38,240 nt of DNA from a virus (IMGVR_UViG_3300045912_000291:1-38240), one strand, 5' to 3'; counted from the stretch's first letter, positions 1 through 38,240 are shown. A program made the numbers and translations. Notes: generated by a model not told the origin, from the letters alone.

Positions 1-8
1 CCAGGACC
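1..8. repeat. 8-bp terminal match shared with 38233-38240
   Basis: CCAGGACC occurs at both window ends. Collapsing the two copies joins the two methyltransferase fragments in frame, whereas a direct 38240-to-1 join does not. It may be the circle junction or a chance match at an assembly break. Confidence 0.5.
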
Positions 9-1048
9 AGCGAATCCTTGACCCATGCCAGGCAGCTCGAGAGCTTGAACCCGGCGCGCGCGAACGCGCCCCGAAACGCCAGCCCCTCGATGTCCGCGTG
101 AGCCACGTAGATCGCCGAGCCCGGCTTCAGGCACGCAAACATGGCCCCGAACGCGGCCGCCAGGAAGTCCGCGAACTCAGCATCCGGTAGGTCATCGTTG
201 GCAATCGAGCCCGCCGCGGACGAATAGGCGACGTTGTACGGCGGATCGGTCCACACCAGGTCGGCCAGCTGGCCAGCGCCCAGGACCCGCTCGAGCACAC
301 CGACGTCGGTCGAGTCCCCGCACACCACCGCATGCACGCCCAGGGTCCACAGATCCCCGGAAACCGAGATCGGCGCCGGCTGGATGGCCGGGATTTCGTC
401 GGGATCGGTCTTGCCGATGCGCGTAGCCGGATGCAGGAGAGCGGTCAGCTCGTCATCCGAGAACCCTATCAGCCCGACGTCGAACACGGAGCCCAGCTCC
501 GCCAGCTCCGCCGCCAGGAGATCCGAATCCCAGCCCGCGTTTTCCGCCAGCTTGTTGTCGGCGAGCACGTAGGCCCGCACCTGCGCCTCGGACCAGCCCG
601 AGACGACCAGGACCGGGACGTGAGACTCGCCGAGCGACGCCGCCGCCCGGACCCGACCGTGGCCGGCGACGATCATCCCCTCCGCGGTCGCCAGAATGGG
701 ATTCGTCCAGCCCCACTCCCGCATCGAGGCCGCGATCTGCCCGATTTGCTCCTCGGAATGGGTCCGCGCATTACGGTCATACGGCCGGAGCCGCCCGATT
801 TCCCACCGATCGGCCCCGGAAACCGCCCAGCGAATCCCCGTCTTTCCGCCCGCCGCCGGCCCGCCCGCGGCGCCCGGCGCTGCCCCTGGATCAGCTGGTG
901 ACCCACCCCCGGAGTCCAATTCGGCTCCACAAATAACGCGGTGGGAACGTGGTCCCGAGCCTCCAGGCCCTGACTTTTGACCCTCCCCCCCGGTCCGCTC
1001 CTCGCTTGTGGACTTCCGCGCCTTCGCGCGCGCCTTCGCGCCAGCCAT
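1..1048 (-). CDS. ParB-domain DNA methyltransferase, N-terminal part (cut by the window start)
   Basis: Predicted DNA-modifying enzyme: a ParB-like N-terminal domain followed by an N4-cytosine/N6-adenine methyltransferase. The reading frame is open from ATG 1048 to the window edge. After a low-complexity, Gly/Ala-rich first 70 residues, it shows the ParB signatures LRPYDRNARTHS and VAGHGRV, then GDLWTLG, CGDST and the catalytic DPPYNV (about residue 268), ending in WVKDSLVLG. The remainder is at 37886-38240. The ATG has a GGGGGT ribosome site and lies two bases after the HNH stop. The disordered N-terminus is unusual, so a later start is possible. Such enzymes commonly protect phage DNA from host restriction. 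The family call is strong; the target sequence is unknown. Confidence 0.9.
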   Translation of the reverse strand, partial: MAGAKARAKARKSTSEERTGGEGQKSGPGGSGPRSHRVICGAELDSGGGSPADPGAAPGAAGGPAAGGKTGIRWAVSGADRWEIGRLRPYDRNARTHSEEQIGQIAASMREWGWTNPILATAEGMIVAGHGRVRAAASLGESHVPVLVVSGWSEAQVRAYVLADNKLAENAGWDSDLLAAELAELGSVFDVGLIGFSDDELTALLHPATRIGKTDPDEIPAIQPAPISVSGDLWTLGVHAVVCGDSTDVGVLERVLGAGQLADLVWTDPPYNVAYSSAAGSIANDDLPDAEFADFLAAAFGAMFACLKPGSAIYVAHADIEGLAFRGAFARAGFKLSSCLAWVKDSLVL

Positions 1049-1050
1049 GC

Positions 1051-1392
1051 CTACCCCCTCACAGGCAGCCCGAAGCCGCCGTCCTCGAGCGCCGTCTTCC
1101 GGCCGTGACACGACGCGCACAACGGCTGCCAGTTAGCCGGATCCCAGAACAACTGCCGATCGCCGCGATGCGGACGGATGTGGTCGGTCACCGTCGCCGG
1201 CTCCCGCCGCCCAGCCTCGCGGCACCGCACGCATAACGGATGCCGCTGCAGGAACGCGCGAGACGCCGCCGCCCAGCTATCGTCGTACCCGCGCGCCTGC
1301 CTTGAACCACGGCGACGATCGAGCGCCGCCTGCCGCTCCGCCTCCGACCGCCGGCCGGGCGGCCGATGGGTCGGAGGCTTGAGCGGCATCAC
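1051..1392 (-). CDS. HNH endonuclease
   Basis: Small HNH nuclease, about 113 aa. A zinc-ribbon-like CVRC at about residues 54-57 pairs with CASC at about 91-94, around the nuclease core TDHIRPHRGD and a following ASCHGRK. Phage HNH proteins of this size are often encoded near the terminase genes and assist DNA packaging; here the methyltransferase and a PLD-like gene lie between. The GTG start at 1392 overlaps the stop of the upstream fibronectin-like gene by GTGA; an ATG follows one codon later. The family is clear, the packaging role is inferred. Confidence 0.88.
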   Translation of the reverse strand: MMPLKPPTHRPPGRRSEAERQAALDRRRGSRQARGYDDSWAAASRAFLQRHPLCVRCREAGRREPATVTDHIRPHRGDRQLFWDPANWQPLCASCHGRKTALEDGGFGLPVRG

Positions 1393-2345
1393 GCCATCCC
1401 GCAGCGCGCCACCACCAGGACCGACCGCGGCATGCGGGAGAACGTCACCTCGCGCCGCTGCACCCGGTACAGGTCGGCACCCACGATGAAGTCATCGAAG
1501 CAACGCGATCCGACAGGGATCGTCCCCACCTCACGCCCCACGCGGAACTCCGCCCGGCCCCATTGGAACCGGACGTCGTAGACGCGCGAGTCCGCCACCT
1601 GCAAGGTCGGCGGATTGGGATCCGGCTGCGCGACGGTCTTGCACGCTTCAGCCGACCACACCGACTGCTTCCCGCCGACGGTCGCCTGCACCCGGTAGCA
1701 CCACACCCCAGCGGTCAAGCCGGAGTCCAGGAACACGCGGTCCGTGATCGAGGCCGGCCCGACCGCCGCCCAGGACCCCGTCCCGAGCTTGCGCTGCACC
1801 GAGTAGGTGATGGCCGCAGTCCCGATCGGCGCCCCATCCGCGAACTCGCTCGGAGCCGACCACAGCACGCGCGCCTGGTTCACCACGCCCGTGTCCTCCA
1901 CGGTCACGCCGCCCGGCGCGTTGGGATTCGGCTGCACCACGGTCTTGCACGCTTCGTTCGACCAGACCGACGTGCGCCCGAGCACGGTCGCTGCAGCCCG
2001 GTAGCAGTACACGCCAGGGACCAGTCCCTCATCGAGCCACGTCGACCCGGTGATCGAGGCCGGCCCGACCGCCGCCCAGGACCCCGTCCCGAGCTTGCGC
2101 TGCACCGAGTAGGTGATCGGATTCGCACCGATCGGCGACCCGTCGGTGAACGTGACCGGCGCCGTCCAGGAAAGCCGCGCCTGGTTCCAGAATGGCGCCT
2201 CAGGCGCCGGCTGGGCACGAGCATGACCGCAGTAGGACAACAGCAGCACGAGCAGCAGGACCGCCGCCGCGTACATCAGCGTCTTCGGGTTTGCCGTCAC
2301 CCATTCCCGGACGTAGGTCCAGACGTTCCGCACCTTCTGGTTCAT
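1389..2345 (-). CDS. Membrane-anchored protein with two fibronectin-III-like repeats
   Basis: 318 aa. A hydrophobic segment at about residues 23-41 (TLMYAAAVLLLVLLLSYCG) is followed by two similar beta-sandwich-like repeats, about 48-140 and 150-240. Each contains ITYSVQRKLGTGSWAAVGPA, a YCYR or WCYR element and SVWS..ACKTV. A cysteine-bearing C-terminal region without a recognised fold follows. The topology suggests an N-terminal anchor with the repeats in the periplasm. AGGAGAGGG precedes ATG 2345. It lies among early regulators and nucleases, not tail genes, so a cell-surface role such as superinfection exclusion is possible but not shown. A lipoprotein reading of LSYC is weak because the Cys is followed by Gly-His. 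Confidence 0.75.
   Translation of the reverse strand: MNQKVRNVWTYVREWVTANPKTLMYAAAVLLLVLLLSYCGHARAQPAPEAPFWNQARLSWTAPVTFTDGSPIGANPITYSVQRKLGTGSWAAVGPASITGSTWLDEGLVPGVYCYRAAATVLGRTSVWSNEACKTVVQPNPNAPGGVTVEDTGVVNQARVLWSAPSEFADGAPIGTAAITYSVQRKLGTGSWAAVGPASITDRVFLDSGLTAGVWCYRVQATVGGKQSVWSAEACKTVAQPDPNPPTLQVADSRVYDVRFQWGRAEFRVGREVGTIPVGSRCFDDFIVGADLYRVQRREVTFSRMPRSVLVVARCGMA
1744..2117. repeat. 68-bp exact direct repeat inside the fibronectin-like gene
   Basis: Positions 1744-1811 and 2050-2117 are identical over 68 bp and lie 306 bp apart. They encode the same stretch of the two fibronectin-like modules. The identity at DNA level suggests recent duplication or gene conversion. Confidence 0.9.
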
Positions 2346-2354
2346 GACCCTCTC

Positions 2355-2870
2355 CTAATCCGCCCGCCCGCCAGGCCCGTCGAACTCGCCGAGCCCAAGA
2401 TACCGCTGCAGCGCAGCAATCCCCTCGTCCACGCCCCGCGCCACCTCCGCCAGGTAGCCCGCGCCAGCTGCGTCCTGCAGGAACCGCTGCTGGTCATCCG
2501 AGATCGGCGACTTCGGGCCCCGTTTCATCTCGAGCACCAACCCGTGGTACGCGCCTCGAGGCAGCAGCAGAACGAGATCCGAGACCCCGACCCGCATGCC
2601 CGCCTGTTTCAGCCGGCCCACTTGCAGCGCCCGAAGGAACTGCCCGCCGCCGAGCATGGCGCCATTCGGGACGGCAAACAACAGCCGACCGAGACATACC
2701 CGCTTGCCGTTGACAATGACAGTCTGACGATCGGCCCAGGACACCACACCCACCTGAGCCGAAAACTCCGATGGAATCGGCGCCTTGGCCGCCTTGCGCG
2801 CCCGCTCCACGGCGACCTCACGATCCTGCAGCCGCCGCCACGCCGAGCTGCCGCTGCCACGCCTAGCCAA
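2355..2870 (-). CDS. VRR-NUC domain nuclease
   Basis: 171 aa if started at TTG 2870. The C-terminal two-thirds reads as a VRR-NUC (PD-(D/E)XK-type) endonuclease fold: an Asp in GVSDLVLLLPRG (about residue 98) and the Glu-x-Lys pair in LEMKRG (about 114-116), then SDDQQRFL and a closing helix. These enzymes cut branched or unusual DNA and often accompany helicases; no helicase is present here. The start is uncertain. TTG 2870 overlaps the upstream 24-aa ORF by 8 bp, and no better start with a clear ribosome site is visible. Confidence 0.85.
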   Translation of the reverse strand: MARRGSGSSAWRRLQDREVAVERARKAAKAPIPSEFSAQVGVVSWADRQTVIVNGKRVCLGRLLFAVPNGAMLGGGQFLRALQVGRLKQAGMRVGVSDLVLLLPRGAYHGLVLEMKRGPKSPISDDQQRFLQDAAGAGYLAEVARGVDEGIAALQRYLGLGEFDGPGGRAD

Positions 2871-2937
2871 ACGCCAGCCATCCGATGAAGATGCCGTACA
2901 GGGTCCCGAGACCGCCCGCAAGCAACCACGTGATCAC
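2863..2937 (-). CDS. 24-aa single-helix membrane peptide
   Basis: Very small ORF, almost entirely hydrophobic (ITWLLAGGLGTLYGIFIGWL), able to form one transmembrane helix. The GTG start overlaps the upstream HTH gene stop as GTGA, the same coupling used throughout this operon, and its 3' end overlaps the VRR-NUC gene. No family is recognised. It could be a regulatory or membrane-active peptide, or chance; the coupling and composition favour a real gene. Confidence 0.5.
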   Translation of the reverse strand: MITWLLAGGLGTLYGIFIGWLAFG

Positions 2938-3170
2938 GCCCCCGGCAACGCTGTCGCCCTCGCGCGGGACGTCTCCAATACAGGCCCGATCGAACCAGAT
3001 ATCACCAGCCGATCGACGAGCCGCAGCAACGGGACAGCCCGCGGCCGCTTCCGGCCCGACCGCCATCCAGACACCGCCGCATCCGAGACACCGCACAGCT
3101 CCGCCAGCTGGCGATTGTTCAGCTTCACAACCGCCTGCGACCGGACCACGAACGTCCGGACGTCCATCAC
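2934..3170 (-). CDS. Helix-turn-helix DNA-binding protein
   Basis: About 78 aa. Residues of the form LNNRQLAELCGVSDAAVSGW make a good XRE/Cro-type helix-turn-helix, followed by a basic stretch (RSGRKRPR) and a leucine-rich helix. It is the second HTH protein of the leftward operon and could be a late switch or a repressor partner of the Cro-like protein at 4656-4892. The start is GTG 3170, overlapping the previous stop as GTGA; ATG 3167 is equally possible. Confidence 0.75.
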   Translation of the reverse strand: MMDVRTFVVRSQAVVKLNNRQLAELCGVSDAAVSGWRSGRKRPRAVPLLRLVDRLVISGSIGPVLETSRARATALPGA

Positions 3171-3367
3171 CAAGCTGCGCCATCACGCGCCCCCAGATCG
3201 TGGACGAGCAGCGCGTCCTCGAAAACCTGGCGAGCCTGCTCGGCCGGGAGATCGTGCTCGATCACGACCAGACCCGGATCTTCCCACTCCACCACGTCGA
3301 AACGCGCCACCGGCGCGCCTGACGCCTGGCGCTCGTTCCGCTCCAACCACGCCTCAAGGCCCTGCAT
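3167..3367 (-). CDS. Hypothetical protein, 66 aa
   Basis: Small acidic protein of no recognised family: an N-terminal amphipathic helix (GLEAWLERNERQ), then a beta-strand-like VARFDVVEWEDPGLVVIEHD and a helix EQARQVFEDALLV. ATG 3367 overlaps the previous gene by 14 bp, and its stop overlaps the HTH gene, so it sits inside a tightly coupled string. Confidence 0.65.
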   Translation of the reverse strand: MQGLEAWLERNERQASGAPVARFDVVEWEDPGLVVIEHDLPAEQARQVFEDALLVHDLGARDGAAW

Positions 3368-3809
3368 CCGACACCTCCCGCTCCGGCAGCTTCAAGAAGA
3401 AATCCGGCTGGACGTCACGAGCCGGATACCAGGTCGTCCGACAGTTTCCGTTGACAGAGCATACACGCGGCTTCCCGCGTTTCACATGACACGGCACCAG
3501 CTCAGGCAGCCGGCGAGACAACTCGATGCGCCACCAGCCGGCATCCCGAGCCCGACCGCGCCGGTCCGGCAGGCCGGCCGCGCGGACGCCCAGCTCAACC
3601 GCAGTCTTGCCAGGGAACCGATGGACCAGCTCGAGCGAGGCACGCTGGGTGTACCGCAGCTGCCCGGATTCCTTGACCGCGTCCGCGGCCCGATGGGACG
3701 TCTCCGGATCGTTGAACCGAGCACGCGGCAGATCGGCCAGAAGGCCCTCACGACCGGCCGGCTTGGGCGGCGCTCCGATCCAGTCCACCTGTTCAGCAAA
3801 CGCGTCCAT
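3354..3809 (-). CDS. Winged-helix-like phage protein, 151 aa
   Basis: Contains NDPETSHRAADAV followed by a predicted helical segment TQRASLELVHRFPGKTAVELG and RRLPELVP, resembling small phage proteins with a winged helix-turn-helix. The C-terminal part has three cysteines spaced as C, then VC, then NC, which could bind metal. The start chosen is ATG 3809, with GGGGGT four bases upstream. An ATG at 3860 would add 17 residues and overlap an upstream stop as ATGA, but the added residues look like out-of-frame sequence of the 29-aa ORF. The function is probably DNA-binding regulation. Confidence 0.65.
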   Translation of the reverse strand: MDAFAEQVDWIGAPPKPAGREGLLADLPRARFNDPETSHRAADAVKESGQLRYTQRASLELVHRFPGKTAVELGVRAAGLPDRRGRARDAGWWRIELSRRLPELVPCHVKRGKPRVCSVNGNCRTTWYPARDVQPDFFLKLPEREVSDAGP

Positions 3810-3882
3810 CGGCACCCCCTGGTTCGAACAGATCCAGCTCCCCGCGGAGCCACTGCTCATACTCCAGCACGGTCACTTTCAT
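3793..3882 (-). CDS. 29-aa micro-ORF
   Basis: ATG 3882 opens a short, plausible acidic amphipathic peptide (KVTVLEYEQWLRGELDLFE). It overlaps the 88-aa gene by 26 bp and the 151-aa gene by 17 bp, bridging the two. No strong ribosome site is present, only GGGTG just upstream. No family is recognised. Confidence 0.4.
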   Translation of the reverse strand: MKVTVLEYEQWLRGELDLFEPGGADGRVC

Positions 3883-4123
3883 CACCCATTCCGGCAACCG
3901 CTCCGGCCGAGAGCTGGTGCTGCTCGACGAGATCGACGACGAATGGTGGCCAGTCCCGCTTCGGGACGTTCCGCGCCCACGCGAGAACTTGGTCCCGGTA
4001 CTCGGCTTGTTGCTCCCTCGGGAGATACTGCGGATCGACAATGTGCCCGCCTCGAGACTTCGGCATCGATAACAGCGTTGCCACCTGCGACTCCGACAAC
4101 GGCGTCCGCCACCCGCGCCTCAC
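3857..4123 (-). CDS. Hypothetical protein, 88 aa
   Basis: GTG 4123 overlaps the upstream stop as GTGA. The protein has a helix-rich core (LSESQVATLLSMPKS, then LPREQQAEYRDQVLAW and PPFVVDLVEQHQLS) with no recognised domain. It belongs to the leftward early operon behind the Cro-like gene, so a regulatory or host-takeover role is possible. Confidence 0.65.
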   Translation of the reverse strand: MRRGWRTPLSESQVATLLSMPKSRGGHIVDPQYLPREQQAEYRDQVLAWARNVPKRDWPPFVVDLVEQHQLSAGAVAGMGDESDRAGV

Positions 4124-4413
4124 GACTGGCCCCGATTCACCAACGAACCGAACTCCAACTCCGGCAGCTCCAGCTGCCTGGACCGCGCCTCGAGCCACTC
4201 CACGTAGGACATCGCCCCGCGGGAATCCAACCCGAGACGGAGCAGCTCGAGCAGGAACGTGGCCGGCTTGCCGTCGAGCTGCAGCAGGAAACACCGATCG
4301 CCTGGGTCATACCGCAGCGCGCCCTCCGGGAACACGCCGCAACCCTTCAGCTCGAACAGCGCCTCGACCTCGGCGACGTCATCCGGCGGAACCGCAACCT
4401 CGATCTGGACCAT
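4120..4413 (-). CDS. Hypothetical protein, 97 aa
   Basis: ATG 4413 is preceded by GGAGGGG at good spacing and by the CCACCACCACCACG leader element seen before plus-strand early genes. The start MVQIEVAVPPDDVAEVEALF looks like a compact alpha/beta fold, followed by a two-helix region (ATFLLELLRLGL, SYVEWLEARSRQLE). No family is recognised. It is the first gene after a 240-bp gap downstream of the Cro-like gene. Confidence 0.7.
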   Translation of the reverse strand: MVQIEVAVPPDDVAEVEALFELKGCGVFPEGALRYDPGDRCFLLQLDGKPATFLLELLRLGLDSRGAMSYVEWLEARSRQLELPELEFGSLVNRGQS

Positions 4414-4655
4414 GACCCCTCCAGCGTGGTGGTGGTGGATCCGAAAGCTCCTGCTTCCAGAAAGCTCCTGCTCGGAGGCCGGGGAAGCCCCCCCTACCCC
4501 CCCGTGGACGCGGGAAGGCAGAAAGGGACCGAGTCTGCCCGTCGGCACGGTACTCGCCCCAAGAGGCCCTGGTCAGCGGCGCCTCTGTGCCCGGTTCAAC
4601 CCGGCCCACCGCCGTCAGATTTCGCGCGCGGCATGACGAGGCCGCGGACCAGCGA
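4414..4655. other. Gap between the Cro-like gene and the next leftward gene
   Basis: No convincing gene. It holds a 13-bp tandem repeat GAAAGCTCCTGCT (4443-4455 and 4460-4472), runs of C, a possible weak 6-bp hairpin near 4562-4586, and, on the minus strand just before the 97-aa gene, a CCACCACCACCACG element and GGAGGGG ribosome site. It is probably an untranslated leader; no T-run terminator is seen. Confidence 0.5.
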
Positions 4656-4892
4656 TTAGCCGGTCGCCGACTCCGGAGACCCGCCGACCGCGCGCGGCGA
4701 CCGGACCTGGATCTTCCGCGGTTTCGGATCCGCCACCAGCCGGCCCAGCGTCACGAGCTGCACCTGGTACTGGCGCCCATTCGGGATAAACCCGCGCCTC
4801 CGCCACATCGAGACCGTCTTGAACGAGACCCCCAGCGCCTTCGCGGCCGCCTTCTGGGACCCGTAGAATTCGATGAGATCGGCGGGAGACAT
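4656..4892 (-). CDS. Cro-like helix-turn-helix repressor
   Basis: 78 aa. The N-terminal part (DLIEFYGSQKAAAKALGVSF, then KTVSMWRRRG and PNGRQYQVQ) matches the pattern of Cro-type regulators: a short HTH with the recognition helix after GVS, then a basic turn and a beta strand. The C-terminal tail is basic. It is the first gene leftward from a divergent promoter region, the usual position for a lytic-switch repressor. The predicted promoter places the transcript start on the A of the ATG, so the message is probably leaderless. Confidence 0.82.
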   Translation of the reverse strand: MSPADLIEFYGSQKAAAKALGVSFKTVSMWRRRGFIPNGRQYQVQLVTLGRLVADPKPRKIQVRSPRAVGGSPESATG

Positions 4893-4927
4893 GCCCGGAC
4901 TCTACAAGCGCGCACCCAGGGTCGCAA
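4892..4927 (-). promoter_or_regulatory. Leftward promoter of the Cro-like gene (leaderless)
   Basis: On the minus strand, -35 TTGCGA (4922-4927), an exact 17-bp spacer and -10 TAGAGT (4899-4904). The +1 then falls on the A of ATG at 4892. It mirrors the rightward promoter, sharing TTGTAGAGTC. Confidence 0.65.
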
Positions 4928-4952
4928 GTCCAGTTTTAAGCGCGGCGCCCGA

Positions 4953-4988
4953 TTGCCCAGGAAGGCCGCCTGTTGTAGAGTCGGGCGC
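4953..4988 (+). promoter_or_regulatory. Rightward early promoter
   Basis: -35 TTGCCC (4953-4958), 17-bp spacer, -10 TAGAGT (4976-4981). The expected start is at 4988-4989, directly on ATG 4989, again leaving no leader. The element TTGTAGAGTC(C)GGGC is repeated in inverted orientation beside the two start codons. Confidence 0.65.
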
Positions 4989-5195
4989 ATGAACGCAGCC
5001 GGAGCAGCCCCCGTGCACATTCCAGAGCACCTCGAGGCCCTGGTCCACGCGCTCGCCCACCGCAACTGGAACGACCAGCTGGCCCAGATGCAGCGCATGG
5101 CGCCGGACCACCCGCAGCGCCGCGTCGCCATTCACCACCTCGAGCAGGCCCGCCAGCTGCTCGAGCTGACCCGTCCGCACGCGCACGCCGCGTGA
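4989..5195 (+). CDS. First rightward early protein, 68 aa
   Basis: First gene of the plus-strand early unit. Its ATG coincides with the predicted transcription start, so no ribosome site is expected and none is seen. It is a short helical, histidine-rich protein (PEHLEALVHALAHRNWNDQL, then HHLEQARQLLELTRPHAH). No family is recognised. The position suggests an immediate-early regulator or host-interaction protein. Confidence 0.65.
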   Translation: MNAAGAAPVHIPEHLEALVHALAHRNWNDQLAQMQRMAPDHPQRRVAIHHLEQARQLLELTRPHAHAA

Positions 5196-5218
5196 CCACC
5201 ACCACCACGGAGCCGACC

Positions 5219-5440
5219 ATGCCAAGGATCACCCTGACCGATGCCACCATCGAGGCCCTCCGCCAGCTTGCCATCCGCCCGATGCGGATGAGCAGCGCAC
5301 ACCGAACGAAAGACGGCCGATGGGCGGTCTCGGTTGACCCTGACGTCCTCGAGGCCCTGGCCGCCATCCACCCGGACCCCGACACCGCGGTCCGCATGAC
5401 GATCGAGCAGCACGCCGACCAGACCGCAACGCGGCACTGA
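5219..5440 (+). CDS. Hypothetical early protein, 73 aa
   Basis: Begins PRITLTDATIEALRQLAIRP, a strand-helix pattern seen in small DNA- or protein-binding folds, with DGRWAVSVDPDVLEAL following. ATG 5219 has the leader CCACCACCACCACGGAG, so it is preferred over GTG 5192, which would translate the leader into a poly-threonine run. Confidence 0.65.
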   Translation: MPRITLTDATIEALRQLAIRPMRMSSAHRTKDGRWAVSVDPDVLEALAAIHPDPDTAVRMTIEQHADQTATRH

Positions 5441-5445
5441 CCGCC

Positions 5446-5811
5446 ATGCGCGAGATCCAGGTCCCCCTGGCCGGCCTTGGCGACCGCCCGCCGAGCTTCG
5501 CCTACGAAGTCCCCTCCACGCGCGGCACCTTCTGCGTCCACAAGGATGCCCCCGGCTGGCGCGTCACGCACGTCCCCAGCGGACGCTACGTCCCCGGCCT
5601 GACCAACCTGCCCACTCGCCAGCTGGCCGCGGAAGGCGCACGCGCCTTCTACGTGATGCTGCTCGCCGAGCAGATCGATCCGAGCACGCCCGATCTCAGC
5701 AACGAGATCGCCAGCCACGGCGTCGCATTCACCGACGCGATGGCCGCCCGCCTGCTGGCGCTCGGAGACGTCCTCCGTGACCACGTCAGGACGCCGGAGC
5801 TGAACGGATGA
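5446..5811 (+). CDS. Hypothetical early protein, 121 aa
   Basis: N-terminal beta-rich part (FAYEVPSTRGTFCVHKDAPG, WRVTHVPSGRYVPG) followed by helices (RQLAAEGARAFYVMLLAEQI, VAFTDAMAARLLALGDVLRD). No family is recognised. It starts five bases after the previous stop without a clear ribosome site, and its stop overlaps the next start as ATGA. Confidence 0.65.
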   Translation: MREIQVPLAGLGDRPPSFAYEVPSTRGTFCVHKDAPGWRVTHVPSGRYVPGLTNLPTRQLAAEGARAFYVMLLAEQIDPSTPDLSNEIASHGVAFTDAMAARLLALGDVLRDHVRTPELNG

Positions 5812-6164
5812 GCCGCGGCGCCAGGATCTACGTCCACCCGGCCTGGGACTTCCGGCTGCTGGACGTCGCCGTGCTGGCCTCCGACCACAACCTGGTCGTT
5901 TCCAACGCCGGAACCGTCCGCGGCCGCGCGCTGCTAGAGCTGCACCCGTACCACCCCCAGGAGCACCAGATGGACAAGCTCACCAAGCCGATCCTCCGCC
6001 TGAACGGCCGCGTCCGAATCCGCGACACCGGCTGGGAAGGCACCGTCGACGCCGGCAGCCCGCACACCAACGGAACCGAGCACTTCCGCGTCACGTACAC
6101 CACACTGGACGGCCGGACCCGTCGTACCTGGTTCGACGCCGACCAGCTGCAGCCCCTCACCTGA
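5808..6164 (+). CDS. Hypothetical early protein, 118 aa
   Basis: Start coupled to the previous gene by ATGA. The second half (RLNGRVRIRDTGWEGTVDAG, then TYTTLDGRTRRTWFDADQL) looks like a small SH3-like beta barrel. An internal ATG at 5970 (MDKLTKPILRLNG) could start a shorter product of about 64 aa holding only this barrel. No family is recognised. Confidence 0.6.
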   Translation: MSRGARIYVHPAWDFRLLDVAVLASDHNLVVSNAGTVRGRALLELHPYHPQEHQMDKLTKPILRLNGRVRIRDTGWEGTVDAGSPHTNGTEHFRVTYTTLDGRTRRTWFDADQLQPLT

Positions 6165-6178
6165 AGGAGACCACCACC

Positions 6179-6391
6179 ATGACCGAGCCCCTCACGTTCA
6201 TAGACCTCGCGTTCGCCCTGGGGATTTTCACCGCCGTCCTGCTCTTCGGCTGCGGTCTCGGCGCCTGGCTCGCCGAGACCAGGGCGAGCCTGCCCGAGCC
6301 CGATGACGTCGAGACCCGCAACGCCCGCAACCGCGCCGCCTGGATGCTCAAGTACCAGGCATTCGCCCGCGCCCGTAGGATGACCGAATGA
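6179..6391 (+). CDS. Small membrane protein, 70 aa
   Basis: One clear transmembrane helix (FIDLAFALGIFTAVLLFGCG) near the N-terminus, then a charged cytoplasmic tail (ARNRAAWMLKYQAFARARRM). AAGGAG precedes it within the ACCACCACC leader. A small early membrane protein may act on the host envelope or in superinfection control; no family is recognised. Confidence 0.7.
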   Translation: MTEPLTFIDLAFALGIFTAVLLFGCGLGAWLAETRASLPEPDDVETRNARNRAAWMLKYQAFARARRMTE

Positions 6392-6696
6392 GCGCCCCGA
6401 TCCGCCTGCGCCACCTTCTCCCAACCGGACCCCAGCTCACGGTCCGCCTGACGCGCGGCGACCGGCACTGGTGGTGGCAGATCGAGAGCACCGCGCGCCG
6501 CCGGCCGCTCGCCGTCAGCGCCAACAGTTACAAGCGCCGCCAGGACGCCGTCCGCGACCTCGAGACGGTCACCGGCCTGCGCGTGAGCCAGCATTGGAAA
6601 GCGAACCTGAACGTAGAAGCGATCCAGATCCAGCCGACCGCCACACGGTTCTACCTGATCCGCCGGCTGCACGGCGGCAAGAGGACGCGCCGATGA
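6388..6696 (+). CDS. Hypothetical early protein, 102 aa
   Basis: Coupled by ATGA. The core DRHWWWQIESTARRRPLAVS followed by SYKRRQDAVRDLETVTGL resembles short repeats of the YegP/DUF1508 kind (a strand-turn-strand followed by a helix that often begins after a Tyr-x-x-Arg-x-x-Ala pattern). This resemblance is only moderate. The C-terminus is basic. Confidence 0.65.
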   Translation: MSAPIRLRHLLPTGPQLTVRLTRGDRHWWWQIESTARRRPLAVSANSYKRRQDAVRDLETVTGLRVSQHWKANLNVEAIQIQPTATRFYLIRRLHGGKRTRR

Positions 6697-6827
6697 CGGC
6701 GGTCGTCTTCTACGCCGCCTGCCTCCTGGCCCTGGCAGTAGTGATGATCGGCCGCGCGGAGGCTGCCGGAGCGCCGCTGCTGATCGCCATCCTGGCCGCC
6801 TTCGCCGACGAGCTGCGGGACCGATGA
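6693..6827 (+). CDS. Small membrane protein, 44 aa
   Basis: Mostly hydrophobic: AVVFYAACLLALAVVMIG and APLLIAILAAFADELR, giving one or two membrane helices. ATGA overlaps on both sides tie it to its neighbours. No family is recognised. Confidence 0.6.
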   Translation: MTAVVFYAACLLALAVVMIGRAEAAGAPLLIAILAAFADELRDR

Positions 6828-7069
6828 GCCGCGGCAATGCGTGGCCCTTCCGCCACTACAAGCTCGGCAAGGGCGCCGTCCGCTTTTGGATCATCGCAGA
6901 CAGCCACGAGGAAGCCATCGCGCAAGCCCGGATCTGGGCTCCGTATTACTGCCGGATCGTGATCGACGAAACGACCGGCCAGAACATCCGGGACGCCGAT
7001 CAGAACCACGCGTCCGCCAAGTCCGCGAGCAGCTCGTCCTCTTCCAGCGAGTGCGGCCCAACCTCCTGA
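6824..7069 (+). CDS. Hypothetical early protein, 81 aa
   Basis: ATGA-coupled to the previous gene. A folded-looking N-terminal part (FRHYKLGKGAVRFWIIADSH, EEAIAQARIW) is followed by a serine-rich tail. That tail lies opposite the C-terminus of the minus-strand gene 7000-7371 (70 bp overlap) and may exist only because of that gene's codon pattern. The family is not recognised. Confidence 0.55.
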   Translation: MSRGNAWPFRHYKLGKGAVRFWIIADSHEEAIAQARIWAPYYCRIVIDETTGQNIRDADQNHASAKSASSSSSSSECGPTS

Positions 7070-7371
7070 GACGCCAGGACTCGCGACCGGCGGTAGTCCG
7101 CGGCGACCGCCCGCATGAACCCGTCCGCGTGCTCGTCGAACCGCGCCCGATCGAACCCGGACACCTCGAGCGCATGACCAGCTGACGAGCCGTCCGGCAG
7201 CGCGCGCGAGAACCGCACCTGGCCGGCCTCGATCTTGATCCGCCCGACCGCCCGCGCCGTGTCGCCGCGCTCGATCCGGTAGAGCCACAGCACCCGCCCG
7301 GACTGCACCTGCGCCCAGCGACCGCGATACCAGGCCCCGAGCTGTTCCACCGTCAACCGCTCCGCCTCCAT
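7000..7371 (-). CDS. Hypothetical protein, 123 aa, nested on the opposite strand
   Basis: A minus-strand gene inside the plus-strand early block. ATG 7371 has GGGAG five bases upstream and a good minus-strand promoter (7398-7426). The product reads well: TVEQLGAWYRGRWAQVQSGR, VLWLYRIERGDTARAVGRIK, and an acidic end EEDELLADLADAW. No family is recognised. Being separately promoted and convergent with its neighbours, it could be expressed from a resident prophage, as lysogenic-conversion genes are; this is inference. Confidence 0.6.
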   Translation of the reverse strand: MEAERLTVEQLGAWYRGRWAQVQSGRVLWLYRIERGDTARAVGRIKIEAGQVRFSRALPDGSSAGHALEVSGFDRARFDEHADGFMRAVAADYRRSRVLASQEVGPHSLEEDELLADLADAWF

Positions 7372-7390
7372 CGCCGCTCCCAGGTTGCCG

Positions 7391-7426
7391 CCCTGGCACG
7401 ATACTTGCCAGCAAGATTCCGCGCAA
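7391..7426 (-). promoter_or_regulatory. Promoter of the nested minus-strand gene
   Basis: Minus strand: -35 TTGCGC (7421-7426), 17-bp spacer, -10 TATCGT (7398-7403), start near 7391, about 20 bases before ATG 7371. A palindrome CTTGCCAGCAAG (7404-7415) lies in the spacer and may be an operator. Confidence 0.5.
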
Positions 7427-7439
7427 TTTCTTGATGCAC

Positions 7440-7528
7440 GTCGCGAAAAACCCCTTGCGATACGCAAGCGACTAGCGTACAGTAGGAACCGTAGACAGAC
7501 ACCACCACGGAGCACCACGATGAACACC
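7440..7528 (+). repeat. 89-bp promoter-leader repeat, copy 1
   Basis: Identical to 8407-8495 over 89 bp, including the promoter, a palindromic operator-like site, the leader with GGAG and the first nine bases of the following gene. Sequence diverges immediately outside. Confidence 0.92.
7454..7490 (+). promoter_or_regulatory. Early promoter with overlapping palindrome
   Basis: -35 TTGCGA (7455-7460), 17-bp spacer, -10 TACAGT (7478-7483), start near 7490. The -35 box is embedded in a perfect 6-3-6 palindrome CTTGCG-ATA-CGCAAG (7454-7468), well placed for a repressor to block polymerase. Confidence 0.68.
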
Positions 7529-7678
7529 CGGACCTACACGAACAAGACCCGCCGCGAGACCCAGCAGAAGATCGGCCTGGCCGCCTTCCTCGCCACCCAC
7601 CGCTACCTGGGCAGCGTCACGAAGCGCGCCCTGAGCGGCAAGACCTACACCCACCACACCTACGAAGTCCGCGCCTGA
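7520..7678 (+). CDS. Hypothetical early protein, 52 aa
   Basis: First gene after the 89-bp repeat; ATG 7520 lies eight bases after its GGAG. A small basic protein (TYTNKTRRETQQKIGLAAFL, THHTYEVRA). No family is recognised. Its first three codons are shared with the gene at 8487 because the repeat extends into both. Confidence 0.65.
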   Translation: MNTRTYTNKTRRETQQKIGLAAFLATHRYLGSVTKRALSGKTYTHHTYEVRA

Positions 7679-7701
7679 CCGGCCGCCCACGGAGCACCAC
7701 C

Positions 7702-7992
7702 ATGACCCGCGAAACCGCCAACCGCCTCGTCGACCGCGCCAGCACCCTGACCGCGATCGCCCGCACACACCTCGACCTCGAAACCCTCGCCGAGCGCCGG
7801 TCCGACCGGCTCGACTTCCACGAGCATGCCGTGTGGGCGGTCCGCGCCGCCCTCGAGGCCGCCTACGACGCCGGCCGCGCGGCGGGACACCTCGAGACCG
7901 CGCCCCAGGCCCAGCTGGTGCCGACACCCGCGCCGGCCGACCCGAAGGAGATCCTCGATATTCCCGCCTTCCTGCGCACGCAGGCATGGTGA
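7702..7992 (+). CDS. Small phage protein, DUF6900-like, 96 aa
   Basis: The segment HLDLETLAERRSDRLDFHEH followed by AVWAVRAALEAAYDAGRAAG resembles a widespread small phage and plasmid family (DUF6900-like) of unknown function, two helices around an LDFH motif. A proline-rich linker and a short C-terminal helix follow. The leader CCACGGAGCACCACC is directly upstream. The family match is from memory of the pattern. Confidence 0.7.
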   Translation: MTRETANRLVDRASTLTAIARTHLDLETLAERRSDRLDFHEHAVWAVRAALEAAYDAGRAAGHLETAPQAQLVPTPAPADPKEILDIPAFLRTQAW

Positions 7993-7997
7993 GCGCC

Positions 7998-8351
7998 ATG
8001 ACCGCCATCCTCTGCCCCCGCTGCAATGCGACCGTGACTGACGGCCGTGGCGGATGCCGCGGCGCCCAGCACGGCAACCACGGTTGTGCCATGAACCACC
8101 CGAACGGCCCGCCCCGCCTCCCGGTCGAGCACGGCATCCCGCTGCCGCCGGCCGGGCGCGGACGCGGCCACCAACGAACCCGCCGGTTTCTGATGCCCTG
8201 GGACGACCTGGCAATCGGCGACTCGTTCCTGGCCCCGATCAGCCAGCACCAGGCCGCCGCCCACGTCGCCCAGGCCCGCAGGACCCGCCCAGAACGCAAC
8301 TACACGACGCGCGCGGTCGACGGCGGCACGCGGATCTGGAGAACCGCGTGA
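7998..8351 (+). CDS. Zinc-ribbon early protein, 117 aa
   Basis: The N-terminus carries CPRC followed by two further cysteines and histidines, likely a small zinc ribbon. The C-terminal part (PWDDLAIGDSFLAPISQH, then NYTTRAVDGGTRIWR) matches a short domain common in phage early regions, in which a W-x-D/x-GDSF box precedes an R-x-x-TTR strand. The function is unknown. GTG 7989, overlapping the previous stop as GTGA, is an alternative start. Confidence 0.65.
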   Translation: MTAILCPRCNATVTDGRGGCRGAQHGNHGCAMNHPNGPPRLPVEHGIPLPPAGRGRGHQRTRRFLMPWDDLAIGDSFLAPISQHQAAAHVAQARRTRPERNYTTRAVDGGTRIWRTA

Positions 8352-8406
8352 CAGCCCGGCTGGCACGATTCTTGACACGCAACGACCGCTCGAAACTGCG
8401 CGCTAG

Positions 8407-8495
8407 GTCGCGAAAAACCCCTTGCGATACGCAAGCGACTAGCGTACAGTAGGAACCGTAGACAGACACCACCACGGAGCACCACGATGAACACC
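8407..8495 (+). repeat. 89-bp promoter-leader repeat, copy 2
   Basis: Exact copy of 7440-7528, 967 bp downstream. It fills most of the 135-bp gap between 8351 and 8487. Confidence 0.92.
8421..8457 (+). promoter_or_regulatory. Early promoter with overlapping palindrome, copy 2
   Basis: -35 TTGCGA (8422-8427), 17-bp spacer, -10 TACAGT (8445-8450), with palindrome CTTGCG-ATA-CGCAAG at 8421-8435. Same design as 7454-7490. Confidence 0.68.
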
Positions 8496-8693
8496 GCCAC
8501 CAAGATCCTCCAGCACCCTCAGTACACCGCCGACGATTACGCCTACCTGCGCAGCAAAGGTTGGTCGGACACTCAGATCCTCAAGCGTTGGACCTCCGAG
8601 CAGCGCCAAGGAGCCGCCCCCTGCACCTGGCAAACGCCCAGCGCGCGCGCGAAGCTCGCCGCCACCCTCCGCGCCAACGCCAGCCACGCCTGA
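8487..8693 (+). CDS. Hypothetical early protein, 68 aa
   Basis: Starts within repeat copy 2. The product has a helix-turn-helix-like rhythm (YTADDYAYLRSKGWSDTQIL, KRWTSEQRQG), reminiscent of small DNA-binding or host-modulating proteins, but the match is weak. No family is recognised. Confidence 0.65.
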   Translation: MNTATKILQHPQYTADDYAYLRSKGWSDTQILKRWTSEQRQGAAPCTWQTPSARAKLAATLRANASHA

Positions 8694-8707
8694 ACGAGGA
8701 ACCCACC

Positions 8708-8950
8708 ATGAACCTCCTCAAGACCCTCGCCAGCCTCGCCCCGAACGGCCTCAAGCCCGGCCAGCTCGGCACAGTGATGGTCGAGCGCGCCGACGACACG
8801 ACGAACGAGACCACCACCTACCGCGTCTGGATCAACGGCGGCTGCCTGCCGGATGGCGAGGAATACCAGACCTTCGACCTGCTCGCCGACGCCTACACCG
8901 CCGCCGAGGACCTGGTCGAGCAGATCAACGACCTCGACGACGACGCCTGA
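8708..8950 (+). CDS. Hypothetical early protein, 80 aa
   Basis: Acidic small protein: helix LLKTLASLAPNGLKPGQL, strands YRVWINGG, and a C-terminal acidic helix AEDLVEQINDLDDD. It has a GAGGAA-type ribosome site. No family is recognised. The strong acidity recalls DNA-mimic proteins, without further evidence. Confidence 0.6.
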   Translation: MNLLKTLASLAPNGLKPGQLGTVMVERADDTTNETTTYRVWINGGCLPDGEEYQTFDLLADAYTAAEDLVEQINDLDDDA

Positions 8951-8975
8951 ACCACCACCACGACGGAGCACCAAC

Positions 8976-9416
8976 ATGATCACGATCGAAGCCTTCCGCA
9001 ACGAGAGCCACCGCCTCCTGACCCTGACGACGGAGCTGACCCTCGAAGCCTTCAGCATCATCCGCGCGATGAAGCGCGACCCCGAGCAGTACCTGAACGG
9101 CGAGAGCATGACCCGGCTCGGCGAGATCGCCGAGCTGACCCGCCGCTACGCCAACGAGGCCGCCGAGCAGGCCCGCCGCGCACCGATCAGCGACCCGCTC
9201 GGCGACTGGTACGCCAGCCGCGCCGAGCGCCTCGATGTGAAAGCCTGCGACGCCTCCCGCGCCCGCCGGATCGGCCGGTTCCTGCTCGACCCGACCCCGG
9301 ACACGATGACCGACGCCTACAACTGGTACGGCCCGGATGCCATCGCCGAAGCCCGCGAGCGCCTGACCGCCGCCTTGGCCGCCCACCTCAAGTCCCAGGA
9401 GACCCCTCATGCCTAA
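8976..9416 (+). CDS. Hypothetical early protein, 146 aa
   Basis: All-helical, the longest of the early proteins. Begins ITIEAFRNESHRLLTLTTEL and later shows RYANEAAEQARRAP and DAIAEARERLTAALAAHLKS. Preceded by ACCACCACCACGACGGAG. It overlaps the next gene by 8 bp. No family is recognised. Confidence 0.65.
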   Translation: MITIEAFRNESHRLLTLTTELTLEAFSIIRAMKRDPEQYLNGESMTRLGEIAELTRRYANEAAEQARRAPISDPLGDWYASRAERLDVKACDASRARRIGRFLLDPTPDTMTDAYNWYGPDAIAEARERLTAALAAHLKSQETPHA

Positions 9417-9792
9417 GCGAACCCGCCCGGACACCAACCAGGTACTCCGCAAACACCTGAGTGAGATCGGCACGACCGGCGGCCGCGCGGGCACCGGCGC
9501 CGCAAAACGCCGCGGCGACCCGGAGTATTACCGCCAGCTCGTCCTGTGCCGATGGGGATCCCGGCGACCCCACAAGAGCACGTCATACGATCCAGACCGG
9601 CAGACGCCAATCCCGATGACTTGCGACGCCTGCGGTCACGCCTGGATAGCCGGCACCCTGCCGATGGACCTCCAAGTCTTCGCCCGCGCCATGCGGCACG
9701 CGCCCAACTGCCCCCGCTGCGGCGCCGGCAGCGACGTACTGCGGATCGGCAGCCCCCAGGACCTCACCACCCCCGGAGAACCGCCGCGATGA
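9409..9792 (+). CDS. Zinc-finger early protein, 127 aa
   Basis: The basic N-terminal part (KRTRPDTNQVLRKHLSEIG) is followed by a four-cysteine zinc module: CDACGHAW and, about 35 residues on, CPRCGAG. Such phage proteins usually bind nucleic acid or a protein partner. The ATG overlaps the previous gene by 8 bp and the stop overlaps the next start as ATGA. The exact family is not recognised. Confidence 0.68.
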   Translation: MPKRTRPDTNQVLRKHLSEIGTTGGRAGTGAAKRRGDPEYYRQLVLCRWGSRRPHKSTSYDPDRQTPIPMTCDACGHAWIAGTLPMDLQVFARAMRHAPNCPRCGAGSDVLRIGSPQDLTTPGEPPR

Positions 9793-9971
9793 GCACCACA
9801 CCCCTGTCCGCCCGCGTCCGACCCGGCTCCACGGCCGCCCCCTGGGTGATCGACGAGATCCACCGCCTCGAGGCCCAGCTGGCAACCGCCCTGGACGCCG
9901 CCGCCCAGCGCGCCGAGCCCTGGCGATCAGTAGGAACCGTAGACAGACACCACCACGGAGCACCACCATGA
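9789..9971 (+). CDS. Probably 3'-truncated early gene, 60 aa
   Basis: ATGA-coupled to the zinc-finger gene. Residues 1-46 look like an ordinary small protein with a helix (WVIDEIHRLEAQLATALDAA). The last 13-14 residues (VGTVDRHHHGAP) are encoded by a copy of the leader repeat (9928-9966), so the original 3' end seems to have been replaced when the repeat and the following gene were inserted. It may still be functional. Confidence 0.5.
   Translation: MSTTPLSARVRPGSTAAPWVIDEIHRLEAQLATALDAAAQRAEPWRSVGTVDRHHHGAPP
9928..9966 (+). repeat. Partial third copy of the promoter-leader repeat
   Basis: 39 bp identical to 7480-7518 and 8447-8485, holding only the leader. The -35 box, palindrome and most of the -10 box are missing, so it supplies a ribosome site but probably no promoter. 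Confidence 0.9.
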
Positions 9972-10171
9972 ACCTCTACCTGGTCCGCTTTACGCGCACC
10001 TTCACCGGCGGAACCCTGAACGGGATCAGCATGGATGACTCGATCACCCAGCCCAGCCTCGACGAGGCCAAGCGCACGATGGCGCTCCTGCGCCGCAACT
10101 CGGATGTCAAGCGCCCGGCTGGTGGCGGCAGCCCCTACCGCCTGAGCGACTTCCGAATCGAACGTTTCTAA
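9968..10171 (+). CDS. Hypothetical early protein, 67 aa
   Basis: ATG 9968 follows the leader with GGAG and overlaps the preceding stop as ATGA. The product starts NLYLVRFTRTFTGGTLNGIS, beta-rich, then DEAKRTMALLRRN and a basic C-terminus. No family is recognised. Confidence 0.62.
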   Translation: MNLYLVRFTRTFTGGTLNGISMDDSITQPSLDEAKRTMALLRRNSDVKRPAGGGSPYRLSDFRIERF

Positions 10172-10195
10172 CCACCACCACGGAGAGCGCGACCC

Positions 10196-10477
10196 ATGCC
10201 CGCGAAGAACGTCTACCTGAACGGCCGCCGGCTCGGACGAGCCGACAGCTGGAACGGCGTCGCCATCCTGCTCGGCGATCACGCCTACGAGCGATTCCGG
10301 GACCAACTGACAGACGAGGAACGCGACTGCAACGGGATTGCACAGCACCTCTTCTGCCTGCAGCGCCTCGAGGCAGAGTTGCACTGCACGGCCACCGCGA
10401 TGATCCGCGCCGGGACCGAGATGCCGGACCGCTTCATCCTGCAGAGCTGCAGCGGCCCGGTCAGCGCCAGCGCCTAG
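10196..10477 (+). CDS. Last rightward early protein, 93 aa
   Basis: Leader CCACCACCACGGAG upstream. Product: VYLNGRRLGRADSWNGVAIL followed by helices with several cysteines (CNGIAQHLFCLQRLEAELHC). No family is recognised. It ends convergently with the o-spanin gene, overlapping it by 4 bp; no terminator hairpin is visible between the two units. Confidence 0.62.
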   Translation: MPAKNVYLNGRRLGRADSWNGVAILLGDHAYERFRDQLTDEERDCNGIAQHLFCLQRLEAELHCTATAMIRAGTEMPDRFILQSCSGPVSASA

Positions 10478-10764
10478 TCCCCGGACGCCCCCAGCCGCCG
10501 AATCGCCTCGAGATCCCCCTCGAGGCATTCGGCCCTGGCCTGCCACCCCCGCGCCGCGCGCACCAGCTGGCCGCCGGTCATCCCGTCCCGCAACTCCGCC
10601 GGCCGCTCGCCGCAAGCGCCCAGCTCCGGCGGGATCTCCCGCCACCGGACCGGCCCCGGCACCTCGACCGGCACGGCCCGCTCGACCACCCGCACCGGCT
10701 GCGAGCAACCGGACAGCCCGGCCAGGATCACTCCAGCGGACAAGGCACGCGCGAGGATTCCCAC
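10474..10764 (-). CDS. Outer-membrane spanin subunit (Rz1-like lipoprotein)
   Basis: About 96 aa with a lipoprotein signal (ARALSAGVILAGLSGC; lipidated Cys about residue 20), then a short proline-containing periplasmic region. With the inner-membrane spanin it would fuse the two membranes at lysis. It overlaps the Rz-like gene out of frame, the classic Rz/Rz1 arrangement. GTG 10764 is chosen because CAGGAG lies eight bases upstream; GTG 10773 is the alternative. Confidence 0.82.
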   Translation of the reverse strand: MGILARALSAGVILAGLSGCSQPVRVVERAVPVEVPGPVRWREIPPELGACGERPAELRDGMTGGQLVRAARGWQARAECLEGDLEAIRRLGASGD

Positions 10765-11159
10765 GTCGAGCACTCCTGAGAAGCCGCCATCGCCTCGAGC
10801 AGCCGCCGCTCGGCCGCGGCAGCCTTTACCAGACCGTCGGAGGCCCGCTCAGCCGCCCCGGCCAGCTCCGCCGCAAGCCTGGCCGCGTCCGCCGCCGCCG
10901 AGGCCGCTGCGCGCTCCTCCGCCGCCTGCCGAGCGACCGCCACCAGCTCCGCGGTCTCGGCCGCCCGCCGGAGCGCCGCCTGGGCGCAGAACGAACCCAC
11001 CTCGCAGGCCGCCTCCCGCGCCAGGATCTCCGCCCGGACGGCCTCCAGCTCGGCCGGGACCCGCTGCGCCCGCAACCACCACCCGCCGCCGGCCACCGCG
11101 ACGGCCAGCACCAGCGGGCCGCCGATCCGAAGCGCCAACCCAAGCCCGCCAGGAATCAT
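10728..11159 (-). CDS. Inner-membrane spanin subunit (Rz-like)
   Basis: 143 aa: an N-terminal membrane helix (GPLVLAVAVAGGGWWL), then an alanine- and charge-rich coiled coil typical of i-spanins. The start overlaps the holin-like gene stop as ATGA. It overlaps the Rz1-like gene by 37 bp (46 bp if that gene starts at 10773). It completes outer-membrane disruption after the endolysin has cut peptidoglycan. Confidence 0.8.
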   Translation of the reverse strand: MIPGGLGLALRIGGPLVLAVAVAGGGWWLRAQRVPAELEAVRAEILAREAACEVGSFCAQAALRRAAETAELVAVARQAAEERAAASAAADAARLAAELAGAAERASDGLVKAAAAERRLLEAMAASQECSTWESSRVPCPLE

Positions 11160-11353
11160 CCCTGGTTACCCCCCTGCCCGCGATGCGCGAAGTTAATCGC
11201 CGCGTCCGCGATCGAGAACGCCCCCAGAACGCCCACCGCGAGCTGGACGAACTCCCCGCCGGTCAGCTTGTCCGCGTACAGGCCCCAGGACCCCATCGCG
11301 CCAAACATGCCAGCCAGGATGAACTTGCGACTGGCGAACTTCCACAGATCCAT
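11156..11353 (-). CDS. Putative holin, 65 aa
   Basis: Two predicted membrane helices (KFILAGMFGAMGSWGLYA and FVQLAVGVLGAFSIADAAI) separated by a short polar turn, with a charged C-terminus; this is the size and shape of a small class II holin. ATG 11353 has AGGAGG five bases upstream. It sits between the endolysin and spanin genes, which supports the lysis role. No sequence family is assigned. Confidence 0.65.
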   Translation of the reverse strand: MDLWKFASRKFILAGMFGAMGSWGLYADKLTGGEFVQLAVGVLGAFSIADAAINFAHRGQGGNQG

Positions 11354-11363
11354 GATCACCTCC

Positions 11364-11762
11364 TCAGTAGGACCACAGACTCGGCCGCGTCGCGCCGGCA
11401 AGATCGTCCAGATGCAGGAACCGGGCGCCACCCTTCTGCTTGACGCCGACCCCGGTCCACACGCGCCCGCGCCCGGCCAGCACCGCCTCGTTGTTCTGCG
11501 CCAGGACGACCTCGAGCACACGAAGCGCCCGCTCCCGATCGACCGCCAGATCGACCGCGCGCCCCGTGGTGTGCGGTCCAGCCGGACCCGTGGTGCTCAC
11601 GGCCTGATTGTGCGCCGGACAGCGATAACCGGACGTCACCGGCAGCGCAAACCCGACCTGCGCCCGCAACGCGTCCAGCTTGTCGACGAAGTCCGGACAG
11701 ATGAGATTCGCCCCACAATGCCGACACGCGAACTCCTCGACTCGGAAGTACCGCCAGCTCAT
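11364..11762 (-). CDS. Endolysin, peptidase M15 type
   Basis: 132 aa. The motif chain TSGYRCPAHN, GPHTTGRAVDL (metal-binding His and Asp) and a late FLHLD (second metal His) is that of the M15A D-Ala peptidases used by phages to cleave peptidoglycan cross-links. An N-terminal CRHCGANLIC cysteine pair is common in this family. ATG 11762 overlaps the upstream stop as ATGA. No signal peptide is seen, so release should depend on the holin. Confidence 0.88.
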   Translation of the reverse strand: MSWRYFRVEEFACRHCGANLICPDFVDKLDALRAQVGFALPVTSGYRCPAHNQAVSTTGPAGPHTTGRAVDLAVDRERALRVLEVVLAQNNEAVLAGRGRVWTGVGVKQKGGARFLHLDDLAGATRPSLWSY

Positions 11763-12142
11763 TCGCCGCCATCCCCTGCTGCAACGATGACCGCGCAATT
11801 CGGCAACACGTACACCAGCCCGTCCAGCTTTTTGTGCTGATGCTGCAGGTTGTCGATTTCCGCCTGCAGGAGCCGCTTCAACGGTTCCGACGCCGCGCGA
11901 CACTTCTCCGACTTCAGATCCCGCAACCGCGCCTCAATCTGCAGCTTCAGGATCGTGTCAACCTTGTCCTCGACCGCCTTTACCTGCGCCTCGGCTGCGA
12001 ACCCGGAGAACCCAGGTAACAGCCCGCACGCCCACGCGATGTGGAACGTGACGAACACGCAGAACGCGAACATGGCCAAGCGCCAACGCACCAACTGCGG
12101 TACTCCCGGCGGAAACAGCTCGCCGACGACTTCTCGGATCAT
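11759..12142 (-). CDS. Membrane protein with coiled coil, lysis region
   Basis: About 127 aa. One membrane helix (LAMFAFCVFVTFHIAWACG), then a long heptad-like region (QVKAVEDKVDTILKLQIEAR, EPLKRLLQAEIDNLQHQHKK). It is the first gene of the lysis string, directly before the endolysin, so it may be a holin, antiholin or regulator. AAGGGG lies seven bases before ATG 12142, making it better than ATG 12148. No family is assigned. Confidence 0.65.
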   Translation of the reverse strand: MIREVVGELFPPGVPQLVRWRLAMFAFCVFVTFHIAWACGLLPGFSGFAAEAQVKAVEDKVDTILKLQIEARLRDLKSEKCRAASEPLKRLLQAEIDNLQHQHKKLDGLVYVLPNCAVIVAAGDGGE

Positions 12143-12227
12143 GGGCATACCCCTTGAAGAACAGCCCTATGATGACGCCGCCGCCACTCCCCCGCCAGTT
12201 GCAGATGCCAACATCCAGCTGACGCGC

Positions 12228-13544
12228 CTAGCCGAACTGCACGCACAGGAACGTCTGGGCATCGTTGTTAATGGTCGTCCCGACATTAGACCGGACAAAC
12301 AACTCGAAGTAATCCCCAGGAGAACAGTCCACCCAGGCACCAGCACCAGTCAAGTAATTCTGCCCAGCCGTGACGTTCCCGTAGGCTGGCAGCCCGACCG
12401 CGCTCGCGCCATTCTTCATAACCCAAGCGCGCGTCTGACCCGTCGTCGACTGGAACCTCACACCGAACCAACACCGCGCGCGAGTCACGCCGGCCGGCAC
12501 CGTAATCCGGGACGGATTGACAGACGTATCATGCGCCGCATCGGTATCAAACGCCTCAGCGCCCAGCTCAACCGCCGTGTTGGTGTTCGCGGTAATCGAC
12601 TGCGTGCTCGAGCCTTTGGTCGCCCTGCACGCGCCAAGAACGTCCAGCACCTCACGAACCGTGAACGTCGACAAGGTCGAAAACGTCTCGGCGCCGGTTG
12701 TGAAATAGTCCGCGGTGAGCACGTCTCCAGCAGACACCTGCAACAGACCAGAGCTGATCGAACACCCGTTAATCGTCTCACCAGTCGCGCCGATGCCCTC
12801 CACGTCCCGATTGCAGACGAGCGAGCCGTTGAGTCTGATCGCAGCCAGCAGCTGCTCGGAGGTCGAAACCGGAGACGTGACCCTGAACCCGAACTCACCA
12901 ATCACCCAGCTCACACCAGACGGCACAACAACGTCTGTCGCCGAGACCCCAAGATCGGCCCAACCACCGACGTCCGCGACTTCCACATTCCATGCCACCA
13001 CGGTCGTGCTACCAGCCGTCATCGTGAACGTGCTAGAGCGCCCGAGCCGCACGTAGCGCGTGTCAGGGTCGAGCGCGCACGCGGCAAACCACGAGTAATC
13101 CGACTGGTTCAGCACATTGGACGCCTGCGTGTAATTGACCGTGAAGTATTGCCCCGGCGTCACCACGTGCGGACCGCTGGACAAGCCGCCGTAGGTGTAC
13201 CCACTCAGTCCCGTCTTGACCAGCTGACGAATCCCGCCAGCCGAGCCCATCGACGCGGCGTCGAGAAATATCTCGCTGTAAAACTGCTGAACGCCGGCAG
13301 AGTACCCGCACCACGCCACCTCAACCAACGACACGCCCGACGGGACAGTCAGCCGGTCAATGTTCGTGACCGCGTCATGCCACCCGCCAACGTCATACGC
13401 CTCGACATCCCAGCCGATCGGCGGAGCACTCACATCATCGACGGACAGCGTCACCAGCACGCCCGAAAACTCGAACGCCGGCTCCGGCGGAACGACAACA
13501 TCACCGATGCCGCGATAGTACGGATTGATCAGCTGGATGCTCAC
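12228..13544 (-). CDS. Virion fibre-like protein with three beta-sandwich repeats
   Basis: 438 aa. Three modules of about 115-120 residues, beginning near residues 44, 185 and 325. The first two open with W(D/N)VE..DVGGW and all three pass through a VPSGVS or VPAGVT turn, followed by alternating strands. This is the pattern of C1q/TNF-like jelly rolls found in phage fibres and receptor-binding tips. GTGA overlaps the upstream gene. It lies after the central fibre and a DUF2793-like gene, so it is probably a surface-binding fibre. The fold call is inference from the strand pattern. Confidence 0.68.
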   Translation of the reverse strand: MSIQLINPYYRGIGDVVVPPEPAFEFSGVLVTLSVDDVSAPPIGWDVEAYDVGGWHDAVTNIDRLTVPSGVSLVEVAWCGYSAGVQQFYSEIFLDAASMGSAGGIRQLVKTGLSGYTYGGLSSGPHVVTPGQYFTVNYTQASNVLNQSDYSWFAACALDPDTRYVRLGRSSTFTMTAGSTTVVAWNVEVADVGGWADLGVSATDVVVPSGVSWVIGEFGFRVTSPVSTSEQLLAAIRLNGSLVCNRDVEGIGATGETINGCSISSGLLQVSAGDVLTADYFTTGAETFSTLSTFTVREVLDVLGACRATKGSSTQSITANTNTAVELGAEAFDTDAAHDTSVNPSRITVPAGVTRARCWFGVRFQSTTGQTRAWVMKNGASAVGLPAYGNVTAGQNYLTGAGAWVDCSPGDYFELFVRSNVGTTINNDAQTFLCVQFG

Positions 13545-14260
13545 ACCGGATCCCCGAGCAGCGTGACGATCAGCCCGATCGCGGTCGCAGGCGAATCGCC
13601 AGGGGACACGATCTCCACCGTGATCTCGTCATCATCCACCACAGACGCATCGACGATTGAAACAGCCGGCCCGGTCACGCTGGTCTTTTCCGTCGCGTCG
13701 ATCACCAGCATCGCCGAGCCAAGAATGGTGCTGCCGTTTTTCTGAATGTCGACGACCACGTCGCCCGACGAGCTGGCCACCAGAAGCGACGCGCGAACCG
13801 CGGTGATTGTGAACGCCTCCGGCGCGCGGAAATAAGCGACATTCGTCGACGCCTCCAAAGGATTCACCAAGTCCGAGCACGCGAGCTGAAACCGCAACGT
13901 TCCGCTGCCACCGCCACCGAGCTGCAGCACCGTCCACGCCGACCCGTCGTAGTAGTAGAACGCACCCGGCGAGCTGCCCTGGTTGAACGCGATCCAGCCT
14001 GCGATCGGTTCAAGGAACTGCCACGTTCCGCCGATTACCAGCGCCACCTTATCCGCGTGCCCAGCCCACGCGCCAGTCGGCGCCGTTCCCACGATGTACA
14101 CCGCACCGTCGGCAACTGAGCCCGGCGGAACGTTGAGCCCGATCGATACCACCGAGATGTTGCACGCAGCCTCGAGCCGGCGCAGCCCCTCGTTCAGGAT
14201 GAGATGCGGCTGCGACTGCGACTGCTGCAGCTCACGCAACTGAAGGATTGGCGTCGTCAT
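13541..14260 (-). CDS. Tail fibre-associated protein with DUF2793-like N-terminus
   Basis: 239 aa. The N-terminal half (PHLILNEGLRRLEAACN, PPGSVADGAVYIVGTAPTG, GTWQFLEPIAGWIAFNQ) matches the DUF2793 pattern found in accessory tail proteins. After a glycine linker, the C-terminal half is a beta-rich head domain (FTITAVRASLLVASSSGDV). Its ATG overlaps the stop of the central fibre gene by one base (TAATG). Probably a virion component next to the fibre. Confidence 0.75.
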   Translation of the reverse strand: MTTPILQLRELQQSQSQPHLILNEGLRRLEAACNISVVSIGLNVPPGSVADGAVYIVGTAPTGAWAGHADKVALVIGGTWQFLEPIAGWIAFNQGSSPGAFYYYDGSAWTVLQLGGGGSGTLRFQLACSDLVNPLEASTNVAYFRAPEAFTITAVRASLLVASSSGDVVVDIQKNGSTILGSAMLVIDATEKTSVTGPAVSIVDASVVDDDEITVEIVSPGDSPATAIGLIVTLLGDPV

Positions 14261-17200
14261 TACTGCGCTCCGTAGAGTCGGACCTTCAGGTCATCCCAAT
14301 GCCCATTATTGTTCGTGCCGTCCGTGCGCACCATGTCCACCTGGACGTCAACGTAGCGCGTCCCGGCCGGGAACGCGAACCCGTAGGACCGCCAGATAAA
14401 GGTAGCTCCCTGATTTGGCACAAAAGAAGGCGCCGCCGAGCTCGAGATCAGCACGCCGTCGACGTCGTAAAACAACAGCGTCAGGTCCATGCGATCCGAC
14501 TGCGACGGCCACGACGACGTCAGCCACTCCGCGACCAGCCACAGCTGCGGATTGTTCGTCTCGAGATCCTCGAAGTCATCCGGGAACAGATCGAGCAAAT
14601 CGACCCGCTGCACGGCCGTCGAAAGCGCCGACGTGCCGCCAAAGAACGACTGCGCGCCCTGCCCGCGCAGATACGGTGAGGCATTCGACTGACGCACCAA
14701 CTCGCCGACGGTAACGTCCCACTCGGCCCCTGGCGCTTCCGCCGCGTCCGCATTCAACAGCGAAAGATCCCACACCTGCGCTACTTCCTGCGCGTAAATG
14801 GTAGACCGCCCGGAAAAGTCCTCCAGGACAAGATCGGACTCCTGGATCACCACGTTCCACACCCGCGCAGCCGCGAAGCCCCCGGTCTGGGACGCGGACC
14901 CGGTCGGCGGCCCCAGGATGGACACCACACCAGGCACGGACGTCGGAGTCCACGCCTTCGTCACGAACAGCCGATCGTTGACCAGGATATGCACGGAGCT
15001 GGCGCCGTCGTAGCGCAGCTGCACCGTGTTTTCTTCCGCCTCCCCGAGCGCCGACGACCACACGCACAAGAACTCGTCGGCATCATCGACGCCAGCCAAG
15101 CCCTCGGTGCACATCCACAGCCGGCCCTGCCCATCGAACTTGCAGTCCTGCGCATACGCCGTCGGCGGACGCGGCGCCGCGTCCCCCGGACGCTCCGCCC
15201 ACGCCGTCCACGCATCGCCGTCCACGCCGGACGCGATGAAATCGTCCAGCAGCACCGGATACACGCGCCCGCCGCTCGGGTTCACGGACACGGACAGCCA
15301 CAGCAGCCCATCGAGATAGGCATGCCCCTGACACCGCAGCGGAAGCTGCAACCGCTTAACCCGGTCCGCCAGAACGAACGTGCCGCCAAGCACCACATCC
15401 GCCGCAGCGATGACGTACAGGTACGGAGTCCCGATCGTGGCGTACTCCCCAAGCAGCAGATACTCATGCCCGTCGATTACCACCCACTCGATGCCGGACA
15501 GCGCCGCCATCGCCGTGCAGTCAAAGGTCCCCGTGACCACCGCCGCTCCAGACGCCAGCGACGCATCGACGTCCAGCCGGCGCAGTACCTTGTCGTCCCC
15601 GTCGAACCACACCGTCCCGTCCAACGCCCGCCGCGCCAGCGCATTAACGTGGTAGGCGGTCACGCTGTCAAACTCGAACGACCCGAGCACCGCGCCCGAT
15701 TCCCGCTCGCACTGGTAGGCGACCGAGAACTGGTTTTCGTAATGCGCCGACACGAGCACCGTCCCATTCAGCAGCGGCAGGACCGCCTGCGGCCGCGCGC
15801 GATACCCGCTCAAGGTCTTGATCGGGAACTGCCAATGGAACCGCCACTTGCGACGGAACAACCGCTGCGTCTGCATCGACCCCGTGTACGCCCGCGCCGC
15901 CACCATCAGCTCGACCGAATCCGTAACGTCCGAAACCACCGCCAGCTCGAGCTTAGGATTCGCGGTCGCGTCATTCACGCATAGCGAGACGAGACGGTCG
16001 GCCGTCGCATTCCGCGGACCGCTATACGGCTCGATGGTGGCCCGCAGCGTCACCGGCTGGGACGAGCCGGCCGTCACCCAGGCCGGAAGCCCGGACGAGC
16101 ACGAGATGCGGAACTCGTACCCGTCGCCGACGAAACCGCGGTCCGAACGCCGCGTGTTCGACCCCTGGACCGCCCAGATCAACGCCTCCGCCTCATCGCC
16201 GTCCTTCGTTTCGCCGGTCACGATGATGGCGTCAGAATCGAACACCGGCACCCCGCCGACCAGGTCCGGATCGAGCTCAATCAGCACCGTCGCCTCGGCG
16301 ACGTAGCCGCGCCCGACCACCGCCGACAGCTGGTACACCCGCACGTCGATCGACGGCGGGAACGGCGACCCGAAGTCCTCCAGCTGCTGCGCGTAGGTGT
16401 AGGTCGCCAGCCGCTCGGTCACGGACAGGGTACGCAGGACCACCCCGCCGGACACGATGTCGACCTCATACGCCTCGGACGCCTCCGACAGCGGGATCTC
16501 CACCCCGTCCCGCAGCTCCTGCGACAGCCGGCCGCGCCGGATCCAGGAGATCCGGACGTCCCCGTCGTCTTCCCGCACCGCCTCGAGGAACACCGGCGAG
16601 AACGGCTTAAGCGCCACGCCAGCGCCGACGAAGTCCTGAACAGGGTCCTCGCCGGACGGCAACGCGCCAAACGTAACGACCTTAAACTGCCTGGCCGAAC
16701 CAATGCTGGCGTCGTCCTGGTAGATTCGGACCAGCCCGCCAGCCGACAACAGCACAAACGCATCGCCGGCCACCGCCTCTCCGATGGCATGCTCCGTGCC
16801 CCGCCGGCCGCGGCGCAGCGACGTCAACCGCCAGAGCCCTGGCCCTACCAGCTCCGCGGACCGGAACTGGACGATCTCCCATCGCCCGTGCGCGCCGATC
16901 GCCGCCGTGTTCGCCCCGGACAGCACCGCCTCCTCCGTCCGCGATTCGAGCGTGCCGTTGTAGATGTGCACCAGCAACGAACCGCCGTCATCGACCACCG
17001 TCGCCGGAGCCGACCCGGAGTCCGCCACGAGCACGCCCATGACAACCGCGGTAGTGCTCGACGCGACCAATGAAAACGACGCGCCGCCATCGACGGATCG
17101 GTAAATCGCTGCACCGCGCCAATTCCCGACGTTGATGACCGGACGGACGGCAGCGTAGAACCCACCGTCGTCATCAGCATCCCGCAGCGCAGGAAGATCG

Positions 17201-19617
17201 AGCAGCACCAGCTCCGACGGGCCCGTGTAGTTGAACGCCGAGCCCGTGCCCTGCCCAGGCACTCCAACCGCCGACGAGTCGTAAACCCCAGCATCGTCCC
17301 GAACCGCGTCGATCTGGATCAGCAACGGCGCCAGATACGTGACCCGCGTGATCCGCACCCGCTCCGAGCGACCCGACACTGGAAGCACCACCGCATCACC
17401 AGGATCGAGCGCCAGCCAGTCCGCGTCCAGAGTGAACGCGTAGCCCATCCGATTCGCCCACGCCTCGTACAGCAGCACCTCGGAGATCTGCGCCGCCTTT
17501 GCGTCCGACATGGCGATCGCAAGCTCGAGATCCACGCGATGCGCCGACTGCGTCGCCAGCCGCGACGAAAACTGCTCCGCCGGCTCGTAATCCCGCTCCG
17601 GATTCGCGTAGTGGACCCGCATCTGCACCGGCAGCTCCACGTCCTGCCCGCGCGTCACCTTGACAGCCGGCGGCCGCGCCTCCCCAGCCGGATGCGCCGC
17701 CACATCCTCCTCCGTCAGGGTCGCAACCGACGACTTGCCGCGCGTCACGAACTTAGCCGTACCACCCGACTCGACCGCATCGAAAAACCCGTAGGACCGC
17801 AGCGGCTCGATGGCGTCCCGCCCGGACATCTGCCGCGTGATCGCGTACCCGTGCACCTCGATGGACTGCAGGTCCGAGACGTCCGCGTCCGCAACGCCCA
17901 CCCGAACCGAGATGTCGTCGACGATATCCGCCAGCGAGATCGGATCCCCGTCCGCGAAGCACAGATCGTAGGTGCGCTCGTAGTAGTAGGACTGCACCTC
18001 GGGATAATCCACCCCGTACACCAGCCCCGCCTTCATGTCCCCGGCCGCCACCGCAGCCTCGTAAGCAGCGGTCCAGAACGCCGCGTCGTTATAGGTGGCG
18101 TCAGACGGAACGCGGACCGGCCCCAACGGATAGGCGGCAATGGTCGTCTTGCTGGTAAACGAGAGGCGATACCGCTGCAGCACCTTACAAGTCCCGGCGA
18201 CGCGCGTCCACGGAGCACCCGACTGCACCGAGCCATCCGGCATGGCGTACCAATCCGTCGAACCCTGCAGCGGCACACCGCCCAACTCCACCGGACCCGG
18301 CGGAGCGCGCGGAACTCGGCGGATGCGCAGCATCAGGTCGTAGTCGAGCACGTAGCAATAGCCACGCGAGACCACACCCGTCACCAAGATGTCCCACTCC
18401 GGCTTGTGCGCCTGCGACGACTGCAGCGCGATCGGCCAGCCGTGCACGACGCCGCCGCCGCCGCCCCATGTCCCCTTGAGGAAGGATCCGTTGTACCACC
18501 AGGTCGAGCCGAGCAAAAACCCGTTGGACGGCGAAAGATCATCACTTAAAGCGCCAACCCGCTTCACCTGGCGCTCGTACTCCTTCTGCGAAAACAGCAG
18601 CGAGAGCACGAGCCCGTCCCGGACGTCGAAGCTTGGCGCCAGACCTACCCGATTGACGCGCCCCGTCCGATCCGGATCGTCGCCGTTGTTGGCGTAGCCG
18701 GAGTACACCGGGAAGGTCCGACCCGACGCCGACTGCGCCGCCGCCGTCGCGTCCTCCACCGATTCGTAGACACCAGGCACCACACCCGACGCCACCACGC
18801 CTGGAACGAACCCGATGCGCACCTCGTGCTTGTTGCGGGGATTGACGGGATAGTCGGCCTTGATCCACGGATAGAGCACCTCGTTGGACCGCTCGGTCAC
18901 CTGCTGGCAGTCCTGCGCCCCCGCATCGAACACCTCGACGCGGATATTCGGAATGCGGTTTCCGTACTTGGTGACGTTGAAGTCCCGCAGGACCAGGTAG
19001 CACAGCCCGCGGTAGGCCGGCACGTTGCCGACGCCCTCGTAGGACTCGATGGTGGGATCCGGCAGCTGCGTCTCAGACCCAGGATAGAACTCGAGGATGC
19101 TGGCAAGGCTCGCGTTCGCCGCCTGCTGGTAGAGCAGCGAATCCTGCCCGAGCGCGATCAGCGCCAGGATCTGCTCCGCAGTCAGCCCGTCCCAGGCAGA
19201 CGGAGTTGACGCGTCGTAGATCAGATCCGCGTCCGCCCAAATTCGACGGACGCCCGCCATCGGTCCCTCGCACAGCCCGACCGCGATCGACACCGTGTAC
19301 TCGTAGGTGGTTACGGACTGCGACGGCCCGCCCTTGCCCCCCACCTCCTCGGTCGTTGCGATCTCCTGCAGCCCGCCCGACCAGATGACGTTGCCCGCAA
19401 CCAGGTAGGTCCCGTAGACCTTCGGGATCGGACCGCCGATCGTCGACGTCTGGACGTTCAGCTCGCCGATCCGCGGCCCCTGAACGCCCGGCAGCTTCGT
19501 CGGGAATAGGACGTTGCCGGCAAGGTTGCCGATGTAGAACCCGAGCGCCGGATTGCCGGTCAGGAATCCGACGCCGAGCCCGACGATCGTGAGCGCGGCC
19601 TGCCCGACGTTAGACAT
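14260..19617 (-). CDS. Central tail fibre / tip attachment protein (lambda J-like)
   Basis: 1785 aa, the largest gene. The hydrophobic glycine-rich N-terminus and the following tail-hub region (residues about 1-850, including AEQFSSRLATQSAHRVDLEL and DADWLALDPGDAVVLP) match the phage tail-tip protein family. Fibronectin-like sequence lies around 1000-1100 (DGDVRISWIRRG). Residues about 1280-1530 look like a beta-propeller insertion (AYAQDCKFDGQGRLWMC). The last 250 residues are beta-rich and probably contact the receptor. It should form the tail tip and determine host range. It follows the DUF2460, BR0599 and NlpC genes in the usual order. Confidence 0.88.
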   Translation of the reverse strand: MSNVGQAALTIVGLGVGFLTGNPALGFYIGNLAGNVLFPTKLPGVQGPRIGELNVQTSTIGGPIPKVYGTYLVAGNVIWSGGLQEIATTEEVGGKGGPSQSVTTYEYTVSIAVGLCEGPMAGVRRIWADADLIYDASTPSAWDGLTAEQILALIALGQDSLLYQQAANASLASILEFYPGSETQLPDPTIESYEGVGNVPAYRGLCYLVLRDFNVTKYGNRIPNIRVEVFDAGAQDCQQVTERSNEVLYPWIKADYPVNPRNKHEVRIGFVPGVVASGVVPGVYESVEDATAAAQSASGRTFPVYSGYANNGDDPDRTGRVNRVGLAPSFDVRDGLVLSLLFSQKEYERQVKRVGALSDDLSPSNGFLLGSTWWYNGSFLKGTWGGGGGVVHGWPIALQSSQAHKPEWDILVTGVVSRGYCYVLDYDLMLRIRRVPRAPPGPVELGGVPLQGSTDWYAMPDGSVQSGAPWTRVAGTCKVLQRYRLSFTSKTTIAAYPLGPVRVPSDATYNDAAFWTAAYEAAVAAGDMKAGLVYGVDYPEVQSYYYERTYDLCFADGDPISLADIVDDISVRVGVADADVSDLQSIEVHGYAITRQMSGRDAIEPLRSYGFFDAVESGGTAKFVTRGKSSVATLTEEDVAAHPAGEARPPAVKVTRGQDVELPVQMRVHYANPERDYEPAEQFSSRLATQSAHRVDLELAIAMSDAKAAQISEVLLYEAWANRMGYAFTLDADWLALDPGDAVVLPVSGRSERVRITRVTYLAPLLIQIDAVRDDAGVYDSSAVGVPGQGTGSAFNYTGPSELVLLDLPALRDADDDGGFYAAVRPVINVGNWRGAAIYRSVDGGASFSLVASSTTAVVMGVLVADSGSAPATVVDDGGSLLVHIYNGTLESRTEEAVLSGANTAAIGAHGRWEIVQFRSAELVGPGLWRLTSLRRGRRGTEHAIGEAVAGDAFVLLSAGGLVRIYQDDASIGSARQFKVVTFGALPSGEDPVQDFVGAGVALKPFSPVFLEAVREDDGDVRISWIRRGRLSQELRDGVEIPLSEASEAYEVDIVSGGVVLRTLSVTERLATYTYAQQLEDFGSPFPPSIDVRVYQLSAVVGRGYVAEATVLIELDPDLVGGVPVFDSDAIIVTGETKDGDEAEALIWAVQGSNTRRSDRGFVGDGYEFRISCSSGLPAWVTAGSSQPVTLRATIEPYSGPRNATADRLVSLCVNDATANPKLELAVVSDVTDSVELMVAARAYTGSMQTQRLFRRKWRFHWQFPIKTLSGYRARPQAVLPLLNGTVLVSAHYENQFSVAYQCERESGAVLGSFEFDSVTAYHVNALARRALDGTVWFDGDDKVLRRLDVDASLASGAAVVTGTFDCTAMAALSGIEWVVIDGHEYLLLGEYATIGTPYLYVIAAADVVLGGTFVLADRVKRLQLPLRCQGHAYLDGLLWLSVSVNPSGGRVYPVLLDDFIASGVDGDAWTAWAERPGDAAPRPPTAYAQDCKFDGQGRLWMCTEGLAGVDDADEFLCVWSSALGEAEENTVQLRYDGASSVHILVNDRLFVTKAWTPTSVPGVVSILGPPTGSASQTGGFAAARVWNVVIQESDLVLEDFSGRSTIYAQEVAQVWDLSLLNADAAEAPGAEWDVTVGELVRQSNASPYLRGQGAQSFFGGTSALSTAVQRVDLLDLFPDDFEDLETNNPQLWLVAEWLTSSWPSQSDRMDLTLLFYDVDGVLISSSAAPSFVPNQGATFIWRSYGFAFPAGTRYVDVQVDMVRTDGTNNNGHWDDLKVRLYGAQ

Positions 19618-20023
19618 ACGAGACCCCTGGCAACGCCCACACCGAATGCGTCAGCCGACGCCACACGCCCCGGTAACCGTGCTCGACCACCATCCGCCGC
19701 GACGCACACGCGTGAACCAGCGTCGCATCCGTGGCGATCGCCAGATGCGCCGCCACCTGCGACCACCGAATGACCACAAGCGCCCCCGGCCGCGGCTCGT
19801 CGATCGCAGCGCAATGCTCGCGCACCCGCGCCTCGAGGAACGATCGCAACGGCTGGCGCCCGTAGCCCTGGTAGTCAAGATCACCAGGAAGGAAGCCCAG
19901 CTCGCGCCCAACCTCGAGCACCAGCCCAAGACAGTCGACGCCAAACCGGCTGCGACCTTGGTGCAGGTACGGCACCCCAAGCCACCCGCGCGCAGCAGAC
20001 ACCACCGCCTCGGCTGGGATCAC
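19610..20023 (-). CDS. NlpC/P60-type tail peptidase
   Basis: 137 aa. Catalytic Cys in FGVDCLGL (residue 31) and His in VAAHLAI (about 93) mark an NlpC/P60 cysteine peptidase of the tail-tip type. Such proteins cut peptidoglycan during DNA entry. The gene lies between the BR0599-like and central fibre genes, as in other phages of this type and in gene transfer agents. It overlaps both neighbours. Confidence 0.9.
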   Translation of the reverse strand: MIPAEAVVSAARGWLGVPYLHQGRSRFGVDCLGLVLEVGRELGFLPGDLDYQGYGRQPLRSFLEARVREHCAAIDEPRPGALVVIRWSQVAAHLAIATDATLVHACASRRMVVEHGYRGVWRRLTHSVWALPGVSYV

Positions 20024-20910
20024 TGCCCGCCCACCTTCAAGATTTCATTCTGCCCAGGCACGTAGACCCCGTGCCCGCGGAAATTGAGCAGATTGGCGAA
20101 CCGATCACGGCACGTCGCCAGCGACTTGTCGCAGCCAGGACGGACCACGAACGTGTCGCCAGGAACCACCTCCTCCGGAAACGCCTCCGCCACCTCGATC
20201 TGCCCCCAGGTCCCCAGGACCGCGTCGTCCTTCACTTCCCGCCGGTAGCCGGCATTCGCCCCGGTCGTGAACTCGAGCAGCCCGCCGACGAAATCGCCTT
20301 CGGTCGGCACCGGCGAGCTGCCAGAAATGGCGTCGAACCGCCGCCGCGAAGCGATCGCGGTGACCGTCCCAACCACCTCCAGCGGCGCCAGATTGACCCC
20401 ACACCTGGCATCACCCAGCTCCGCGTCGCACGCCTGCCCGTAGGTGCGGATCGGGATCTGCGAGAAATACTGGAACAAGCCGCGCAGCTCGGCCCGGTAG
20501 GACGCCTCAGAAGTCCAGGTCACGTTACCGATCGACCCGCGCCGCAGCACGAGCTGGCCATCGTCCGGCGCCTCGGCTGCCACCAGGAACAGCACCACCT
20601 CCGCCTGATCGAGCAAGCCGGCCTCCAGGTCGGCCGCCGACAACCCGGTCAGCACAAGCGCATCGTCGAGCGCGCCGTCTACCTCCAGGTTATCCACAGA
20701 CAGGTCGCTAGTGGATTCCACGCCGCTCCCGGCCACGCCGGTCTTCGCGACGTAGGTCCCAGCCAGCGAGCCAGACGAAACCACCACATCGACATCAGAC
20801 TGCGTGCCGAGCAGCAGCTCCCCATCCTGCCGCGTGACCCGCCAGCACACCACGAGCGACGTAACCCGCTGCGCAAGCCGCGTCGCCAGGCCGGCTGGTA
20901 TCGTTTTCAC
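20020..20910 (-). CDS. Tail protein, DUF2163/BR0599 family
   Basis: 296 aa. Begins KTIPAGLATRLAQRVTSLVV, shows the LGTQSDVDVVV strand, repeated beta segments, a CDAELGDARCGV cysteine pair and a late PGCDKSLATCRDRF, all typical of the BR0599 tail-tip family; the cysteines may bind a metal cluster. It is a structural hub protein between the distal tail protein and the peptidase. Coupled to both by 4-bp overlaps. Confidence 0.88.
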   Translation of the reverse strand: MKTIPAGLATRLAQRVTSLVVCWRVTRQDGELLLGTQSDVDVVVSSGSLAGTYVAKTGVAGSGVESTSDLSVDNLEVDGALDDALVLTGLSAADLEAGLLDQAEVVLFLVAAEAPDDGQLVLRRGSIGNVTWTSEASYRAELRGLFQYFSQIPIRTYGQACDAELGDARCGVNLAPLEVVGTVTAIASRRRFDAISGSSPVPTEGDFVGGLLEFTTGANAGYRREVKDDAVLGTWGQIEVAEAFPEEVVPGDTFVVRPGCDKSLATCRDRFANLLNFRGHGVYVPGQNEILKVGGQ

Positions 20911-21551
20911 GGCAGGAACTCCTGCGGGCGCAGCTCCATCAGCACGAAAGATGCCGACAGGATCTGCCGATTCTGCAGCTCGACCGGCAGCTCGGAATCA
21001 AACCGGACCGGCACGTCGAACTCACCACCCCAGGTCAGCACACCGACCGGCATGAAATTCAGCGTCACGCGACCAGACGCATAGTCCAGCGTCCAGTCGT
21101 ACATCTCGTCCTTTTCCACCCCGGCATCCGCGATCCGGACGGTCCCCGCTACCGGCTTGACGATTTCCCGATCCTGGGACAGCACACCAGCCGTGTACCG
21201 CTTGACGAGCTGGTACTCCTCCGGAGAGCTACCCGTGACCAGCACCAGCGGCTGGTCCGTCGGCGACACGACCGAACCGAGCGACGCCGACTGGTAGTCG
21301 TTCCCGTCCGAGAACCGAAACCCAACAGCGCGCCCACCGACCGCGTGATAGAACTCGAGCACCGCCTCGACGTCGGCCTGCGCGCGCGGCCCAACCACCG
21401 CCGTGTACCGATGCCGCGGTCGCTGCCAGTTACGGTTGCGTTTCTCGAACCCGCCACCACGAGTGACGACGGTGACGTCGTACATCGGCTCCGACGTGAA
21501 CCCGAACGACGGACAGCGCGGGAACGGCGGATCCTCAAGGAAGTCGGTCAT
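20907..21551 (-). CDS. Distal tail protein, DUF2460 family
   Basis: 214 aa. Opening region with FPRCPSFGFTSEPMYDVTVV and the conserved FYHAVGGRAVGFRFSDGNDY identify the DUF2460 family, the distal tail ring linking tube and tip. Its ATG overlaps the tape-measure stop by one base. Confidence 0.9.
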   Translation of the reverse strand: MTDFLEDPPFPRCPSFGFTSEPMYDVTVVTRGGGFEKRNRNWQRPRHRYTAVVGPRAQADVEAVLEFYHAVGGRAVGFRFSDGNDYQSASLGSVVSPTDQPLVLVTGSSPEEYQLVKRYTAGVLSQDREIVKPVAGTVRIADAGVEKDEMYDWTLDYASGRVTLNFMPVGVLTWGGEFDVPVRFDSELPVELQNRQILSASFVLMELRPQEFLP

Positions 21552-23572
21552 CAGTTACCCCTCCGGCCCGCCTGCGCCAGCCCACGCGCGGCCGCCGCCG
21601 CGAGCTGCTGCTCGGTCTGCCGCGTCACGGTCCCGGCCGGCGCCACGATGCTGAAATTCTGCACCACCGACATACCGCCGGCCGCGCCGGCTGGCACGAA
21701 CTCACCCGGACGATCCGGCACGAACATCTCCGGCTGGGCGCCCGTCCCGATCAGGTACGCCTTACCGGGATACCCGCGCCCACCGTTGTCCATCGTGCCG
21801 CCAAACACGCCGCCAAGGAACCCGCCGACCTTGCTGGCAATTCCCCCGAACAGCCCACCGCCGCCGCCAGAGCCCGCGCCCAACAACCCGAACAGCTGCT
21901 GCGCCAGGTCGTTCGCGGCGATCCGGAGCAACGCCTGGCCGAAGTTTTCCAGCACGTCCTTGCCCTTCGATAGGTCCGTGAGGAAATCCGCCAGCGCATC
22001 CTGGGCATTGCGCATCGCCTGGTCCGCGAACGCGCCCGCGCCTTCGCTTGCCTTCTCGAAGGCTTCCTTCGCGCCCGCCGCAGCGCGGTTGTAGGTGTCC
22101 TGGGAGATGGCGCCCAGCTCGAGCAGCTGCTGCAGCCGGTCCAGCTCATCCGCGTACACCTCCGCCGCCGTGCGCACGGATTCCGTCACCCGCGCCCCTT
22201 CATCCAGCACCGCCTGCCACTCCGCAGCCCGCTCGCGCGCGGCCTCCGACTTCGCGCCGATTTCCTCCAGCTGGGTCGTCAGCTCGATGAGCCGCTGCAG
22301 GTACGGCGCCCCAGCCGCGCCGGCATCCCGGAACGTCTGCGCCAAGTCCCCCTGGGTCGCCCGGTACGCCAGCGCCGCCGAATCGGCCATGCCGTAGGTG
22401 GCCACCTGCTGCTCGAGGCCGGCCGCCAGTTTCTCCAGCTCGGACAGCGCCTCGGCCGCCGCGTCGCGCGCCTTGCCCTTCGCCTTCGTCGGCGAGAACA
22501 CGATCGAGTCCTCAAGCGCCGCGTCCATCTTCGCCGCGGTCGCCGCCACAGCCGGCACCTGGTCATCCCACACGGCCGCCAGCGTTTCGAGATCCTGCGC
22601 GACGTTCGACTGCACCGACGAAAACGCGTCGCCCAGCTCTTCGGCCGCCAGCCGGAACTCGCCGCGCGCGACGTTGAAAACCGCCATCGCCACGCCATAG
22701 ACGAGCCGGCCCACCTGCTCAAACACGGAGCTGACGATGACGCCGGCAGAAACCAGCCCGCGGAACGCGATGCCCAGCGTCTTGACCGCCACCTCCAGCG
22801 CGCCGCTGTTCTTCGCGCTCGCGATGAAGCGATCGGTCAGCGCGATGAAGGTCGGCAGCATTTCAGTCACCAGCTGATTCGCCACGCCCTGGCCGGCTGC
22901 CTTCAGACGGTCCATGTTGTCTCTCAGCTGGGACGCCGCCATCGCGGTCTCATTCGACACGGTCAACCCGAGCGCCGCCGCCTCCGCGCGAAAGGCGGCC
23001 AGGCCATCGCGCCCATTATTCAGGAACGGGATCAGCTCAGCGCCGGACTTGCCAAAGATCCGCAGCGCGAGCGCGGTCTTGGTCGTCCCGTCCTCCATCG
23101 CCGCAAAGCGATCTGCCAGGTCGCCAAGGACGTCGTCCACCGGACGCAGGACGCCGCGCGCATCCGTGACCGCCACGCCGAGCGCGCCGAACGCCTCCGA
23201 CGGCTCCTTCAGCCCCTCGGCCGCCGCCGACAGGTTGCGCGACAGCAGCGTCAACCCTCGCTGCAGCCCTTCGATGGACGAGCCCGAGAGCTTCGCCGCG
23301 TAAGCCAGCTCTGACAGCACGTCGGCCGCGACGCCCGTCCGCTGCCGCATGTCGTCGAACTGGTCCAGCGCATCGACCGTGCCGCGCGCCAGGAACGCGA
23401 AAGAGCCAGCCGCAGCTACAGCCGCGCCAGCTAGACCCTTCCCAATGGATGCAGCCGTCACGCCCGACTGCTTGCTGAACCGCCCGAGCTTCTTCTCGGC
23501 AGCGTCCAGCTTCCGCATGTAATCGGCGGTCTGCGCCTCGAGCTTGACTACCAGCTTCGCAAGATCGGTCAC
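21551..23572 (-). CDS. Tape measure protein
   Basis: 673 aa. Starts TDLAKLVVKLEAQTADYMRK with coiled coil, has a hydrophobic alanine/glycine stretch (AGAAVAAAGSFAFLARG), the tail-length family pattern GADVLSELAYAAKLSG-like sequence near residues 80-95, many alanine-rich helices, and a glycine-rich C-terminus (FGGIASKVGGFLGGVFGG) with RPGEFVPAG. At about 0.15 nm per residue it would specify a tail near 100 nm. Its start overlaps the second chaperone frame as ATGA. Confidence 0.92.
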   Translation of the reverse strand: MTDLAKLVVKLEAQTADYMRKLDAAEKKLGRFSKQSGVTAASIGKGLAGAAVAAAGSFAFLARGTVDALDQFDDMRQRTGVAADVLSELAYAAKLSGSSIEGLQRGLTLLSRNLSAAAEGLKEPSEAFGALGVAVTDARGVLRPVDDVLGDLADRFAAMEDGTTKTALALRIFGKSGAELIPFLNNGRDGLAAFRAEAAALGLTVSNETAMAASQLRDNMDRLKAAGQGVANQLVTEMLPTFIALTDRFIASAKNSGALEVAVKTLGIAFRGLVSAGVIVSSVFEQVGRLVYGVAMAVFNVARGEFRLAAEELGDAFSSVQSNVAQDLETLAAVWDDQVPAVAATAAKMDAALEDSIVFSPTKAKGKARDAAAEALSELEKLAAGLEQQVATYGMADSAALAYRATQGDLAQTFRDAGAAGAPYLQRLIELTTQLEEIGAKSEAARERAAEWQAVLDEGARVTESVRTAAEVYADELDRLQQLLELGAISQDTYNRAAAGAKEAFEKASEGAGAFADQAMRNAQDALADFLTDLSKGKDVLENFGQALLRIAANDLAQQLFGLLGAGSGGGGGLFGGIASKVGGFLGGVFGGTMDNGGRGYPGKAYLIGTGAQPEMFVPDRPGEFVPAGAAGGMSVVQNFSIVAPAGTVTRQTEQQLAAAAARGLAQAGRRGN

Positions 23573-23904
23573 GACGCACCCCCGGAACGCGATGCCATCA
23601 CGCCCAGCCAGGCCGCGAACTTGTCAGTCGCCGCCTGTGCGCGCGCCTCCGGAGCTTGCAGCATGAACGGCTCGAGCGCCAGAGTCACACCGCGACGCGT
23701 GTACGGACGCCTGACTTCGCGCGCAATAATCGCCGCGTGCAGGTTGTCGCGCCAAGGACCCCACGGCTCAACCGACCAATACGCCTGCCACTTTCGATAC
23801 GCCCGCTCACTCAGCGACGCGCGCATCTCCTCGACCGTTCGACCGAGCAGCGCGGCCAGCCGATGGTCGAACAGCTCGACTGGCGTCAGAGCGAGAGGAT
23901 CCAC
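23569..23904 (-). CDS. Tail assembly chaperone, second (T) frame
   Basis: About 111 aa from GTG 23904. LSERAYRKWQAYWSVEPWG and WRDNLHAAIIARE match the C-terminal partner (gpT-like) of siphovirus tail chaperones. The frame is +1 relative to the upstream chaperone gene and overlaps it by about 100 bp, so it is probably also made as a fusion by ribosomal frameshifting. Alternatively GTG 23904, which follows GGAGGGCG, starts a separate protein. No standard slippery heptamer is visible. Confidence 0.72.
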   Translation of the reverse strand: MDPLALTPVELFDHRLAALLGRTVEEMRASLSERAYRKWQAYWSVEPWGPWRDNLHAAIIAREVRRPYTRRGVTLALEPFMLQAPEARAQAATDKFAAWLGVMASRSGGAS

Positions 23905-24214
23905 CGCCCTCCGCCTCGTCAGAGAACCCGGACAGCTCCATGATGGCATTCAGCAGCGGCATGCAGACCCGCGCATTGCCGGCCACCAGCGCCGAGTCCT
24001 CCTCCGACAGCGCCGGCAGGCCAGCCTCGTCGACCACGCACGCCTGCAAGAGCCGAGCGACGCCCGCCAACCGGTCGCCCTCGCGGACCAGCGCGCCGTA
24101 CTCCGAGAACGCTTGCGAGCCCACCTCGACCACGTCGAAAGACTCGCCGTCGATGACCACCGAGCGCCGCCGGATGGCTGCCGCCTTCAGCAGCCGATCC
24201 CGAACCGAACTCAC
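23807..24214 (-). CDS. Tail assembly chaperone, first (G) frame
   Basis: 135 aa as read. Residues 1-100 form a compact alpha/beta protein (RRSVVIDGESFDVVEVGSQA, NARVCMPLLNAIMELSGF) in the position of lambda gpG, between tail tube and tape measure. The final 30 residues are Arg/Ser/Ala-rich and look like out-of-frame sequence, as expected where the useful continuation lies in the +1 frame. GTG 24214 overlaps the tail-tube stop as GTGA. Confidence 0.75.
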   Translation of the reverse strand: MSSVRDRLLKAAAIRRRSVVIDGESFDVVEVGSQAFSEYGALVREGDRLAGVARLLQACVVDEAGLPALSEEDSALVAGNARVCMPLLNAIMELSGFSDEAEGGGSSRSDASRAVRPSAGRAARSNGRGDARVAE

Positions 24215-24642
24215 AGACCCACCCGCGTCACACCGCCGGAGATCTTGATGGTGAACGAGATCACGATCTTGTCACCGATCGGCGGCGCGATGTTCCAGGA
24301 CAGGATGGTCGCCGAGAACCCGTAGTAGCTGACGGACGGCGAGTCCTTCCGCGCGAAACGGAAATTCGCCACCGTGTCCGCGTCATAGGCCGCGAACAGC
24401 TGCTCGACGTCCGCCGCCGACGGAATCACGTTTCCCTGCAGCGTGACCTCGTTACCCTCGCGCAGCCCGTTGCGGAAGGCCCGCGCGTCATCGCAGTAGG
24501 TGGTGACGTCCACCAGCGGCTTCGTTTCGCCAAGCCCCGAGACGTCGAAGATCGAACACGCGTCCACGTACACGCCCGGCGAGTCCGACGATTCGAGCTG
24601 CAGGACGTAGTCATTGCCAATCAGGCTATCTTCGCTGGCCAT
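24211..24642 (-). CDS. Major tail tube protein
   Basis: 143 aa, beta-rich: NDYVLQLESSDSPGVYVDAC, VDVTTYCDDARAFRNGLREG, LQGNVIPSAADVEQLFAAYD. This is the pattern of siphovirus tail tube proteins, and the length is typical. ATG 24642 has GGAGG six bases upstream, the strongest ribosome site in the tail block, fitting a protein needed in many copies. Confidence 0.88.
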   Translation of the reverse strand: MASEDSLIGNDYVLQLESSDSPGVYVDACSIFDVSGLGETKPLVDVTTYCDDARAFRNGLREGNEVTLQGNVIPSAADVEQLFAAYDADTVANFRFARKDSPSVSYYGFSATILSWNIAPPIGDKIVISFTIKISGGVTRVGL

Positions 24643-24643
24643 T

Positions 24644-25066
24644 TCAAGCCTCCAGATTCCAGAACACCCAGGACTGAGTCACCCGATACAGCCCAGGCTC
24701 GACGTCCTGCCCATCGAGCTCAGACTCGCAGCCGGCCCAGGAGACGTCGACCGTGCCGCCGAGCATACCCCGGAAATCCTGCAGCGCACCACGCACGGCA
24801 TCCGCCAACGCCCAGGAATCCGCCTCCCGAACCGCGTAGCAGTCGATCGTCACGGCCGTGCGCACCCGCCGATCCGTGCCGCAGTATCGCACGGTCCGCT
24901 GCACCCCGGAGACCTCATAGACCAGCGCAGGCATTTGCGCCGCGCCCGCTGGTATCTTTTGCGGCACCTGCTGCCAGTGGATCCGGTAGAAGCCAGCCGC
25001 ACCCTCGACGAGCGCCGCGACGCCCGAGTTGGCCGCCAGCTCCGCAAACAGCGCCTCCCGGAACAT
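24644..25066 (-). CDS. Tail completion protein, DUF3168 family
   Basis: 140 aa. FREALFAELAANSGVAALV, then PALVYEVSGV and DCYAVREADSWALADAVRGA fit the DUF3168 tail terminator family, which caps the tube and joins it to the head. TGATG overlap with the HK97-gp10-like gene upstream. Family call from the helix-strand pattern and gene order. Confidence 0.85.
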   Translation of the reverse strand: MFREALFAELAANSGVAALVEGAAGFYRIHWQQVPQKIPAGAAQMPALVYEVSGVQRTVRYCGTDRRVRTAVTIDCYAVREADSWALADAVRGALQDFRGMLGGTVDVSWAGCESELDGQDVEPGLYRVTQSWVFWNLEA

Positions 25067-25587
25067 CAGCGCGACCCCCGCGGAGGCCGGATCGTGCCCG
25101 GCTTGGCGCCGGCCGCGCGCGCCTTGGCGATCCGATCGATGCGCGCCCGCATGACCGCCCCGACGCCGCGCACCATCTCACCGCCCGCCGACTCGAACGC
25201 TGGCACCAGCCACTCGCGCTTTCGCAGATTCCGCGTGCCAAGCTCGTGGAACTGCAGCACGTAGTACGCCTCCTTCCGCGTGCTCAGGATCGCGGTCGCC
25301 GACCCCTTCTGCTGCCGGGAATGCTTGACGATCACGCGCAGGTTTCGAGACGCGAAGCCCGACGACACGTACCGACCCCGGTAGGTTAGGTGGAGCTTGC
25401 GATTGCCAGGCGAGATCTTGCGCCCCGTCAGGTTCCCGCGCGCCTTCAGCATCACCTGCCGCATCGGCGTCCTGACCGCCTCGGCCAGCGCCTTCTTCTG
25501 GTCCTTCGGATCGGCGAGCTGGGAGAGCTTCGCGGACAGCTCCGCGAACCCCTCGAAGTCCATCGCCCCGAAGGTTTCAGTCGCCAC
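25066..25587 (-). CDS. HK97 gp10-like tail/neck protein
   Basis: About 173 aa. MDFEGFAELSAKLSQLADP, VRTPMRQVMLKARGNLTG and QFHELGTRNLRKREWLVPAF are characteristic of the HK97 gp10 family: a basic neck protein with a conserved FxE-x-GT element. GTG 25587 has GGAGGG eight bases upstream; ATG 25563 would also give a complete-looking protein. It overlaps the head-closure gene by 11 bp. Confidence 0.87.
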   Translation of the reverse strand: MATETFGAMDFEGFAELSAKLSQLADPKDQKKALAEAVRTPMRQVMLKARGNLTGRKISPGNRKLHLTYRGRYVSSGFASRNLRVIVKHSRQQKGSATAILSTRKEAYYVLQFHELGTRNLRKREWLVPAFESAGGEMVRGVGAVMRARIDRIAKARAAGAKPGTIRPPRGSR

Positions 25588-25948
25588 GACGAACGCCCTC
25601 CGCAAACCGATGCACGCACATCAGCCACAGCCACCGCCGGCCCGACCGCGCATCCGGCAGGACCGACACCACGTCGTACCAGTCCTCCTCGGCCGGCGAG
25701 TCATTCGGCTGCACCACCCGCACCCGCCAGGTCGAGTCGACCCCCGCCCGCCACCGGATCCGGATCTTCGTCGACACCTCCGACTGCACCTGCGCAGCCG
25801 CGAAGTATTCCCGCCCAGACACCGCCACGATTTCAGCCCGGCAGGTTGCCTCCTCGACGTAGACGTGCTCGGTCGACCCGCCAGCGCCCTGGACGTAGAC
25901 CCGCCGGTCGAGCACCACCCGATGCCGGAGCTTACCCGAGTCCATCAC
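25577..25948 (-). CDS. Head closure protein (gp16-like)
   Basis: 123 aa. SGKLRHRVVLDRRVYVQG followed by VYVEEATCRAEIVAVSGREY and IRWRAGVDSTWRV match the phage head-tail adaptor (SPP1 gp16-like) family, a beta-barrel stopper. GTG 25948, overlapping the previous stop as GTGA, or ATG 25945 starts it. It lies correctly between the connector and gp10-like genes. Confidence 0.87.
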   Translation of the reverse strand: MMDSGKLRHRVVLDRRVYVQGAGGSTEHVYVEEATCRAEIVAVSGREYFAAAQVQSEVSTKIRIRWRAGVDSTWRVRVVQPNDSPAEEDWYDVVSVLPDARSGRRWLWLMCVHRFAEGVRRGD

Positions 25949-26076
25949 GCCTCCCGCCGCGACCCCTTCCGCCGGACCGCCCGCGCGACCCGCCCGGCCA
26001 GCACGCTAACCGCCAGCGCGGCCGCCCTCGCGGCCTCACGCCGGCGCGCGCACGCCGAGCAGCCCGGCCGCTTCAC
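25945..26076 (-). CDS. 43-aa basic hypothetical protein
   Basis: GTG 26076 overlaps the connector stop as GTGA, and its own stop overlaps the head-closure start the same way. The product is very basic and alanine-rich, with one CSAC motif and a C-terminal RRKGSRREA. No family is recognised; the tight coupling on both sides supports translation. Confidence 0.55.
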   Translation of the reverse strand: MKRPGCSACARRREAARAAALAVSVLAGRVARAVRRKGSRREA

Positions 26077-26378
26077 ACCGAAACCTCCGCCCGGTATGGC
26101 CAGAGCAGATCGTGCGCCCGCTGCAGGAGCATGTCCCCATTTTGGGTGTCCCGGTCGAATTCCCACTCGACGTGCAGCAACAGCGCCGACTTGACGTCCT
26201 CGGGGACAGCCGGCGGAGATTCACCAGACTCCACCAGGTCGCCCAGGGACCGATTCAGGAACCCCTCCGCCCACCGCTCCGCCGCCGCGATCAAGCGCGC
26301 CAAGCGCGCGTCGTGCAACGTTTCGTCGACCTCGATGGCCACCTGCTCCTTCGCTTCTTCCAGCGACACCCACGTCAT
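26073..26378 (-). CDS. Head-tail connector protein (gp6-like)
   Basis: 101 aa, all-helical: LEEAKEQVAIEVDETLHDAR, LARLIAAAERWAEGFLNRSL, PEDVKSALLLHVEWEFD. This is the gp6-like (DNA-packaging/connector) pattern that rings the portal. ATG 26378 overlaps the glycosyltransferase stop as ATGA. In most related genomes this gene follows the capsid closely; here the sugar-transfer cassette is between them. Confidence 0.9.
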   Translation of the reverse strand: MTWVSLEEAKEQVAIEVDETLHDARLARLIAAAERWAEGFLNRSLGDLVESGESPPAVPEDVKSALLLHVEWEFDRDTQNGDMLLQRAHDLLWPYRAEVSV

Positions 26379-27088
26379 CGGTAGTGCTCCCGGACCCACG
26401 GATAGCGACGCCGAGTCGCAGCTTGCCACGGATCGACGTGGCCGTGGAATACGACAATGCGAGCATTCGCAGGCAGCACCAGCCCGCCGCGCGGCTTGAT
26501 CTCGTTCCGATAGGAGTACACCCCGTCCGCCGCCGACCATGTCGGCTCGCCCGGCCCGAGCGCGACGCCCAGCCACGCCTGGTCGGACCCGATGTACCCC
26601 CGCGCCCGCCCGAGCTGCGGCGACCGGACCGGATCGAACTCCGTCCACACCCGCGGCCGCGACCCAGTCCGGAGCAGCAGCATCGACCCGTTGTACGGCG
26701 TGCCGCGCGCGGTATCCCCATACAGGACCACGTCCTCGGGACGGTCCCACAGCGGCGCGACGTCACCGACCAGGACCATGTCCAGGTCCAGCGACACCAC
26801 CCGCTCCCCGAACCACCGCGCAGCATCCGGATGGAACAGCCGCAGCCGCCGGTAACAGCTCGGATTAACCCCGCCATGCGGCGACGGCACGTCCTCGAAG
26901 TCCCCGAACAGCGGCAGCACCTCGATCCCCGGATCGAGCCCAGCCGGATCGTCGGTGACGCAGATGAACCGATGCGGCCGCGCGTAGCAGCGCGCCACCA
27001 TCCGCCGGAGCACATTTACCTGCTCCGGCCCAAACTCCGACCGATACCGCGCCTTCGGGCGCCATTTCCAGCACACGACCGACAGCAT
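26375..27088 (-). CDS. Glycosyltransferase, GT8-like
   Basis: 237 aa. VVSLDLDMVLVGDVAPLWD supplies a DxD-type nucleotide-sugar site followed by the 'decorated' loop typical of galactosyl/glucosyl transferases of the GT8 type; PYNGSMLLLRTG and GSDQAWLGVALG continue the pattern, and IVVFHGHVDPW near the end adds conserved histidines. Last gene of the sugar-transfer cassette. It starts at ATG 27088 (or GTG 27091) directly on the preceding stop. Sugar and acceptor are unknown. Confidence 0.8.
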   Translation of the reverse strand: MLSVVCWKWRPKARYRSEFGPEQVNVLRRMVARCYARPHRFICVTDDPAGLDPGIEVLPLFGDFEDVPSPHGGVNPSCYRRLRLFHPDAARWFGERVVSLDLDMVLVGDVAPLWDRPEDVVLYGDTARGTPYNGSMLLLRTGSRPRVWTEFDPVRSPQLGRARGYIGSDQAWLGVALGPGEPTWSAADGVYSYRNEIKPRGGLVLPANARIVVFHGHVDPWQAATRRRYPWVREHYR

Positions 27089-27303
27089 CACACCCCCCTG
27101 TGCAGCCGATTGAACAGCCGCCGCAGCGCGTAGGACCGCACGAGCGACAGCACCGTGAACACGCCGCCCATCCAGAACGCCTCGCCAGCCGACACCGGAT
27201 AGCCGAATGCCGGCAGGACCACCAGGTTCGCCGCCCAAGCCACGCCGAAGCCCACCAGGACGTTGATCACGGCCTCCGCCGCGGAGCCCAGCCTAGACTG
27301 CAC
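27088..27303 (-). CDS. Small membrane protein, DUF7220-like
   Basis: 71 aa with two membrane helices (AVINVLVGFGVAWAANLVVL and AGEAFWMGGVFTVLSLV) and the ending SYALRRLFNRL. The pattern matches the DUF7220 family of phage membrane proteins, whose function is unknown. GTG 27303 overlaps the upstream gene by 11 bp. Its place inside the sugar cassette might mean a membrane step in glycan supply, or only shared transcription. Confidence 0.78.
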   Translation of the reverse strand: MQSRLGSAAEAVINVLVGFGVAWAANLVVLPAFGYPVSAGEAFWMGGVFTVLSLVRSYALRRLFNRLHRGV

Positions 27304-27964
27304 AAGCCCGCCTGGGAGTGCGCTCGAAACCGATGTGGTAGACCCGCGGCTTCAGCGGCCGGACGGTCAACCCGCCATCGACCCAGGACCGCGCCATCAT
27401 CTGCGCCTCCGTTTCGGCACCGCGCGCCAGGTCCAGGACGTCCCGCGCGCGAACCACGCTCGGCGGATTCCCGTAGTGGATCGAGCCCACCTCCGCCGGC
27501 TCCGGCGCCTCCCGCCACTGCTGCCAGTTGGCCGGCTCCCCGGTCCCCCGATGCCGCGTCCCGCACGGCCGGCGCCCGCCCTCCTCCTTGAACTGCCCGT
27601 ACAGCCGCAGCTGCCGGAACCCCGGCAGCTTGCGCGCCTCTTCGAACAGCGGCCACGGGAACGACCACACCCACCGCCAGTCATTCTCAAGCAGCAGCAT
27701 CCAGTCGATCCCGCGCCCCACCACCGCCGCAGCGAGCTGCTCGACCATCCGCGTGACCCCAACCCGGCCGCCCGGCTCCGACTGGACCACGGTCTCGAAT
27801 CCGCCCTGGCGCGCGAACCGCGGAACGCGCCGGTCATCGGACGCATCGTCCCCGTGCAGGAGCACGAAAGGCGCCTGGGAATTCCAGCGGAGGAACGAAT
27901 GCACCGTTTCCTGCGTGTAGGCGAGCCGGTCGCACGTCAGCAGGCAGACGGCGACCTTGCTCAC
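27293..27964 (-). CDS. Glycosyltransferase-like protein, GT2-like
   Basis: 223 aa. Starts KVAVCLLTCDRLAYTQETVH, with HGDDASDD and LLLENDWRW where GT-A enzymes carry their acidic metal-binding residues, then YHIGFERTPR near the end. These features fit a compact family-2-like glycosyltransferase of phage type. GTG 27964 overlaps the methyltransferase stop as GTGA. No signal peptide; cytoplasmic. Confidence 0.75.
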   Translation of the reverse strand: MSKVAVCLLTCDRLAYTQETVHSFLRWNSQAPFVLLHGDDASDDRRVPRFARQGGFETVVQSEPGGRVGVTRMVEQLAAAVVGRGIDWMLLLENDWRWVWSFPWPLFEEARKLPGFRQLRLYGQFKEEGGRRPCGTRHRGTGEPANWQQWREAPEPAEVGSIHYGNPPSVVRARDVLDLARGAETEAQMMARSWVDGGLTVRPLKPRVYHIGFERTPRRACAV

Positions 27965-28485
27965 GGCGAGACCACCAAGAGCGCCGCGTACTCGCGCTGC
28001 CGCAGCGCCGCAACCTCCTGGAACTTCCCGTGCAGCGCCAGCCGGCGCCGCCACCACTTCGGCGACTCGACGATCAGATGATCCATCCGCCCGTCCGCCA
28101 GCTGGCGCTTGCCCGGCCGGCACGCCGCAGCCACCAGGACCCCGCCCGTCCCAAGCGACACGAGATGACCGACCACCTCGTCCAGGCACTCCGGCTCCAC
28201 GTGCTCGAGCACGTCCGTGCACACCACCAGCTCGGCCGGTTCCGGTTCCGCATCCTTGCCAGGCACCGCTGGGTCGAATTCCCGCACCTCGAGGCCCGGC
28301 TCGATCATCAGCAGCGCCCGCCGGAGCGAGCCCTTGCCGCACCCGTAGTCCAACACCGTCCGCCACCGATGCCGCCGGACCAAATCGATCACCCGCTCGG
28401 CCCACGCGTGACCCTTCGACCCGTAGCCGGGATACTTCCCGTGCAGCTCGACGTTCGCTGCCTTGTACCCGTCCGAAATTCTCAC
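27961..28485 (-). CDS. Class I SAM-dependent methyltransferase
   Basis: 174 aa. VLDYGCGKGSLRRALL is motif I, REFDPAVPG holds the motif II acid, and VVCTDVLEHVEPE is motif IV of the ubiquinone/methyltransferase-11/23 type; ESPKWWRRRL follows. The opening SDGYKAANVELHGKYPGYGS resembles phage methyltransferases found in sugar loci. GTGA overlaps on both sides. A small-molecule or sugar substrate is more likely than DNA, because no DNA-binding part is present. Confidence 0.85.
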   Translation of the reverse strand: MRISDGYKAANVELHGKYPGYGSKGHAWAERVIDLVRRHRWRTVLDYGCGKGSLRRALLMIEPGLEVREFDPAVPGKDAEPEPAELVVCTDVLEHVEPECLDEVVGHLVSLGTGGVLVAAACRPGKRQLADGRMDHLIVESPKWWRRRLALHGKFQEVAALRQREYAALLVVSP

Positions 28486-28646
28486 AATTCAGCGCCCTCC
28501 GCCGGACCCGTGCCCGGCTCGTATTCCCACAGCCCACACCGCCGCTCGGCCGCCTTCTCCCGCGCCAGGCACCAGAGCTGGCCGCCCCGCCAGGTCGACC
28601 AGCGACAGCTCCGCCAGCCCCAGGTCGCCGTCAGGCCGGCACCCAT
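28482..28646 (-). CDS. 54-aa hypothetical protein
   Basis: ATG 28646 overlaps the FkbM gene by 16 bp and its stop overlaps the next start as GTGA. Tryptophan-rich, with WRGGQLWCLAREKAAERRCG and LWEYEPGTG, a possible small beta-hairpin unit. The coupling argues that it is translated; no family is recognised. Confidence 0.5.
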   Translation of the reverse strand: MGAGLTATWGWRSCRWSTWRGGQLWCLAREKAAERRCGLWEYEPGTGPAEGAEL

Positions 28647-29254
28647 ACCTCGTCCTTCGACACCCGGATGTGCCGCCGATACCCAACCGCCTGCAGCCAG
28701 CAAGCCACCGCCTCCTGCTGGCGAGCCCACACCTCGAGATGCAGCAGCGGCCGGCACCGCTCCAGCGTTCGCCGCGCCCCCTCGAGCGCCGACAGCTCAT
28801 AGCCCTCCACGTCCAGCACGATCGCGCCGACCGCGGCGCCGCCGACCAGCGTGTCGATCGTCTCGCACGCGACCTCGACCGTCCCGGTCGCCGACACGGC
28901 CCAGGACCCAGCCCGATGATCCGGCACCATCCGCAGCCGGCCGGCGACAGGCGCCAACGCCAGCTCGTGCACCTCGATGTTCCGGAGCCCCGCCAGGTTG
29001 CGCCGGAGACACTCCGCCAGCGCCGGGTCCGGCTCGCACGTCAGCACCCGCCCGAAATGCCGCGCCAGCACGGCCGGCCACTGCCCGACGTGCCCGCCCG
29101 CCTGCACCACCAGCTGATCCGCGGCGCCCGGCCCGGCCAGCTCGAGCAGCGGCCCCAGGTCGGCCAGATGCTTGCGGACGTAGTCGAGCGTCCGCCGCGG
29201 CCAGCGATCGTAGACCGGCCACCACAGACACTCGCCCTGCCACCAACGGATCAC
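28631..29254 (-). CDS. FkbM-family methyltransferase
   Basis: 207 aa. VVQAGGHVGQWPAVLARHFG is the SAM-binding loop, LTCEPDPALAECLRRNL the second acidic motif, and DVEGYELSALEGARRTLERC the FkbM signature (D-x-EG-x-E...L-x-G). FkbM enzymes usually O-methylate sugars or small molecules, so this gene suggests that the product of the neighbouring glycosyltransferases is methylated. GTG 29254 overlaps the GT2 stop as GTGA. Confidence 0.87.
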   Translation of the reverse strand: MIRWWQGECLWWPVYDRWPRRTLDYVRKHLADLGPLLELAGPGAADQLVVQAGGHVGQWPAVLARHFGRVLTCEPDPALAECLRRNLAGLRNIEVHELALAPVAGRLRMVPDHRAGSWAVSATGTVEVACETIDTLVGGAAVGAIVLDVEGYELSALEGARRTLERCRPLLHLEVWARQQEAVACWLQAVGYRRHIRVSKDEVWVPA

Positions 29255-29979
29255 AGCTGCCGCTCCCATTCGAAGTCCAGGACCGTGATCTGCCCCGCGC
29301 GGCCGGCCGCCTTCTTGCGCGCCAGGATCGCCTCGAGCTGCGCCGGACGGTCCGGCGACTTCCGCACCAGCGTGGTGGTCGAGGCATCCGGGATCACGTC
29401 CCGAGAAAACCGCCACAGCTTCAGCTCTTCCCGATGTTCGTGCTCACCTACCGCCAGGAGCTGCCGCCGGAATTGCCCGTCCGTGCCGTAGTAGCCGGTC
29501 AGATCCTCGTCATATCCGCCCGCCTTCCAGTACAGGTCGGAATGCAGGACGTAGGAATTCGGATGCGGCGCCTTCGGCTTCGGGTTTTCGAGCTTCCCAG
29601 AGCCCGGCGCGTCCAGCCGCCCCAGAGTCCGGAACACGCGCGGCGACTTGCACCCCAGCGCGAACAACACCACCTCGACGGACGGCACGTGGTCCATGTC
29701 CGTCAGGATGAGCCAGCCCGGCGTCGAGACCTTCACCCCCAGGTTGCGCGCCCCGTCCTGATGCCAGGGACGATCCTCGAGCACCCGGTAGATTTCCAGC
29801 TCCGGCAGCCCGCCCGGACGCGGCACCTCAACCGCCGGCCACCGCGGCGACCCGTCGTCGACCACAACGCACCGCACGCGGCCCCGAACCCCGGATGGCC
29901 AGGCCCGCCACGCCTCGAACTGCCGAGCCAGCATGCCCGGATTGTCGTAGTAGGCCAGGACCAGCGACACCCGCCTCAC
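29251..29979 (-). CDS. Glycosyltransferase family 2 protein
   Basis: 242 aa. VRRVSLVLAYYDNPGMLARQ opens a GT-A fold, CVVVDDGSPRW carries the DDGS nucleotide-binding motif (about residue 41), and WLILTDMDHVP the DxD metal site (about 95); YWKAGGYDEDLTGYYGTDGQ is the acceptor/catalytic loop of GT2 enzymes. Starts on GTG 29979, overlapping the previous stop as GTGA. Cytoplasmic. Together with its neighbours it should assemble a short glycan. Confidence 0.87.
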   Translation of the reverse strand: MRRVSLVLAYYDNPGMLARQFEAWRAWPSGVRGRVRCVVVDDGSPRWPAVEVPRPGGLPELEIYRVLEDRPWHQDGARNLGVKVSTPGWLILTDMDHVPSVEVVLFALGCKSPRVFRTLGRLDAPGSGKLENPKPKAPHPNSYVLHSDLYWKAGGYDEDLTGYYGTDGQFRRQLLAVGEHEHREELKLWRFSRDVIPDASTTTLVRKSPDRPAQLEAILARKKAAGRAGQITVLDFEWERQL

Positions 29980-30671
29980 GGACGCCCGGTCCAGTAGTCG
30001 CACAGCAGCGAGCGCTGCACCGGCTTCGGCGCCAGCGATGAATTCGCCGAACCGAGATCGTGAGACACCAGCGACGGCACCCGGTACATCAGCCGCATCC
30101 CCCTCTTCGACAGCCATCCCGAGATGATCCCGTCCCGGTTCCGGTTCTTCACCCAGCCCAGGACGGTCGCCTCGAAGTCCCGCGACGCCGCCAGCTGACC
30201 CGCCATGCCCGGCGGGAACAGGTACGCCTGAGAGCCCCAGCACAGCCCGCCCAGCTGCGACTCATGCCAGCCGGCCCGCAACGGCCGGCCGCCCCTGCTT
30301 TCTAACTCGCGCGACACCTTCCGCGCAAGGTAAAGCGACAGGTAGCCCACGTCCGCCGGCCAGCGCCGCCCCAGCTCCGCATCAAGCGCCGCCGCAGCGC
30401 CCTCCGCCCACAGGATGTCGTCCTCGAGCACGCCCACCCAGGACCCCGGCGACCGCTTCACCGCCAGCCGAAACGCGTGCAGCCAATTCCTGAGCCCGCC
30501 GCGTGGCGGATCGTTGACCACCAGCTCGACCGGCCCGAGCAGCGGCTCCGACGGCAGCCCGTCGGACACGACGAGCAGCGGCCCGTCGAACCCCGCCTGG
30601 CGAAATGACGCAACGGACCGCCGGATCGTCGAGACCGGCCGCGGCGCCGTGGTCATCACCCAAGAGATCAC
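29976..30671 (-). CDS. Glycosyltransferase, GT25-like
   Basis: 231 aa from GTG 30671, which overlaps the upstream stop as GTGA. TTAPRPVSTIRRSVASFRQA opens the fold, WVGVLEDDILWAEGAA has the EDD metal motif of GT25-type enzymes, and MYRVPSLVSHDLGSANSS is the C-terminal signature I associate with phage glycosyltransferases. The longer upstream open frame is out-of-frame sequence of the preceding gene. The donor sugar is unknown. Confidence 0.8.
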   Translation of the reverse strand: MISWVMTTAPRPVSTIRRSVASFRQAGFDGPLLVVSDGLPSEPLLGPVELVVNDPPRGGLRNWLHAFRLAVKRSPGSWVGVLEDDILWAEGAAAALDAELGRRWPADVGYLSLYLARKVSRELESRGGRPLRAGWHESQLGGLCWGSQAYLFPPGMAGQLAASRDFEATVLGWVKNRNRDGIISGWLSKRGMRLMYRVPSLVSHDLGSANSSLAPKPVQRSLLCDYWTGRP

Positions 30672-31141
30672 GCCAGCACGTCGCGCAGCTCGGCGCGAGG
30701 GAAGGCCCGCAGCGCCGTCTCCCGCGTGCAATTGACAACCTCGACGCCAGCCGCCGCCAGGTCCAGCGCCAGCGGCGCGAAACGCGGCAACCACCGCGAG
30801 TAGTGGGTTCCGTTGTGAAGCCCGCCAGCATGACGCCCGTGCCAATGCACCCGCCCGCCGGTCTGCTGCATGTCGTACCCCAGGAGGATGATCCGCGCTG
30901 CGCCGAACAGCGCAGCCAGCCCGATCGCCTGGTAGCCAGAATTCCCGCCACCGTTGATCCGATCCGGACCACGCGCGAGCCCCTCATCCGGCGCATGCTG
31001 GATCCAGTAGAGCCCGAACTTCGATCGCGCCTGCTCGGACACCGTCCAGCACTCCCCACGGAACCCCCGCTGGATCTCCGGCCAGTAGACCCGCCAGAAC
31101 TGGAAGTCCGCCGCGTACAGCGCGCAGGCCCACGGAGCCAT
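30668..31141 (-). CDS. Phage sugar-locus protein with SGPSL/GYDM motifs (N-terminus continues upstream)
   Basis: From the first standard start, ATG 31141, 157 aa: APWACALYAADFQFWRVYW, NGGGNSGYQAIGLAALFGA, RIILLGYDMQQTGG and HWHGRHAGGLHN. It resembles phage proteins with a nucleotide-sugar-binding-like fold found next to glycosyltransferases. Homology-like sequence continues in the same frame upstream to about 31245, including GETVVCAASGPSL and RARLIVVNATFR, but no ATG, GTG or TTG exists there. The true product is therefore probably longer, by frameshift, unusual start or a sequencing indel. ATG 31141 has no ribosome site. Confidence 0.65.
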   Translation of the reverse strand: MAPWACALYAADFQFWRVYWPEIQRGFRGECWTVSEQARSKFGLYWIQHAPDEGLARGPDRINGGGNSGYQAIGLAALFGAARIILLGYDMQQTGGRVHWHGRHAGGLHNGTHYSRWLPRFAPLALDLAAAGVEVVNCTRETALRAFPRAELRDVLA

Positions 31142-31164
31142 GCGAAAGGTCGCGTTGACGACGA

Positions 31165-31485
31165 TCAGCCGTGCTCGGCCCCGGACGAAGTCGACGTCTT
31201 CTTGCGTGAGCGACGGCCCGCTGGCCGCGCAGACGACGGTCTCCCCTCGCCACCTTCCCGCAGGACCGCCGAGCTGCGAGCGTGCACGTTTCCCTCCGGC
31301 TCCAGCGTCTCCGGCGCGCGCCGCACGGCCGCGTTGACCGGCGCCGCCGCCACGGCGAGCTTCACCTCCTCCGCCAACCGCTGCCGGACCAACGCCCGAC
31401 CGTAGGTGTCCTCCACCGTCAGCACGAGACCCGCCCGGACCATCCCGAGCCGGCCGCGAAACGATCGCAATGCCCGAACTTGCAT
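31165..31485 (-). CDS. Small protein downstream of the capsid gene, 106 aa
   Basis: ATG 31485 has GGAGGT five bases upstream, right after the terminator T-run. The N-terminal 45 residues (QVRALRSFRGRLGMVRAGLV, LTVEDTYGRALVRQRLAEEV) resemble short phage proteins common beside capsid genes. The C-terminal half is low-complexity and overlaps the upstream extension of the next gene by about 80 bp. A -1 shift at its GAG-GGG codons would continue into the SGPSL sequence. Function unknown. Confidence 0.68.
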   Translation of the reverse strand: MQVRALRSFRGRLGMVRAGLVLTVEDTYGRALVRQRLAEEVKLAVAAAPVNAAVRRAPETLEPEGNVHARSSAVLREGGEGRPSSARPAGRRSRKKTSTSSGAEHG

Positions 31486-31495
31486 GTCACCTCCG

Positions 31496-31532
31496 AAAAA
31501 AAAGCCGGCGGGACCACCACAGTCCCGCCGGC
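31496..31532 (-). terminator. Rho-independent terminator after the capsid gene
   Basis: On the minus strand, a perfect 11-bp stem GCCGGCGGGAC / GTCCCGCCGGC (31504-31514 and 31522-31532) with a 7-base loop, followed by eight T (31496-31503). It lies 43 bases after the capsid stop and just before the next ribosome site. Confidence 0.92.
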
Positions 31533-31575
31533 CACCACCTGCCACACACGAGGGGGGCGCGCGTGGCTACGGAGC

Positions 31576-32769
31576 TCAGGTCGTCGAGCCGGCCGGGAAG
31601 TTACCGTGCACGAACGCCGCCGGCCGCGAAACGGCCAGCGCCAGCCGCTCCTCCGCCAGGATCGTAACCATGTTCCGGCGGAAGTTGTCGCCATCTTCCG
31701 TCGAGACCATGATCGACGCCTGCTCGCGGTCGAACACCGTCGCCGCCATGCGGAACGCGCCCACCAGGAACTCGTCCACCTGCATCGCGTCGGACTCGAC
31801 CACCGGCAGACCCCACAGCATCGCCGGAGCGCGGCCAGTCGGAGCCGCCATCAGGTAGCGGTTCTCGTTGTCCTTCGTCAGCTCGATGTTGTGCCAATCC
31901 ACCGGATTCAGCACCACACCGGACGCCGGATAGAACGCCAGCCGCACCTGGAGGATCGCGTGACGGATCACGTCGATGTAGGTGTCGGTCGACTTCGCGT
32001 AGGCGCCAGAGTAGACGGTCGCCTGCGGGATCAGACCCAGGATATTCTCCCCGGTGCCGTCGCCGAGCAGGAGCTGATCCTCTTCCGCGATCTTCAGACC
32101 CCAGGTCAGCCGCCCGTCGATCAGGGTCCGCAGCTGCTTGAAGTCCGCCAGCACCTGGCGCGTGGCCAGGATCCAGTGCGCGATCGTCCGAACCGGCACG
32201 TCCTCGCGGGAGTACGTGATGTTCGACTCCGGCTTAAGCGTGCCCTCCGACACAACGTCCGCCGCCGACGTGTAGACGTTTTCACGGACCCACTCGATCA
32301 GGTTCGAGTCAGTCGTGCCCTGGTCGAGCAGCGCACGGATGGTCAGCGGCCGCAGCGGCTCCTCGATGACGCCCGGAAGGCGCGTCGACCAGATGCCAGA
32401 GCCGCCCGAGCCCGTGAGCGACGTGATCGTCTTGAGCTGGTGCGCCCGCCCCTTGCCGCGACCGCCCGCCGCCACAAACTCCTTCAGCTCCGGCGACTCG
32501 ACGAACACCTCGCCCGCCGACTTCTCGCGCTGCGGCGCGCCCGCAGACCGCTGCTCGCCGACCTTCTGCTCAAGCGCGAACAGCCGGTCGTGCAGCTCCT
32601 GACCCTTCTTGGACAGCTCCGCGATCGCGTCCTTGGTGCCTTCCTGCACCTTGCCGAACCGCTCGAGATCCTCCTGCGCCTTTTTCGTAGCGACGAGCAC
32701 CTCGGCGTCTCGCTCCTTCATCGCCTCGCGGATGCCCGCAAGCAGCGAAGTCCTCTCTTCCTGGTTCAT
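31576..32769 (-). CDS. Major capsid protein (HK97 fold)
   Basis: 397 aa. An N-terminal coiled coil (about residues 1-80, including DLERFGKVQEGTKDAIAELS) serves as the scaffolding delta-domain and should be removed by the adjacent protease. The mature region shows LLDQGTTDSNLIEWVRE, PVRTIAHWILATRQVLAD, EDQLLLGDGTGENILGL, GVVLNPVDWHNIELTKD and LWGLPVVESDAM, all standard for HK97-type capsids. GAGGAG lies upstream of ATG 32769, and the start overlaps the protease stop as ATGA. Followed by a strong terminator. Confidence 0.95.
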   Translation of the reverse strand: MNQEERTSLLAGIREAMKERDAEVLVATKKAQEDLERFGKVQEGTKDAIAELSKKGQELHDRLFALEQKVGEQRSAGAPQREKSAGEVFVESPELKEFVAAGGRGKGRAHQLKTITSLTGSGGSGIWSTRLPGVIEEPLRPLTIRALLDQGTTDSNLIEWVRENVYTSAADVVSEGTLKPESNITYSREDVPVRTIAHWILATRQVLADFKQLRTLIDGRLTWGLKIAEEDQLLLGDGTGENILGLIPQATVYSGAYAKSTDTYIDVIRHAILQVRLAFYPASGVVLNPVDWHNIELTKDNENRYLMAAPTGRAPAMLWGLPVVESDAMQVDEFLVGAFRMAATVFDREQASIMVSTEDGDNFRRNMVTILAEERLALAVSRPAAFVHGNFPAGSTT

Positions 32770-33455
32770 AGCTTCAGCTCCTCGATCAGACTGATGACAC
32801 GGACATCGGCCAGCAGCGACTTGACGTCCACCGCAGACCCGTTGTTTGCCGCTTCGCCACCTGCCTCACGCAGGAGCTTTCCCAAACCATGCCCGGCGAT
32901 GGCCTTGGCCTGGGACCGAGAAAAACCACCTGCCTCACGCAGGAAGTCCTCGAATTCCGACATGGACGGCAGATCGCCATCCCAACCCTTGACGGCGACG
33001 ACTTGCGCCGCCTCGTTGGCCGGGAACGTGACGATCGACCCCTCCCACAGATTAACCCGCTTAAGGGACCGAATGCCAGCCCGCGAATCGTAGTCGTCCT
33101 CGACGACGTCGAACCCGATGGACATCCCACCGATCGCGCCCGCCTTCAGGAGAGCCCGCGCCTCGCGCGCGCGCTGCACTTCGGCGACCAGGAGCTGCCC
33201 CTTTACGTACAGCCCGACATCGTCCTCGCGCATTTCCAGGAACGGCCCCAGCGGCTCGCCCGCACGGTGCTGCCAAAGGATCGGCGGCAGCCGACCCTTG
33301 CCGGCCCACTCCTCGAGCGATTCGCGGAAGGCCCCAGGGACCACCACCTCGCGGTAGTAGTCCACCTTGTCGTACACCGACAGGTAGCCCTCGAACTCGC
33401 CCGCCTCCGAGACGGACCGCACCTCGAACGGGAACGCCCGTACCTTGCGCTTCAT
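32766..33455 (-). CDS. Prohead maturation protease (HK97 gp4-like)
   Basis: 229 aa. The catalytic pair is visible: His 63 in PPILWQH and Ser 112 in AIGGMSIGF, with FEGYLSVYDKVDYYREVVVP before them and LWEGSIVTFPANEAA after. The C-terminal tail has two LREAGG segments around SRSQAKAIAGHGLGK, usual in this family. It would cleave the capsid delta-domain and itself. ATGA overlaps on both sides link portal, protease and capsid. Confidence 0.93.
   Translation of the reverse strand: MKRKVRAFPFEVRSVSEAGEFEGYLSVYDKVDYYREVVVPGAFRESLEEWAGKGRLPPILWQHRAGEPLGPFLEMREDDVGLYVKGQLLVAEVQRAREARALLKAGAIGGMSIGFDVVEDDYDSRAGIRSLKRVNLWEGSIVTFPANEAAQVVAVKGWDGDLPSMSEFEDFLREAGGFSRSQAKAIAGHGLGKLLREAGGEAANNGSAVDVKSLLADVRVISLIEELKL
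32857..32944. repeat. 19-bp direct repeat in the protease gene
   Basis: CCACCTGCCTCACGCAGGA occurs at 32857-32875 and 32926-32944, each encoding LREAGG. Each copy contains a CCTGC-CTCAC-GCAGG inverted repeat. Confidence 0.85.
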
Positions 33456-34855
33456 TTTTCGCCCTCACCGGCCGCCGACGGGGACTGCTCCACCTGCAGG
33501 AACGCCCGCAACGCCGATCGCACCTGTTCCGCCTCCGGACTGGCCCCGCCAGCCACCAGCTGCGCCAGCGACACCAGACTACTCTGGACGGTCGGCACGT
33601 CGCCACCCTCAATCGGCGGGAGATTCTCCCGCGCCCGGATCTCGTTGCGGACCATGATGCCATTCTGCGACATCGACGAGTAGAACGCGGCGCGCGCCGT
33701 CGAGTCGCCACGCATCAGCGCGTCCAGGTTGAACTCCGCAAACAGAACCTTCTGATCCTCCGGAGTCAGGAGCTGCCGCCAGATTTCCTGCTCGATCCGC
33801 CGGACAATCGGCGCCAGCCCCAGCTTTTGCCAACCCAAGATCACCTGCTCGATGCCGGAGCCCCACATGGTCTGCCCCTCGGGCGCATGCCCGACCAGGA
33901 CCGGGGGAACGTCGTACCAGCGGCAGATTTCCTCGACCGAGAACCGCCGCGAGTCGAGCAGCTCGACATCCGCCGGCTTCAGCGTCAGCTGCTCGAACTT
34001 GGTCGCATTCTCGAGCACCATCACGCCGCCCTGCCGATCGTCCGCGTCGCCGTTTCCCGTGCCCGAGAACGCCTGGACGGCGGTCCGGTAGGCGGTCCGC
34101 TGCTCGGGAGTCAGCCATTGCCCGACCGTGACGAAGCCCGACGCGCGTAGCCCATTCCGCCACGAGTTACTGGCCGCCCGGTCGCCCGCGATGGCCATGC
34201 CCAGCGAGTTGCGCGCGTACTCGATCCGCGACAGACCCGTGTAGCCGTCCATCGTGCGATCGAGCACCACGAACACGTCCTCGGCCCCGAGGATTTCCTC
34301 CTCCATCCCGTCCGCCGCGTAGTGGTACTCGAGCACGCCGGACTTCAGCATCACGACCGTCATGAACTCCGGCCGCAGCGGGATCAGCGCTACCAGCCGC
34401 CCGCCCACCTTGACCTTGCGCGCGTAGGCCGCACCCCAGGTCAGCATGCCAGCGACCATCGCCTGCCAGAACACGGACGCGGACATCTGCGAATTCGGCC
34501 GGTCGTGCAGGATGGTGTACAGCGGCAGCTCGCCCGCCACGGTCGCCGTGTTGCCGTCCCCGACCCGCATGAGCTTAAGAGGCAGCGTCGAAATGACCGA
34601 CGCATACCGGAATACGCAACCCCACACCGCGGAGAGCTGCAGCGCCGTCTCCGGATTGATCCGGATGCCGCCCCAGGACGTCGACTCGTTGACCGGCCCC
34701 GCCACGCTGTCGGCCGGCGCCCAGCGCCGGAACGTCGACCGGACCGCGCCGAATACCGTCTGGTAGAAAGGCTGAAAAAACCGTTTGATGCCACGCGGAC
34801 CGCCGCGCGCGCGGAACCGTAGCGGGACCGAGACCGAACGTCGCATCTGAGTCAT
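33452..34855 (-). CDS. Portal protein (HK97 family)
   Basis: 467 aa. NPETALQLSAVWGCVFRYAS, DRPNSQMSASVFWQAMVAGM, GLSRIEYARNSLGMAIAGDR and SVEEICRWYDVPPVLVGH are the standard landmarks of HK97-type portals, the dodecameric ring through which DNA enters. The C-terminal stretch is disordered and glutamate-rich. Its ATG overlaps the terminase stop as ATGA. Confidence 0.95.
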   Translation of the reverse strand: MTQMRRSVSVPLRFRARGGPRGIKRFFQPFYQTVFGAVRSTFRRWAPADSVAGPVNESTSWGGIRINPETALQLSAVWGCVFRYASVISTLPLKLMRVGDGNTATVAGELPLYTILHDRPNSQMSASVFWQAMVAGMLTWGAAYARKVKVGGRLVALIPLRPEFMTVVMLKSGVLEYHYAADGMEEEILGAEDVFVVLDRTMDGYTGLSRIEYARNSLGMAIAGDRAASNSWRNGLRASGFVTVGQWLTPEQRTAYRTAVQAFSGTGNGDADDRQGGVMVLENATKFEQLTLKPADVELLDSRRFSVEEICRWYDVPPVLVGHAPEGQTMWGSGIEQVILGWQKLGLAPIVRRIEQEIWRQLLTPEDQKVLFAEFNLDALMRGDSTARAAFYSSMSQNGIMVRNEIRARENLPPIEGGDVPTVQSSLVSLAQLVAGGASPEAEQVRSALRAFLQVEQSPSAAGEGEK

Positions 34856-36576
34856 GCCCTCACAGGATCCGCAAAGAAGCCCGCAGGATCGCCCGCCTCA
34901 ACCCCGTCCACCAACGCCACGCCGAGCGCCATGAGCACGGAGCACATCCCGTCGATCTTGTCCGGAGACCGCGACTTATCCGGCGCCAGGTTCATGTTCA
35001 CGTTGCGCCGCGTGATCAGGTTCGCCGCATTCCAGGTCAAGACCGGATGGTTGCCGTGCGACAGCCGCCCGCCGACGTACAACCGCTCCAGCTCCTGCAT
35101 CGCCGGATGGTAGGACTGCGGACCCTGAATGAACTTCACCATCGGCAGCCCGTGCCCCACCAACCGATTCACCAGGTCGCTGGCATTCCAGGGATCATAC
35201 GCGACTTTTGCCGGCAAGAACCGCTGCCAGTCGGCAAGGATATCGGCCTCGACGACCGCGTAGTCCAGCACGTCGCCAGGCACTACCTGCACCAGACCGG
35301 CCTCCGCCCACGCCTGGTACGGCACCGAGCCCCGCTGCGTCCGCTGCGAAACCGCCTCCTCCGGAACCCAGTACCGACCCCACACGAAGTAGTGCCCGCC
35401 CTTGCGCCAAAGCCACCAACAGGACGCCATGTCCTGAGACGATGCCAGGTCGATGCCGCCCCAGCACGGCGACCCGAGCAGCTGATCCGGGAGCACAGGC
35501 TGGCCGCACCTCTTCCACTTCGTCAGGTTGATCCAGCCGCGCGCCGAGCTGGCCTGCCGATTCAGCCGCTTGATGCGGAACTCCGCCAGCCGACCCGGCA
35601 TTTCCCGCGCCTCGGTCGCCAGCTGGCGCATGTCCCGCAGGAGCATGGGATTTTCCGAGAACAGCGGGTTCGCCTTCGGCCACGCCCGCTCGTCGAAGTC
35701 GTCGTCCTTGTCGTCGACCGCGAAGATCAGCGCCAGGAAATGGTCCGCCGGAACCACCCCCTGCAGCACCCGCTTAGAAAACTCGCGCAGCTCCGGCCAC
35801 GGGCCCGGCGTCTCGTACCCCTCCGTGGTGCAGAACAGAAACAGCGGATTCGCTCGAGCACCGGCAGCCGACAGCAGGACGTTGTACAGGTCGTGGTTTT
35901 TGTGAGCGTGCACCTCATCCAGGCAGACAGCCGACGGATTCAACCCGTCCTGCGTCGACGCCTTCGCGTTAATCGGCCGGAACGAGCCTCCATTCGCGTA
36001 CCGAACGATCGAGTTAGCAAACGCCTCGATCCCGTAATGCTCCCGGAGCGCCGGCAGCCGGTCGATCATCCGAGCCGCGATCTTCCACACCACCCGCGCC
36101 TGGTCCCCGGTCGTGGCCGCAGCCACCACCTGCGGACCGACCTCCGGCTCCTCCGCCAGCAGGTACAGCAGGATCCCGGCGGCAATGGTGCTCTTCGCAT
36201 TCTTGCGCGCGGTCGCCAGCAAGCAGCGCGCAAACCGCCGGCCGCCATCCGGCCGCCGAAACCCGAACAGCTGCACCACCAGGAACACGTGCGCGTCGCA
36301 CAGCCGGATACTCGGGGAATCCCACACCCCCTCGACGTGCGGCAGGAGCTCGATGAACGCGCACGCCTTGTTCGCCTGCGCCGGCGACCACAGGAACGGC
36401 GGCCGGCGGCCCGCCGCGCGCTTCAGATCCTTGAGAAACCGCCGAGCTGCCAGCCGGATCCACAGCCCGTACCGAGCCCCAGACCTATCCCCAGCCGCAT
36501 CCTCCGCGTAGGCGATCGCCCGGAAAACGAAATCAGTGCGCCCGATCCTCGCCGGGCTCCGAGTCGAACTCGGCAA
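34852..36576 (-). CDS. Terminase large subunit
   Basis: About 574 aa. The packaging ATPase has a variant Walker A (ARKNAKST, about residues 122-130) and Walker B (CLDEVHAHK, about 218-226); the nuclease domain shows GGIDLASSQDMAS and VAYDPWNAS acids. The family start normally lies just before DFVFRAIAYAED. Here no ATG or GTG is available, so TTG 36576 is chosen; TTG 36651 would add 25 residues. The start overlaps the small subunit gene. Confidence 0.92.
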   Translation of the reverse strand: MPSSTRSPARIGRTDFVFRAIAYAEDAAGDRSGARYGLWIRLAARRFLKDLKRAAGRRPPFLWSPAQANKACAFIELLPHVEGVWDSPSIRLCDAHVFLVVQLFGFRRPDGGRRFARCLLATARKNAKSTIAAGILLYLLAEEPEVGPQVVAAATTGDQARVVWKIAARMIDRLPALREHYGIEAFANSIVRYANGGSFRPINAKASTQDGLNPSAVCLDEVHAHKNHDLYNVLLSAAGARANPLFLFCTTEGYETPGPWPELREFSKRVLQGVVPADHFLALIFAVDDKDDDFDERAWPKANPLFSENPMLLRDMRQLATEAREMPGRLAEFRIKRLNRQASSARGWINLTKWKRCGQPVLPDQLLGSPCWGGIDLASSQDMASCWWLWRKGGHYFVWGRYWVPEEAVSQRTQRGSVPYQAWAEAGLVQVVPGDVLDYAVVEADILADWQRFLPAKVAYDPWNASDLVNRLVGHGLPMVKFIQGPQSYHPAMQELERLYVGGRLSHGNHPVLTWNAANLITRRNVNMNLAPDKSRSPDKIDGMCSVLMALGVALVDGVEAGDPAGFFADPVRA

Positions 36577-37036
36577 GGCCCGCGAACGGATTGGACCGGC
36601 CTGCGCCCTCACTCGCGGACACCCGCGGACGCGCAGCCGGCGAGAACCCAAGCTCGGCCGCCGCCTTGAGCATGATCATGGCCTGCTTGTTGACGACCGG
36701 CAGGTACGGATTCTGAATCGGCTCGCCTTTCTGCGGCGACCGGACGATCAGCCCGCCCACTGCCACCTTCTCGACCGCCTGCCGATGCAGATCCTCGGCG
36801 ACCACCCACACCGTGAGCACGCCCCGGTCGATCCGCCCGAGCACGCCGGCCGGCGCGTGCTCGAGCGCGTAGTCCCACGCCTGACGCTGGGACGGCGAGA
36901 ACCAGTCCGGCGCCTCCTTCAGCTTGCCGACCACCTGCGGCTCGGCCGCACGCGCCGCATGCCGCGCAGGACGAAGCGTGCCCTGCAGATTGTGCAGTGC
37001 GGTAGGTTTCGGCTTGCGCCCACGAACCGCCATCAC
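36533..37036 (-). CDS. Terminase small subunit (P27 family)
   Basis: 167 aa. AVRGRKPKPTALHNLQGTLR is the hallmark P27 start, followed by APDWFSPSQRQAWDYALEHA, a central helical region (DRGVLTVWVVAEDLHRQAVE) and NPYLPVVNKQAMIMLKAAAE. It recognises phage DNA for packaging with the large subunit. GTG 37036 overlaps the PLD-like gene stop as GTGA; ATG 37033 is one codon on. Confidence 0.93.
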   Translation of the reverse strand: MMAVRGRKPKPTALHNLQGTLRPARHAARAAEPQVVGKLKEAPDWFSPSQRQAWDYALEHAPAGVLGRIDRGVLTVWVVAEDLHRQAVEKVAVGGLIVRSPQKGEPIQNPYLPVVNKQAMIMLKAAAELGFSPAARPRVSASEGAGRSNPFAGLAEFDSEPGEDRAH

Positions 37037-37770
37037 ACCTCCGCGACATCGAGCTCGCCCATCTCGCCAAGCCCGCCAGCATCCCCAACCTCCACGCCGA
37101 GCACGTCGTCCCAGGATTCGACCGCCCGTTGATCCGCCTCCGCCGCCTTCTTGACCAGGCCCTCAAAGAATCGCTTAGACCGCACCTCACCGTCTAGCCC
37201 GGCCGGCGCCTTGAACACGTCATCGACCAGCGCCAGGAAGAACGCCGCCAGCTCCGGCGACTCCGAGATGTCGAAATTCTCGACCCGCTCGTTCCGGTTC
37301 AGATTCATCGACGACCGCATCACGACCGACCAGTCGTCGTTCGTCAGCACCGCGAACTTCGCATGGGTCCGGCAGGACCGGAAAGAGTCCACACCGAACG
37401 CGGCGACCAGCGGACCCGCGATCTCCGGCTTCCGCCCGAAAAACGAGCGATCCACGATCCAGCGCGCGGACCGGATGCGCCCGTCCCGGTAGAACGCGAG
37501 CGCCTCCTGCTGGTCGTACATCCCCATCGTCCAGGTCGAGATCGACAGGTCGGCCGGCCCGATTTGATCCAGGACGTGCCGGAGCATGTCAACCATCGAA
37601 AACTGGCCGTTCGTGAGCCCGCAGATTTCCACGCCCTTCTCGATCGGACCGATCATCCGCGCCGCCTCGAGATGGGACGCGACGAAACGCCGCCCCATCG
37701 AGCGCCGCCGGACCGCGGGCTGCACCGCCACCTCAAACAGATCCTTGTCATGCCGGAGCGCGCGAGTCAC
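37033..37770 (-). CDS. Phospholipase D-like (single HKD) protein
   Basis: 245 aa. THAKFAVLTNDDWSVV (His 136, Lys 138, Asp 145/146) followed by RSSMNLN (153-158) makes one HxK...D...S-x-N motif of the PLD superfamily; PLD nucleases with one motif act as dimers. Upstream of the terminase genes, it could be a DNA nuclease in packaging or host takeover. GTG 37770 follows GGAGGG and a 6-bp hairpin. The superfamily call is fairly good; substrate unknown. Confidence 0.75.
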   Translation of the reverse strand: MTRALRHDKDLFEVAVQPAVRRRSMGRRFVASHLEAARMIGPIEKGVEICGLTNGQFSMVDMLRHVLDQIGPADLSISTWTMGMYDQQEALAFYRDGRIRSARWIVDRSFFGRKPEIAGPLVAAFGVDSFRSCRTHAKFAVLTNDDWSVVMRSSMNLNRNERVENFDISESPELAAFFLALVDDVFKAPAGLDGEVRSKRFFEGLVKKAAEADQRAVESWDDVLGVEVGDAGGLGEMGELDVAEV

Positions 37771-37885
37771 GAACCCTCCAACGGCAGCGCCGTTTGTGGA
37801 CTTTCAGCGCCAGTATTAGCATATACAGCCGCAGCGCGCGCGCCTTTTCCTGCTTTTGTGGAGCGCCAGCGAGACTGTCCCCCGA
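37771..37885 (-). promoter_or_regulatory. AT-richer gap before the packaging genes
   Basis: 115 bp between the methyltransferase stop and the PLD-like gene. It contains TATATGCTAATACT on the minus strand, a possible -10 region without a good -35; imperfect direct repeats TTTGTGGA...GCGCCAG; and a perfect hairpin AACGGC-AGC-GCCGTT (37780-37794) just before the GGAGGG ribosome site. It is a candidate late promoter and leader. Confidence 0.4.
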
Positions 37886-38240
37886 CTATGCCGCCCGACG
37901 CCGCGCGGCAGCGACCTCGGAGAACGTCCGCCCATCCTCCAGGACCGCCGACTTGCCCGTGAACGCCTCCCAGCGCCGCACGATCACGTCGACGAACCTC
38001 GGCTCCAGCTCGACCAGCCTGGCCCGCCGGCCATGCTGCTCCGCAGCAATCAGGGTCGAACCCGACCCGCCGAACGGATCCAGCACGATGTCGCCGATCC
38101 GCGACGAATTGAGCAGCATCCGCCCGATCAGCTCGGTCGGCTTCATGGTCGGATGCTCCTCCGAGCGCTTCGGCTTGGCGACCCGCAGCACGGTCGGCTG
38201 CACGGCCTCGACCACCAGGCCCTCGCCCCGCACCAGGACC
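37886..38240 (-). CDS. ParB-domain DNA methyltransferase, C-terminal part (cut by the window end)
   Basis: Continuation of the gene at 1-1048. SEEHPTMKPTELIGRMLL and VLDPFGGSGSTLIAAEQHGR (SAM-binding FxGxG) and ELEPRFVDVIVRRWEAFTGK form the C-terminal half of the enzyme. The in-frame sequence at the window edge is VLVRGEGL. The stretch around a conserved DY...HEP element that normally lies between the two halves is not found on either side, so about 30 bases may be missing between the window ends. Confidence 0.88.
   Translation of the reverse strand, partial: VLVRGEGLVVEAVQPTVLRVAKPKRSEEHPTMKPTELIGRMLLNSSRIGDIVLDPFGGSGSTLIAAEQHGRRARLVELEPRFVDVIVRRWEAFTGKSAVLEDGRTFSEVAAARRRAA

Follow-up and report, generated by a model that had tools for sequence, protein, structure and literature searches.

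A Candidate Glycan-Modification Cassette in a Phage Head Module, Linked to a Post-Capsid Protein by a Predicted Frameshift

INTRODUCTION

To our knowledge, the acceptor proteins of phage-encoded sugar transferases are mostly unknown. Among the closest described systems are those of mycobacteriophages, whose capsid and tail subunits carry glycans (cited in PMC12619734) and among which virion glycosylation in Che8-type phages was reported by Freeman 2023 (as related in PMC11256854 and PMC12619734). A separate body of work concerns recoding, by which phage virion proteins gain Ig-like and carbohydrate-binding domains through frameshifts (PMC5009743, PMC6669499). Outside phages, the Maf enzymes, which have the MptE-like Pfam domain (PF01973) and a CstII-like fold, O-glycosylate flagellin (PMC11339370). 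In our search of the open literature, whose coverage was incomplete, no description of a frameshift-linked glycosyltransferase was found. Here, we analyze a group of genes for sugar transfer and methylation situated within the head module of a viral genome, the first of which is predicted to be translated as a frameshifted extension of the protein encoded immediately after the capsid.

RESULTS

Gene content of the cassette

The window, i.e., the whole stretch of DNA analyzed here, has a length of 38,240 bp and constitutes one whole virus record. Its ends (positions 2 to 919 and 37886 to 38233) match two parts of PHROG 498, such that one ParB-like/DNA methyltransferase gene is split over both ends of the record, and the window therefore probably represents an entire siphophage genome in circularly permuted form. 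The structural genes are on the minus strand in the order terminase, portal, protease, capsid, h126, cassette, connector, adaptor, and tail genes. The cassette comprises nine minus-strand genes (g1 to g9; 26375 to ~31255) between the major capsid gene and the gp6-like connector gene, and all nine open reading frames (ORFs) were called by a codon-usage gene finder trained on the other genes of the window. The flanking genes and g2 to g9 are as follows.

31576..32769, minus strand: major capsid protein (HK97 type), 397 aa; 44% identity to HK97 gp5 over 98%, and gene order
29976..30671, minus strand: g2, glucosyltransferase-like, 231 aa; PHROG 854, E 6e-8
29251..29979, minus strand: g3, GT2-family glycosyltransferase, 242 aa; Pfam Glycos_transf_2
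28631..29254, minus strand: g4, FkbM methyltransferase, 207 aa; PF05050, 1.5e-14
28482..28646, minus strand: g5, 54-aa protein; ORF and coding score only
27961..28485, minus strand: g6, class I methyltransferase, 174 aa; PF13489, 1.1e-5; PHROG 24759, 6e-18
27293..27964, minus strand: g7, GT-A-like protein (motifs only), 223 aa; motifs shared with two relatives
27088..27303, minus strand: g8, DUF7220 small hydrophobic protein, 71 aa; PF23858, 1.1e-28, 99.8 bits, above the Pfam cutoff
26375..27088, minus strand: g9, GT8-like glycosyltransferase, 237 aa; invariant DxD and DQ motifs, PDB profile matches
26073..26378, minus strand: gp6-like head-tail connector (Phage_connect_1); PF05135, 7e-8

Adjacent genes are joined by short overlaps, mostly GTGA, as the original prediction held. 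There are five GTGA junctions (g1/g2, g2/g3, g3/g4, g5/g6, and g6/g7) and one ATGA junction (g9/connector), and the remaining overlaps are of 16 nt (g4/g5), 11 nt (g7/g8), and 1 nt (g8/g9). At least five of the encoded proteins are glycosyltransferase-like, and two are methyltransferases. The FkbM label was borne out by a PF05050 match of 54.9 bits, over a cutoff of 22.7, and the DUF7220 and class I methyltransferase labels by the matches listed above. The GT2 match of g3 is weak in the window (Glycos_transf_2, 0.011) but reaches 9e-10 in the homologue from contig L004. The best-conserved enzyme of the cassette is g9, in which D101, D103, D169, and Q170 are invariant and form the DxD and second catalytic motifs; its profile matches Skp1 galactosyltransferase (1e-5) and glycogenin (2e-4) in the PDB, placing it in GT8 as had been proposed, and it also matches a PHROG glycosyltransferase (1e-12). 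For g7, earlier labeled GT2-like, family and PDB searches yielded no match; its GT-A-like motifs DR, HxDDxS, and LLLEND are kept in the homologues from Tetraselmis virus S20 and contig L031. Relatives of g5 were sought, and none were found. Taken together, the family matches and the junction overlaps uphold the prediction of a glycosyltransferase and methyltransferase set that sits within the head genes and is coupled to them in translation.

Elsewhere in the window, an 89-nt element is repeated at 7440 to 7528, 8407 to 8495, 9888 to 9976, and 7687 to 7716 (two copies identical and two partial), with every copy ending in CCACGGAGCACCAC(C/G)ATGA ahead of a plus-strand ATG. These repeats could serve early genes as promoters or leaders.

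Distribution among phages

Related gene sets occupy the same head-module site in about 30 related metagenomic phages and in S20. Relatives of g9 are encoded on 55 viral contigs, about 20 of which share the terminase-portal-protease-capsid-h126 order of the window and have the cassette in the same place. The same order and a same-site cassette are present in contig L059, which was found independently via its capsid (66% identity), and a second capsid-based scan added further carriers, all of which have g1. The cassette of this clade consists of g1, a GT-D/methyltransferase fusion, a further methyltransferase-like gene, a second g1-like gene, a GT2 gene, and g9, followed by the connector. Phages with capsids that are 46 to 52% identical but with different terminases have compact heads without the cassette. 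The comparison with relatives lacking the cassette, suggested in the original prediction, thus shows a position that is conserved across the lineage and absent from its compact relatives.

Beyond this lineage, other phage types with protease-capsid fusions contain shuffled sets of the same families farther downstream, and in some phages (L033 and L037 to L043) related genes are located away from the head genes. No cellular genomes with the cassette were found; one contig scan returned four Rhizobiales loci, and the three from which a capsid gene was recovered were without the cassette. The same-site carriers in one lineage and the shuffled sets elsewhere show the cassette to be a trait conserved in that lineage and recurrent in other phages.

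Two observations concern individual carriers. A collagen-like (GxY repeat) protein is encoded just upstream of the sugar-transfer genes in L020, L031, L052, L166, L180, and L191, and it may be an acceptor in those protease-capsid-fusion phages. The records of "Tetraselmis viridis virus" S20 and SI1 (NC_020840 / HQ632857) have an ordinary tailed-phage gene content, and their stated algal host is doubtful.

The start of g1 and its overlap with h126

Three features define the region immediately after the capsid gene.

31165..31485, minus strand: h126, post-capsid small head-module protein, 106 aa, proposed zero frame; PHROG 2616, E 6e-9
31288..31294, minus strand: slippery heptamer G GGA AAC, in phase with h126; XXXAAAN at this place in 22 of 27 relatives
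30668..31287, minus strand: g1, MptE/GT42-like transferase domain, -1 frame after the heptamer; PHROG 4603, 2e-50

The original prediction treated the first cassette gene as an ordinary ORF, which it is not. The g1 frame contains no ATG, GTG, or TTG ahead of the SGPSL motif; the earliest such codon (31141) comes after it. The conserved N terminus, GRWxGETVxxxASGPSL, precedes all possible starts and falls inside the 3' end of h126. The overlap with h126 extends over ~90 nt. Of the nine coupled genes originally placed in the head module, all nine ORFs are present, but the first is not normally started. The downstream frame is open, is -1 relative to the upstream gene, and is without a start of its own, as in a frameshift, and the predicted h126-g1 fusion has a length of 272 aa.

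The conserved N terminus is kept without a nearby in-frame start in all 31 clade relatives examined; in L017, L059, and L091, the only g1 starts are remote, 67 to 96 codons upstream. We considered and rejected an indel from sequencing of the window as the cause, since the arrangement is common to all relatives. Missing start codons were also set aside as an argument in themselves: an NTG codon in the -1 frame requires TGN in h126, which is poor in Cys and Trp, so that the absence of starts is statistically unsurprising and the argument rests on motif conservation and the heptamers. Within the overlap, the third codon position of g1 is the most variable (pairwise differences of 0.34, 0.35, and 0.55 for the three positions) despite being the second codon position of h126, indicating that selection acts on the g1 reading.

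Among 123 g1-like places surveyed, 47 have no start within 45 codons. Where a capsid gene is present, start-less g1 is located 305 to 644 nt after it in 36 of 36 distinct cases, and g1 with a start is located at least 1991 nt from it in 23 of 23 cases (the motif positions of these 23 are approximate to ~50 nt).

The slippery heptamer

In its zero frame, the overlap contains an X XXY YYZ heptamer that is conserved beyond chance, and heptamers of the types seen here are known frameshift sites (PMC5009743). An X XXA AAN heptamer in the h126 phase, no more than 40 codons upstream of the GRW tryptophan, occurs in 22 of 27 nonredundant loci, compared with the 1.84 of 27 expected from codon shuffles (P ~ 1e-23; because the loci are related, this and the following P value overstate their independence). 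The background rate of XXXAAAN windows in other genes of the same genomes is 1.3%, and the homologous h126 gene of noncarriers has the heptamer in 1 of 17 cases. A good XXXAAAN heptamer is absent from 5 of the 27 relatives, as well as from L107 and Psp6, and several of the relatives lacking it (L017, L089, and S20) have CCCTTTA/G instead. No common RNA stem was found after the slip site in the relatives, whose downstream structure is inconsistent (mean z, -0.73), and Shine-Dalgarno-like matches upstream of the slip site are mostly of 3 to 4 of 6 positions.

The absence of heptamers from some relatives, and the in-frame GTG offered by phages D3 and PMG1, would be consistent with production of g1 from a noncanonical start or by reinitiation, without a frameshift, in which case the heptamers would reflect an amino acid constraint on h126. 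This explanation is quite improbable. Gly-Lys pairs are encoded by (G)GGA AAR in 12 of 14 cases at the slip site versus 9 of 416 elsewhere (P = 4e-16), a bias that points to more than amino acid constraint. Moreover, heptamers of different sequence (GGGAAAA, GGGAAAC, AAAAAAA, AAAAAAC, and CCCAAAA) substitute for each other among relatives, and in nearly all loci, the h126 stop comes after the g1 motif, which reinitiation at that stop would therefore miss. A programmed -1 frameshift joining h126 to g1 is the predicted arrangement, and it is strongly supported by these patterns of conservation.

Recurrence in other phages

The start-less -1 arrangement is repeated in four protease-capsid-fusion lineages, with heptamers CCCAAAA/AAAAAAG, CCCAAAG, and CCCTTTG/A. 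The cultured Pseudomonas phage D3 has the gene order capsid orf6, orf6.5, orf7, and connector; homology to g1 starts within orf6.5, in the -1 frame and downstream of C CCA AAG, and orf7 is annotated from a start after the g1 motif. The in-frame GTG of D3 and PMG1 is 20 codons upstream of the g1 motif and is replaced by TTG in D14C, and in Psp6, g1 has neither a start nor a clear heptamer.

Database records contain further homologues. Those of g1 in PAJU2 (AP009624 ORF010) and Eowyn (LR881104 LLCLJKAH_00005) were deposited as "structural protein," and pmgO, pmgP, and pmgQ of P1 (NC_005856, 79592 to 82150) are two g1-like genes and one g9-like GT8 gene, which may together form a glycan-modification set.

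Predicted structures of h126 and g1

Residues 1 to 40 of h126 were modeled at a pLDDT of ~96, with Foldseek matches to the ribosomal L9 N domain and to the prophage protein YqbF, which we take to be the product of the post-capsid gene of the Bacillus subtilis skin prophage. Relatives of h126 show weak similarity to DUF7210.

The PHROG 4603 family, which g1 matches at 2e-50, is annotated as "alpha-2,3-sialyltransferase." The match of g1 to MptE-like PF01973 scores 21.3 bits, below the Pfam cutoff of 34.6 and thus short of membership, and matches to CstII (E, 0.2) and MptE among PDB sequences are weak. The AlphaFold model of g1, built from the start-less part onward, has a pLDDT of 95.6, and its first central beta strand and GxS loop are formed by the start-less part, ahead of the first ATG. 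In Foldseek searches, the best credible PDB match was thiamine pyrophosphokinase (TM, 0.45), with a weak match to ST6GALNAC2 (probability, 0.54), and phage MptE-like models in BFVD matched with TM values up to ~0.7. From these matches, g1 is likely a transferase. The internal starts from which S20, D3, and others annotate this enzyme cut off its first strand and GxS loop, a systematic annotation error that is corrected here.

DISCUSSION

The cassette is probably a glycan-modification system of the head module that is tied to the head by recoding, the h126-g1 frameshift serving a virion glycan that the cassette builds and methylates. Ribosomes translating h126 would shift into the -1 frame at G GGA AAC, with a minority making the 272-aa fusion, such that most of the product would be h126 alone and some would be h126-g1. 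The fusion would join a small head-module domain through a linker to an MptE/GT42-like transferase, and its h126 domain may bring the transferase to the assembling head. There, g1 could place a first sugar or sialic acid-like residue on a virion protein, after which the cotranslated soluble enzymes (GT2, GT25-like, and GT8) might extend the glycan, in an order that is conjectural, and the FkbM and class I methyltransferases would cap or methylate it. We infer that the virion is the target of the cassette, and the frameshift link of start-less g1 to h126 appears to be the strongest clue for the head as the site of action.

All carriers in the clade have capsids with a Gly-Ser/Thr tail at the C terminus, and those of close noncarriers end in FANA. 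A Ser/Thr-rich capsid C terminus was nevertheless rejected as proof of the acceptor: HK97-type noncarriers end in SSGS, and protease-capsid-fusion carriers are mixed. A comparison of tail-tube C termini revealed no pattern.

In a somewhat unlikely extension of the proposal, the fusion would itself be a virion component, that is, a particle-tethered glycosyltransferase that modifies the capsid as it assembles or acts on the next host upon entry; this would have arisen repeatedly in unrelated phages, the classical phage D3 among them. In a similarly unlikely reading, the frameshift would be real but would only set a low level of expression, the head domain having no targeting role and the cassette modifying the host envelope (receptor masking or superinfection exclusion). 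Phage glycosyltransferases that alter the O-antigen are established, soluble glycosyltransferases and methyltransferases of these types also serve host glycan pathways, a small hydrophobic DUF7220 protein is present, and in other phages, related sets lie close to terminase or tail genes. However, the late, head-embedded position is conserved across the whole lineage, and the families found include no flippase, polymerase, or lipid-carrier enzyme. Nor would a role in expression level alone predict the restriction of the start-less form to the place immediately behind the post-capsid gene.

Hypermodification of phage DNA by the cassette enzymes, yielding glycosylated and methylated bases, is very improbable. 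Virus-encoded glycosyltransferases that act on DNA exist (Pyle 2024, cited in PMC12619734), and the phage has a DNA methyltransferase gene, but a nonexhaustive scan of the early genes detected no hydroxymethylase or thymidylate synthase-like gene, the cassette has a late head location, and g1 is linked to a head-module protein.

Under the favored reading, in which the cassette modifies the virion, conserved recoding that joins a sugar enzyme to a capsid-neighbor protein would point to the target of such enzymes. A silent change of the slip site would act as a switch that removes the fusion while leaving h126 untouched. D3 has been in culture for decades, so the frameshift could be tested in it directly.

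Precedents for virion glycosylation and for frameshift-added domains exist separately, and we found their apparent combination in no report. As in the Che8-type mycobacteriophages, for which phage-encoded glycosyltransferases are proposed to decorate structural proteins, the enzymes here would act on the particle. In contrast, those of the related phage Maravista are separate genes near the genome end, whereas here they are inside the head module, one of them frameshift linked to the post-capsid protein, and the virion acceptor is putative. The predicted fusion resembles the Ig-like and carbohydrate-binding extensions in that a structural-module protein would be extended in a minority of copies, but the added domain has an enzyme-like transferase fold and is not a binding domain. 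With Maf and the GT42 enzyme CstII, g1 shares likeness to the PF01973/MptE-like domain, although its Pfam and CstII matches are of the low scores given above; Maf O-glycosylates surface Ser/Thr residues of a filament protein. P1 PmgO, PmgP, and PmgQ, assigned a "putative morphogenetic function," are likewise g1 and g9 like, but the P1 copies have normal starts. S20 and SI1 have the same cassette site with g1, glycosyltransferases, methyltransferases, FkbM, g7, and g9, and differ in gene order, in annotation as separate genes, and in a C CCT TTG heptamer. At this site, D3 does not have the full cassette but shows the same order of capsid, small gene, g1, and connector, with g1 in the -1 frame.
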